In this document: piece by piece, positions 1 to 64,000 of the stretch
Numbering within the stretch: the first letter of the stretch is position 1
Layout: each line of letters begins with the position of its first letter
Assembly (NCBI RefSeq): GCF_040802235.1
Contig: NC_133163.1
Location: 66,196,001-66,260,000 of the forward strand
Reading direction: 5' to 3'
From: Manis javanica
Lineage: Eukaryota; Chordata; Mammalia; Pholidota; Manidae
Length of the DNA stretch: 64,000 nt
Translations under genes and position numbers: made by a program
Notes under the pieces: generated by a model
Seen by the model: only the letters and a program-made list of their open reading frames with translations
What the model was told of the DNA's origin: nothing
Database searches by the model: none

Positions 1-24
1 GGGAGGGCTGCCTGCTAACATTCT

Positions 25-295
25 CCAGTGGCTCCACATTGTCTGCAGGCAAAGTCCAACTCCTCCACATGGCATGAAGCCCTTCATGATCTGGCCCTTC
101 ACATCTTCCCAGTTCACCTCTGCTCAGCCCCAGCCCAGTCGAGCTTCAGCCACACTGACCTTGCCTTGGTCTGGAGGCTGACTAAACTCTTGACCTTCAA
201 GCCTTTGCACATTCCATTCTTCTGCCCTTTTTGGAAGGGCAATCCATTCCTCACCTCACCCTTCTCTCTCCATACTGGCAACTTCAAATGAAGAT
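25..295 (+). repeat. L2-like 3'-end fragment
   Basis: The text has the phrase order of mammalian L2-type 3' ends: a segment about catching a product near 'ttcatgatctggccc', then 'agccacactgacct', then 'cctttgcacattcc'. It is diverged and has no long conserved ORF. The 87-codon frame at 28-291 is a by-product. Assignment is from recalled consensus, so the subfamily is uncertain. Confidence 0.5.
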
Positions 296-3200
296 GAAAA
301 GAGTCCTCACTTTGACAAGCACTCCTAATAAACCAAAGATCATCTGGGCAATAGTCTCTTAAATGGTTAGGAAAATTTCTTCCTAATACCCAGCAATTAG
401 CTATCCCTTGAAGATGCAAACACCCTTTTCTGTGGAACTGCACATTCTACAAATTCTTTTAAAAGTTTCAGACTGCTCAATCTCAATCACATCCCAGGTA
501 GCATCAGAAAACTATATTAATTAGTTTCATTTAGGTAGCATCAGAGATTTATAGTAATTACTTGCAAAGATGACAATGAGCCGACAGCAGGTAGCAACAG
601 CTGGACTCATGTCCAAACTTAATTTTTGTATAGTCTTGTCCATTGCCATCTCTCTGCTAGACATCCAATCTCAATGTTTAATGCAGATATATGCTTTTTG
701 CATTGACTGCTTTTCCTATTCTTGATTTTTACCCTACAGCCTCTCTTGAACTTAGTGCTTTCTTTATTTAAAAAGTGGTAAATAAAATATGAGCCTGGTT
801 TTAACTTTTAAAGCATGAGGTAGTTCCATAAATAGAAGAGTGGACAGCTGTTAATCAATTAATCTTGATTCATGGCTTTGCAACTCATACCTGGATCAGA
901 GACTGACAGTAAATTTTAAGAAACCAGAAGCTCTGATTTCTTTCCTTGGCCTGAGAAAAATTCACCTCTTTGGCTCATTTTCTTCCTTCCATAAAGACAG
1001 TATGGGAGCGGGGGGAGGCTTTAGGGGACTGAAGTGGCTACCCTTGTGTGTTTACTCATCTGCCCAAACCATTCTTCAAGTTCTCCCTTGCAACACAGAC
1101 ACTGGCACCATTAACCAGTCACACCAATGAGTCTTCCACAGTCTGCCCGTCTTTTCACAATTAAGCAAGCTGAAGCCCTTGGTTGCGGAAATCAAGTATG
1201 ATTCCTATCTTCCTTAAACCAAATGCTCTCCTTCCTTAATAAACTTCTTGTTCACTGTGAAATTGAAAACACAGCCTTTTCCTGATGACCAGATGGCCCA
1301 GCAAATTTAATCACTTCAAGCATTCCACACTTCCTCTCTACTACCCTCCCTGGCGGGGAAATCAGAGGCAAACTCGTTATTCCTCCCAGATGCTAACATC
1401 TTTTGAGTGATTCTCCCAATCATTATTTTTTAAGAACCCAGAGTAATGGAGGTGGGAGAAACTAATATTTATTTAAAGCTATAAAATAAAACAAATCTTT
1501 CAGAGGATGGTAATAGTAAATAAATAAAATCAAAATTATATTCTTCATCAATATTTAATTCAACAAGGATGCCACTTACTTTTACCCTAAGTTATCTGGT
1601 ATAGCTGTTTGAATTTAAATTTCCCCTTAAATTCACATCTAGTATTCCAGTGAGTAAAACAAGGAAATTTGGATGGATAATTGGACAATATGAATAGAAT
1701 CTTACTCACGTCAGTTGATATGCACTTAATACTGTGGACTGTTTCAGCTGATAAAAGATTATCATGATTCCTGGGTTTCTTCGGGTGTATCTTCCTTTGA
1801 CAGTCTTACCTAGGCAAATTTACTGAACTTTCCAAACCTGTTTCTTACATCCGAAAAAATGGGTGCCTTAAGTTTACCAATATGAGAAAAAAAAAAAGGG
1901 GAGGAATTTGTGTTGGTAAGGTACTTACCAGCACAGATAAATTAACTGCACAAAAGGAAATTATTCCCACAATTTGGTCTCCCATGTCATCAGGAAATCA
2001 ACTCTCTCCTCCTTCCTCAAACCAATTTTGGAGATGGTGACTAATACTTTTATTTACGGAATTGATAATTCCTTCACTTATTGCTTAAGATAATAACATG
2101 TTAAAGTTGTTATGAATTGCCAAGGAAAATTAGTTTGCAACAGAGCTGTGAAACGAGACCACAGCTGAAACAACAGCGCCTGTTTTGCCTTTGGAAGATA
2201 TGTTCTTAGAAAACGTGCAAGCAAGTCACATACACACTTGCTTCTAACAGCTCAGGACACTAAAGCATTCTAAAGGTGGCAATAAAACCATCATTCAGGA
2301 ATAAAAGTGGATTATACAGGTTCCAGCCTAAACATACAGTGGCATCCTGGCCATTCTTCCAACACTTCATTTTATGAACAAGCAACTTGACTAAGTAACT
2401 CCTGGGTCTTATTCTTTCCTCACAGGAAATGATTATTGTGAATCTTCATTTTTTTATAGTCACTGTAAAATGTAATTAATTGGAAGCCTTAGATAGACTA
2501 AGAAAACCTTGTTTATATGAAAATTCCTCCCTAGAAAGGATAAGAAATATCAGTGATTCAACAGAGAACAATTATTTTCTAATTCAAGACAGTAAAACTT
2601 TCTCTCTTCATCATAAAAAGCAATAAACTAGTACAAGATTTGGATATTTTTGTTTATTGATTTTGTGTACACTATTCATAAAATTTGGTTAGCTTAGAGG
2701 TGGACTAATGTTAGCTGTTTCAAACAACAATCTGAATGCTAATTAAAGGGTAAGGAGACAGATTCAGAAAAAAGTTTTTGTACCCTTCCACAAACACATC
2801 AAGCCTGGAATTTGAACTAGAAGGTCACAGAATATTTACTTTAAAACTTTCTAATCAGTAAAAGAAACATTTCCTTGGTGCAAAGGAGCAAACATCACTC
2901 AACATTCCCTATAATTCTTCAGCAAGGAAAATAGGGTATAATAGGGGGAAAAAAGCACAGATTTTAGTTCCCAAAATAAACTTTATGCAATTGCAGGAAG
3001 CATTTAGATTCTTTTTTCCTCCTTTTGCAGGAAAATGAAACAATCTCTGGGACACAGGAAATAACACAAGTTTTAGAAAATCTCTGTTGTATGAGAGAAA
3101 AAACTTCAAGTGCATCTCTTCTGAGTCCCATAAATGACATAAAGGACAACAGATGTTTAAAGAGTCAGATACTTCAACAAGAAGTAACTGATTTGTACTA

Positions 3201-4480
3201 GTGACAGCGATGACTCCATCCAAGGTTCAGGACAACAGGACAGCAGAGGGTCACACGCACAACACTGCAATCAATATGTTTGTAAGCAACAAGCGCCTGG
3301 CCTCATTTTGGCAAATGGAGCAACTTCAACTTCAAGAAGAGTAACGGTGGCAATGAGGGGGGCAAGAAGAAAAGGTGGCTAGGAATATTTTATTTAAATT
3401 GCCAGCAGATTGTACTAAAAATTAGTAGAAGTATGGGCATGTATAATTGGTGGGACAATTTAAGAAAAATCAACAGTTCATTACTATGGATACAATATTA
3501 CACATATGCAGAAATTCATATCATAATGAAATTGGGTAGAAGAAAAAATTCTACCATTTTCATTAAATTTAATTAGAGGTGTCATAAGAATAAATCCAAT
3601 TGTATCTATTTTCAGCCTTAAAAGTACTTTTTCTTAGAATATCCAGTTAGGGGTGTATTTTTAGCATTGCTACAGAGGGCACATTAGTAGGCAAACATTT
3701 TTATGATCCCACCAAAGACTAATTAGTTAAGTCCTTCTCAGGATAAAGGTCAGAAAATAGTTTATGTACATTATGTAAATCAGGAAGAACCTGAGATTCT
3801 GTAGGCATTTCTCCCTTGTGACTTTAATGCTAAAGGAGATTCCACAAAACTTCTGACGACCATCAGTGCTATGACATTCCACGACCACTCCTCGAAATTA
3901 ACAGGTCACAACTAGGATAATAAAATAATTAGTTAGAATGGCCTGTTTAATCAATTTACAGTGTCAAAATACATATTTCACTTCGTTATGCTTTTCCGCT
4001 TATAATCCCACTGCCATCATCCTTCCCCAGTCCTGGGTCCCTATGGCTGTATTCCTGTGATGGTTTTCCATCTTGTCTCCCTGTTTTCCCTGATTTTGTT
4101 ACTGAATGCCCCTCCCTCACACCCCACCCTATCACTGTCTCCATCTCATTTCCTACATGTGGCTGAAACAACCCTTAAGAATATGGCTTCCATAAGTCAC
4201 TTCCAGAGTCAAGAATTTTTGAGGGCCAGTTTCTTGGTAAAGTTACAGAGATAGTTGACACATGCACAAACAAATATGTGTGTGAGTGTGTGTTAATGCA
4301 CATAGTAGCATTATACACACACTTCTTTTAACAATATAACCCAGTGGTCATTTCATTTCAGAACATATGGAACTGCTTTATTTTATAATGGCTACAATAT
4401 ATTCCATGAAACAGATGTTCCACAATTTATTTAACAAGCCTCTGTGGCAGGAAAATGAGCAGCTGAGTGAGTAGGAGGAA
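296..4480. other. intergenic, no gene seen
   Basis: AT-rich unique-looking DNA with short unconserved frames only. I see no exon-like frames flanked by splice sites, no tRNA-like fold and no recognisable young repeat. If NUBPL on the minus strand is the nearest gene, this lies more than 30 kb beyond its 3' end. Confidence 0.6.
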
Positions 4481-4484
4481 ATAC

Positions 4485-5890
4485 CTTTCTCCAAATAATA
4501 TTTTTAAGGTTATATTTCATACAAATATGTACAAGTGAGTTAAGAAACAAAATACCAATGACTCCATCTACTCTCCCAACTTAAAAAAATAAAAAGCTAG
4601 TGTACTAATAGCATATTTACATTTGTGTTCCTTTCCTGCCTCATCCTCATCTGCCACCCTAGAAGTAACTCTTACATGATTTTAATGTTTATCATTCCCT
4701 TCACTTTTAAGAAAACTTGATCACATATGTATATATAGCTAAATTATGTATTAGTTGATTTTGCTCATTTTTAAACTTATGAAGACTTGCATAACTTGAC
4801 ACTTTGACCCATTATGATTCTAAGATACATCCATTTAAAAAAAAATAGCTGTAGTTCATTATCATTGCTGCATAATATTCTACAGTGTGACTATACTACA
4901 GTGAATTTATCTGTTGTTATCAAACATTGAGTTATTTCAGATTTTTGCTACTCTAAATAGTGCTATGAACATTCTTGTATGTGTCTTCAATTGTGAATGT
5001 GCATGAAATCCTCTAGGAAATACCCAGTACAGAGTAGTAAGTTATGTGACTATGATATTGTAACAAAATGTTCTCCAATTGGTTGCTTACCATTTTGCTG
5101 CAATGCCTAAGATGCATCCCTTCCAATATTTGGTTTTTAAGACATCTTAATGTTTACAGTCCAGTGGGCATAAAGTGGAATTTCATTGGTTTTGATTTGC
5201 ATTTTCCTCATTAAGACTGGGATTGAGCTTCTTCCCTTATGTTTATTGGCCATTCATGTTTTCTCTCCAGTTAAATGCCTATTTAACTGCTTTCAATTAA
5301 GTTATCCTTCTTTTCCTTATTGATCTATTCATAGGAGATCTTGTTGCAATGTTCTCTCAGTTTGTGGCTTATCTATATGATGTCTTTTACTAAAGAGACA
5401 CTTTCCATATGATGTCTTTTACTAAAGAGACATTCTTAATTTTAATGTAGTCCAATTTATCAATCTTTTATAAGTAGTGTCATTTATATCTTAGAGATTC
5501 TTCTCTCCTAAGGTTTCAAAAGTCCCACATTTTCTTCAAATTTTTACCTTTCAAGTTTATTTTTATATGTCATGACGGAGGGATCTGTTCTTTTCCGTAT
5601 GTATAACCAGCTCTCCCAACACTGGTTCCCCAGTAATCTGCAATATCCATTTTGTCAAAAGTGTTCAAATATGTACAGACTGTTTCCAGGCTATTTTGTC
5701 AATATTTCATCCCTGTGTTAACACCAAACTGCCTGAATTACTAATAAATTCACATTAAGTCTTGATATCTGATAGGGCAAGCTGATTTCTTCCTCCTCTT
5801 TTTATTTTTCTTCTTCAGGAGTTTCTCAGCTATTCCTGGATCTTTGCTCACCATATAAATATTTAAATCAGTTTATTAGGTTTTATTAGA
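4485..5890 (-). repeat. old L1 (L1M-type) 3' end, antisense
   Basis: Read on the plus strand this is the reverse of an L1 ORF2 C-terminus and 3' UTR. Recognisable stretches include 'ctactctaaatagtgctatg', 'gcattttcctcattaagac' and 'ttaattttaatgtagtccaa'. Many indels show it is ancient. A 32-bp stretch is duplicated in tandem near 5375-5438. Confidence 0.8.
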
Positions 5891-5984
5891 AGGGAGAATT
5901 ATTCTTCCTGGAATGCCTTTTTGTACCTTTAAAATTTTGTGTAGAAGGCATGTACTATAAATAAAAAATAATTTTAAAAAATAG

Positions 5985-6330
5985 GCCTGCCCATTGTGTC
6001 AAGGTCAACTGCACTTCATGTCATTCAAGGCCCTCTGTAATCTGATCAGGTTTTTCTATCCTATTATCTATTACTTCCAAATATGAAACTGTATCTCTAT
6101 GTAGGCTGTTATTCCCAAACCTCCCCCATATGTACCATATTCAACACACTTACACCCCTCATTTCTTTGCTCATATTATTTCCTGATAGTCAATCACCTA
6201 TTTTTCAAACCTGATTCTCGATCTTCTTTCTTCAATCCATTTCCTTAAAATACTAATGCGCTTAAAGTCAGAGTTTGGCTATTATTAAATTTTACTTTAT
6301 TTGTGATTGTTTTATGTCCTCAAATAAAGC
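5985..6330 (+). repeat. possible L2-like fragment
   Basis: A pyrimidine-rich run with 'caaggccctctgtaatctgatca' order resembles the L2 3' region more weakly than the copy at the window start. Low-identity assignment. Confidence 0.35.
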
Positions 6331-7524
6331 ATGAGCTTCCTAGGGGCAAGTATGGGCTGAAAAAGAGTTGAGGAAATATTTCTAATTGGTTCTTTTCAAT
6401 GTTAAATGGATTTTTAGACCCCTTCCTGTTGTCAACCTTTGGGTCCAGTCACAATAAGGCCTTTTAGTTTGGATATGTTCACTTTCATTTGTACTTGATC
6501 TAGGTGAGTAACTATGATTACTGGTGGGCTACAAAAGAAAGCCAGTGCTTAATGGAATTTATTTGCAAAGGACTTTTACAACATAATTTGAAAATACCTT
6601 CATCAGCAAAGATAGCCTAATAACATGCTGTCATGGTGGTGTACAATGTATCTGTATAGTTCTCCATCTGAAGAAATGATAAAGAAACAACTGCATGAAC
6701 CATAATTAAATCCATTAGGCACAATGTGAGAAATAATGTTTAAATAACAATTGAACAGCTGCAACACTCATATTCTTTAAGATGTTTTTTCAGTGCTTAA
6801 AACAGATATAGTTGAAGGTAATTTATTGTTCCTACCTTATTTCTCAATTAAAATCATAAAAAATAAAAATGATTATTCCTTGATATATTCAAACTGTAAA
6901 AGACAACTGGCCCAAAGTAATCTGCAGTATAAAAAAAATGCATAGGATATAAATGGAGTTGAAACAAAAACTAAAAACTATAGAACTTTAAAATATCTAT
7001 AAAAGATTAAAAATAATAAAGAGCAGGAAAGTAGTTTGAAAAATTTTCAATTACACAACCACCTTTTGTCTTTTTTTAAAGGATATTTTTTGTATTAAAC
7101 ATCCTTTATGTATTAGCCAAGTTATCTGAACCTGACATTCCTGCAGATAAAAGTTAGCTACTTTCCAATTAATAAGTTTAAAGTGTGGTACATCTATATT
7201 TATTTCAAGGGTTTCAAAGCATTGATATGTTTTAAATTGAAGACTCGGTTTAAATGTTATTTAAATAAGGGTTTCTGATTAGGACACTGGTCTATTACCA
7301 AGTTCTATTACCACTCTACTCTTTGGAAACTTTAAGCTAAATTATTTAAAAACAGTTTTAAATGTAAAACAATTTGCTGCCCCAGATCACACAAAAAGAT
7401 GTGGCAGAAGTAAGAAATGAAAGCAAATAATTGAATTGATTATCCTTATATCAGTAGTCATGCAAACTACCACAAAGAAGAGATAATGCTCATCTAGTTT
7501 TCAATAAGGTAGCTTCAGTTCAGG
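6331..7524. other. intergenic, no gene seen
   Basis: AT-rich sequence without conserved frames or a repeat I can name. It ends where L1 ORF2 similarity begins near 7525. Confidence 0.5.
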
Positions 7525-8368
7525 GAAGGAGATAGCAAAACAGGCTTACCTCAAGAAATAAAAATAATCCCAAATAAACAGTCTAAACTCACAATTAAAG
7601 TAACTATGAAAAGAACAAATGAAACCCGAAGTTAGTAGAAGGAGGGACATAATAAAGATCACAGAAGAAATAAATAAACAAAATCAGAAACAATAAAGGA
7701 ATAGTTATAACAACACCACAGAAATACAAAGAATTCTTAAAGAATTCTATGAAAAAAATTATATGACAATAAATTGGACACACAGAAGAAACGAACTCCT
7801 AGAAAAGTACAAACTTCCAAGATTAACTCAGGAAGGAACAGAAAAATCTGACCAGACCAGTTACCAGTAACAAAATTGAATCAGTAATCAAAACAACCCC
7901 AACAAACAAAAGTCCATGACCAGAAGGCTTCACAGCTGAATTCTACCAAATGTTTCAAGAAGAGCTAATATCCATCTTTCTTAAACTATTCCACAAAGTA
8001 GAAGAGGAGGGAATACTTCTAAACTCATTATATGAGGCCAGCATCACTCTAATAACAAAACCAAAGACACTACTTAAAAAAAAAAGAATAGATCAATATC
8101 CCTGATGAACATATATAGAAAAATCCTTAAAAAAAATTACCAAACCTAATTCAAAAATACATCAAAAGTATCATCCATCATGAACAAGTGGGACTTATTC
8201 CAGGGGTGCAAGGATGGTACAATATTCATAAATCAATCAATGTGATACATGACATTAACAAAAGGAAGGATAAAAACCATATGATCATCTCAATAGATGC
8301 AGAAAAATCATTTGACAAAATTCAATACCCATTCATGATAAAAACTCTCAACAAAATGAATTTGGAGG

Positions 8369-8704
8369 TGTCAGTCCAGGGAAAAAGAAATCCTGCGGCA
8401 AAACACCTCCAAAAACCAAAATCAGTCAAGGGAGAAATAAAGTTTAAAACCCGTTTATTTCTCACAAACTGCAGTCCCAGTCCGTCTTTCTTCTCTGCTC
8501 AAGCAGCAACCACACCTCTCAGGTAAAGAGAAGCCCTCTGTTGCCCAGGTAATCACCCATAGATATGGAGATGAACTTCTCCACCCCTGAGGAAAGATGC
8601 AAATGCACTAAAGCCATACTTCTTTCCACCTCTGAACACCTTTTGATATGCAGATATACTAAAGCCAGGCGAGATATTCTGGAAATGTTACAATTTTACT
8701 CACA
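8369..8704 (-). mobile_element. solo LTR inserted in L1
   Basis: A 336-bp block interrupts L1 ORF2. It starts TG, ends CA, and is flanked by the 5-bp direct repeat GGAGG (8364-8368 and 8705-8709). Read on the minus strand it carries an AATAAA-type signal ('gaaataaacggg') about 80 bp before its end, which fits U3-R-U5 order and sets the orientation. No internal retroviral sequence remains, as expected after LTR-LTR recombination. The family is not identified. Confidence 0.75.
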
Positions 8705-8936
8705 GGAGGGTACATACCTCAACATAATAAAGGCCATATATGACAAACCCACAACTACTATTATACTCAATAAACAGCTGAAAGCTTTTCCCTTTAGGAT
8801 CAGGAATAAGACAAGGATGTCCACTCTCACTACTTTCATTAAGCATAGTACTGGAAGTTTTCTACACGGCAATCAGACAAGATAAGGAGATAAAAGGCAT
8901 CCAAATAAGTAAGGAAGAAATAAAACTGTCACTATT

Positions 8937-9505
8937 CCCCCTGTTTTGAGAGAACTGTGGATGTTTTATTGCCCTTGTCTAGTTTGGATTAACACTTAGT
9001 CTACAGGCACACACCTGATCATCTACATTTGCTCTCTTACAACACTAAACTATGTTTTCTACCTTTATCTTGCATCTACCCACCACTTCAGCATTTTATT
9101 AAAAATAATAATAATAATAATAATAAAGGGAGAAATGTGGGATTCACATATAAATCAAGTATAAAAATCAAACGAATATTCATATTTGACCTGATTGTTT
9201 ATAGTTCATAATGAGTGATCAAAACCGAAAGTTTTTGTGATGACTGCCCTTGTACTGCTCAACATGTAAGAACTTATTCACTATGTAAGAATTTGTTCAC
9301 CATGTAAGAACTTGGTCGTTATGCTTCAGAAGATTGGAGACTGACGAGAATTAGGCTGGGGGTGGATTAATGACTGTGCATTGAGCATTGACTCCCCTAT
9401 ACAGAATTTTATTGTTGTTAACAACCATTTGATCAATAAATATGAGATGCCCTCTCAAAAAAAAAAACAACATTATTAATGTGTCACTCTTAAGACATTG
9501 AAAAA
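8937..9505 (+). mobile_element. retroviral 3'-end retrocopy with 3' extension
   Basis: This is a 5'-truncated copy of the tail found at 23736-25375, in plus orientation. It starts in the env-LTR spacer, runs through an LTR starting near 9136 ('tgtgggattcac'), and has AATAAA at 9435-9440 and an A-run at 9457-9467. After that run come 33 bp of unrelated DNA (9468-9500) and a second A-run. The whole unit is flanked by the 15-bp duplication 'aaaactgtcactatt' at 8922-8936 and 9506-9520. Those are the marks of L1-driven retroposition, not retroviral integration. Confidence 0.88.
9259..9318 (+). repeat. three ~20-bp direct repeats in LTR U3
   Basis: The motif 'catgtaagaac' and close variants recurs three times at about 20-bp spacing. 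The same array is seen in the two other tail copies (about 10725-10785 and 23880-23940, opposite strand). Position upstream of the polyadenylation signal suggests a U3 enhancer-like repeat; that function is inferred. Confidence 0.6.
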
Positions 9506-10345
9506 AAAACTGTCACTATTTGCAGGTGACATGATACTAAATATATAGAAAACCCTAAAGACTCCATGAAAAAACTACTAGAACTAAAAATTTGATTCAG
9601 CAACATTGCAGGATACAAAATTAATGAAAAAGAAATCTGTTGTGCTCCTATATACTAACAACAAGCTAGCAGAAAGAGAAATCAGGATAACAATTCTATT
9701 TATAATTGCATTAAAAATAATAAAACACCTAGGAATAAACCTAACCAAGGAGGGGAAAGAACTTTACTATGAAAATTATAAGACACTCATGAGAGAAATT
9801 AAAGAAGACACCAATAAATGGAAATCTATCCCATGCCCATGGATAGGAAGAATTAATACTGTCAAAATGGCCATCTTGTCCAAACAACTTACAGATTCAA
9901 GGCAATCCCAATTAAAATACCAATGGTATTTTTCAATGAACTAGAGCAAATAATTCTAAAATTCATATGGAACCACAAAAGACCCCCAATAGCCAAAGCA
10001 ATCCTGTGAAATAACAAAGCTGGTGGGATTACATGACTTCAGGTTCTACTACAAAGCTACAGTATCAAAACAGTACGGTACTGGCACAAGAACACACTCA
10101 TAGATCAATGGAACAGACTATAGAGAGCTCAGATACAAACCCAAGCATATATGATCAATTAATATATGATAAGGAGCCATGGATATACTATGGGGAAATG
10201 ACAGCCTCTTCAAAAACTGAGGTTGGGAAGACAGCTACATACAAGAGAATGAAACTGGATTACTGTCTAACTCCATACACAAAAGTAAACTTGAAATAGA
10301 TTAAAGACCTGAGTGTATACATAAAACCATAAAAGTCTTAGAAGA

Positions 10346-13300
10346 AAAACTATATGCTAACAAACTGGATAATCTAGAAGAAATGAACAACTTGCTAGAA
10401 AAATACAACTTTCTAAGACTGACCCAGGAAGAAACAGAAAATCTGAACAGACTAATTACCAGCAATGAAATTGAATCGGTAATCAAAAAACTGCCCAAGA
10501 ACAAAATCCCTGTGCCAGATGGACTCACCACTGAATTTTTTTTTTTTTTTACAATTTACCATCTTTATTTCTCAACCATTTTTTTTTTGAGAGGGCATCT
10601 CTATATTTATTGATCATATGGTTGTTACCAACAATAAAATTCTGTATAGGGGACTCAATGCACAATCATTAATCAACCCCAAGCCTAATTCTCAACAGTC
10701 TCTAATCTTCTGAAGCATAATGAACAAATTTTTACATGGTGAACAAGTTCTTACATAGTGAGTAAGTTCTTACATGGTGAACAGCGCAAGGGCAGTCATC
10801 ACAGAAACTTTCGGTTTTGATCATGCATCATGAACTATAAACAATCAGGTCAATTATGATTATTCATTTGATTTTTATACTTGATTTATATGTGAATCCC
10901 ACATTTCTCCCTTATTATTATTATTATTTTTTAATGAAATGCTGAAGACTCACCACTGAATTTTATCAGACCTTTAAAGAAGACATAATACCCATTCTCA
11001 TTAAAGTTTTCCAAAAAATAGAAGATGAGGGAACACTTCCAAACTCTTTCTATGAAGCCAGCATTACTCTAATACCAAAACCAGGCAAAGACACCACAAA
11101 AAAAGGAAACTACAGACCAATATCCCTGATGAGTAGAGATGCAAAAATACTCAACAAAATATTAGCAGCCAAATTCAAAAATACATCAAGAGGATCATAC
11201 ACCATGATCAAGTGGGATTCATCCCAGGTGCACAAGGATGGTTTATTTGAAAATCCACCAATATTCTCCACCGACAAAAAAGGACAAAAACCACATGATC
11301 ATCTCCATAGATGCTGAAAAACCATTCGAAAAAATTCAACATCCATTCATGATAGAAACTCAACAAAATGGGTATAGAGGGTAAGTACCTCAACATAATA
11401 AAGGCCATATATGACAAACCCACACCCAACATCATACCTAACAGCGAGAAGCTGAAAGCTTTTCCTCTAAGATCAGGAACAAGACAAGGATGCCCACTCT
11501 CCCTGCTTTTATTCAACATAGTATTGGAGGCCACGGCAATTCGACAACACAAAGAAATAAAAGGCATCCAGATTTGTAAGGAAGAAGTCAAACTGTCACT
11601 ATTTGCAGATGACATGATATTGTACATAAAAAAAACCCTAAAGAATCTGCTCCAAAACTACAAGAACTAATCAGCAAAGTTGCAGGAAACAAAAATTAAT
11701 ACACAGAAATCTGTTGCATGCCCCGTATACTAACAATGAACTAGCAGAAAGAGAAATCAGGAAAACAATTACATTCACAATTGCATCAAAAAAAGAATAA
11801 AATGCCTACGAATAAACCTAGCCAAGGAAGTGAAAGACCTATACCCTGAAAACTACAAGATACTCTTAAGAGAAATTGAAGAGGACACTAATAAATGGAA
11901 ATTCATCCCATGCTATTGCGTAGAAAGATCTAATATTGTCAAAAGGACCATCCTACCTAAAGCAATCTACAGATTCAATGCAATCCCTATCAAAATACCA
12001 ACAGCATTCTTCAGTGAACTGGAACAAATAGTTCTACAATTCATATGGAACCACAAAAGACCCCAAATAGTCAAAGCAATCCTGAGAAGGAAGAATAAAG
12101 CAGGGGGGATCTTGCTTCCCAACTTCAAGCTCTATTACAAAGCCACAGTAATCAAGACAATTTGGTACTTGCACATGAACAGACCCATAGACCAGTGGAA
12201 CAGAACAGAGACCAGATATAAGCCCAAGCATATATGGTCAATTAATATATGATACAGGAGCCATGGATACAATGGGGAAATGACAGACTCTTCAACAGCT
12301 GGTGTTGGCAAAACTGGACAGCTACATGCAAGAGAATGAAACTGGATTATTGTTTAACTCCATACACAAAAGTAAACTCGAAATGGATCAAAGACCTGAA
12401 TGTAAGTTATGAAACCATAAAACTCTTGGAAGAAAATATAGGCAAAATTCTCTTGAACATAAACATGAACTTCTTCATGAACATATCTCCAAGGGCAAAG
12501 GAAACAAAATGAAAAATGAACAAGTGGGACCATCTCAAACTAAAAAGCTTCTGTACAGCAAAGGACACTATCAGTAGAACAAAAAGCATTCTACAGTATG
12601 GGGGAATATATTCATAAATGATATATCTGATAAGGGGTTGACATCTAAAATATACAAAGAGTTCACATACCTCAACAAACAAAAAGCAAATAATCCAATT
12701 AAAAAATAGGCACAGGAGCTGAACAGACACTTCTTCAAAGAAATTCAGATGGCCAACAGGCACATGAAAAGATGCTCCATATCGCTAATCATCAGAGAAA
12801 TGCAAATTAAAACCACAATGAGATATCATGTCACACCAATTAGGATGGACAACATCCAAAAGACAAACAACAACAAATGTTGGCAAGAATGTGTAGAAAG
12901 GGGAACCCTCCTACACTGTTAGTGGGAATGTAAATTAGTTCAACCATTGTGGAAAGCAATATGGAGGTTCCTCAAAAAATTCAAAATAGAATTACCATTT
13001 GACCCAGGAATTCCACTCCTAGGAATTTACCCTAAGAATGCAGGAGCCCAGTTCAAAAAAGATATATGCACCCCTGTGTTTATCACACCACTATTTACAA
13101 TAGCCAAGAAATGGAAGCAACCTAAGTGTCCATCAGTAGATGAATGGATAAAGAAGATGTGGTACATATACACAATGAAATATTATTCAGCCATAAGAAG
13201 AAAACAAATCCTACCATTTGGAGCTAGAGGGTATTGTGCTCAGTGAAATAAGTCAGGTGGAGAATGACAAGTATCAAATTATTTCACTCATCTGTGGAGT

Positions 13301-13580
13301 ATAACAACAAGGCAAAAACAGAAGGAACAAAACAGCAGCAGACTCACAGAACCCAAGAATGGACTAACAGTTACCAGAGGGAAAGGGACTGGGGAGGATG
13401 GGAGGGAAGTCAGGGATAAGGGGAATAAGGGGAATTACAATTAGCACACATAATGTTGGGGGAGCACAGGGAAGGAAGTATAGCACAGAGAAGACAAGTA
13501 GTGAATCTATAGCATCTTACTATGCTGATGGATAGTTATTGTAATGGGAACCTCAAATGTTGAATAAAAGTGGTGAGAGC
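10346..13580 (+). mobile_element. L1 ORF2-to-3'UTR fragment B, interrupted
   Basis: A second sense L1 fragment runs from the ORF2 linker ('aacaaactggataatctaga') through the reverse transcriptase block near 11600, which still encodes the F-A-D-D signature, to the C-terminal cysteine/histidine region and a 3' UTR near 13250-13560. It has frameshifts and stops. A retroviral-tail copy interrupts it at 10536-10946 and duplicates 18 bp of its ORF2 text. Confidence 0.85.
10536..10946 (-). mobile_element. retroviral LTR retrocopy with 3' extension
   Basis: Minus-strand copy of the same retroviral tail, truncated just upstream of the LTR. Reading on the minus strand, the LTR ends at 'gatgccctctc' (10589), then come an A-run (10579-10588), 28 bp of unrelated DNA containing its own AATAAA (10551-10578), and a second A-run (10536-10550). 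The 18-bp duplication 'gactcaccactgaatttt' flanks it at 10522-10539 and 10947-10964. The left copy overlaps the T-run, so the exact edge is ambiguous by a few bases. Confidence 0.88.
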
Positions 13581-13584
13581 AATA

Positions 13585-14195
13585 CATATATAGTACCCCT
13601 ATGTTTATTACCACATTATTTACAATAGGCAAGATATATATGGAAGCATCAAAATGTCTGCAGATAGATTAATTGATCAAGATGTGGTACACATACACAT
13701 TAGAGTATTATTCAGCTGTAAAGAAAGAAACCCTGCCATTTGCAACTACATGGATGGACCTAGAGGGTGTTATGCTAAGTGAAATAAGCCAGGTGAAGGA
13801 AGACAAATACCGTTATGATTTCACTTATATGTGGAATCTAGAAACAAAACAAAACAAAATGAACAAAAGGGCCATAGACTCAGAGGCACTGAGAAGTGAC
13901 TGGTGGTTACTACTGGGGAGGGTTTAGGGGTGGTTGGGTGGGGAGTGTGAGGGGGATAAAGAGGCACAAAAATCTCAATCATAATATAAGTTGGTCATGG
14001 GGATGGAAGTGCAGCATGGAGAATACAGTCAATGATTTTGTAACATCTTTTATATTGACAGTAACTGCACTAATTGGAGTGAGGATTTAGCAATGTTTGT
14101 AATTGTTGAACCAGTCATAAATTTGAAACCAACAGAATATTGTGTATCAACTATATTTCAATTAAAAATATATACTCAAAAAATAAATAAATGTT
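13585..14195 (+). repeat. old L1 3' end fragment
   Basis: A third, more diverged sense L1 piece: ORF2 C-terminus ('gtggtacacatacacatta'), then a 3' UTR with 'gtatcaactatatttcaatt' and an A-rich tail. It abuts fragment B at a short transition near 13560-13590. Confidence 0.75.
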
Positions 14196-15345
14196 AGTAA
14201 TTGCTTTAAATTTACAGTTTGCAGCTTTAATCACAAAATCTACTTTCAAGTAATATTCTACCATATCTCATATAGTTTAAGAATCTTATAATAGTATATT
14301 TCCACTATATTCCCTTCATCTTTTGTATTATTGTCATATATTTTACTTTTATACATGCTATAAATCCACAATACATTGCTATTATTTTGTATTGAGACAA
14401 TTGTCTTTTATAGTAAGTGAAAATAAGACAGCTAGTGCCTTTTATATTTATCTTCATTTTACCAATTTTAGAGACCTTCATTTCTTTGTATAAAAATTTC
14501 CATCTGGTGTTCTATTTCTTTTACCAGAAAAACTCTACAGCATTTATTGTAGTTTAGTCTGTTGTTAATGAATTCTATTTTTATCTAAAGAAAAAAATAT
14601 TTTTCTTTTTGAATGTTACTTTCATTGGTATAGAATTCTGGATTAACAGTTCTGTTTTGATTTTTAATTTCAGCACTTTAGAGGTCTCTCTCCATTGTTA
14701 TGTCTTCCACACAGCCAGTCGACTGTCTTATTTTTGTTGTCTGTATATAAGGTGAACTTTTCACTTTCACTTCCTTCAAGATTTTCTCTTTATTTTTCCA
14801 ACAGTTTTAATATGTCTAGGTTTTTTAAAGCCCACTTTGGGGTTTCTGAGCTTTGTAGTTTCTCTAGTTCAGTATCTTTTATTTTATTTAGAGAATTATG
14901 AGCAGTTACCTCTTTAAGTATTTTGTCTGTCCCAGTGTCCCTGTCTTTTCCTTAGAGATGCCAATTTATTGCCAGCTCTTACTTCTGTGTGTGTGTAATT
15001 CTTTATTTTCTTTATTCTTCTATTTGGGTAGTTCCTATTTACTATATTTAGTTCTTTCATCATCTGTGTTAAGTTTATGGGTGAGCCCAAAGGCATTCTC
15101 CCACTCTTACTGTGTTTTTCTTTTTTATAACATTTCTATTTCAGTTGTTCTGATGCTTTCTGTGTGTGAAATTCCCCATCTGTTCAAGCATGTTGTCCAG
15201 CTTCTCCATAAGACCCTTTACAATGTGCCAATTAAGCAATTCTAAATTCCTTATTTGGTCATTCCAACATCTGAGTTACTTCTGTGTCTGATGATGTTGA
15301 ATAGTGTGTCTCTTTATAGACTTTTTTTCCTTTAATGCCTTCAGA
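14196..15345 (-). repeat. old L1 (L1M-type) 5' half, part 1
   Basis: Antisense L1 text of the ORF1/5' UTR region, for example 'tatagaattctggattaaca' and 'tttcagcactttagaggtct'. It resumes at about 21386 after younger L1 sequence, so the two pieces were once continuous. Confidence 0.7.
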
Positions 15346-15385
15346 AATCTTTTTTAAAAAATTATAGGTGATATACTATATATAT
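15346..15385 (-). repeat. L1 3' UTR scrap, part 1
   Basis: 'attataggtgatatacta' followed by a TA run matches the text that resumes at 21205, so this appears to be one side of a second-level L1 3' fragment split by the L1 at 15386-21204. The TA run at about 15378-15395 is a short microsatellite. Confidence 0.5.
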
Positions 15386-15742
15386 ATATATATTTTTTTT
15401 ATTAGGGTATCACTGATGTACAATCTTATGCTCAGGTTTCACATGAGCAACATTGTGGTTACTGCATTCCCCCCTATTATAAGGTCCCCACCACATACAG
15501 CATTACAGTCACTGTACATCAGCATTGTAAGATGCTAATAGAGTCACTACTTGTCTTCTCTGTGCTATACTTCCTACCCCGTGCTCCTCAATATTATGTC
15601 GGCTAATCATAATACCCCTTAATTTCATTATCCCTCCCTTCCCACCCACACTACCCAACCCCTTTCCTTTTGGTAACCACTAGTCCATTACTGGGTTCTG
15701 AGGGTCTGCTGCTGTTTTGTTCCTTCAGTTTTTGCTTTGTTG

Positions 15743-18700
15743 TTATACTCCACAGATGAGTGAAATCATCTGATACTTATCTTTCTCCACCTGGCTTATT
15801 TCACTGAGCATAATACCCTCTAGCTCCATCCATGTTGTTGCATATGGTAGGATTTGTTTTCTTCTTATAGCTGAATAATATTCCATTGTGTATATGTACC
15901 ACCTATTCCTTATCCACCTACTGATGGACATTTAGGTTGATTCCAGGCTATTGTAAATAGTGCTGCAATAAACATAGGGATACATATGTCTTTTTGAATC
16001 TCTGATCCTGTTTTCTTAGGGTAAACTCCTAGGAGTGGAATTTCTGGGTCAAATGGTATTTCTATTTTGAGTTTTTTGATGAACCTCCATATTGGTTGAA
16101 CTAGCTTACATTCCCACCAGCAGTGTAGGAGAGTTCTCCTTTCTCCGAATCCTCACCAGCATTTGTTGTTGTCTTTTGGATGTTGGCTATCCTAACTGGT
16201 GTGAGGTGATATTTCATTGTGGTTTTCATTTGCATTTCTCTGATGATTAGCTATGTGGAGCATCTTTTCTTGTGCCTATTGGCCATCTGAATTTCTTCTT
16301 TGGAGAAGTGTCTGTTCAGATCATCTGCCCATGTTTAAATCGGGTTATTTGCTTTTTATTTGTTGAGGTGCATGAGCTCTTTAAATATTTTGGATGTTAA
16401 CCCCTTATCAGATAAGTCATTTATGAAAATATTCTCCCATACTGTAGGATGCCTTTTTGTTCTACTCATGGTGTCCTTTGCTGTACAGAAGCTTTTAAAT
16501 TTGATCTAATCCCACTTGTTCATTTTTGCTTTTGTTTCCCTTGCCCATGGAGATATGTTCATGAAAAAGTTGCTCATGTTTATATTCAAGATAATTTTGC
16601 CTATGTTTTCTTCTAAGAGTTTTTGGATTTCATGACTTACATTCTGGTCTTTTTTCAAGTTTACTTTTGTATATGGAGTTAGACAGTAATCCAGTTTCAT
16701 TCTCTTACATGTAGCTGCCCAGTTTTGCCAACAGCAGTTGTTGAAGAAGCTGTCATTTTCCTACTGTATGTCCATGGCTCCTTTATCATGTATTAATTGG
16801 CCATATATGTGTGGGTTTATATCTGTGCTATCTATCCTATTTCACTGGTATATGGGTCTGTTCTTGTGCAAGTACCAAATTGTCTTGATGACTGTGGCTT
16901 TGTAGTAGAGCTTGAATTCAGGGAGCATAATCCACTTTTATTTCTTTGTGTTACCTGTTGTGGCTTAGACCTCCAGTACTATTTTGAATAAAAGTGGGGA
17001 GACCGGTCATCCTTGTCTTGTTCCCAACCTTAGAGGAAAAGCTTTCAGCTTTTCATTTTTAAGTATGATGTTGACTGTGGTTTTGTTTGTCCTATATGGC
17101 CTTTGTTATGTTGAGATTGTTGCCCTCTATACCCATTTTATTGAGTTTTTATTATGAATGGGTGTTGAATTTTGTCAAATGCTTTTTCAGCATCTACGGA
17201 GATGATCATATGATTTTTGCCCTTCTTTTTATTGATGTAGTGGATGATGTTGATGGATATTTGAGTATTATAACATCCTACACCCCTGGAATGAATCCAA
17301 CTTGATCATGATGTATGATCTTTTTGATATATTTTTGAACTTGGTTTGCTAAGATTTTGTTGAGTATTTTTGAATCTATGTTCATCAGTGATATTGGTCT
17401 GTAATTTTCTTTTTTGTGGTGTCTTTGCCTGGTTTTGATATTAGAGTAATGCTGGGTTCATAGAATGAGTTTGGGAGTATTCCCTCCTCTCCTACTTTTA
17501 GGAAAACTTTAAGGAAGATGGATTATTAGGACTCCTTTAAATGTCTGATAAAATTCAGTGGTGAATCCATCTGGACCCGGGATTTTGTTCTTGGGTAGCT
17601 TTTTGATTACCGATTCAGTTTCATTGCTAGTAATTGATATGTTCAGATTTTATGTTTCTTAATGGATCAGTCTTGGAAGGTTGTATTTTTCTAAGAAGTT
17701 GTCCATTTCTTCTAGGTTATCCAACTTTGTTGACATATAATTTCTTATAGTATTCTCTTATAATTCTTTGGTTTTTGTTGGTGTCTGTAGTCATTTTTCC
17801 ATTCTCATTTCTGATTCTGTTTGTGTACATCCTGTTTATTCTTAATCAGTCTGGCTAGGGATTTATCTATTTTATTTTCTCAAAGAACCAGTTCTTGGTT
17901 TCATTAATTTTTTCTATTGTTGTATTCTTCTCAATGTTACTTATATCTTTTCTGATCTTTATTATGTCTCTCCTTCTACTGACTTGAGCTTCTTTTGTTC
18001 TTTTTCCAGTTTCACTAATTGTGAATTTAGACTGTTCATTTTGGATTGTTCTTCCTTCTTTGAATAGGCCTTGATGGCTATATACTTTCCTCTTAGAACT
18101 GCCTTCACTGCATCCCACAGAAGTAGAGGCGTTGAACTGTTGTCTTTATTTGTCTCCATATACTGCTTGATATGTTTTAATTTGATCAATGATCCATTAT
18201 TTAGGAGGATGTTGTTAAGCCTCCATGTGTTTGGGAGTCTTTTTGTTTTTTTGTACAATTTATTTCTAGTTTCGTACCTTTCTGGTGTGAGAAACTGGTG
18301 TGAGAAACTGGCTACAATTTCAATCTCTTGAATATGCTGAGGCTCTTTTTGTGGCCTAGTATGTGATCTATTCTGGAAAATGTTCCATGTGTACTTGATA
18401 AGAATGTATATCCTGCTTCTTTTGGGTAGAGTGTCTGTAGATGTCTAGTAGGTCCATCTGTTCTAATGTGTTGTTGTTCAGTGTCTCTGTGTCCTTACTT
18501 ATTTGCTATCTGGTTGTTCTGTCCTTTGGAGTGAGTGGTGTGTTGAAATCTCCTAAAATGAATGCATTGCATTCTATTTACCCCTTTAATTCTGTTAGTA
18601 TTTGTTGCACATATGTAGGTGCTTCTGTATTGGATGCATAGATATTTATAATGGTTATATCCGCTTGTAGGACTGACTCCTTTACCATTATATAATGTCC

Positions 18701-18960
18701 TTCTTTGTTACTTTGTTTTGATGTCTATATTATGATACAAATATTGCAAGTCCTGCTTTTTTCTCCCTATTATTTGCATGAAATATCTTTTTCCATCCCT
18801 TCACTTTTAGTCTATGTCTTTGAGTTTGAAGTGAATCTCTTGTAGGCAGCATACAGATGGATCTTGCTTTTTTATCCATTCTGTAACTGTGTATTTTGAT
18901 TGGTGCATTCAGTCCCTTTACATTTAGGGTGATTATCAATAGATATGTACATATTGCCAT
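15743..18960 (-). pseudogene. L1 ORF2 remnant
   Basis: Minus-strand similarity to L1 ORF2 in order: endonuclease start near 18960, linker near 18258-17867, reverse transcriptase near 17300-16900, C-terminal part near 16700-15743. The longest open piece is under 100 codons. The element cannot make its own endonuclease/reverse transcriptase. Confidence 0.8.
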
Positions 18961-19429
18961 TGCAGGCTTTGGATTGTGGTTACCAAAGGCTCAAGGGCAC
19001 TTTCTTTACTATCTAACAGTCTAACTTAACTCACTTATTATTCTATTATGAACATAATCTGTAGATTTTTTTCTTTACCTTCTTTTTGTTCCTTCTCCGC
19101 TCTTTGTATGGTGTCATATTCTATACTCTTTGTGTATCGCTTGACTGACTTTGTGGTTAGCTGATTTAATTTTGCATTTGATTAGTAATTAATTTGTCTA
19201 CTCTCTTCACTGTGGTTTTATTTTCTCTGGTGACAGCTATTTAGCCTTAGGAGCACTTCCTTCTAGAGCTGTCCCTTTAAAATGCACTGTAGAGATGGTT
19301 TTTGGGAAGTAAATTTCCTCAACTTTTGCTTATCTAGGAATTGTTTAATCCCTCCTTCAAATTTAAATGATAATCTTGCTGAGTAGAGTACTCTTGGTCG
19401 GAAGCCCTTCTGTTTCATTGCATTGAATA

Positions 19430-20122
19430 TATCATGCCACTCCCTTGTAAGGATTCTGCTGAGAAGTCTGATGATTGCCTGATGGGTTTTCTTTGTAGGT
19501 GATCTTTTCTCTCTCTCTGGCTGTTTTTAATACTCTGTCCTTGTCCTTGATCTTTACCATTTTAATTATTATATGTTTTGATGTTGTCTTCCTTGGGTCC
19601 TTTGTGTTGGGAGATCTGTGCACTTCATGTCTGGAGAGGAACTATTTCCTTCCACAGATTGGGGAAGTTTTCAGCAATTATTTCTTCAAAGACACTTTCT
19701 ATCCCTTTTTCTCTCTCTTCTTCTGGTACCCCTATAATGTGAATATTGTTCAGTTTGGATTGGTCACACAATTATCTTAATATTCTTTCATTCCTAGAGA
19801 TCCTTTTTCTCTCTATGCCTCAGCTTCTTTGAATTCCTGTTCTAGTTTCAATTCCATTTTCCATCTCCTCTACCTTATCCAATTCCAATCTGCTTTTAAT
19901 CCCTCCATTGTATGTCTCATTTGAGATACTGTATTTTTTAAGGTCTATCTCCCTTCTGAATTTGTCCCTTAGCTCTTTAATATTTTTCTGTAGCTCAATT
20001 AGCATGATTATAACTTTTATATTGAATTCTTTTTCAGGAAGATTGGTGATTTCCGTCCCACTGAGTCCTCTTTCTGGTATTTGAGGGACTTGGGGTTGAA
20101 CAAGGTTCTTCTGCCTTTTCAT
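19430..20122 (-). pseudogene. L1 ORF1 remnant
   Basis: Two minus-strand frames, about 20122-19820 and 19623-19432, hold pieces of an L1 ORF1 protein: the N-terminal basic part and coiled coil in the first, and the 'NTKDPRKTTSKHIIIK' part of the RNA-binding domain in the second. A frame break of about 200 bp separates them, so no full product is possible. Confidence 0.75.
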
Positions 20123-21204
20123 ATTTGGATAGTGAGAAATATTGTTGGTGTAGGCAGCACTCTCTAGTGCTCAGAAGCTCTGCTCTTCAGAACTGGAGCA
20201 ACGGCAGTGGTCGCAGAGTGGTGCTGGTGCCTACCCTAAAGAGAGACCCCTTTCCTGCTTCCCAGCCACAGTGTCTGCCTCCCCTGTCAGGACCAGTGAG
20301 CCATGCCCAGGGAGCAGGTTCTGTGTTAAAGCCCTAAGCTGCCATAGGTGGGGCTGCCCTTCAACTGGCCTGGAGCAATAGCAGGGGTTTCAGGTGAGCA
20401 GTGCTGGTGTCTGCCAGGAGGTCAAAACCCTTTCCTGCTTCCCAGATGCAGTGTTTGCCTCCACTGTTAGGGTCAGAGCTGCGTGCAGGGGGCAGCCTCT
20501 GAGTTAAGCTATGTAGTTGCTGTAGGTAGGGCTGCCCTCTGGCTAGTCTGGAGCGATGGTGGGGGCAGCAGGTTTGTGTGCAGGTATCGGGGGGAATGAA
20601 GGAGCAGCAGGCTGCTTATTGCAGTGGGGGCCCTTGAGGCTGCACTGCCTGCCAGGGGGAAGGATCACCTGAAGCTCCTGAAAATTCCCAACCTGTGGGC
20701 TTAGTGTGCCAGAACTATTTTGTCCACCTGTCCTTCTCCTAAATCCTTACCCTTTAGCAGTCCTCTCACTGTTGGGAAGTCTTTCAAGGTGCCCACTTTT
20801 CTTTTGTCCCAGGGCAGCTGGCTGTGGGAACCTTTTTTCAGTCTTAGTCTCTGACTTTGGTTTTTAGCCCCTCTAATCTCCAGAGCACCATGCAACGTGG
20901 GTTTGTACTCCCAGAGTAGAATTCTAGGGCTGGGTATTTAGCAGTCCTGAGCTTCTACTCCCTCCCCTCTCTGATTCTTTCTCCTGCCCATGAGCTGGGG
21001 TGGGGGAGTGCTCGGGTCCCACTGGATTGTGGTTTTATTACTTTACTCTTTTCCATGAGATGTTCTCTTTTTGCAGAGGTACACTGGCTGGTGCAATTTT
21101 ATTTCTGGTCACTCTTAGGAATAGTTGTATTTGCTGTATTTTTGTATTATGTGTGGTTTTGGGAGGAGATTTCTGACTCACTTCTCATGCCACCATATTT
21201 TTTC

Positions 21205-21385
21205 AATATTACAATTCAATATACAATATTACATTAGTTTCAGGTGTACAACATAGCAATTTCCTACTTATATACATCATGAAATGCTCACCACAATAAA
21301 GTTTAGTTGCCATTTGTCATCATACAAAGTTATTGCAATATTATTGGCTATATTCCCTATACTTTCCTATACTGTACTTTAGGGA
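21205..21385 (-). repeat. L1 3' UTR fragment, part 2
   Basis: 'attagtttcaggtgtacaac' and 'caaagttattgcaatattat' are characteristic of the 3' UTR of mid-age mammalian L1s, here antisense. It is interrupted by the L1 at 15386-21204. Confidence 0.7.
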
Positions 21386-22480
21386 ACTAATTTTTTTTTG
21401 CTTTTGAATACTGGACATCACATGTAGGACAACAGAGACTGAGGGGTAATAGCATTTATGGTTGAAAATGGGCATAACTCTTCTTTTGCTAGAACTTTAA
21501 TGTGCATGCCTAGTGAGTACCATTGGCTTCAAATCTCTCTGGCATTACCATATGCTCAAGTTAAAGAATGGGTTGCTCTACCCTTAGCTTTGACCTTTTT
21601 ATTCACATTCTTGCCCTCTCCCCAGTAGTAGACACTGCTGTTGTTTGATATTTAATGCTTGCTAACTTGCTGTGGAGCAGGGGATTCTGTATTGTCCTGG
21701 TCCAGCTTAGCTTTAGGCATGCAATAAATCCAAGTCTTGGTGATTGGGTTGTCTCAGGGATCCTACCACAGCCCCACAATGACAGGATATCTTTAATGGC
21801 CTGGGGCTAGGATGGTTTCCTGGGCTCCCCCAGGAACAGAGGAGTTTCCTATGTCCTCTCCCACAGACATAATGGGTATTTATCTGAGGACAAAGGTTTG
21901 CTAACCTACCCTAGTAACTTAGTGTTTGTTTCACAGAACTTAGTGTTTGTTTCACAGGGAAAGAGGGTCAACCAGGGCTTAGTGTTTTTCTCAAAGCAGC
22001 AGCTGCTTTCCTTCTCCAGGCCGGTGTTAGTAGGGAAGGAAGCTTTCTCCAGTCCCCTACCCTATGCTCAATTCTTCTCTTAGGAACCCAGTGAGATCCA
22101 CAGAGGAAAGCCTATGAGCAGGTGCAAACTCCCATTAGGGAACTGATTTTTCAGGGGTTCTAGATTCTCCAGTTATCTCACACTCAGCTTTTAGAAATTT
22201 GTTAACATTTTTCACTGGAGTTTTTCTTACCTGTTTGTAGGGACCTTAATATCTCTTTCTTCTGTGCTCTGCCAAAGGTGAGGAAATACTTGTACCCTGT
22301 CTCTTTGGAGGGGTCTGTCTTTTCTCACATTTCAGGCTATTTGGTTGCACTGTAATGTAGGTTCTCTGACAGGTTTAAGAAAAGTTATGATTTTGTAGAT
22401 CATAGAGTTTTTTCTTGTTTCTAAGTGTGGGTATGATACTCTTTCCAGTCTTCTCCATCCTCAGCAAAACTGAAATTCTC
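21386..22480 (-). repeat. old L1 5' half, part 2
   Basis: Continuation of the antisense old L1 at 14196-15345 ('tgaatactggacatcacatg' follows naturally from its 5' region). Contains a perfect 21-bp tandem duplication at 21916-21957. Confidence 0.55.
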
Positions 22481-22509
22481 CAGCAGTTTATTGCTGTGGT
22501 GGTTGTTTT

Positions 22510-23625
22510 GAACTTCATGCATTTGTCCTAAAATTTATATGGAAATGCAAAAAGAAAACACAAGAATTTCCAAAACATTCTTGAAGAACAAGAAAATGAT
22601 GATAAACAAAAGTGTTATTGGTACAAAGACAGATGAACAGTCAGAAAAGAACAAAAAGCCCAGAAGCAGACCCATAAAAACACAGACATTTAATTTATAA
22701 TAAAGGCGGTACTGCAGAACAGTGGAGACAAAAACAGTCTCAGTGGTACTGGGATGAATAAACATCTCCAAGGGTAAAAAAAAAAGGAAACTTTTAAAGC
22801 CTACCTCACTGAATAACCAAAAAACAATTCCAGGTGGGCTACAGAACTAAATGTAAAAGGTAAAACAATCCTATAGGATCTAGAGTTAATGTAGGATAAT
22901 ATTTTCTACATGACTTTGCAGTAATGCACAAAAATCAGTGATCATAAAGGAAAAAAGTGACAAATTTGAACATACTAAGATTATGGTTTATCAAAAGACA
23001 CAATTAAGAGAGTGAAAGATAAGTCACAGAGTGAGAAATCTATCTGTAACACACAGAAATGACAAGAATTCATATCAAGAATATATAAGACCTCCAACCC
23101 CACAACAGAAAAGTAGGTAAGAGATTTGACTGGGCACTACACAAAAGAGGAAATCAAATTAGCCATTAACTGTATGTACAGGTGCTCAACTTCATTTGTA
23201 AGCAGGGTATCCAAGTTAAAACCACAAGGGGCTACCACTAAGCGACTATCAATAATTCTACTCCAAGAAATAACTCAACAAAAATTCAAGAACATGAACA
23301 TCAAGAGAACATGTACAAGAATATTCAAAGCAGCATTATTTGTAATAGTAAAACATTGGCATCAATCCAAATATTCAGCTACAGTGGAATAAGTTGTGTA
23401 TATTCAAACAATGGAATATTCCACAGCAAAGAATATGTACAAGTCACAGCTACATGCAACAACAGACACAGATCTCAGAAACACAGAGCAAAAGCTGTCA
23501 ATATAGGGCAAAATAAAAGCAGTTTATTAGAGCAAAACACTGTATATTCCATTCGATATAAATTTCAAAAAGTAGGCAAAATTATACTGTTTAAGGGTAT
23601 AGGCTTAAGTGCTTGAGCATCAATA
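22510..23625 (+). repeat. old L1 ORF2/3' fragment, sense
   Basis: Diverged sense L1 text: 'aaatttatatggaaatgcaa', 'gaatatataagacctccaac' and 'tatggaatattccacagcaa'-like segments in ORF2 C-terminal order. Heavily mutated. Confidence 0.7.
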
Positions 23626-23735
23626 TGTGGTTAACTCTGTAAGGAAAAGCAGTGGGTAGTGATTGTGAAGGAAAATACTGGGGCTTCTGGGATGCTGGCA
23701 TTGTTCCACTTTTTTTTTTTTTTTTTTTTTTTTTT

Positions 23736-24058
23736 GAGAGGGCATCTCTCATATTTATTGATCAAATGGTTGTTAACAACAATAAAATTCAGTATAGGGG
23801 GGTCAATGCTCAATGTACAATCATTAATCCATCTCAAGCCTAATTCTCGTCAGTCTCCAATCTTCTGAAGCATAACGAACAAGTTCTTACATGGTGAACG
23901 AATTCTTACAGAGTGAATAAATTCTTACATGGTGAACAGTACAAGGGCATTCATCACAGAAACTTTCGGTTTTGATCATGCAATATGACCTATAAACCAT
24001 CAGGTCAAATATGAATATTCATTTGATTTTTGTACTTGATTTATATGTTGATCCCACA
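23736..24058 (-). repeat. LTR U3-R part of retroviral tail
   Basis: About 323 bp, matching 9136-9456 and 10589-10900. All three copies end at the same base, just after the short palindrome-like 'gagatgccctctc', which fits cleavage and polyadenylation at the R/U5 border. The AATAAA lies about 20 bases upstream. Confidence 0.7.
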
Positions 24059-24695
24059 TTTCTCCTATTATTATTATTATTTTTATTTTTAATAAAATGC
24101 TGAAGTGGTAGGTAGATGCAAGATAAAGGTAGAAAACATAGTTTAGTGCTGTAAGAAGGCAAATGTAGATGATCAGATGATCAGGTGTGTGCCTATGGAC
24201 TAAGTATTAATCCAGGCTAGACAAGGGCAGCAAGACATCCACGGATGCAGAAGATTTCTCTCAAAGCAGGGGGGGTGAGGTTCTGAGCCTCACCTCTGTT
24301 GATCCCCAAATTCTCACCTGATGGCCCCCCTGCGACTGTGCCTGTCTTAGGTTGTTCCTCCCTTGAGGAATCTTACCCGTCTCTGGCTAACCAGTCATCT
24401 TCCGGGGCCATACAGGGAAATGTAAAGTTGGTAAGTGAGAGAGAAGTCATATTGTTTGCAAAGGTTAGCTTTTTACTTCTTTGCAGATTTATGCCCTGTG
24501 GCTTCTATGCCCAGCATTTGTCTCGAGGTATCTTTACCACCTGGAGGAATTATGATACTCGGTAAATTCGATATGAGGCACGAATTCTATTTAAGGTTTG
24601 TAATTAGGAAGGAAGAAGAAAAGCTATAGATGTAGCATATGAAGGAAACTTGGGAGGATTGATTATTTCTTTGACATATCTTCTTGTATAGTACC

Positions 24696-25137
24696 TTAAG
24701 TATGTATAGGTTTTAAACTACTAACTAATTTGCACACACATATTAACATAATAGGAATACGGTAACATAAACAAAGCAAATCTATAATTACCAGCCATCT
24801 CCAGTGAAGCCAAGAAAACCATTTAGGCACCCTAGGCATTTGTGAAAATTTATCTATAATATGATGGATATTTTCCAACTGTACTTGAACCATCAGACAA
24901 ATTAAAGCAGCCCATTTCTGGGATCTGTTCACATCCCATATGTTCTTTTAACCATAGATAGTCTATAGTCATGAGATTTTGGGGTGCTACAACTTGCACC
25001 CCTCCCAACTCCTGGTTGAGTTCCAACAGTACAGATCCAGTCAAATTCGTTGTCTCACTGTATGCACATGCCAGCCTAGACATCTCCCTCCTCCTTCTTA
25101 TGGCAAGTCCAGGAGACGGTGGGCTGGATGCAGCCAC
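24696..25137 (-). pseudogene. retroviral env transmembrane-subunit remnant
   Basis: Two overlapping minus-strand frames, 25137-24850 (95 codons) and 24932-24696 (78 codons), are in different phases. Together they resemble the end of a retroviral transmembrane envelope subunit. The first contains a cysteine, six residues, then glycine-cysteine, where the family norm is a cysteine pair. The second contains a tryptophan-rich stretch and a hydrophobic span of about 20 residues followed by a short tail. The frame break, the missing upstream env and the altered cysteine mean no functional protein. Assignment rests on motif order. Confidence 0.6.
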
Positions 25138-25393
25138 AACCGCAGCATCGTCCGGATCCCTGGGGAGGCTTTTTGATGATCATCCCCCGGCACGAGTCCT
25201 CCAGAGAGTGCTGATGCCGGAAGCTCCTCCTCATATCGTATCTTATTTCATTTTCTGGGTATCCAAGCTAGGCCTTGATCTTCTGCGTAGAAACAAACAG
25301 ACCCTTTGCCCACACTTTGACATGCCCTCTATACCACTGTGCAGAACTCATTGGAGGTCAGCACACAGTAACTGCTTTTTTTTTTTTTTTTTT

Positions 25394-25918
25394 AATTAAG
25401 AGAAAGGAATATTATCAGAAAAGAGTACCTCCATAGCTGATCATCTGACACCCTTTAAGTGATCAACATTAAGGATATTTAAAGCATGCGTTGATCTTTG
25501 ATTTACCAATAGTTTTATCCTGTTAACGAGTAATCCCCTTTTCTTTCTTTCTTTCGTACTTTTTTTTTTTTTTTTTAAATTTTTTATCTACCCTTACATG
25601 AAGAATACTATGTTTACTATGCTCTCCCCTATATCAGGTCCCCCCTAACAACCACATTACGGTTACTGTCCATCAGCTTAGCAAAATGTGGTAGAGTCAC
25701 TACTTGTCCTCTCTGTGTTCTGCAGCCCACCCTACCCTTTCTCCCTGCCCCCCATGCATGCTAATCTTAATACCCCCCTTCTTCTTCCCCCCCATTATCC
25801 CTCCCTGCCCACCCATCCTCCCCAGTTCCTTTCCCTTTGGTACCTGTTAGTCCATTTTTGGGTTCTGTAATTCTGCTGCTGTTTTGTTCCTTCAGTTTTT
25901 CCTTTGTTCCTATACTCC
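25394..25918 (-). other. young L1 3' UTR
   Basis: About 525 bp between the ORF2 stop and the internal A-run. It contains an A-rich/polypurine tract (25540-25577 as T/C on the plus strand). It then has a 170-bp terminal block, 'gcatgctttaaatatcctta' and so on, that is also found at the 3' end of the L1 at 56006-62339 (62110-62265). The shared end shows that the family 3' UTR stops at 'ctcttaat' and that the retroviral tail is extra. Confidence 0.85.
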
Positions 25919-28900
25919 TCAGATGAGTGAAATCATTTGGTATTTCTCTTTCTCCGCTTGGCTTATTTCACTGAGCATAATACTCTCCAGCTCCATCCAT
26001 GTTGCTGCAAATGGTTGGATTTTTCCACTTCTTATGGCTGAGTAGTATTCCATTGTGTATATGTACCACATCTTCTTTATCCATTCATCTACAGATGGAC
26101 ATTTAGGTTGCTTCCAATTCTTGGCTATTGTAAATAGTGCTGCGATAAACATAGGAGTGCATCTGTCTTTCTCAAACTTGATTGCTGTGTTCTTAGGGTA
26201 AATTCCTAGGAGTGGAATTCCTGGGTCAAATGGTAGGTCTGTTTTGAGCATTTTGATGCACCTCCATACTGCTTTCCACAATGGTTGAACTAATTTACAT
26301 TCCCACCAGCAGTGTAGGAGGGTTCCCCTTTCTCCACAGCCTCGCCAACATTTGTTGTTGTTTGTCTTTTGGATGGCAGCTATCCTTACTGGTGTGAGGT
26401 GATACCTCATTGTAGTTTTAATTTGCATTTCTCTGATAATTAGCGATGTGGAGCATCTTTTCATGTGTCTCTTGGCCATCTGTATTTCTTTTTTGGAGAA
26501 CTGTCTGTTCAGTTCCTCTGCCCATTTTTTAATTGGGTTATTTGTTTTTTGTTTGTTGAGGCGTGTGAGCTCTTTATATATTCTGGACGTCAAGCCTTTA
26601 TCAGATCTGTCATTTTCAAATATATTCTCCCATACTGTAGGGTTCCTTTTTGTTCTATTGATGGTTTCTTTCGCTGTACAGAAGCTTTTCAGCTTAATGT
26701 AGTCCCACTTGCTCATTTTTGCTGTTGTTTTCCTTGCCCGGGGAGATATGTTCAAGAAGAGATCACTCATGTTTATGTCTAAGAGGTTTTTGCCTATGTT
26801 TTTTTCCAAGAGTTTAATGGTTTCGTGACTTACATTCAGGTCTTTGATCCATTTTGAGTTTACCTTTGTATATGGGGTTAGAATATGGTCCAGTTTCATT
26901 CTCCTACATGTAGCTGTCCAGTTTTGCCAGCACCATCTGTTGAAGAGACTGTCATTTTGCCATTGTATGTCCATGGCTCCTTTATCAAATATTAATTGAA
27001 CATATATGTTTGGGTTAATTTCTGGGGTCTCTAATCTGTTCCACTGGTCTGTGGCTCTGTTCTTGTGCCAGTACCAAATTGTCTTGATTACTATGGCTTT
27101 GTAGTAGAGCTTGAAGTTGGGGAGTGAGATCCCCCCTACTTTATTCTTCTTTTTCAGGATTGCTTTGGCTATTCGGGGTCTTTGGTGTTTCCATATGAAT
27201 TTTTGAATTATTTGTTCCAATTCATTGAAGAATGTTGCTGGTAATTTGAGAGGGATTGCATCAAATTTGTATATTGCTTTCGGCAGGATGGCCATTTTGA
27301 CGATATTAATTCTTCCTAGCCATGAGCATGGGATGAGTTTCCATTTATTAGTGTCCCCTTTAATTTCTCTTAAGAGTGACTTGTAGTTTTCAGAGTATAA
27401 GTCTTTCACTTCCTTGGTTAGGTTTATTCCTAGGTATTTTATTCTTTTTGATGCAATGGTGAATGGAATTGTTTTCCTGATTTCTCTTTCTATTGATTCG
27501 TTGTTAGTGTATAGGAAAGCTACAGATTTCTGTGTGTTGATTTTGTATCCTGCAACTTTGCTGTATTCCGATATCAGTTCTAGTAGTTTTGGAGTGGAGT
27601 CTTTAGGGTTTTTTATGTACAGTATCATATCATCTGCAAATAGTGACAGTTTAACTTCTTCTTTACCAATCTGGATTCCTTGTATTTCTTTGTTTTGTCT
27701 GATTGCCGTGGCTAGGACCTCCAGTACTATGTTGAATAACAGTGGGGAGAGTGGGCATCCCTGTCTGGTTCCCGATCTCAGTGGAAATGCTTTCAGCTTC
27801 TCGCTGTTCAGTATAATGCTGGCTGTGGGTTTATCATATATGGCCTTTATTATGTTGAGGTACTTGCCCTCTATTCCCATTTTGCTGAGAGTTTTTATCA
27901 TGAATGGATGTTGAATTTTGTCAAATGCTTTTTCAGCATCTATGGCGATGATCATGTGGTTTTTGTCTTTCTTTTTGTTGATGTGGTGGATGATGTTGAT
28001 GGATTTTCGAATGTTGTACCATCCTTGCATCCCTGGGATGAACCCCACTTGGTCATGGTGTATGATCCTTTTGATATACTGTTGAATTCTGTTTGCTAAT
28101 ATTTTATTGAGTATTTTTGCATCTACATTCATCAGGGATATTGGTCTGTAATTTTCTTTTTTGGTGGGGTCTTTTCCTGGTTTTGGTATTAGGGTGATGT
28201 TGGCTTCATAGAATGAGTTTGGGAGTATTCCCTCTTCTTCTATTTTGTGGAACACTTTAAGGAGAATGGGTATTATGTCTTCTCTGTGTGTCTGATAAAA
28301 TTCCGAGGTAAATCCGTCCGGCCCCGGGGTTTTGTTCTTGGGTAGTTTTTTGATTACTGTTTCAATTTCTTTGCTTGTAATTGGTTTGTTTAACTTTTGT
28401 GTTTCTTCCTTGGTCAGTCTTGGGAGGTTGTATTTTTCTAGGAAGTTGTCCATTTCTTCTAGGTTTTCCAGCTTGTTGGCATATAGGTTTTCATAGTAGT
28501 CTTTAATAATTCTTTGTATTTCTGTGGAGTCTGTCGTGATTTTTCCATTCTCATTTCTGATTATGTTGATTTGTGTTGACTCTCTTTTTCTCTTAATAAG
28601 TTGGGCTAGAGGCTTATCTATTTTGTTTATTTTCTCAAAGAACCAGCTCTTGGTTTCGTTGATTTTTGCTATTGTTTTATTCTTCTCAATTTTGTTTATT
28701 TCTTCTCTGATCTTTATTATGTCCCTCCTTCTGCTGACTTTAGGCCTCATTTGTTCTTCTTTTTCCAGTTTTAATAATTGTGATGTTAGACTATTCATTT
28801 GGGATTGTTCTTCCTTCTTCAAGTGTGCCTGGATTGCTATATACTTTCCTCTTAAGACTGCTTTCGCTGCATCCCACAGAAGTTGGGGCTTAGTGTTGTT

Positions 28901-29761
28901 GTTGTCATTTGTTTCTATATATTCCTTGATCTCTATTTTGATTTGTTCATTGATCCATTGACTATTTAGAAGCATGTTGTTAAGCCTCCATGTGTTTGTG
29001 AGCCTTTTTGTTTTCTTTGTAGAATTTATTTCTACTTTCATACCTTTGTGGTCTGAAAAATTGGTTGGTAGAATTTCAATATTGTGGAATTTACTGAGGC
29101 TCTTTTTGTGAGCTAGTATGTGGTCTATTCTGGAGAATGTTCCATGTGCACTTGAGAAGAATGTATATCCTGTTGCTTTTGGATGTAAAGTTCTATAGAT
29201 GTCTATTAGGTCCATCTGTTCTAGTGTGTTGTTCAGTGCCTGTGTGTCTTTACTTATTTTCTGCCCGGTGGATCTATCCTTTGGGGTGAGTGGTGTGTTG
29301 AAGTCTCCTACAATGAATGCATTGCAGTCTATTTCCCTCTTTAGTTCTGTTAGTATTTGCTTCACATATGCTGGTGCTCCTGTATTGGGTGCATATATAT
29401 TTAGAATGGTTATATCCTCTTGTTGGACTAAGCCCTTTATCATTATGTAGTGGCCTTCTTTATCTCTTGTTACTTTCTTTGTTTTGAAGTCTATTTTGTC
29501 TGATATTAGTACTGCAACCCCTGCTTTCTTCTCACTGTTGTTTGCCTGAAATATGTTTTTCCATCCCTTGACTTTTAGTCTATGCTTATCTTTGGGTTTA
29601 AGGTGAGTTTCTTGTAAGCAGCATATAGATGGGTCTTGCTTTTTTATCCATTCTATTACTCTATGTCTTTTGATTGGTGCATTAAGTCCATTTACATTTA
29701 GGGTGACTATTGAAAGATATGTACTTATTGCCATTGCAGGCTTTAGATTCGTGGTTACCAA
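25919..29761 (-). CDS. L1 ORF2 protein: endonuclease and reverse transcriptase
   Basis: An uninterrupted frame of 1280 codons, the usual size for mammalian L1 ORF2. The N-terminal 240 residues form an APE-type endonuclease: '[15 protein letters not shown]', 'QETHL', 'GDFNTPL', 'SRIDHIL' and 'SDHKG' carry the expected catalytic Asn, Glu, Asp and His positions. The reverse transcriptase has '[11 protein letters not shown]' near residue 700. Near the C-terminus '[18 protein letters not shown]' supplies the conserved Cys/His motif. The protein nicks the target DNA and primes reverse transcription on it. The start may be the first ATG (29761) or the MAIS ATG 9 codons later. The ORF1-ORF2 gap is about 170 bp. 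Since all key motifs are present the protein could be active; activity is not shown. Confidence 0.95.
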
Positions 29762-29929
29762 AGGTTCAAGGTTAGCTTCTTTAGTATCTTACTGCCTAAC
29801 TTAGCTCGCTTATTGAGCTGTTATATACACTGTCTGGAGAGTCTTTTCTTCTCTCCCTTCTTATTCCTCCTCCTCCATTCTTCATATGTTGTGTGTTTTG
29901 TTCTGTGCTCTTTTTAGGGGTGCTCCCAT

Positions 29930-30886
29930 CTAGAGCAGTCCCTGTAGGATGCCCTGTAGAGGTGGTTTGTGGGAAGCAAATTCCCTCAGCTTTTGCTTGT
30001 CTGGGAATTGTTTGATCCCACCATCATATTTAAATGATAGTCGTGCTGGATACAGTATCCTTGGTTCAAGGCCCTTCTGTTTCATTGCATTAAGTATATC
30101 ATGCCATTCTCTTCTGGCCTGTAGGGTTTCTGTTGAGAAGTCTGATGTTAGCCTGATTGGTTTTCCTTTATAGGTGACCTTTTTCTCTCTAGCTGCCTTT
30201 AAAACTCTTTCCTTGTCCTTGATCCTTGCCATTTTAATTATTATGTGTCTTGGTGTTGTCCTCCTTGGATCCTTTCTGTTGGGGGTTCTGTATAATTCCA
30301 TGGTCTGTTCGATTATTTCCTCCCCCAGTTTGGGGAAGTTTTCAGCAATTATTTCTTCAAGGACACTTTCTATCCCTTTTCCTCTTTCTTCCTCTTCTGG
30401 TATCCCTATAATACGAATGTTTTTCCTTTTGTATTGGTCACATATTTCTCTTAGTGTTGTTTCATTCCTGGAGATCCTTTTATCTCTCTCTCTGTCAGCT
30501 TCTATACGTTCCTGTTCTCTGGCTTCTATTCCTTCAATGGCCTCTTGCATCTTATCCATTCTGCTTATAAATCCTTCCAGGGATTGTTTCACTTCTGTGA
30601 TCTCTTTCCTGACATCTGTGATCTCCTTCCGGACTTCATCCCACTGCTCTTGCATTTTTCTCTGCATCTCATCCCACTGCTCTTGCAGTTTTCTCTGCAT
30701 CTCATCCCACTGCTCTTGCATTTTTCTCTGCATCTCATCCCATTGCTCTTGCATTTTTTTCTGCATCTCTGTCAGCATGTTCATGATTTTTATTTTGAAT
30801 TCTTTTTCAGGAGGACTAGTTAGGTCTGTCTCCTTCTCAGGTGTTGTCTCTGTGATCTTTGTCTGCCTGTAGTTTTGCCTTTTCAT
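29930..30886 (-). CDS. L1 ORF1 RNA-binding chaperone
   Basis: An uninterrupted 318-codon frame in L1 order upstream of ORF2. ORF1 protein trimerises through a coiled coil, binds L1 RNA and forms the cytoplasmic particle with ORF2. Residues 1-40 are a basic N-terminal part. Residues 41-84 are four 11-residue repeats of the type 'MQRKMQEQWDE', and the coiled coil continues to about 140. An RRM-like domain follows from about 156 ('NIRIIGIPEEEE', 'RHIIIKMARIKDKERVLKAA'), and the C-terminal domain covers about 250-318 ('LQARREWHDI', 'ILYPARLSFKYDG'). The length is close to other mammalian ORF1 proteins. The other copy in this window has only two of the 11-residue repeats. Confidence 0.93.
   Translation of the reverse strand: MKRQNYRQTKITETTPEKETDLTSPPEKEFKIKIMNMLTEMQKKMQEQWDEMQRKMQEQWDEMQRKLQEQWDEMQRKMQEQWDEVRKEITDVRKEITEVKQSLEGFISRMDKMQEAIEGIEAREQERIEADRERDKRISRNETTLREICDQYKRKNIRIIGIPEEEERGKGIESVLEEIIAENFPKLGEEIIEQTMELYRTPNRKDPRRTTPRHIIIKMARIKDKERVLKAAREKKVTYKGKPIRLTSDFSTETLQARREWHDILNAMKQKGLEPRILYPARLSFKYDGGIKQFPDKQKLREFASHKPPLQGILQGLL
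30635..30766 (-). repeat. 33-bp tandem repeats within L1 ORF1
   Basis: Four in-frame 33-bp units encode the 11-residue coiled-coil repeats (residues 41-84). The units are nearly identical in DNA. The equivalent block in the other L1 (56971-57036) has two. Confidence 0.9.
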
Positions 30887-31378
30887 GGTGATAGAGATAG
30901 TTTGCAGAGCTGGTACAAGTGACCGCTGGAAGAGCTTCCCTTCTTGTTGGTTTGTAGCCTTTTCCTGGGAGAATAGTGACCTCTAGTGGCTTGTGCTGGG
31001 CAGCTGTGCGCAGACAGGGCTTCTGCTTCCTGCCCAGTTGCTTTGGGGTTTATCTCCGCTGTTGCTGTGGGCTTGGCCTGGCTGGGGCTCTTCCTCCAAA
31101 ATGGTGGAGCCCCGTTGGAGGGGGAGCAGCCAGGGGACTATTTATCTCCGTAAGGGGCCTCTGTGCTCCCTGCTGCCCAGGGGGTTAGAGTGCCCAGAGA
31201 TCCCCAGATTCCCTGCTTCTCGTCTAAGTGACCTGTCCTGCCCCTTTAAGATTTCCAAAAAGCACTCTCCAAACCAAAACAACAACAGCAACAATGAGAG
31301 AGGGAACAGAAAGAAAGAGAAAAAAAAAAAAGGAAAAAAAAAGGAAAAAACAAGCGATTTTTTTTTTTTTTTTTTTTT

Positions 31379-32260
31379 TGTCCTCAGGTGCCGGTCCCAG
31401 GCACCCGCTCACTGGTCCTGCTGCCCTGTCTCCCTAGCACCAGGGTCCCTGTCCTTTCAAGGCTTCCAAAAAGCACCCACCCACCGGTCCCGCAGGGAAG
31501 GAACACTCAATATTCTTTGTCCTCTGGCACTGGTCCCACGCACCCGCTCACCAGTCCCGCCGCCCTGCCTCCCTAGCACCGGGGTCCCTGTCCCTTCAAG
31601 GCTTCCAAAAAGCACTCGGCAAAAAGAGAAAAAAAAAGGGGAAAAACGCGCGATTTCTTCCGTCCTCAGGTGCTGGTCTCAGGCACCCACCCACCGGTCC
31701 CACAGGGAAAAATGCGGGATATTCTTTGTCCTCAGGTGCCGGTCCCAGGCACCCGCTCACCAGTCCCGCCGCCCTGCCTCCCTAGCACCGGGGTCCCTGT
31801 CCCTTTTAGGCTTCCAAAAAGCGCTCGCCCAAAAGAGAAAAAAAAAAGGGGAAAAACGCGCGATTTCCTCTGTCCTCAAGTGCCGGTCTCAGGCACCCGC
31901 CCACCGGTCCCGCAGGGAAAAACGGGGGATATTCTTTGTCCTCAGGCGCCGGTCCCAGCCACCCGCTCACCAGTCCCGCCACCGTGCCTCCCTAGCACTG
32001 GGGTCCCCGTCCCTTCAAGGCTTCCAAAAAGCGCTCGCCCAAAAGAGAAAAAAAAAAGGGGGAAAAACGCGCGACCTCCTCCGTCCTCAGGCACCGGTCT
32101 CAGGCACCCGCCCCCAGGTCTCGCAGGGAGAAACGCGGGATATTCTTTGTCCTCCGGCGCCGTTCCCAGGCACCTCCTCACCGGTCCCGCCACCCTGCCT
32201 CCCCAGCAACGGGGGCCCGTCCCTCTAAGGCTTCCAAAAAGGGCTCGCCAAAAAAAAAAC
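31379..32260 (-). repeat. ~210-bp tandem monomers in L1 5' UTR
   Basis: The landmark 'attctttgtcct' recurs at 31512, 31721, 31931 and 32142, giving intervals of 209, 210 and 211 bp. Between the landmarks the same text repeats: 'cccgctcaccagtcccgcc', 'gcttccaaaaagcgctcgcc', an A-run, then 'aaaaacgcgcgat'. A shorter, partly diverged unit lies at 31379-31511. The L1 at 56006-62339 has only about one unit (56250-56400). Confidence 0.9.
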
Positions 32261-32485
32261 CGCTCCGGTTTCTCTCCACCCGCCGGGAGCCGGGGGGAGG
32301 GGCGCTTGGGTCCCGCCGGGCTGGGGCTTGTATCTTACCCCCTTCACAAGGCGCTGGGTTCTTGCAGGTGTGGATGTGGTCTGGATGTTGTCCTGTGTCC
32401 TGTGGTCTCTATTTTAGGAAGATTTTTCTTTATTATATTTTCATAGCTCTATGTGTTTTTGGGAGGAGATTTCCACTGCTCTACT

Positions 32486-32502
32486 CACGCCGCCATCTTG
32501 GC
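32486..32502 (-). promoter_or_regulatory. YY1-type site at L1 5' end
   Basis: On the minus strand the element begins 'ggggagccaagatggcggcg'. 'CAAGATGGC' matches the YY1 motif that sets the transcription start in human L1. At the same place the second L1 (56013-56030) reads 'gccagaatggtgg', a decayed version. Confidence 0.7.
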
Positions 32503-32774
32503 TCCCCTGGCATTGTTCCACTTTTTAGCCTGATTAAAACTGGTTGATGGTTCCACGGATGTTCACTTTGTAGATAATTAATTCATCTTGTATTTATGTC
32601 TTCTGTGCTTTACTGTATATGTAGTATGCTTCACAATAACCTCTCCCCATATACCCCCCTAAAAGCTTCTGGCCATTGGTGCTTCAAAAGGAGCTGTGAA
32701 ACTATTTGAACTCTAATATACTCCTCAGTTCTAAATTTCTAGGATTTTAGAAAGGTATTTTATTTTTCTTAGCA

Positions 32775-33181
32775 TGCAATAGGGGAAATCTCCCCCTGTT
32801 TGGAACTGAAAGACAAAGAATTCAGATAAAGGTAAAAAAAAAATAGGTTTATTACCATCAAAAAGCTGGTTAGAGGATATTGACCACAATGGGCTATCAA
32901 ATGCCCTACTTTTAAATTAGATAAACTTTCCCACCCAAGTCCAAGGCAGAGAGAGGTGGACAACTTTAGGTTTCCCTACTGTGGCTTGCTTCAGAGAACT
33001 CAGGATTTGTCTGAAATCAAAGAAATGCAGACAGAAAGAAATTTACCCATAAGATGAGTCATCCTTCTTCCCTGGAATGGAGTGAGTGGGGGAGCTTGCC
33101 TTTCTCTCTTGGACAGTGGAATGGAAATTCTCTACACTCCATGGAAATGTGAAAAATAAGGAATAAATATTACCCCTAACA
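32775..33181 (-). mobile_element. possible solo LTR
   Basis: Read on the minus strand, a 'tgttaggggtaat' start, 'gtaataaacc' signal about 85 bp before the end, and a 'cccctattgca' end would fit an LTR of about 407 bp. I found no clear target-site duplication and cannot name a family. It could also be part of an older unrelated repeat. Confidence 0.35.
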
Positions 33182-33780
33182 ACAGGCAGGCTAGCAGTGC
33201 TTGGTAGTCTATCTTTTTTGAAGTCAGCTCTTTGAAGCTTAGCAAAGACTGCTGCAGGCAAAATTTCAGTATAAGCTTCATTCTTGCTCTTAAGGATGCT
33301 TTCCCTTCCTCTACTTCTGAACCTCCAGCCACCATTTTTTCAGTGGCTTCCTTGATATATCTTCAGAGACTAGAAGGTAAGGAAAAAGGAGAAAGGAGCA
33401 GGAATTACATGTGCAGATCTTCTCAAAAGCATGTATTTATGAGTAAAGACTACCTTCTCCACTTATTCATGAGGTGTATTAAGTTATGGTACACAATTTC
33501 AAGTGCCTCGGGAGCTGACTTAAATTTCTTTTTCTAGGTAAAGTTAAGCTTGGTTCAAGTACTTGCTTTCTGATATTTAGAAGTCCTCAATGATTATTCA
33601 TATTGGCCTCATCCCAAAAAGACAATAAAAATACAAATACACATCCACACTTAATGTCATTATTTCCTTCTCAGAGTGATGCGTAATGATTACTGTGTGT
33701 CCACAAATACTTTTATTCATGATTTTAATTAGCATGGATAAGTTAGTCCAGAAATTACAGTTAGTAGCACATATTTGTTT
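33182..33780. other. intergenic, no feature recognised
   Basis: No conserved frame, splice-like exon or named repeat seen. Short frames such as 33232-33537 lack any recognisable protein similarity. Confidence 0.5.
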
Positions 33781-33784
33781 TTTT

Positions 33785-34350
33785 ATTCAAATGTTTATTT
33801 TTATTTTGAGGTAATTGTAGATTCACATATGGTTGTGAGAAATAATATAGAGAGATTCCCTTATGCCCTTTACCCAATTTCCTCCAATAGTAACATCTTG
33901 CAACACTATACTACAATATCACAACCAAGATATTGACATTGTTATAGTCATAATATAGCTATAGAACATTTCCATTATTACCAGGGTCCCTTATATTGCC
34001 CTTCTATAGCCATAAATAATCCCCTCCCCCTCAGCCTCCTTTACTTAACCCCTGGAAACTACTAACCTATTTTTCATTTCTGTAACTTTGTCATGTCAAG
34101 AATGTTATATAAATGTAATCACATGGTACATAATCTTCTGGGATTGGCTTTTTCATTCAGCATAATGCTCCGGAATTCATCTATGTTGTTGCATGAATCC
34201 ATAGTTTGTTCCCTTTTGTTGCTGAGTAGTATTTTATGGTATGGATATACCATGGTTTGTTTAACCATTCACCCACTGAAAAGCTCTGGGCTGTTTTTGG
34301 CTATTACAAATAAAGCTGTTATAAACATCATGTGCGATTTTTGTATATGA
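33785..34350 (-). repeat. old L1 3' end, antisense
   Basis: Clear similarity to the 3' UTR and ORF2 end of ancient L1s: 'gtaacatcttgcaacactat', 'aagatattgacattgttata', 'tcaagaatgttatataaatg', 'ttgggattggctttttcattc'-like text and 'gctgagtagtattttatggt'. Confidence 0.85.
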
Positions 34351-34734
34351 ACAAAGTGTGTGAAAACATGTTTGTAGTAATGTGTAATTCTTTGCCTAAT
34401 TTTCTGGCTGTCTCACTACAGAGCAAAATATGTCAACACATTTGCCAAAGGTCACAGATTACCTCTTGTAACTGAGGATTAACTAAGGATTCTTATCAAT
34501 ACTTGCAGCTTTACAACTACTTTGCTTCTTGACCTTGAGTAGTCCTTGACTCTCTGAGCCTTAGCTAGACAAGATACATGTTTTTCAAAATGTATTATTT
34601 GAAACATGAACTCCATGAAATGCTCTAATAAGGGGTGGCAAGGTGGGGGGCAGGGGGAGAAAGAGTTTCATGGTCAAATAAGTTTGAGGAAATGCTGAAC
34701 ACTATATTCCTCATTTGAAATAAACAAATGTCCT

Positions 34735-34965
34735 TCGGTATACCAAAGGAGGAAGCCAGTATCCAACTGTCGAAGTTCAAATCCCAGCTCCATCACTTGC
34801 TGAAATAGTAAACCTTAGCCAGACACTTAACCATCCCATACCTCAGTTTCCTCATCTGTAAAATGGAGATAACAATAGTACCTCACTCATATGAATGCAA
34901 GATTAACTATAAGGACACAAGAAAATACTTGATATATGTTAGCTATTATTATTGCCATCAGAATC
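34735..34965 (+). repeat. MIR element
   Basis: Contains the MIR core and tail: 'ctcagtttcctcatctgtaa', 'aatggagataacaatagtac' and a following 'tgttagctattattattg'. Ancient tRNA-derived SINE. Confidence 0.9.
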
Positions 34966-34969
34966 ATCA

Positions 34970-35070
34970 AAATTGTTATGATCTTGTTAAAAATACACAT
35001 GTCCAGGCCTCACCCCTGGAGATTTATATTCATTAAGTCTAGATAAGAGTCTGGTCCAGATGAAGAAGCA
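34970..35070. repeat. possible MER5-like hAT fragment
   Basis: 'cacatgtccaggcctcaccc' and the following lines resemble a piece of MER5-type nonautonomous hAT DNA transposons. Short and diverged. Confidence 0.4.
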
Positions 35071-35474
35071 GAGGTTTATCTACACTAAGAGTATATTCAA
35101 GATAGTACTAGAGACTGAATTTAAACCCAGACCAAACTGGCTGATGGAGAAGTGTCACACTTATATCCATACACAAATTTAGTAAATCCTTTATATGACT
35201 AACTCTGCAGTCCTGCAAAAAGAGTACAGTTCACTTGTGAACTGAAGGGTGGGCTTATAATATAAACTCATGATTCCTGAAGGAATGCAGACAAAATAAA
35301 ATGTAGTTCTGTAGAGTCGGTATACAGCTTTTAAGAAATTCCTAAATGTAGTAAGCATTCATATATGAAAACTTTATTTTTGAGTTATTGCTTAGCAAGT
35401 GATACCTGAAAATAAGACATTATTTCCTTACAAATACATGATTGTTATTATTTCTGTAGGTTTCACCGCTGCAC

Positions 35475-35537
35475 TGATGATTTTCAAAGGACTTTTTATT
35501 GTTAAGCATTAAGCGAATTTCCAGGATACTTGGGGAA
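35475..35537 (-). other. NUBPL: NUBPL 3' UTR
   Basis: Minus-strand sequence after the TGA at 35538-35540. It contains AATAAA at 35495-35500, giving a short 3' UTR with cleavage expected near 35475-35485. The cleavage point is inferred. Confidence 0.65.
35495..35500 (-). terminator. NUBPL: NUBPL polyadenylation signal
   Basis: AATAAA on the minus strand ('aacaataaaaagtcc'), 38 bases after the stop codon. It is the nearest canonical signal. Confidence 0.65.
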
Positions 35538-35600
35538 TCACTCTAGAGGTGGCGGCAATCTTTTTACCACTTCTGCAGCAATCCTCAGGTAAGCTTTTGC
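35538..35600 (-). CDS. NUBPL: NUBPL last coding exon
   Basis: After the acceptor 'tcttttccag' (35601 and up) the minus strand reads 20 codons, beginning A-K-A-Y-L-R-I-A-A-E-V-V-K-R-L, then TGA. This is the C-terminus of NUBPL (Ind1), a mitochondrial matrix P-loop NTPase that delivers Fe-S clusters to complex I. The exon begins in phase 0 and the preceding exon (42344-42426) ends in phase 0, so they join cleanly. The final residues differ slightly from the human protein as I recall it. Together with the intact splice site this supports a functional gene and not a processed pseudogene. Confidence 0.93.
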   Translation of the reverse strand, partial: AKAYLRIAAEVVKRLPPPLE

Positions 35601-36374
35601 CTGGAAAAGAACAGACTCATTTGTTTTATATTTCTCCTTTGTAGACATCAAATGACTCATGAACTATTTGCCATAGCTATCCATTTAATTTAACAATAAA
35701 AAGGCCGAGTGAGATGAGGAAATTCAATAGTGAGAAGATACTGCTGTGTATATTGCAGATGGGGCAGGGGCGAGAGGATTTTAGATTATTTGGAGGTTAA
35801 CTATTTGGAAGGTGACTTTCTGAAAAAATATTTAGTGCCAGCAATTAATGTTTTTCAAACTGATTCCTGTGTCAGCAAACTAGTAACCCAGGCTAGTCAT
35901 AGAAAAATTAACCCTTCTTCTTCTGACAAATTGACATCCTGAGTTAGATATTGCCATGAGAGTTGTTAGTCATCTTAAGGAGGACTATTTATTACCACCC
36001 TATAGTTTTACCCTCTGGAAAGTATTTTCTTCATCCTCTCTGAGACTAGAGTACAATACCAGCACTGAGCATGACAGGCTCCTTCATCTGGTGAATTCTG
36101 AGTACATGTAAGACTTTATGGGATCAGTTGTTACACTCTTCATATCTGGGGCCCCCTGTGTGGCAGAACATGAAGAGAGCTCCCAAGCCACCACATGGGC
36201 CACAAACTAACCCAATGCCCACAGCATCCACTTAGAACAACAATCATGACATCTGTATTTTAAGAATTTTAAACAATTGCAATGAAAATATTATTTATTT
36301 CCCTACCGTATCTATAAAAAGCAACTGTAAGACATAATAGCAAGATTTTTTAAAGTCAATAATTTCTATATTTA

Positions 36375-36620
36375 GATACTTTTTATGTATATGAGACACA
36401 TATACTACTTCTGCTGGTAACAGCTCCAATTTACATGAGTCCTTGCCAAGTACTATTTCATGTATTCTCACAGCTACCCGAGGAGTAAATCCTGTCATTA
36501 TCTCCACTTTTTGGACAAGGAAACCAACACCCAGGAAGGTGAGGCATCTTGTCAACAGCATCACAGCTAGTATGAGATGAGTGGCCTTGAAGCTGGGCTG
36601 ACCAACTCTCCTACTCTGCA
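36375..36620 (-). repeat. MIR element, antisense
   Basis: Reverse MIR text: 'attatctccactttttggac', 'aaggaaaccaacacccagga', 'catcacagctagtatgagat'. The 108-codon frame at 36295-36621 is a by-product. Confidence 0.8.
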
Positions 36621-36829
36621 CAGTAGAAGAACTGTGTGTGTTCTGTTTATCCTGACTTGATGAAGGGCTTCAAGTGTGTTTCACATATCTTCATTTTTAA
36701 AAATTATGCTTGAGCCCTAACCGCTGAATTATGCTTTATTTTACCATAAAAGTGTTAAATTTCTTTTAAGAGTCCATTTTTTAAAAAGAATAGCTCTCAA
36801 AACATGAATAAGGCCTTAAATTTTTTTTA

Positions 36830-37000
36830 TTGAGTACCTAGCACACCAAGAACTGTGTACCAGTAACCTCACTTAGGTAAAAGAAACCTCATCGGCTCAA
36901 CCTGGATGAAGAAACTGGGAGTTGCTTGCTCAAGGTCACAAAGTTAGTAGCCTCACTTTCAAACCTGGGCCCACCAGACTCTGAAGCCCAGCCACATCAC
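36830..37000 (-). repeat. MIR element, antisense
   Basis: 'gatgaagaaactgggagttg', 'ctcaaggtcacaaagttagt' and 'caaacctgggcccaccagac' are reverse MIR landmarks. Confidence 0.85.
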
Positions 37001-37619
37001 ATTAAACAGTAAACTTAATGTGCAAGTAATTCTAATCATAATGCTTTATCTAAAAATGGTTTCACTCTCTGCTATAGTTAACAGAAACAATTGTTTTTGT
37101 TTAAAAATATAAATAACATATTTTATAAAGAAACGGTTCTCTTAAGTCTAATGTGCTAATTTTCACCAATGCATGTTTATAAATACCTTTTATCTCCTAG
37201 TAGCTTCTAAGGTATTTAAGCATAATATTTTAGGATGAAAATTTAAAGTTCACTAAGGCAAGCTGAGACAAGGCCATCATTCTATAATCTTTTAGCTCTT
37301 ACTTATGTTAAACTAGAGACATAAACCTATCAAGCTACACAAAATACTGAATGATTCAAGAATAATCAGATTTAACCTTTGCTTTTTAATGGACTATCTC
37401 CAAGCTTAAACTTTCAATATATCACACCCAAAATAATGGTTAGATTGTCATTTGCTGAGAAACCACTAAAAGTGCTTAGTGTAACAGTTTCAATTTCTGC
37501 AAAACTGTTGAGATTGAATTTTTTCAGCCAATGGAATATCACTTCAACAAACACTTTTTTGGTTTTTACTGTGTACAAGACATTGTTTTGGGAAATCTGT
37601 GGGATGTAGTGATAAAAAA

Positions 37620-37880
37620 GGAAGCAGAATAGCTCACTAGTGAAGAGTTAGGGCTTTGAAGCCAGACAGGAATGGCTTAAAATCTTAGCTCCATTATTTA
37701 TTAGCTATTAGGCCTTGGGAAAGTTACTTAACCCTTATAGGCTCAGTTTCCACATCTGTAAAATGGTTAAAATAATAGTATTTACCTCAGAGAGTTACAG
37801 GGCATATTAAGTAAGAATACATTATGTGAAGTACTGGCACAGAAGAAGCAAATAAATATTAGGGACTGTTATTATTATTG
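37620..37880 (+). repeat. MIR element
   Basis: Nearly full MIR: 'agggctttgaagccagacag', 'gggaaagttacttaaccctt', 'tttccacatctgtaaaatgg', then 'aataaatattaggg'. Confidence 0.92.
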
Positions 37881-39539
37881 TTCTGTCCTTAAGTAATTTA
37901 CAATCTCATTGAAGAGCTCACATAAACATGCACTTTTGGGCACTTTGCCCATCTGAGGAGTAAGAAATTAAATCCCTCCTTTTTAATTTGTAACTAGCAA
38001 AAAAGCAACACACACACATCATATGTAAAAATATGATTTAGACTCCTCAAACTATTAGTACTTCCTTCTTTCATCAACTCAGCTCAACACAGACTAACCC
38101 TTCTCTTGTAGTCAGGATCTTACATCAGGCCATTAGAGGCACAGATAACATTTGTGGATCTTATTTGTCTGCTCCATCATTAACAAGTAAAAGGTAATGG
38201 ATGGCAACCACAGTACAAGAAGTTTTATGGACAGCTTTTTTCCTTTATCTTTGTTTTTAAAGACTTCTAATTTATTATACACATTTATTTCATATTAAGA
38301 TTAAAAAGGTAATAACTTAGAAATTATAGGATAATAAAGTTTCCACTTATATTTGAAAGTCTTTACCAGGAATATCCTAGAGGCAATAGAAAGAGTTCTA
38401 CTTGATAAAAAAGGATGAAATCATAAAATTATCAGTCAATCATGAGTCTATTACTTGTGTCCCAGACTCAATCAAAGGCAAAAGGTAGGAATACTTGAAT
38501 TAACAATTATAATCACACAAACAAGAGACAGTGCTATACAATCTAAGAATTCTGAATCCTCAGTGTCCACATTCACTCCCTTCCTCTACTGCTTTCTCTG
38601 GCTATGACGCTATTTATAATTGTAGTTCCCATTACTCCCTTTTCCTCAGTGGTGCACATGCACAGAAGGTTTTGCTCAGTCATTGAGTTGGTGGCAGCCT
38701 GTTGGTACTTTTTAGCTGATACTGTAACCAACTTTTCCAATGATGCCTCAAATTCAGCACAATCCATACTTTTAAGTTAATTCTTTTTAGTGTTTGCCTC
38801 TTCTGAAAGTTAAGTGTTGCTGGGAGAGTTAAATGCAAAATGCCCAATTTAAAAAGATTTTATGGGCAGAAAATGAGAGCCCTAGAATGTGGTGTTGCAA
38901 GGAAGGAGTGATGGAAGATGGCAAAGAGAAGGTAGAATTTGGAAGAAGACAAAAAGCTATAAGTGAAATTTTAGTGATGAATAATTTTGTCTGTAGGTCA
39001 AAAGCAAACAATAAAAAGTGCCAATATAAGGGGCAAATAATTAGCAAATAATTTATTGCTTCTGTCCCATTAAATTTTGCAGAAGTTTATCATATTGGCA
39101 AGTTAACAGTTCCTTAAAATTCTTTAAATGAAGCCATGCAAGCTGAATGGGCATTAAGCCTCTATGAATACAAAAGAATCTGCTGAGATAGCTGGGACTA
39201 GCTTCTGAGAGAATATTTCCACTTAAGTCCATAGGGCAAAACGGAAGGTATTATCAGGAGGTAAGATTCATCATAAGAATAACCAGAAGGATCTTAATTC
39301 CAGAACTCGGTAACAGCTTCCTCATGTCTAGGACTTAACATTTTAATGCTGAAGCTGAGAGCTCTATTCTATCTCATGATTCAAATTCTACTACTCTGAT
39401 TTCAAATGCCACCAAGAGTGACATTTACTTGATGCTATGTGAGGGGAAGGGCATAAAGAGACTCAACTCTTTGACAAAGGGAAGAGGAAAGACATTTAGT
39501 GTCATGACATATAAGAAATTTCAGAAGACAAAAAATACT

Positions 39540-39680
39540 CATACTTGTATTCTATTTGGCATTTTTCAAAGTATTTTCACAATACCATCTCATTTAACAC
39601 TCCTCATTATGACATCAATTTACAGATAGAAATATTCATAGACATTAGGGAATTTCCCTAAGGTTAAACCTAGAAAGTAG
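39540..39680 (-). repeat. MIR-like fragment, antisense
   Basis: 'ttcacaataccatctcattt', 'atcaatttacagatagaaat' and 'tccctaaggttaaacctaga' follow reverse MIR order. Confidence 0.65.
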
Positions 39681-40059
39681 AAGTCTTGGTAATAAAATCC
39701 TAAACAGATAGAGATTTATATTTTTTCCTTCCATGCAGAGACCCCTTTGAAAATCTAATAAAGCTCTCGTCCAATTACCCAGAAAAATGTACATAGATAT
39801 ATTTTGGATATAAGTCCTGGGGATTCTCTGGCCCCGTTAAGGTCCTTTGTACTAGGCCCTTCAGTTGTGCATGCCAATGGGACCTGAGGAGCAGAGTTTG
39901 CTCACTCTCTTCTGTATGTCTGTGATATGGGAAGGAGGTGGACCAAAAGCTAGCCTAAATATACACAATGCACAGACACTGAACTTCTCTTGCCATTGAT
40001 TGGGAAGGGAAGCAGATACTGACTGCACTGGGAAGAACTGTATATATATATGTATGTAT

Positions 40060-40250
40060 AGACTGTGGTGTCAGAGTGTGGTGTGGAAATGGCCTCTGGT
40101 ACTATGTGGACAAGCTCCTTACTAACAACAAACCTCTGCTTCTTCATCTTAAAAATGGAGATGATTATACATATTTTCCAAATGTGCTACGAGAACCAAA
40201 TAAGATAATGTATTTAATGCACTTAAGTACTGTACTCTTCTCTTAAAAGG
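40060..40250 (+). repeat. MIR-like fragment
   Basis: 'ctcttcatcttaaaaatgga'-like text followed by 'aataagataatgtatttaat' follows the MIR 3' half. Diverged. A short TA-rich run precedes it at about 40041-40060. Confidence 0.6.
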
Positions 40251-40299
40251 AATTAAAGAAATAGTAGCTATTAGTGTAGGACACAGAAGGTGATATAAT

Positions 40300-40525
40300 A
40301 GAAAGAGGCCCACATTTGGAAGGGAAGACTTGTCTCTTAATCAAAACTTACATTTATTAGTTCTGTAACCTTGGGAAAATTATTTAACTTTCTTGAGCCT
40401 CAGTTTCCTCATCTGCAAAACAGGGACTATTTATATGTATTGTGTTAAGTTGTGAGCATAACAATTATGTAAATAAAATGCTTAACAGTGTTTGGTACAC
40501 TGTAATTGCTGTTATTATTAGGAAG
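40300..40525 (+). repeat. MIR element
   Basis: 'gtaaccttgggaaaattatt', 'agcctcagtttcctcatctg' and a 'tgctgttattattagg' end. Confidence 0.9.
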
Positions 40526-42343
40526 ACTATTTATAATAATTAATGTCTGAAGTCTAAGAGTAGGAAGTAATAACTTCCATGGAAACAGAATAAATACAAG
40601 GCACTAGTTTTTTCCTTTTTATGACCATGTCCAAATCTTAAAACTACTCAAAAGTCTTCATATTTAATGTTGACAATGTGGTACATGAAATTCTCACTAT
40701 TTTTGCAGAGACCTCATCAAATCAAATCTAGCATAAACCACAAAGTGACAGACTTTTCACATTCTCATGAATGTTACCAGCAACTGTAAAATAATAGGTC
40801 TAATGTTTTTGTGAATGAAGTTTTAAAAAGCATGTCAAACACTGTTGTTTAGAGTTTTAAATCATAGTATCTTGATGGTTGCTATCTGTTCTCTGATCTA
40901 TTATATTCCTTTAACTCCCTTGAAATGTCCCTTCACTTTTGGAGAATCTCAAAGAAAAAAGCAATTAACAGACAGAAGGAAAAAACATTTAAAAATCTAA
41001 ACTCACATAACTGAAATAAACTAGTAAGTAATGATTCTTATTCATAAGGAATCACCACACAATGTCTTTAATCTGTTCACAGGAGGCATTTAAAAGTATG
41101 TAATTTAAAAACCTCAACTTTCATTCACTGAAAAAAGTAAAGTACACGGATGGTAGCTGGGACTGTCAGACTTTAATTATGAGAGTAATAAAGTTATGGT
41201 TTTTGCTTTTCTGAAAGACTTCTAAGAAAAGACTGAAAAGGAAAATTTAACATTTAATACCTAAAAGGCAGAGAAGAGAAAAACAATGATAAATGCTACG
41301 CTACATTTACTCTGAGATTATATTCCCAGCAGCTCAATCACCTGTAGCGTAACTGCTGACTGTTAAAGAGAAAGGGCCTTTGGGCCCCTGAAAGAGAGAA
41401 CTCAGAATCAGTCTACTTTACTAATCCAAGGTTCCTGACTGTCCATTTACTCTTACTTTAGCCACAGCTCTCACCAAGCTTGGCTCCTTTATTTTCCAGT
41501 TTGCAAAAAATGAGAGGAAATAAAGCAGGATGAAAGGGGCAGTAATTATGGATGGACAGAATAGCAGTACTATAAAGTTATACCCATTAACTAAGGCAAA
41601 AAGAAAGGCCAACTATCAGAAGATTCATTGGGGCTGTTCAGCAACTGCAGAAACTACATCAAATCTGGTGTGCCAGAAGATGGCTCCGTCTCTAACTTAA
41701 ATAGCAAGTGCTTCTTAGGCGAAAAAAGACACAGGTGATTGATTTTATTTCTACTTTTTAAAAAGCATAAAATAAAGATTTAATGTTTAAAGTTATAAAG
41801 CTTCAGCAATCTTGAAAATCTACCAAGTATCCCCAAGTGATGTCAGCTAATGAAACACTATTAGTTTCTCTATCTCCCCTCCCCAGTCATATTTGTTAAA
41901 ATAAATGCAATGAAAATCCCATCTCCAAAGGGTTACAGAATTTCCCTATACCTAACTCAATACTTTCTTAACATTAAGTTCCCTTCCCCCAACAATCAGC
42001 TGGACTTTTAATACCAAAATATAATAACCTTGGGCAGTTAGATATTGCTAGCCAGCAAGATAAGATCTCTATACACTCTCATTGTTCATATTCTTTGTGA
42101 GAAAAGTGGCTGAGTGATGATTCTTTGTAGGTGAACTTGTTCAGTTGATAATTCACAGGCAGCACTGGTATGCCTACCATATAAAACAGTCACTTATAGA
42201 TGCTAGGATAAGTTAAATACCCTTTTGTTTTAGATATGTATTATAAATAGATAAACTTGATCTTCCCAACTTTCTTTCTATATATCAAAGAGTACATATC
42301 CTGTAAAAATAAATTAGAATACATATTTAAAAAAATAACTTAC

Positions 42344-42426
42344 CTCATCACTTCCAGGCTGTGAAAACACAATCGGCTGGCCTTTATCTGAAGCTTCCCT
42401 TATATTAAGGTGTAAGGGAATGTCTC
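42344..42426 (-). CDS. NUBPL: NUBPL penultimate coding exon
   Basis: 83-bp exon on the minus strand with acceptor 'gggctcttttag' and donor 'gtaag'. Two bases complete a split glycine codon with the previous exon. Then 27 codons read [20 protein letters not shown] and on to S-D-E, which is the NUBPL region after the P-loop domain. It joins the last exon in phase 0. The intron in front has a branch-site candidate 'cactaat' with its adenines 25-26 bases before the exon. Confidence 0.95.
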
Positions 42427-45400
42427 CTAAAAGAGCCCACCAGATATCCATTAGTGCTACAAAGGTTTTGGGCATTTGGAATTTCACTATCTGAACTTCA
42501 GAAATAAATAAAAAATCTAAACTAAATCAATTCAGGCCAACCTGAATCATGACTATCTTCATGTTGTTAAGTTTCTGAGAAAAGAAATTTCAAATGAAAA
42601 TATCCCATTCGAGGGCAGTACAGATTGCACCTGTCTATATGAAAACTATGTGGCAGCCAATCAAGGGACAGGACCTCTGATTTATTCTTTGCTAAAGGTC
42701 TTCCAACAAAAAGTAGCTTGGAAGACAGTTTTAAATTATTTCTTCCTGTAATATCTGATATAGACACATCATACCACATAATAAGAGGAAATGATAGGGA
42801 GGCAAAGCATTAAAAAAATAAAAGTACAACAAAATAATCTTCCTGATGTTGGCAGAGGAGTAAGCTAAAAGAACTGTTGAAAAGTATGCCAGACCTGTTA
42901 TCCTTACTATTTGCCTCTTTATCAGATAGAATTATCGTTCTTTTATTATTAACCTATATAGCCTTATATATAACTTGCATGCTTGATGAAGTCTCAGGAG
43001 GTATGTAAGAACCTCCAATATACAGACTTGAGGTTAGAGAGATTGTGTCTTTCCTGGGGAAATTAGGTAGAATTTAGGGGGAAAATGCTCTGACCCCTGA
43101 TCCAGCTGACTCTTTCTAACACACCATCACAAGTGAAGCCTTTCTAAAGGCTGAGATTTAAAATGCAGTAAATGGAGTCTTAAGTAGAAGAGCTGACTTG
43201 TCATGGTACTCAGCATTCTTGGAACAACTCCAGATTCACACAGAGTTTATTGAAATTTATTGAAATGTGTTTATGTGTGTATTTTATATAAGTAAGTCTT
43301 TCAGCACCATGCCAAGAATGTAACTAAAGCAGAAGAAATGTTAAAAAGTTACAAAACTATTATAATTTATATTATGAACTACATGGAGGAACAGAATTTT
43401 TCATGTTCTTCTTGTTGGCAGATTTTGAGATCTTAACCAACTCTTTCTTTAAGTCTTTCCTAAATGTTCAATAGCCAAGTGACAAAATACATAAATATTT
43501 CAGTAGCCATTTAAAGATTAGTTTTACAGTAAATTTAATGTCTATTGTTTATAGATCAACTTGAGGCTATACGAAACTGTCACAGGGGCAGGCAGAGGAA
43601 AATATGTTACAGTAAACTTTTAGAAACCAATTAGAGTTTTTCTCTTGATTTATGAGGTGCCATTATAATGAGGAATTCTTAATGCTTTAATTTCTATTGC
43701 AGTAATGGAAGGGGGAAAAAGGTTAAACCTTCTCTTTTATATATGCCACCTATTGACATTTCTGCCCTCCAGAGCTTTACAGTCCTACCTAAAAGCACAG
43801 AAGAGTAGACCAAGAAAGAGGAAAACCTTGTTAGAAAATAGGTGGCATAGTGAGAGTAGTAATGGGCTAACAGTTGTATACACAAAAGGATAAAAAGAAG
43901 TAAGGGTATGGAGACTATGTGAGGTGCAGCCTGGCCTTAGAAAGTATCTCTGAGGGGCTAGGTCTGAAGGGAGTGAGTGCACATTTCAGAGACATAGTTA
44001 AGGAGGTCTCTGAAATGACCAGAGACCTTAACTACTATGCATTAACAGACCTATGGGTAAATATGGATAAAGCTCTGAAGAGCCATTTTACCAAATAATC
44101 ATTTAAAACATTCTGATGGAAGAAAATTAATTAAAAGGCAGCAAGGGAGTTAATGAAGGACAAATAAGGGTTCCTGGGTAGGAACAAGGGGGAGGGTGGT
44201 TCAACCAGCCAGGAGATCACAGCTGTGAGAGCTCTTTCCCTGATTTCATTTTCTCATTCCCAATTCAAATATTTTTTACTGGAGCCCCTGTTCCAGTTCA
44301 TGGGAGATCTCTCTGGCCCCCCCAACTGCATTACAAGGAGATGTGCCCTGAGTTGTAACTCTAAATTATTTTATCTGTAACACTAATAGGTACAGCAGCC
44401 TATGGTACAACCTGGTTTTGTAATCAGTGTTTCTAAAACATTTCTGAGCCAACTATACATTTGTAAACTGTTTGTTAAAATGTTAATTTCCATATGAGAA
44501 ATTGTTTCTCTAGGAGATATGTTTCATATTCTAAATAACTGACTTACAAAATTGTACCAATGATTTATAAAGTAGGGAATTACGATATTGTCAACATAAT
44601 TCAACAACGCCACTATAATTACACATTTACTTTGTTATATAAGTGAAGTCAATCTGTTATGACATTATGCAGATTTGGGAAATTGAACTTTCTAGGTTAG
44701 TTAAATGGAAAGCAGTTCCAGAATATAATTAGTGGCTATAATTACAGCAATGTATCAAACTATATCATTAGTATTCACCTGGTATTGTGGTGGCTGCTAC
44801 AGTGCAAATGCATAACAATCATACATTTAACATCAACTTTTAGAAACTCAATTGTAATAATGTTTTGAAATTCCTTGATCTCTAAGGGATCTTAATTGTT
44901 AACTACCTAAAAGTAACAATTCACTCTATGCCTCCCTTACTCAGCAACTAACATCTCCCTTTGTCCAGAACAGAAACTCATTCACAAATAGAATATCAAA
45001 ATACTTTTCCTAAGAAGTCCATTAAGTTGCTTGTGGATTTTTTAAAAATCCGGTTTTATCTAAAATCTGTTTTGCTCACTGATTTTACTTCTCCTCATAA
45101 CATGAATTAATCCTTCAATTAAGTAATGTGAAGAGTATATACAATGTAAATTTCAGATGCCATATTTTATAGACTTGGCAAACACATAAAAAGATGACAG
45201 AAAACAGAAAACATTGTCTCAACTTCAAGTTATACACAGTTTTATCTATAGCAGAACAAACCTATTTGAAAAGTCTTCTACTAAAGAAATATAAAAAGCC
45301 AAAGAAAGGTTAGTCCATAGAACTGTGCTATACTAACTTAAAACACAAAACCAAATGCAGTTCATCACTTTCTGAGACACTCTTCATCATTATGTTTTAA

Positions 45401-45453
45401 CCCCACTCTCCCTTCTGTCATTTCCATTGCAAAAGAATATCCTATGGTCTTAC
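42427..45453 (-). other. NUBPL: NUBPL intron
   Basis: About 3.0 kb with donor 'gtaagacc' at 45453 and the acceptor at 42427. No repeat I can name with confidence and no extra exon seen. Frames such as 43694-43982 have no protein similarity I recognise. Confidence 0.85.
42447..42456 (-). promoter_or_regulatory. NUBPL: NUBPL branch-site candidate
   Basis: Minus-strand 'cactaatgg' lies 23-29 bases upstream of the exon at 42426. The T at -27 (42453) is the position that is changed in the known human NUBPL intronic variant c.815-27T>C, which disturbs this branch site. The variant is established knowledge; the match of position is counted directly from the sequence. Confidence 0.7.
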
Positions 45454-45574
45454 CTAGAACATCAAGATCAAGGGTCTGTGCTAGTCTCCTTGTACCATCA
45501 GCACCAAAAATATGAGTTTCGTGTTTACACTTTGGACACTGGAAAACACTCATATTTTGGACAAGGCCCAGAAC
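45454..45574 (-). CDS. NUBPL: NUBPL coding exon with CPxC motif
   Basis: 121-bp exon on the minus strand after acceptor 'ttattattctag', followed by donor 'gtaag'. It encodes [12 protein letters not shown], then C-P-K-C-K-H, then a stretch ending L-D-L-D-V-L, plus one base of a glycine codon. The Cys-Pro-Lys-Cys pair is the conserved motif of the Mrp/Nbp35/Ind1 family that holds the bridging Fe-S cluster between two subunits. It is intact here. The exon starts in phase 0, so the upstream exon should end on a codon boundary. That exon is not within 45575-64000 as far as I can see. Confidence 0.95.
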
Positions 45575-45619
45575 CTAGAATAATAAAAACACTTTAAATT
45601 AAACAAAAAACAAAATCTC

Positions 45620-46150
45620 AACCATTATTTCAACAAGTTTTTACTGAGTGACTGCTAGGTTCTAGTGATACAATGATGAAGATTAAGCTCTGGTCTCTGC
45701 TCTTAAGGAATTCACAGGCTAGTGTGAGAGCAAGACACATGATTAATTTTAGTAATATTATACATGCTAAAGAGATAGGAATAATAGGGATCAAAAAAAC
45801 TCTGTCTAGCATAATAAAAGGAATCTCTGACTTGCCCACAGAAAATTGTTTCTTCAGGTTGAAGGTGAGAAAAGACGTTGAGACCTAGTAGGAATTCTGG
45901 GCAGAAGGAAGAGCACAAGCCAAGACAGTGAAATACAGCCATGCGCAGGCTATTGGGACAGCAGCCTAGTGGTTAAGGAAGGCCAGGGTAAGACGGTAAC
46001 ATGCTAAATGCCATCCATGTATTTCAGACTTTCTTCTTAAGACAACAGAAAACCATAAAAGGTTTTTAAAATTGAGAAGATAGTACCCAGAGGGCAGTGT
46101 TACACGGTCGGATCTATGTTTTAGCAATTTAGCTATGGTGGATTAATAAG
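45620..46150 (+). repeat. ancient mammalian repeat, family not decided
   Basis: Starts like the common 'ttactgagtgactgctaggttc' (stage-type) repeat text and continues with 'gaattcacaggctagtgtga' and, near its end, 'ccataaaaggtttttaaaat' and 'cacggtcggatctatgtttt'. The same family recurs at 47425-47920. Confidence 0.6.
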
Positions 46151-46254
46151 TGGAAAAATATATAATAAAAATTATAATAATAATATGGAAAAATAAGTGG
46201 GAAGAAACATGGGAAAAAGTTGAGGCTAACTATGGACAAAACCTCATAGTAAAT

Positions 46255-46400
46255 AACAGCTAAGATACACTGAGTGCTTATGTGCCAGGCACAGGGTAAA
46301 TGCTTTAAATTTACTATCTTATTTCCTACTCACAGAACTTTTTAAGATGAACACTTTATTAGCCCCATCCTATAGCTGACACAGTTAGCAAAAGACTGAA
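46255..46400 (-). repeat. MIR-like fragment, antisense
   Basis: 'tgtgccaggcacagggtaaa', 'tcttatttcctactcacaga' and 'attagccccatcctatagct' follow reverse MIR order. Confidence 0.75.
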
Positions 46401-47424
46401 ACTCAACTCTTACCAGAATGCTATCATTTGAAATGAAAGTTTAAATTTAAACAAAAAATACAAAGTGTCCATCTCTTTCTGAGTTTCCCCAGCTTCTGGC
46501 ACTTCATAACTGTTACTTCATGAAAACTTGTTGAATAAAGAGACAGGCTCTGCAAATGTAATCCTTATTCATGTTCCTTTTAATCCCACTTTCTTATTGA
46601 TGGGAAAGAGTAGTTCTCTTCTAGAGTAAAAATGGGGAACACAGGATTAGAGGTAACAATGTCCTATCATCCTATCAATTCCACCAATAAGATTATCATT
46701 ATAGGCGATACCTCCTTTGTAACACTTGTATTTTAAATAAAAAATAGCACTGACAGTCCACAATGAAACATACAGACAAGAAGGTGATCAAATTTGTTAT
46801 TCTTTCATACTTCAATTAAAGAAAAAAACTGTTATTCTTTCTGGAAAGAAAAACAGAAAAGACTGAAATTTCCCACAATACATGTAAAGAAAGACAAACA
46901 GTGAAGGACATAAATTTGTAGCTAAGCATTTTTTCTAAGCATCTAATATATGCCCTGTTGCTGATGCAAAGTATCACAAAAATAAATCATACTATGTTTT
47001 GGTAATTCACTACCACTTCTAAAAAGATAGAAGAAAACACAACTTATGTGTTTATTCACTGTGTCTATATAATATACTCATTACTTGGGCAGTTTTACTG
47101 CCATTTATGTTAAATGTGATATATGCCCTGACTTAGGGCTTTCAACTTAAACATAAAAATACCACTCAAGAAATGGGAAAAGGAAAAACACTTGAATAAT
47201 GTGAAAATATGGGTAAGGGTATATTCCAATCTAGACAGAATGGGAAAAGTTTCTACTCTGGAATCTTAGACTCCCCAAGACATAGAGAGGTATGGAGCAA
47301 GAGTATATTTTTAGTTTGGGTGATTAACATCTTATTATCAAATTCTTCTCTATGGTCTGTATAAATGTCTCAGCATGGTCTCTATACAGACTACAAAATG
47401 TCATAGACATAAAACTGTAATCAA

Positions 47425-47920
47425 ATCCAATATTTAATGAGCCCCTATTATATGCCAGTAACTGGGCGAAACACAAGGAGTAGAATATAGTGGTGAGGAA
47501 AACAGACTTGATCCTTGCCCCCTTGGAGTTTGTGTGCTAACTGCAGAAACAGAATGAACATATAATAGTGCAAAAATCTACTTAAAAATTGGTACAGCTT
47601 CTCTATAGTATTAAGAGAGTGTAGGCCAGTAAAGACTCTCTCCAGCCTGGGAGTCACAGAGGACTTCTTTGAGGAAGTATTTGACCTAAAAGTGAAACAA
47701 TAAGCAGATTAAAAACAAGGAGAAAGGGAGGACAACACTCAGGACAGAGCAGGGAAAACACATCTGCAAGGAAATCGAAGGCCAGCACCGCTGAAGTGTG
47801 ATGTGCGAGGCACAAGGTGGGGCTGAAGTGGTGGGACCTGTGGGCCGTGTTAGGTATCCGGGTCATATAACAGGTGCAAAGAGAAGCTATTGTGGGGTTT
47901 TTAAGCATGAGAAACCATTA
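47425..47920 (+). repeat. ancient mammalian repeat, second copy
   Basis: Same family as 45620-46150: 'gcccctattatatgccagta', 'gatccttgcccccttggagt', 'gaggacttctttgaggaagt'. Diverged. Confidence 0.6.
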
Positions 47921-48074
47921 TGCCTATCACTGTAGTTGATGCATTTCTTGGGACTGTAGGGTTTTAAAAACATCGTGGACTGGAAAAAACTAAAAGGAAT
48001 TGTCCTTATTTTGTGGGTTTTTTTTTTAGATGTACCCAAATCCAGGTTCTCTGAAACCAATCATATCAGTAGTG

Positions 48075-48450
48075 ATAGTTTTTAAGACTGTCTAAAATAT
48101 TTCCAGGTTCTCCCGGACACAAGGTTAGAATTTTTCTTCTCTGCAATTTGTGAGGCCATGTAACTTGTTTTGGGCAAAGAAATGTGAACAGAAGGGACAT
48201 GTGTCACATCTAGGCAGAAGCTTTACATGCCAATTTCCCATGACCCTTTCCTCTGTCCCTGTGACAGCGAGCTTCCAGAGAGTGACTGCTTCATCAGTTT
48301 AGGTGTCAGACTAAGAACAACACAGACAAGTGTTTAAGTCAAGCCATAACGAACATGCAGCATGAGAGAAATAAACTGGTGTTGTTTTAAACCACTGAAA
48401 TCTGGGGGTTGTTAATACACATAATTCTGCCCATCTTGGCTGACACAGAG
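48075..48450 (+). repeat. MLT1-type MaLR LTR
   Basis: The 3' part has the signature 'gagagaaataaactggtgttgttttaaaccactgaaatctgggggttgtt' order (AATAAA at about 48371, then the conserved end), and it closes near 'cttggctgacacag'. Ancient non-autonomous LTR retrotransposon. Confidence 0.85.
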
Positions 48451-48552
48451 GTTGGGGAAGAAAATATTAGAATTTCTATTTCTGCTTTATGATTTCCTTT
48501 TCTAATTCCTATTTTATATCTTTTATAGTGAAAATAACCTATCAATACAATA

Positions 48553-48630
48553 GTATATGTATACTATACATAGATACATATTATATATATATATATATAA
48601 AGCTTACTTAGAAATAAATATATATATAAC
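48553..48630. repeat. TA-rich microsatellite
   Basis: Runs of 'tatatatatatatata' and TA-rich flanks at 48581-48630. Confidence 0.9.
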
Positions 48631-48929
48631 ATCTATGCTCAAACATCATTTACTGATAAGGATGTATGATCAAAACAATTTGGAGATAACCCTCTAAATG
48701 TTTGAAATTCAGGTTTTTGATCACTAAACTTGATTGTTACTGGTAATATGTAACTACTTCTAGTTTAAAGATAAATGCCCAAATATTGCTTCCTAGGTTA
48801 TTTTGAATAAACTAATCCCACTTAACTCTAGAATTCCCCTATCATAAGAACTTTCTATATGTGTACCTCTTTGCTTAAAAAAAGAGTTGTAATGAAACAG
48901 AACAGAGAGCCCAAAACAAATGCATGCAT

Positions 48930-50130
48930 GAAAGGCACTGATTTATAGTGGTGATGACACAGTACTGCATATTTATTGGATATCCACATGGAAACAAGTT
49001 GTAACACCTATATCTCACCATTCACAAAAATTAATTCTAGATGGGTTGTAGAGCTAAATGTAAAGTAAAACAAGAACACTTCTAGAAGAAAACAGGAGAA
49101 TAAACTTATAACCTCAGAGACAAAGATTTTTCAAGCGATGTAAGTTGGCATTAAACATAAATAAAAACTTTTTTATTAAATTGGACTACACTAAAATTAA
49201 TAACTTATCAGAAGACATAATTAAGAGAGCAAAAAGGAAAGCTACAGAGTGGGAGATGGTACCTATAATATACATCCAGACGAAGGACTTTTACCTGGAA
49301 TATATAAAGAACTAAAAATCAATTTAAAAAATCAGATAATACAATAGAGAAATGATCAAAAGACTTAACAGGTACTTCATGATATTCAAATATAAGAAAA
49401 AAAAGTTCAACTTCATTATCATCAGAGAAATGAAAATTAGAACCACAGTTAAATACCTTACATTTATGCTTAAGACCTGATTCAAATAGATGGATATCTA
49501 CATGACTACAGTAACAAATGCCATATGTTGGTGAGGACATGAAGCAACTACAACTCAGTTTCAGTTGAGGGCAAATTGGTATAACCATTTTGTAAAACTG
49601 TTTACTAATTATCTACTTAAACTGATATATGCTTATACTGTAGCACAGTAATTATACTCAGTTATATATTAACAAAAATGTGAACATAATATTCACCAAG
49701 ACATGCGCAAAAATATTTGTAAATAGCACTAATTATCACAAAATGTAAAACTACCCAAATGTCTACCAACAGTAAAAGGGACAAGTCAGTGTGGTATATT
49801 CACATGATGGAATGCTCCACGGCAATGAGAATGAAAGAGGTAAGCTACAATCAAGAGTAGGAGTGAATCCCTCCAACATAAGTTTAAGCAGAATAAGCCA
49901 CACAAAAATATATACTTATTCCATTTACATAAAGTTCACAAACAGGTGAAACTAATCTATACTATTAAATATGGGTTCTACTTTGGGGACAGTAACCAGG
50001 ACATGGCACAAGGCAGGAGCTTCTGCAGTACTGGTAATATTCTGTTTCTTGAATACAATCGGTATGTTTGCTTTGTAAAAATTCATTGAGCTACACTAAG
50101 ATTTTATGCCCATTTGTGTATGTATACCAT
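48930..50130 (+). repeat. old L1 ORF2/3' fragment, sense
   Basis: Diverged sense L1 text in order: 'gttgtagagctaaatgtaaa', 'cttatcagaagacataatta', 'catcagagaaatgaaaatta' and 'ggtatattcacatgatggaa'. Ends near 'atacttcaataaaatg'. Confidence 0.8.
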
Positions 50131-50559
50131 ACTTCAATAAAATGTTTTCTTTTAAAAAAGGTGGTCATGTAAAGAATGGCCAATAAAGAATTAAAAATAA
50201 CCAAATGCTTTTTTATTGGGATCTTGTGAACCCACACACGAACCAACTGTTTTAAATAGAAAATATCCTGTAGAAAGAGAGAAGGAGCAGTAAAACTAAG
50301 ATGAGGTCTTTGGGAGGAACAATAATCTATTCTTCTCACCTGACACTCCAAGGAAAAACTGAAACAAAGTCTAAACCCAGATAAGCTGGGAAATACTGGG
50401 GTTCTAAATCTGTAGTATCTAATAATGTAGCCACTAGTCACATGTGGCTACTGAACACTTGAAATGTAGTCTGAATTGAGATGTTCTGTAGGTATAAAGT
50501 ACACACTGGTTATCGAAGACTCAGTATGAGTAAAAGAACATAAAATCTCTTCTTCTCTT

Positions 50560-51330
50560 GTTGGATCTTTTATGTCATTTTCAGATTTTGGCTATTATAA
50601 AAAACGTGTCTATCAATGTTTTTATATGTGTCTTTTTTTTTTGCTAGAATTAGGTTATGTATATGTAACTTTAGTAAAAAAATGCCAAAGTTTTCAAATA
50701 GACTTCTACCAATTTACACCCCCATTTGCAGTGTATAAGATTTCCAGCTGTGACACAGCTCTGACTTTAGGTATCGTCAGTCTTTTTCCATATTAGTAAG
50801 TATGGTGAGTGTGTAGTAGTATCTCATTGTGGACTGTTCAATTGTCAATCTGTTTATTCTGGGAACTGTATTTCCTAGAATCTTCTTCCCTATATGGCTC
50901 CTCATTAAAGTTCACCACAAGTAAAGCAGCATGAGATTTGGGAATGGAAATGAAAGCACTACACTCTAAAGGTTTCCTTTGGCTAGAGGTGGTGAAAGAT
51001 GCAGTGGTGTAGGGCCATCCCAGTTCATCCCCATTCTTCCTGACCCCCGTGCCCAGCAATCTTCGTATTGTGGTTTTAATTTACACTGCCATAGTTCTTA
51101 ATAAAGTTGAGCAAATTTTTGCATATTTGTTGGTCGTTAGTATATTCTCCTATGTGAAGTGTCTGTTTAGGTCTCTTGTGTATTTTTGCCCTTGATTATA
51201 TGTTTTTTCTCATTAAATTGTAAGAATTCCTAGTATTTTTTAAAATATAATTCCTTTGTTGGTTGGCTCTTAATTTTATATTGATTTCATGTTGAAATGA
51301 TAATATTTTGAATATACAGATTTATACTGA
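50560..51330 (-). repeat. old L1 fragment, antisense, with insertion
   Basis: Antisense L1 text 'attttggctattataaaaaa', 'ccaatttacacccccatttg', 'tctcattgtgg', then after an insertion 'ttttaatttacactgccata' and on. The break is at 50833-51066. Confidence 0.75.
50833..51066. mobile_element. unidentified ~234-bp insertion
   Basis: It interrupts the antisense L1 between 'cattgtgg' (50825-50832) and 'tattgtgg' (51066-51073), an imperfect 8-bp or perfect 7-bp duplication. It has no A-run. An 8-bp duplication would suit a hAT-type DNA transposon, but I see no clear terminal inverted repeats. Confidence 0.45.
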
Positions 51331-52739
51331 TTAAAGTATATTATTAAAATTAGCTTCACTTGTTTTTTTTCTACTTTTAAAAATATGGCTACTACAAAGA
51401 CTTTAAAATTACATTTGCGGTTTGCATTATACTTCCATTGGACAGTGCTGCTGTAGACAATTAAAGTCTGACTATAGAACTTTTAGTAGTCCATTTAATG
51501 TTCTTCTAAGGTCCCAGAAATGCACAAAAACTTTCATCAGGATCTGTGATTTACGAATATTTTAAAATATTGAACACAAATGAAACATTTACCTTTAAGA
51601 CTATACAGGGAAGATGAACTGTCAAGTTTCTCTACTTGAAATTATACCGAATATGTTAACACTCATGTGTGTTTGGTTATCTCATTCTGTTCAGAAGCTC
51701 ATAAAATAGTCACATACACTCATACATATATTTATTTAATTAAAAAGAGGAAAAAACACTTATTAAGATATTCAGTCTGTGTGGCAGACAACTATTTCAG
51801 CACATGGGTTATGGTCGGAGAAAATTTAAAAGAGAACCTGAGTGTTGACATTAAAAAGATTTTTTAAAAGTGCCTAGTTTTTTTAAGAGAAATCCTTTGT
51901 AATCAGTGAGTTTTGAATAGGGGCAGCTAATATAATAAGGAAGAACATTAGAATATCCATATTACAGTTTTATTCACGAAAAATTTCCAAATAGGAAAGA
52001 ATTCAAGTCTACATGACCACCTCTTACCCGTCAAAAAGCTTTTACTGTATTAATAATTTGTTATTAAGCTATTTGTTGTTTATTGTAGAGCTATTTTGCT
52101 TATCCTTTTTTAGCAGAAACATAAGAAAACAGAAGCTTTCCCATAGCTTAATTTACATAACTCCATGGAGATGCAGCTGTAAGCATGCTCAATCATGTTT
52201 TTAATGTCTCATAAAATCCTTTTTTTTCTTTTACTTCAGCTAGTTTTACTGGAAGTAAATGCTACATGCCTGCCTAGCATCAGCCACCACATACTTTTTA
52301 CATGGCACTTTTACTTTATTCCAACCCATCATTGGCTCAGAAAGGTACTTCCATTACTAACTTTTAAAAAATTGACTCTCTTGAAATATCAACATTGTTC
52401 TGAAATATTGGATTTTTGTGTCTAAATATACTGAATTAAGCAGTCTCAAAGGCCTCGATTTTAATTTCTTTTTGGCATTTTAAACTCAGATTCAGGTAAG
52501 TACAAGCAAGATTTTTAGGCAACTATAGTCCATTTTCTCAAGGTTACAATCAGGTTAACTTCTTGCTGACTAGAGATTGTCACAAAGATTAAAAGCTATG
52601 ATATAAAAACAAAATGAAGAGCAAAACCTCTCTATTAAATAGAGAATGAATAGTAACTGAAATAGATTAGATTCATAAGTGCTTTTCTATTCTCCATTAG
52701 CCTTGAACCAGTTTTAGTATATTCCTTGAAACTTGTGTA

Positions 52740-52930
52740 CAGATACTACAGTTTAAAAAAATGAGATGGGAGTTCTTGTCTCTCTTTCAGAAGTAGTCTG
52801 GTATAGAAAGAACAATGAATGGGGAGGTCTGCATTCATGTTCCTCTCAGGGACCAACTAACAAGCTGAGGTACATGAGGTACAACTCCACTACCCTATGA
52901 CTTGAATTCTAAAATGAGGGCTTATAATGA
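52740..52930 (+). repeat. MIR-like fragment
   Basis: 'tagtctggtatagaaagaac' followed by 'ggtctgcattcatgttcctc' and later 'attctaaaatgagggcttat' follows MIR order. Diverged. Confidence 0.6.
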
Positions 52931-52979
52931 TCTCTAAAATCTACCACTGTAACAATAGCATGCAGAGCTATCCTTCACA

Positions 52980-53125
52980 GTACCATGTGCTAAAGATCTA
53001 TACTAAGTACTGTGTGTATAATCTCATTTAACTACCACAGTGACCTAATGAGGGGGATCACAAAATACTGAAAACTAAATTATTTGTTCAGGGTTACATA
53101 GTACTTAACAGACAACATTCAAAGA
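52980..53125 (-). repeat. MIR-like fragment, antisense
   Basis: 'tataatctcatttaactacc', 'tgacctaatgagggggatca' and 'ttgttcagggttacatagta' follow reverse MIR order. Confidence 0.65.
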
Positions 53126-54609
53126 AGGTGGGTCACTGGGTTGTATGTGGAAGTCACCAAACAAGATGACAAGTTAATGGACTACAGGATTTTGTTCATG
53201 AAACAAGATAGCCTAAAACAATGAGTCAATACAGTTTAGTGGGTCAATTTGGCATAAGAATTAGAAGAACAGTTATAAAGGAAGGCCTTATTTGAACCAT
53301 CTTTACCACTCTTTGCTCCACTAGAGTCTTACTCTTCATTCCCTTTTGCTACCATGGAACTCCCTTTCCCCTTAATATCCTCATTGTATGTCTCCTGGCT
53401 GTCAACAGAACCCATGGCCCCTTAACTCCTCCCCATTTTTCAATCTACCAGGTTATCCTCACTTGCCTATAATCAGAACCCCAATAGTAAGCAAATTAAA
53501 TGGAGACCCCTCTCATTCCCTGGAATCTTTCACTGTGTTATATTCCATGACATCTGCATTATTAAACTTCCATCCGGAGAGAGGAAAAAGATGGCAGTGT
53601 GAGAAGTGAGGCAGAAATCTCCCAAGATCCCATAAAACACAAAAATACAGCAAATACAACTAACCCTGAAAAAGCAACCTGAAGACTGCAGAACTGATTT
53701 CTACATCTGGGGGAAAGAAAAGACCTCACAGAAAAGGGTAAAGTAGCAAAGCCACAGTCCAGCAGGACCGAAGCCCTCCTCCCACCCTGGCCCACAGGCA
53801 GGAGGAAGAGAAACAGAGCAGGGAAGGAACAGAAGCCCAGGACTGCTGAACACCCAGCTCTGCAGATCTTCTCTGGGAGTACAAACCCACATTATGTGGT
53901 GTCTGGAGATTAGTGGTGTTGGAAAGGAGAAGGAGGCTCTGTGCTATGCCCCTGTAGCTGCCGTAGGCAGGTCCACCCTCTGGCTGGCTTAGCATCATGG
54001 TGGGGCAGCAGGAGAGTGGAAAAGTCAGAGATGAGTGGAACAGTCAGAGAGACTGAGATTTCAGCTGCTTGTGGAGAGCACAAGATGTCCCCCTGGGAAA
54101 AAAAGAAAGGTGGGCACATTGAAAGACTTTCCAGCAGTAAGAGGGACTATAAAAGGGCAAAGATTACACAGAGGTCAATACATAGGAGAAAGTGCACGTG
54201 GATAAAATCATCCCAGCATGATCACCCTAGCAGGTTGGGAATTCTCAGAAGCTTCAGTGTCTCCATCCCTCTGGCTGGCAATACAACCCCAAGAACCCAC
54301 ACTGCAGTAGGCAGCCTGCCACTCCTACCTCCTGGTAGACACTAGTCCCACTGTCCTGCTGTCCCACCATGATGCCAAGACAGACAGAGGGTGGACCTGC
54401 CTATGGCAGCTACAGGGGCATAGCACAGAGCCTCATCCTTGGCAGGAAAGGTGAGCATTACAGCCAGAAAGACAGTAAAGAGCTCTTCCTTCTGGAAGGC
54501 ACTGTTTCCACTCACCTGCAACCCTGACCATTGCTGCAGGTACTCAGCAGCTCCAGAAGTAGAACTTCTAGGCACTGAATGGCACCAAAGTTATTATTCC
54601 ATAGGACAC

Positions 54610-55475
54610 ACTAAAAAAAATGAAACAGTGAAAGAATCTTGTCCAAACAAAACCGTAGGAAAACAATGCCAGAAAGAGGGCTCAATGAAACTAAAATCAC
54701 TGATCTTCTTGATAAAGATTTCAAAATAAAAGTCATAAACATGCTCATGGAGCTACAGAAAAATATTCAAGATACCAGGAGAACTTCAAGAAAGAAATAA
54801 AAACTTTGAAAAATACAGTAGCTGAAATAAAACATACAATGGAGGCATTTAAGAGGAAATTAGATGAGGTAGAGGAGATAGTAAATGAAATAGAGATTAG
54901 AGAACAGGAAAACAAAGAAGCTGAGACACAGAGAGAAAAAAGGATCTCTAGGAATGAAAGAATATTAAGAGAGCTGTGTAACAAATCCAAATAGAACAAT
55001 ATTCACATTTTGGGGTTCCAGAAGAAGAAGAGAGAGAAAAAGAGATAGAAAGTCTCTCTGAGGAAATAATTGCTGAAAATGTCCCCCATCTGTGAAAGGA
55101 AATAGTCTCTCAGGTCAGGGAAGTGCAGACAGAGGTCTCCCAACACAAGAAACCCTAAGAAGACAACACCAAGACATATAATAATTAAAGTGGCAAAGAT
55201 CAAGGACAAGGACAGAAAACTGAAAGCGGTCTGAGAAAGAAAAAAGATCACTTATAAAGGAAACTCCGTCAGCCTATCATCAGACTTCTCAGCAGAAACC
55301 TTACAGGCCAGAAGGGAGTGGCATGATATACTTAATGCAATGAAACAGAAGGGCCTCCAACCAAGAATACTCCAGCCAACAAGATTAACATTTAAATTTG
55401 AAGCAGGGATTAAATTATTTCCAAATAAGCAAAAGTGGAGGGAATTTACCACCCTCAAACTGTCTCTATAGTATA
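54610..55475 (+). pseudogene. old L1 ORF1 remnant
   Basis: Sense remains of ORF1: coiled-coil part near 54740-54994 ('EEIVNEIEIREQENKEAETQ'), then RRM and C-terminal parts near 55000-55475, with stops and frame shifts between. No 11-residue tandem repeats are visible, unlike the young family. Confidence 0.75.
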
Positions 55476-56850
55476 CCTTAAATGGACTGCTATAGATGGA
55501 AGTGCTCCTAAGGATAAATAACTGGCACCAGACAAAATCAAACTACAGTAAAGGAAGTAGACCAATTAATTACTAAGCAAATGTGAAATAAAATCAACTA
55601 CCCCCAAAGTCAGTCAGGAGATACACAAACAGTAAAGAATATGACAAATAATGTATAAAGAGCAGCAGAGGAAGAAGAAGGAGAATGGAGAAAAAAAAAG
55701 AACCTTTAGATTATGTTTGAAATAGCATAGTAAGTGACTTAAGATAGACTGTTAAATAGTAAGGAAGCTACTGCTGAAGCCGTTAATCACAAAACGAGAG
55801 CCTACAATGGCAATAAGGATATACCTATAGATAATCACCCTAAATGTAAATGGAATGAATGCACCAATAAAGAGACAAAGAGTTAAATAAAAATAAATAG
55901 ACAAGACCCATCTATATGCTACCTACAAGGGACTCAAATCAAACCCAAAGACATACACAGACTAAAAGTGAAGGGATGGAAAAAGATATTTCATAAAAAT
56001 AATAGCGAGAGACGGAGCCAGAATGGTGGCGAGAGTAGAGCAGCGGAAATCTCCTCCTAAAACCACATATATCTATGAAAATATAACAAAGACAACTCTT
56101 CCTAAAATAGAGACCAGAGGACACAGGAAAACATCCAGACCACATCCACACCTGTGAGAACCCAGTGCCTCGCGAAGGGGGTAAGATACAAGCCCCGGCC
56201 CGGTGGGACCCGAGCGCCCCACCCCCATGAGGGTGGAAAGAAACGGGAGAGGTTTTTTTTTTTTTTTGGCGAGTGCTTTTTGGAAGCCTTAAAGGGACAG
56301 GGACCCCAATACTAGGGAAACAGGGCAGCAATACCGGTGAGTGGGTGCCTGAGACCAGAGCCTGAGGACAAAGAAAATCATGCGTTTTTCCCCTTTTTTT
56401 TTCCTTTTTATTTTTTTAACTTTTTTTTTTTTCTCTTTCACAGTTGCTGTTGTTGTTTTGGTTTGGAGAGTGCTTTTTGGAAGTCTTAAAGGGCCAAGAC
56501 AGGACACTTAGCCCAGAGGCAGGGAATGTAGGGACCTCTGGGCACTCTAACCCCCTGGGCAACATGGAGCACAGAGGCCCATTATGGAGATAAATACCCT
56601 CCTGGCCGGTCCCCCTCCAATGGGGCTCCACCATTTTGGAGGAGCAGCCCCAGCCAGATCACGCCCAAAGCAACAGCGGAGATAAACTCCATAGCAAACG
56701 GGCAGGTAGCAGAACCCCTATCTGCGCACAGCTGACAAGCATAGCCACTAGAGGTCGCTATTCTCCCAGGAGAGGAAGGCCACAAACCAAGAAGAAGGGA
56801 AGCTCTTCCAGCGATCACTTGTACCAGCTCTGCACACTATCTCTATCACC

Positions 56851-57737
56851 ATGAAAAGGCAAAACTACAGGCAGACAAAGATCACAGAGACAACACCTGA
56901 GAAGGAGACAGACCTAACCAGTCCTCCTGAAAAAGAATTCAAAATAAAAATCATGAACATGCTGACAGAGATGCAGAGAAAAATGCAAGAGCAATGGGAT
57001 GAGATGCAGAGAAAAATGCAAGAGCAATGGGATGAAGTCCGGAGGGAGGTCACAGATGTCAGCAAGGAGATCACAGAAGTGAAAAAAACCCTGGAAGGCA
57101 TTATAAGCAGAATGGATAAGATGCAAGAGGCCATTGAAGGAATAGAAACCAGAGAACAGGAACATATAGAAGCTGACATAGAGAGAGATAAAAGGATCTC
57201 CAGGAATGAAACAACACTAAGAGAACTATGTGACCAAACCAAAAGGAATAATATTCATATTATAGGGGTACCAGTAGAAGAAGAGAAAAAGGGATAGAAA
57301 GTCTCTTTGAAGAAATAATTGCTGAAAACTTCCCCAAACTGGGGGAGGAAATAATCGAACAGACCACGGAAATACACAGAACCCCCAACAGAAAGGATCC
57401 AAGGAGGACAACACCAAGACACATAGTAATTAAAATGGCAAGGATCAAGGACAAGGAAAGAGTTTTAAAGGCAGCTAGAGAGAAAAAGGTCACCTATAAA
57501 GGAAAACCCATCAGGATAACATCAGACTTCTCGACAGAAACCCTACAGGATAGAAGAGAATGGCATGATATATTTAATGCAATGAAACAGAACGGCCTTG
57601 AACCAAGGATACTGTATCCAGCACGACTATCATTTAAATATGATGGCGGGATTAAACAATTTCCAGACAAGCAAAAGCTGAGGGAATTTGCTTCCCACAA
57701 ACCACCTCTACAGGGCATCCTACAGGGACTGCTCTAG
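56851..57737 (+). pseudogene. L1 ORF1, one frame break
   Basis: Starts with the same 'MKRQNYRQTKITETTPEKE' as the intact copy, open to 57297, where the frame is lost ('EEEKKG' then stop). The rest continues in another frame to 57737. The coiled coil has two 11-residue repeats (56971-57036) instead of four. The break falls in the RNA-binding domain, so no full ORF1 protein is made. Confidence 0.88.
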
Positions 57738-57913
57738 ATGGGAGCACTCCTAAAAAGAGCACAAAACAAAACACACAACATATGAAGAATGGAGGAGGAG
57801 GAATAAGAAGGGAGAGAAGAAAAGAATCTCCAGACAGTGTATATAACAGCTCAATAAGCGAGCTAAGTTAGCAGTAAGATACTAAAGAAGCTAACCTTGA
57901 ACCTTTGGTAACC

Positions 57914-60900
57914 ATGAATCTAAAGCCTACAATGGCAATAAGTACATATCTCTCAATAGTCACCCTAAATGTAAATGGACTTAATGCATGAATCAAAAGA
58001 CACAGAGTAATAGAATGGATAAAAAAGCAAGACCCATCTATATGCTGCTTACAAGAAACTCACCTTAAACCCAAAGACAAGCATAGACTAAAAGTCAAGG
58101 GATGGAAAAACATATTTCAGGCAAACAACAGTGAGAAGAAAGCAGGGGTTGCAGTACTAATATCAGACAAAATAGACTTCAAAATAAAGAAAGTAACAAG
58201 AGATAAAGAAGGACACTGAATAATGATAAAGGGCTCAGTCCAACAAGAGGATATAACCATTCTAAATACATATGCACCCAATACAGGAGCACCAGCATAT
58301 GTGAAGCAAATACTAACAGAACTAAAGAGGGAAATAGACTGCAATGCATTCATTGTAGGAGACTTCAACACACCACTCACCCCAAAGGATAGATCCACCG
58401 GGCAGAAAACAAGTAAGGACATGCAGGCACTGAACAACACACTAGAACAGATGGACCTAATAGACATCTATAGAACTCTACATCCAAAAGCAACAGGATA
58501 TACATTCTTCTCAAGTGCACATGGAACATTCTCCAGAATAGACCACATACTAGCTCACAAAAAGAGCCTCAGTAAATTCAAAAAGATTGAAATTCTAACA
58601 ATCAATTTTTCAGACCACAAAGGTATAAAACTAGAAATAAATTCTACAAAGAAAACAAAAAGGCTCACAAACACATGGAGGCTTAACAACATGCTACTAA
58701 ATAATCAATGGATCAATGAATAAATCAAAATAGAGATCAAAGAATATATAGAAACAAATGACAACAACAACACTAAGCCCCAACTTCTGTGGGACGCAGC
58801 GAAAGCAGTCTTAAGAGGAAAGTATATAGCAATCCAGGCACGCTTGAAGAAGGAAGAACAATCCCAAATGAATAGTCTAACATCACAATTATCGATACTG
58901 GAAAAAGAAGAACAAATGAGGCCTAAAGTCAGCAGAAGGAGGGACATAATAAAGATCAGAGAAGAAATAAACAAAATAGAGAAGAATAAAACAATAGCAA
59001 AAATCAACGAAACCAAGAGCTGGTTCTTTGAGAAAATAAACGAAAGAGATAAGCCTCTAGCCAAACTTATTAAGAGAAAAAGAGAATCAACACAAATGAA
59101 CATAATCAGAAATGAGAATGGAAAAATCACGACTGACTCCACAGAAATACAAAGAATTATTAAAGACTACTATGAAAACCTATATGCCAACAAGCTGGAA
59201 AACCTAGAAGAAATGGACAACTTCCTAGAAAAATACAACCTCCGAAGACTGACCAAGGAAGAAACACAAAAGTTAAACCAATTATGAGCAAAGTAATTGA
59301 AACGGTAATCAAAAAACTACCCAAGAACAAAACCCCGGGGCTGGACGGATTTACCTCGGAATTTTATCAGACACACAGAGAAGACATAATACCCATTCTC
59401 CTTAAAGTGTTCCAAAAAATAGAAGAGGAGGGAATACTCCCAAACTTATTCTATGAAGCCAACATCACCCTAATACCAAAACCAGGCAAAGACCCCACCA
59501 AAAAGAAAATTACAGACCAATATCCCTGATGAATGTAGATGCAAAAATACTCAATAAAATATTAGCAAACAGAATTCAACAGTATATCAAAAGGATCATA
59601 CACCATGACCAAGTGGGATTCATCCCAGGGATGCAAGGATGGTACAACATTCGAAAATCCATCAACATCATCCACCACATCAACAAAAAGAAAGACAAAA
59701 ACCACATGATCATCTCCATAGATGCTGAAAAAGCATTTGACAAAATTCAACATCAATAAATGATAAAAGCTCTCAGCAAAATGGGAATAGAGGGCAAGTA
59801 CCTCAACATAATAAAGGCCATATATGATAAACCCACAGCCAACATTATACTGAACAGTGAGAAGCTGAAAGCATTTCCTCTGAGATCGGGAACCAGACAG
59901 GGATGCCCACTCTCCTCACTGTTATTTAACATAGTACTGGAGGTCATAGCCACGGCAATTAGACAAAACAAAGAAATACAAGGAATCCAGATTGGTAAAG
60001 AAGAAGTTAAACTGTCACTATTTGAAGATGACATGATATTGTACATAAAAAACCCTAAAGACTCCACTCCAAAACTACTAGAACTGATATCGGAATACAG
60101 CAAAGTTGCAGGATACAAAATTAACACACACAAATCTGTAGCTTTCCTATACACTAACAATGAATCAATAGAAAGAGAAATCAGGAAAACAATTCCATTC
60201 ACCATTGCCTCAAAAAGAATAAAATACCTAGGAATAAACCTAACCAAAGAAGTGAAAGACCTATACCCTGAAAACTACAAGTCACTCTTAAGAGAAATTA
60301 GAGGGGACATTAACAAATGGAAATTCATCCCATGCTCATGGCTAGAAAGAATTAATATTGTCAAAATGACCATCCTGCCCAAAGTAATATAGAGATTTGA
60401 TGCAATCCCTCTCAAATTACCAGCAACATTCTTCAATGAACTGGAGCAAATAATTCAAAAATTCATATGGAAACACCAAAGACCCTGAATAGCCAAAGCA
60501 ATCCTGAAAAAGAAGAATAAAGTAGGGGGGATCTCACTCCCCAACTTCAAGCTCTACTACAAAGCCATAGTAATCAAGACAATTTGGTACTGGCAGAAGA
60601 ACAGAGCCACAGACCAGTGGAACAGATTAGAGACCCCAGAAATTAACCCAAACATATATGGTCAATTAATATTTGATAAAGGAGCCATGGACATACAATG
60701 GCAAAATGACAGTCTCTTCAACAGATGGTGCTGGCAAAACTGGACAGCCACATGTAGGAGAATGAAACTGGACCATTGTCTCACCCCATATACGAAGGTA
60801 AACTCAAAATGGATCAAAGACCTGAATGTAAGTCATGAAACCATTAAACTCTTGGAAAAAAACTTAGGCAAAAACCTCTTAGACATAAACATGAGTGACC

Positions 60901-61742
60901 TCTTCTTGAACATATCTCCCCAGGCAAGGAAAACAACAGCAAAAATGAGCAAGTGGGACTACATTAAGCTGAAAAGCTTCTGTACAGCAAAAGACACCAT
61001 CAATAGAACAAAAAGGAACCCTACAGTATGGAAGAATATATTTGAAAATGACAGATCCAATAAAGGCTTGACGTCCAGAATATATAAAGAGCTCACACGC
61101 CTCAACAGACAAAAAACAAATAACCCAATTAAAAAATGGGCAGAGGAGCTGAACAGACAGTTCTCTAAAAAAGAAATACGGATGGCCAACAGACACATGA
61201 AAAGATGCTCCACATCGCTAATTATCAGAGAAATGCAAATTAAAACTACAATGAGGTATCACCTCACACCAATAAGCATGGCTGCCATCCAAAAGACAAA
61301 CAACAACAAATGTTGGCGAGGCTGTGGAGAAAGGGGAACCCTCCTACACTGCTGGTGGGAATGTAAATTAGTTCAACCATTGTGGAAAGCAGTATGGAGG
61401 TTCATCAAAATGCTCAAAACAGACCTACCATTTGACCCAGGAATTCCACTCCTAGGAATTTACCCTAAGAACGCAGCAATCAATTTTGAGAAAGACAGAT
61501 GCACCCCTATGTTTATCGCAGCACTATTTACAATAGCCAAGAATTGGAAGCAACCTAAATGTCCATCGGTAGATGAATGGATAAAGAAGATGTGGTACAT
61601 ATACACAATGGAATACTACTCAGCCATAAGAAGAGGGAAAATCCTATCATTTGCAGCAACATGGATGGAGCTGGAGAGTATTTTGCTCAGTGAAATAAGC
61701 CAAGCGGAGAAAGAGAAATACCAAATGATTTCACTCATCTGA
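57914..61742 (+). pseudogene. L1 ORF2, multiple stops
   Basis: Full-length ORF2 homology to the same end point as the intact copy. It is disabled by in-frame stops, for example near 57988, 58217, 58721, 59285, 59757 and 60390, and a frame shift near 59505. In the reverse transcriptase block one residue of the signature differs (F-E-D-D where the intact copy has F-A-D-D). Longest open part is 351 codons (60687-61742), covering the C-terminal region. Confidence 0.9.
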
Positions 61743-62265
61743 GGAGTATAAGAACAAAGGAAAAACTGAAGGAACAAAACAGCAGCGGAATTACAGAACC
61801 CAAAAATGGACTAATAGGTACCAAAGGGAAAGGAACTGGGGAAGATGGGTGGGGAGGGAGGGATAAGGGCGGGGAAGAAAAAAGGGGGTATTAAGATCAG
61901 CATGCATGGGGGGGATGGAGAAAGGGGAGGGAGGGCTGTACAACACAGAGAGGACAAGTAGTGATTGTATAACATTTTGCTATGCTGATGGACAGTGACT
62001 GCAATGTGGTTTTTAGGGGGGACCTGATATAGGGGAGAGCATAGTAAAGAGTATTCTTCATGTATGTCTAGATTAAAGATTTAAGAAAAACAAAAAAAAA
62101 AGAGAAAGAAAGAAGGAAAAGGGAGATTACTCCTCGACAGCATAAAACTATTGGTAATTCAAAGATTAACGCATGCTTTAAATATCCTTAATGTTGGTCA
62201 CTTAAATGGTGTCAGATGATCAGCTATGGAGGTACTCTTTTCTGATTATATTCCTTTCTCTTAAT
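61743..62265 (+). other. young-family L1 3' UTR
   Basis: G-rich polypurine part (61800-61935), an A-run (62082-62101), then the 170-bp terminal block shared with 25394-25560 of the other copy. Confidence 0.85.
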
Positions 62266-62345
62266 AAAAATAATAGTAAATAAAATAAAAAATAAAAAAA
62301 TAATAAAAAATAAAAATAAAAAATAAATAAATAAAAAATAATAAT
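62262..62345 (+). repeat. A-rich AATAAA-type tail repeat
   Basis: 'aataaaataaaaaataaaa'-style array that is the expanded poly(A) tail of the L1 at 56006-62339. Confidence 0.9.
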
Positions 62346-64000
62346 AGGGAGAAAAAAGCCGGAGTAGCAGCACTTAGATCAGACAAAATAGATTCCAAAA
62401 CAAAGAAAGTGACAAGAGGCAAGGAGGGACATTACATAATGATAAAGGGGTCCATCCAACAAAAGGATATAACCATTATAAATCTATCCACCCAATATAG
62501 GAACAATTAACATAAAACATGTACTAACAGAATTAAAGGCGTAAACATAGTGAAACACGTTTGTTTTAGATGACTTTAACACACCACTCATAAAAAAAGA
62601 CAAATCAATCAGACAGAAAATAAGGAGACTGAGACACTGAACAACACATTAGAACAGATGTACCTACCAGACATCTACAGAACACTCCATCCAAAAGCAG
62701 CAGGATACACATTCTTTCCAAGTGTACATGGAATGTTTTCCAAAATAGATCATGAACTAGGCTACAAAAAGAGCCTGAGTAAATTAAAAAAGATTGAAAC
62801 TGTGCCAACCAGTTCCTCAGACAGGAAAGGTATGAAGCTAGAAATAAATTATGCAAAGAAAACAAAAAAGTCCACAAACACATGAAGGCTTAACAACATG
62901 CTTCTAAATAATCAATGGGTCAACGACCAAATAAAAAGAGAGATCAGGCAATATATGGAGACAAATGAAAACAACATCTCATCACCCTAGAATCTGTGGG
63001 ACATGCGAAGGCAGTTCTAAGAGGAAAGTATATAGCAATACAGGCTTTCCTCAAGAAAGAAAAACAACCCCAAATGAACTCACAATTAATGAAACTAGAA
63101 AAGAAGAACAAATGAGGCCCAAAGGCAGTAGAAAGAGGGATATAATAAAGACCAGAGCAGAAATAAATAAAATTGAGAAGAATAAAACAATAGAAGAATA
63201 AATGAAACCAGGAGCTGGGTCTTTCAGAAAATAAACAAAATAGATAAACCGCAAGACAGATTTACCAAGAAAAAAAGAGAGTATATACACATAAAGAAAA
63301 TCATAAATAAGAAGGGAAAAATCACTATGGACACCATGGAAATATAAAGAAAATTAGAGAATACTATGAAAAATTATATGTCAACAAATTGGATAACCCA
63401 GAAGAAATGGACAACTTTCTAGAATAATACAACTTTCCAAGGCTGACTCAGTAAGAAACAGAAAATCTGAACAGACAGATTACCAGCAATGAAATTGAAT
63501 TCTAATAAAAAAACTACTTAAGAAAAAAACTCCTGGACCAGATGGCTTCACTGCTAAATTTTATCAAACATTTAGAGAAGACCTAGTACCCATTCTCCTT
63601 AAAGTTTTCCAAAAAGTAGAAGAGGAGGGAATACTTCCAAACTCATTCTATAAGGCCAGCATCACTATAATATCAAAACCAGGCAAAGACACCACAAAAA
63701 AGAAAATTAGAGATCAATATCCCTTATAAACATAGATGCAAAATCCTGAACAAATCCTTAGCAAACAGAATTCAGAAATACATCAAGATGGTCTACATAG
63801 CTAATCATCAGGAATATGCAAATTAAAACCACAATGATGTGTCACCTCACACCAGTTAGGATGGCTAACTCCCAAAAGACAAGAAACAGCAAATGCTGGC
63901 CAGGATGTGGAGAAAGCAGAACCCTTGTACACCACTGGTGGGAATGTCAGTTAGTTCAACCATTCTGGAAAGCAATATGGAGGTTACCCAAAAACTAAAA
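62340..64000 (+). pseudogene. old L1 ORF2 remnant, continued
   Basis: Resumes with the endonuclease region ('tccaaaacaaagaaagtgac'), covers the linker and start of the reverse transcriptase to about 63785, then a deletion and the Cys/His region ('aaatgctggccaggatgtgg') to the window end. Broken into short frames. Confidence 0.8.

What the first reader, a model, noticed from the sequence alone, without database searches (positions are those of the whole stretch)
23695..32525. L1 and retroviral env-LTR tail inserted together as one unit
A single 20-bp duplication encloses both an intact L1 and, 3' of its own internal poly(A) (25376-25393), 1640 bp ending at a retroviral LTR polyadenylation site and a second poly(A). 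No duplication is seen at the inner junction. The other L1 of the same family here ends at the family 3' end without this tail. I infer 3' transduction: a source L1 sat in an endogenous retrovirus, its transcript read through to the LTR signal, and the joined RNA was retroposed. Template switching between two RNAs is the alternative.
Basis: partly seen in the sequence, partly recalled or inferred. Interest (0 to 1): 0.9.

Follow-up and report, generated by a model that had tools for sequence, protein, structure and literature searches.

The report
Pangolin LINE-1 carrying retrovirus tail
A family of LINE-1 jumping genes, some copies of which still look intact, in what is most likely a pangolin genome has taken on the tail end of an old retrovirus as its own ending and spread with it to roughly twelve thousand places.

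Summary
An L1 with open ORF1 and ORF2, its poly(A), a 1640-nt retroviral tail and a second poly(A) lie inside one 20-bp target duplication. It is not a one-off: the host genome has 11,942 matches to the tail's start region, and in 30 of 30 fetched copies an L1 3' end and A-tract directly precede the tail. Of 20 longer copies, 14 have duplications around the whole unit and 6 keep both ORFs open. Trees of the L1 part and the tail part share their main clades (Mantel r 0.92), so the tail is inherited as this lineage's 3' end. Related LTRs and provirus-like LTR pairs exist in the genome. A virus retrocopy landing in an L1 poly(A), template switching or splicing remain possible for the founding event. 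Host most likely a pangolin.

The parts
23695..23714 (.). left copy of the 20-bp target-site duplication (last 5 T shared with the poly(A))
32507..32526 (.). right copy of the target-site duplication; nick site TTTTT/AG on the + strand
23710..23735 (-). outer poly(A), 26 nt
23736..25375 (-). retroviral tail, 1640 nt: apparently late integrase, short leader-like stretch, env TM, LTR U3-R to the poly(A) site; 0.6-1.0 kb shorter than the same interval in three related virus copies
23754..23759 (-). AATAAA poly(A) signal of the LTR; present within 30 nt of the end in 20 of 20 long copies
23736..24058 (-). LTR U3-R part (323 nt), preceded by an A- and G-rich tract
24850..25179 (-). open piece with env TM similarity (ASLV fusion TM)
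25243..25375 (-). probable integrase C-terminal remnant: its first 45 nt match a provirus just after integrase-like sequence (32 of 45 letters)
25376..25393 (-). inner poly(A), 18 nt, fossil L1 end
25394..25559 (-). 166-nt earlier 3' extension of this L1 family; in the window found only here and in the tail-less young L1
25560..25576 (-). A17 run where, by comparison with older window L1s, the earlier L1 3' end lies
25919..29788 (-). L1 ORF2 (endonuclease and reverse transcriptase), 1289 aa open frame
29930..30982 (-). L1 ORF1, 350 aa open frame
31473..32254 (-). 210-bp tandem units (3.7 copies) in the L1 5'UTR
8937..9458 (+). 5'-truncated copy of the tail in an older L1, own duplication AAACTGTCACTATT, second poly(A) after 33 nt of extra sequence
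10589..10947 (-). 5'-truncated copy of the tail, own duplication AAAATTCAGTGGTGAGTC, second poly(A) after 28 nt of extra sequence with AATAAA

Best explanation
This is a member of a large L1 lineage whose 3' end is a captured piece of an endogenous retrovirus. Shown: L1, inner poly(A) and tail are copied together by target-primed reverse transcription and end at the LTR poly(A) site; the lineage has many thousands of copies, several subfamilies and recent members with open ORFs. Inferred: an ancestral L1 inserted in the sense direction into a provirus in late integrase, at CT/AAAACAACAG. Its transcript ran past its own poly(A) site and was cleaved at the LTR signal. The joined RNA was retroposed, and because each copy carries the LTR signal, the lineage kept the tail as its new 3' end. 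The bases CAACA between the A-tract and the tail were lost or turned to A early.
For: 11,942 matches to tail positions 37-67 with up to 3 mismatches, reversed-pattern control 0. 30 of 30 fetched copies have the L1-A-tract-tail junction. 20 of 20 long copies end at the same site with AATAAA. 13 exact duplications and one with a mismatch among 20; 12 independent after merging two pairs with shared flanks. 25 copies: Mantel r 0.919, 0 of 2000 permutations; same main clades in the two trees. Both ORFs open in 6 of 20 plus the window copy. LTRs that run on into a shared U5 in 7 of 11 candidates, one followed by a Lys-type primer site (type recalled); 325 LTR R-U5 matches with provirus-like pairs. 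8 of 10 shown virus copies read CTAAAACAACAG above the tail start. A [CT]TAAAA site starting within 10 nt upstream is expected at 2.0% (tail) to 5.5% (virus pieces) of positions; over four motif forms 2-8%.
Against: The predicted A-tract plus CAACAGCAG form was found at one place only, context unread. The one provirus read at this spot matches the tail start at 32 of 45 letters (71%), best at the expected offset, so it is a relative and not the source. Three virus copies have 2253, 2334 and 2598 nt from this point to the LTR poly(A) site against 1640 in the tail (coordinates), and three proviruses read at the tail-start offset show no tail match, so the source was a deleted copy or a spliced RNA. 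3 of 30 copies join the tail to a shorter L1 end lacking the 166-nt extension; I take it as a deletion between A-tracts but did not test it. The 30 copies are the first perfect matches on one contig, not a random sample, and some are segmental duplicates. The endonuclease consensus is recalled.
Confidence: 0.58

Rival explanations
1. A polyadenylated, 5'-truncated retrocopy of the virus RNA was inserted by L1 enzymes into the poly(A) of one active L1, in the same direction. Its duplication consisted only of A and is invisible. Read-through of that locus then founded the lineage.
For: Both sides of the tail are A-tracts; TTTT/AATT at the L1 end would be a good nick site (consensus recalled); 5' truncation can fall anywhere, which suits the missing CAACA.
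Against: The tail start lies 9 nt below an L1-endonuclease-like site in the virus, expected by chance at 2-8% of positions. No stand-alone virus retrocopy was seen: 30 of 30 sampled copies covering the tail start carry L1 upstream; the tail-only pieces in the window are 5'-truncated and so uninformative.
Confidence: 0.22
2. During one insertion the reverse transcriptase copied virus RNA and then jumped to the poly(A) of an L1 RNA, making the joined element in one step.
For: Gives L1-poly(A)-truncated virus-poly(A) directly; needs no source locus.
Against: Same coincidence with the endonuclease-like site as above.
Confidence: 0.11
3. An L1 read-through transcript was spliced into the virus env splice acceptor, and a second splice removed part of env.
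For: Tail start is apparently in late integrase, where env acceptors usually lie (recalled); the sequence above it has a pyrimidine tract; the tail is 0.6-1.0 kb shorter than related virus copies.
Against: The AG at the tail start scores only at the 67th percentile of window AGs, a better AG lies 7 nt upstream (97th) (approximate recalled weights).
Confidence: 0.07
4. A one-off chimera at this site only.
For: None after the genome search.
Confidence: 0.01

Closest known systems
L1 3' transduction (and human L1 transduction families)
   Same: Inner poly(A), downstream sequence with its own poly(A) signal, one duplication around the whole
   Different: Here the transduced piece is a retroviral 3' end and became the 3' end of a lineage with about twelve thousand matches; three copies seen here carry a further short transduction on top
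SVA (SINE-R module)
   Same: SINE-R is described as the 3' end of env plus the 3' LTR of HERV-K10, followed by an A-tail (PMC12593883, passages); SVA is mobilised by L1 proteins (PMC7353768, start of abstract)
   Different: SVA is non-autonomous and has no L1 ORFs; here the module is fused to the autonomous L1; virus and host differ
HERV-W copies mobilised by L1
   Same: Retroviral RNA copied by L1 enzymes (PMC5537654, listing and start of abstract only)
   Different: From recall, HERV-W retrocopies lack an L1 and are not a self-copying lineage
Recruitment of new 5'UTRs by mammalian L1 families
   Same: Modular change of L1 by capture (PMC5872511, passages)
   Different: Capture here is at the 3' end, apparently twice in a row
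Chinese pangolin ERV lineages (PMC12584738)
   Same: Beta-class ERVs with Lys primer site and LTRs in a pangolin; abstract, section 6 and passages read
   Different: The parts read mention one L1 inserted into a gamma ERV, but no L1 lineage with a retroviral end; identity of the tail's virus with a named lineage was not tested

Membership tests
LINE-1 (autonomous) | ORF1 with L1 RBD-like and dsRBD-like domains | tested here: met
   PF02994 E 1.1e-25, PF17490 E 4.5e-20
LINE-1 (autonomous) | ORF2 with endonuclease and reverse transcriptase | tested here: met
   PF03372 E 7.1e-25, PF00078 E 1.2e-46
LINE-1 (autonomous) | Target-site duplication, poly(A), 5' truncation of some copies | tested here: met
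   14 of 20 long copies with a duplication (13 exact), 6 without; 6 of 20 are 5'-truncated, read from the alignments
LINE-1 (autonomous) | Mobility in a retrotransposition assay | not testable with these tools
   needs bench work
L1 3' transduction | Inner poly(A), downstream non-L1 sequence, second poly(A), one outer duplication | tested here: met
L1 3' transduction | Downstream sequence is the flank of an identified source L1 | tested here: inconclusive
   source provirus with L1 not found; nick-like site in virus relatives, retained flank at one place, unread
Class II endogenous retrovirus (tail origin) | env TM similarity | tested here: met
   ASLV TM E 1.3e-6; Pfam no hit
Class II endogenous retrovirus (tail origin) | integrase next to the point where the tail starts | tested here: inconclusive
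   8 of 8 solved-structure matches of a 54-aa provirus piece are integrases or Pol, but best E only 0.037; Pfam no hit
Class II endogenous retrovirus (tail origin) | LTR with R-U5, primer site and paired LTRs in the same genome | tested here: met
   one locus with TGGCACCCGAACAGTGACC after the LTR
Class II endogenous retrovirus (tail origin) | Phylogenetic placement of pol | not tested
   only short pieces of pol were fetched
SVA | Hexamer, Alu-like and VNTR modules, non-autonomous | tested here: not met
   L1 ORFs present; hexamer and Alu modules were not searched for as such

The most novel reading that the evidence does not exclude
The retroviral end is a functional L1 module: the LTR signal (or an RNA feature of the env-LTR region) gives the L1 transcript a stronger end, and this drove the lineage's success. 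This would be a second, independent recruitment of env-3'LTR by the L1 machinery, parallel to SINE-R of SVA.
Probability: 0.35. Interest if true: 0.87.

Novelty: new variant of a known kind. Interest (0 to 1): 0.74.

Why it matters
Mammalian L1 families are known to change their 5' ends often (PMC5872511, passages). A 3' end replaced by a retroviral env-LTR piece and spread in many thousands of copies shows that 3' transduction can build a lasting new L1 architecture. L1 seems to have copied this fragment far more often than the virus copied itself: 11,942 tail-start matches against 325 LTR matches and 102 matches to the virus form of the joint (mismatch limits differ, so the ratio is rough). 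It resembles how SVA got its SINE-R and makes testable whether retroviral poly(A) signals or RNA elements help L1. It also matters for annotation: 5'-truncated copies of this lineage look like stray LTR fragments, as two do in this window.

Tried and rejected
Nested insertion of a virus retrocopy into this copy's own poly(A): my first favourite after seeing tail-only pieces with their own duplications; rejected for this copy by the genome-wide junction, kept as a rival for the founding event.

DNA search with the junction gave no match even to itself, as the tool warns for very common words; not used as evidence.

Looking for true LTRs by a non-A after the poly(A) site: 147 hits. Of the 20 regions read, most go into A-rich sequence directly or after a few bases, one (L054) does not, and none showed the U5 later found. 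Finding them by the LTR start worked for 7 of 11; 4 of 11 were not LTRs.

Splice-acceptor idea: weak score at the exact boundary.

Viral contig scans with two patterns: 0 hits each.

Wanted and not obtained: the genome-wide ratio of L1 3' ends with and without tail. The search machine did not answer.

Literature: in the titles and abstract starts listed by searches (one listed none) I saw no L1 lineage with a retroviral 3' end. The library is open-access only. I opened five papers: PMC12584738 (abstract, section 6, passages) and PMC5872511, PMC4072516, PMC12593883, PMC4862182 (passages).

Full report
What is in the window. The element on the minus strand is an L1 starting at 32506, with open ORF1 (29930-30982) and ORF2 (25919-29788) frames carrying the L1 RNA-binding, endonuclease and reverse-transcriptase domains. 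Its 3'UTR ends in an 18-nt A-tract (25376-25393), followed by 1640 nt of other sequence (25375 down to 23736) and a 26-nt A-tract. A 20-bp duplication encloses everything. The inner junction shows no duplication, but one made of T only would be invisible there, so the absence alone decides nothing.

The tail is retroviral. One open piece matches the ASLV fusion subunit; the four tail pieces tried against Pfam had no hit. Its last 323 nt look like an LTR U3-R: they follow an A- and G-rich tract and end 18 nt after AATAAA. Searching for the LTR start away from that tract gave 11 places. In 7 of the 11 the sequence goes on past the tail's end into a shared U5, and in one of these into a Lys-type primer site (type recalled); 4 of 11 did not. 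The R-U5 pattern has 325 matches with up to one mismatch; among those listed are pairs 5.4-5.9 and 7.7 kb apart. So proviruses of a related virus sit in the same genome and the tail ends at their poly(A) site.

Not a single event. The pattern at tail positions 37-67 has 5870 + 6072 matches with up to 3 mismatches and none for the reversed control. The 30 loci fetched are the first perfect matches on contig C1; 30 of 30 show an L1 3' end, an A-tract, then the tail start. 27 of 30 have the 166-nt L1 extension before the tract; 3 of 30 join a shorter L1 end. Ten-kb stretches were fetched for 20 of the 30; one of them, L043, also holds L021. All 20 end at the same site with AATAAA. Read from the alignments, 14 are full-length and 6 are 5'-truncated. 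Thirteen have an exact duplication around the unit and one, with one mismatch, has it after a further transduction; for 6 none was found within 160 nt. L032/L036 and L033/L039 share flanks and count once each, leaving 12 independent. Six of 20 keep open frames for ORF1 (326-339 aa) and ORF2 (1289 aa).

L1 and tail share one history. For 25 copies (24 of the 30 loci plus the window copy; six dropped because L1 or tail was short or broken) the distance matrices of the L1 part and tail part correlate at 0.919, 0 of 2000 permutations reaching it. Maximum-likelihood trees show the same main clades: L026 with L008/L015/L022; L003/L010/L011; L021 with L004/L023; the window copy with L025; L002 with L006. 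Some small forks differ, many are unresolved, and the bootstrap of the tail tree had not settled.

The growth looks stepwise. The older L1s in the window end where the young L1 has an A17 run; the 166 nt beyond occur in the window only in the young L1 and the tail-less L1 at 62.1 kb. So the family seems to have gained 166 nt, then 1640 nt of virus. Some copies gained more: L048 has 52 nt and a third A-tract before its duplication, and the two tail-only pieces in the window have 33 and 28 extra nt and a second poly(A).

How it began. In the provirus at C5 the counterpart of the tail start..TTCTAAGACAACA then GCAGTTCC, lies just after integrase-like sequence. That integrase call is weak by score: 8 of 8 solved-structure matches of a 54-aa piece are integrases or Pol polyproteins, best E 0.037, and Pfam gave none. 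The provirus matches the first 45 nt of the tail at 32 letters, the best of all offsets, 0 of 5000 shuffles reaching it; it is a relative, not the source. The virus form of the joint has 102 matches with up to 3 mismatches; letters were shown for 10, and 8 read CTAAAACAACAG. Five of these 10 lie within 5 kb of an LTR match listed, on the same strand. The opposite strand is then TGTTGTTTT/AG, close to the L1 nick consensus TTTT/AA (recalled), and the window element itself used TTTTT/AG. A [CT]TAAAA site within 10 nt upstream is expected at 2.0-5.5% of positions, 2-8% over four motif forms. This favours an L1 inserted in a provirus. Against it, CAACA is missing between A-tract and tail, and the retained form occurs once genome-wide, unread. 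From the joint to the LTR poly(A) site three virus copies measure 2253, 2334 and 2598 nt against 1640 in the tail, so the source lacked 0.6-1.0 kb, probably of env surface sequence, by deletion or splicing; that this stretch is the surface region is by position only. I keep the retrocopy-into-poly(A), template-switch and splicing rivals open.

Host. The best named relatives of ORF1 are Manis javanica and M. pentadactyla proteins, the top one 89% identical over 91% of the query.

Known or new. 3' transduction by L1 is known. SVA's SINE-R is described as the 3' end of env plus the 3' LTR of HERV-K10 (PMC12593883, passages). New 5'UTRs in L1 families are well described (PMC5872511, passages). A paper on pangolin ERVs mentions one L1 inserted in a gamma ERV (PMC12584738, abstract, passages and section 6) but, in the parts read, nothing like this lineage. 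The listings named under Tried and rejected showed none. I rate it a new variant of a known kind.

Noticed in passing
window 31473-32254: The L1 5'UTR holds 210-bp tandem units (3.7 copies); the tail-less L1 at 56 kb appears to have fewer.
   Followed up: partly
window 30636-30769: 33-bp tandem units (4.1 copies) in ORF1 may change its coiled-coil length; six other copies with open ORF2 have ORF1 frames of 326-339 aa instead of 350.
   Followed up: partly
window 25394-25576: An earlier 166-nt 3' extension with its own fossil A-tract precedes the retroviral one.
   Followed up: partly
L037 and L042, locus positions about 9491-9870: The LTR end segment is repeated in tandem after the first end, joined through A-rich stretches; L037 starts a third copy.
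   Followed up: partly
L048, after position 9493: A further 52-nt transduction with a third A-tract on top of the retroviral tail.
   Followed up: yes
G000:C10:1478764-1842123: LTR matches of the related virus recur about every 44-49 kb, nine in a row, suggesting a tandem segmental array.
   Followed up: no
L032/L036 and L033/L039: Pairs of elements with the same flanks on contig C1: probable segmental duplications.
   Followed up: partly
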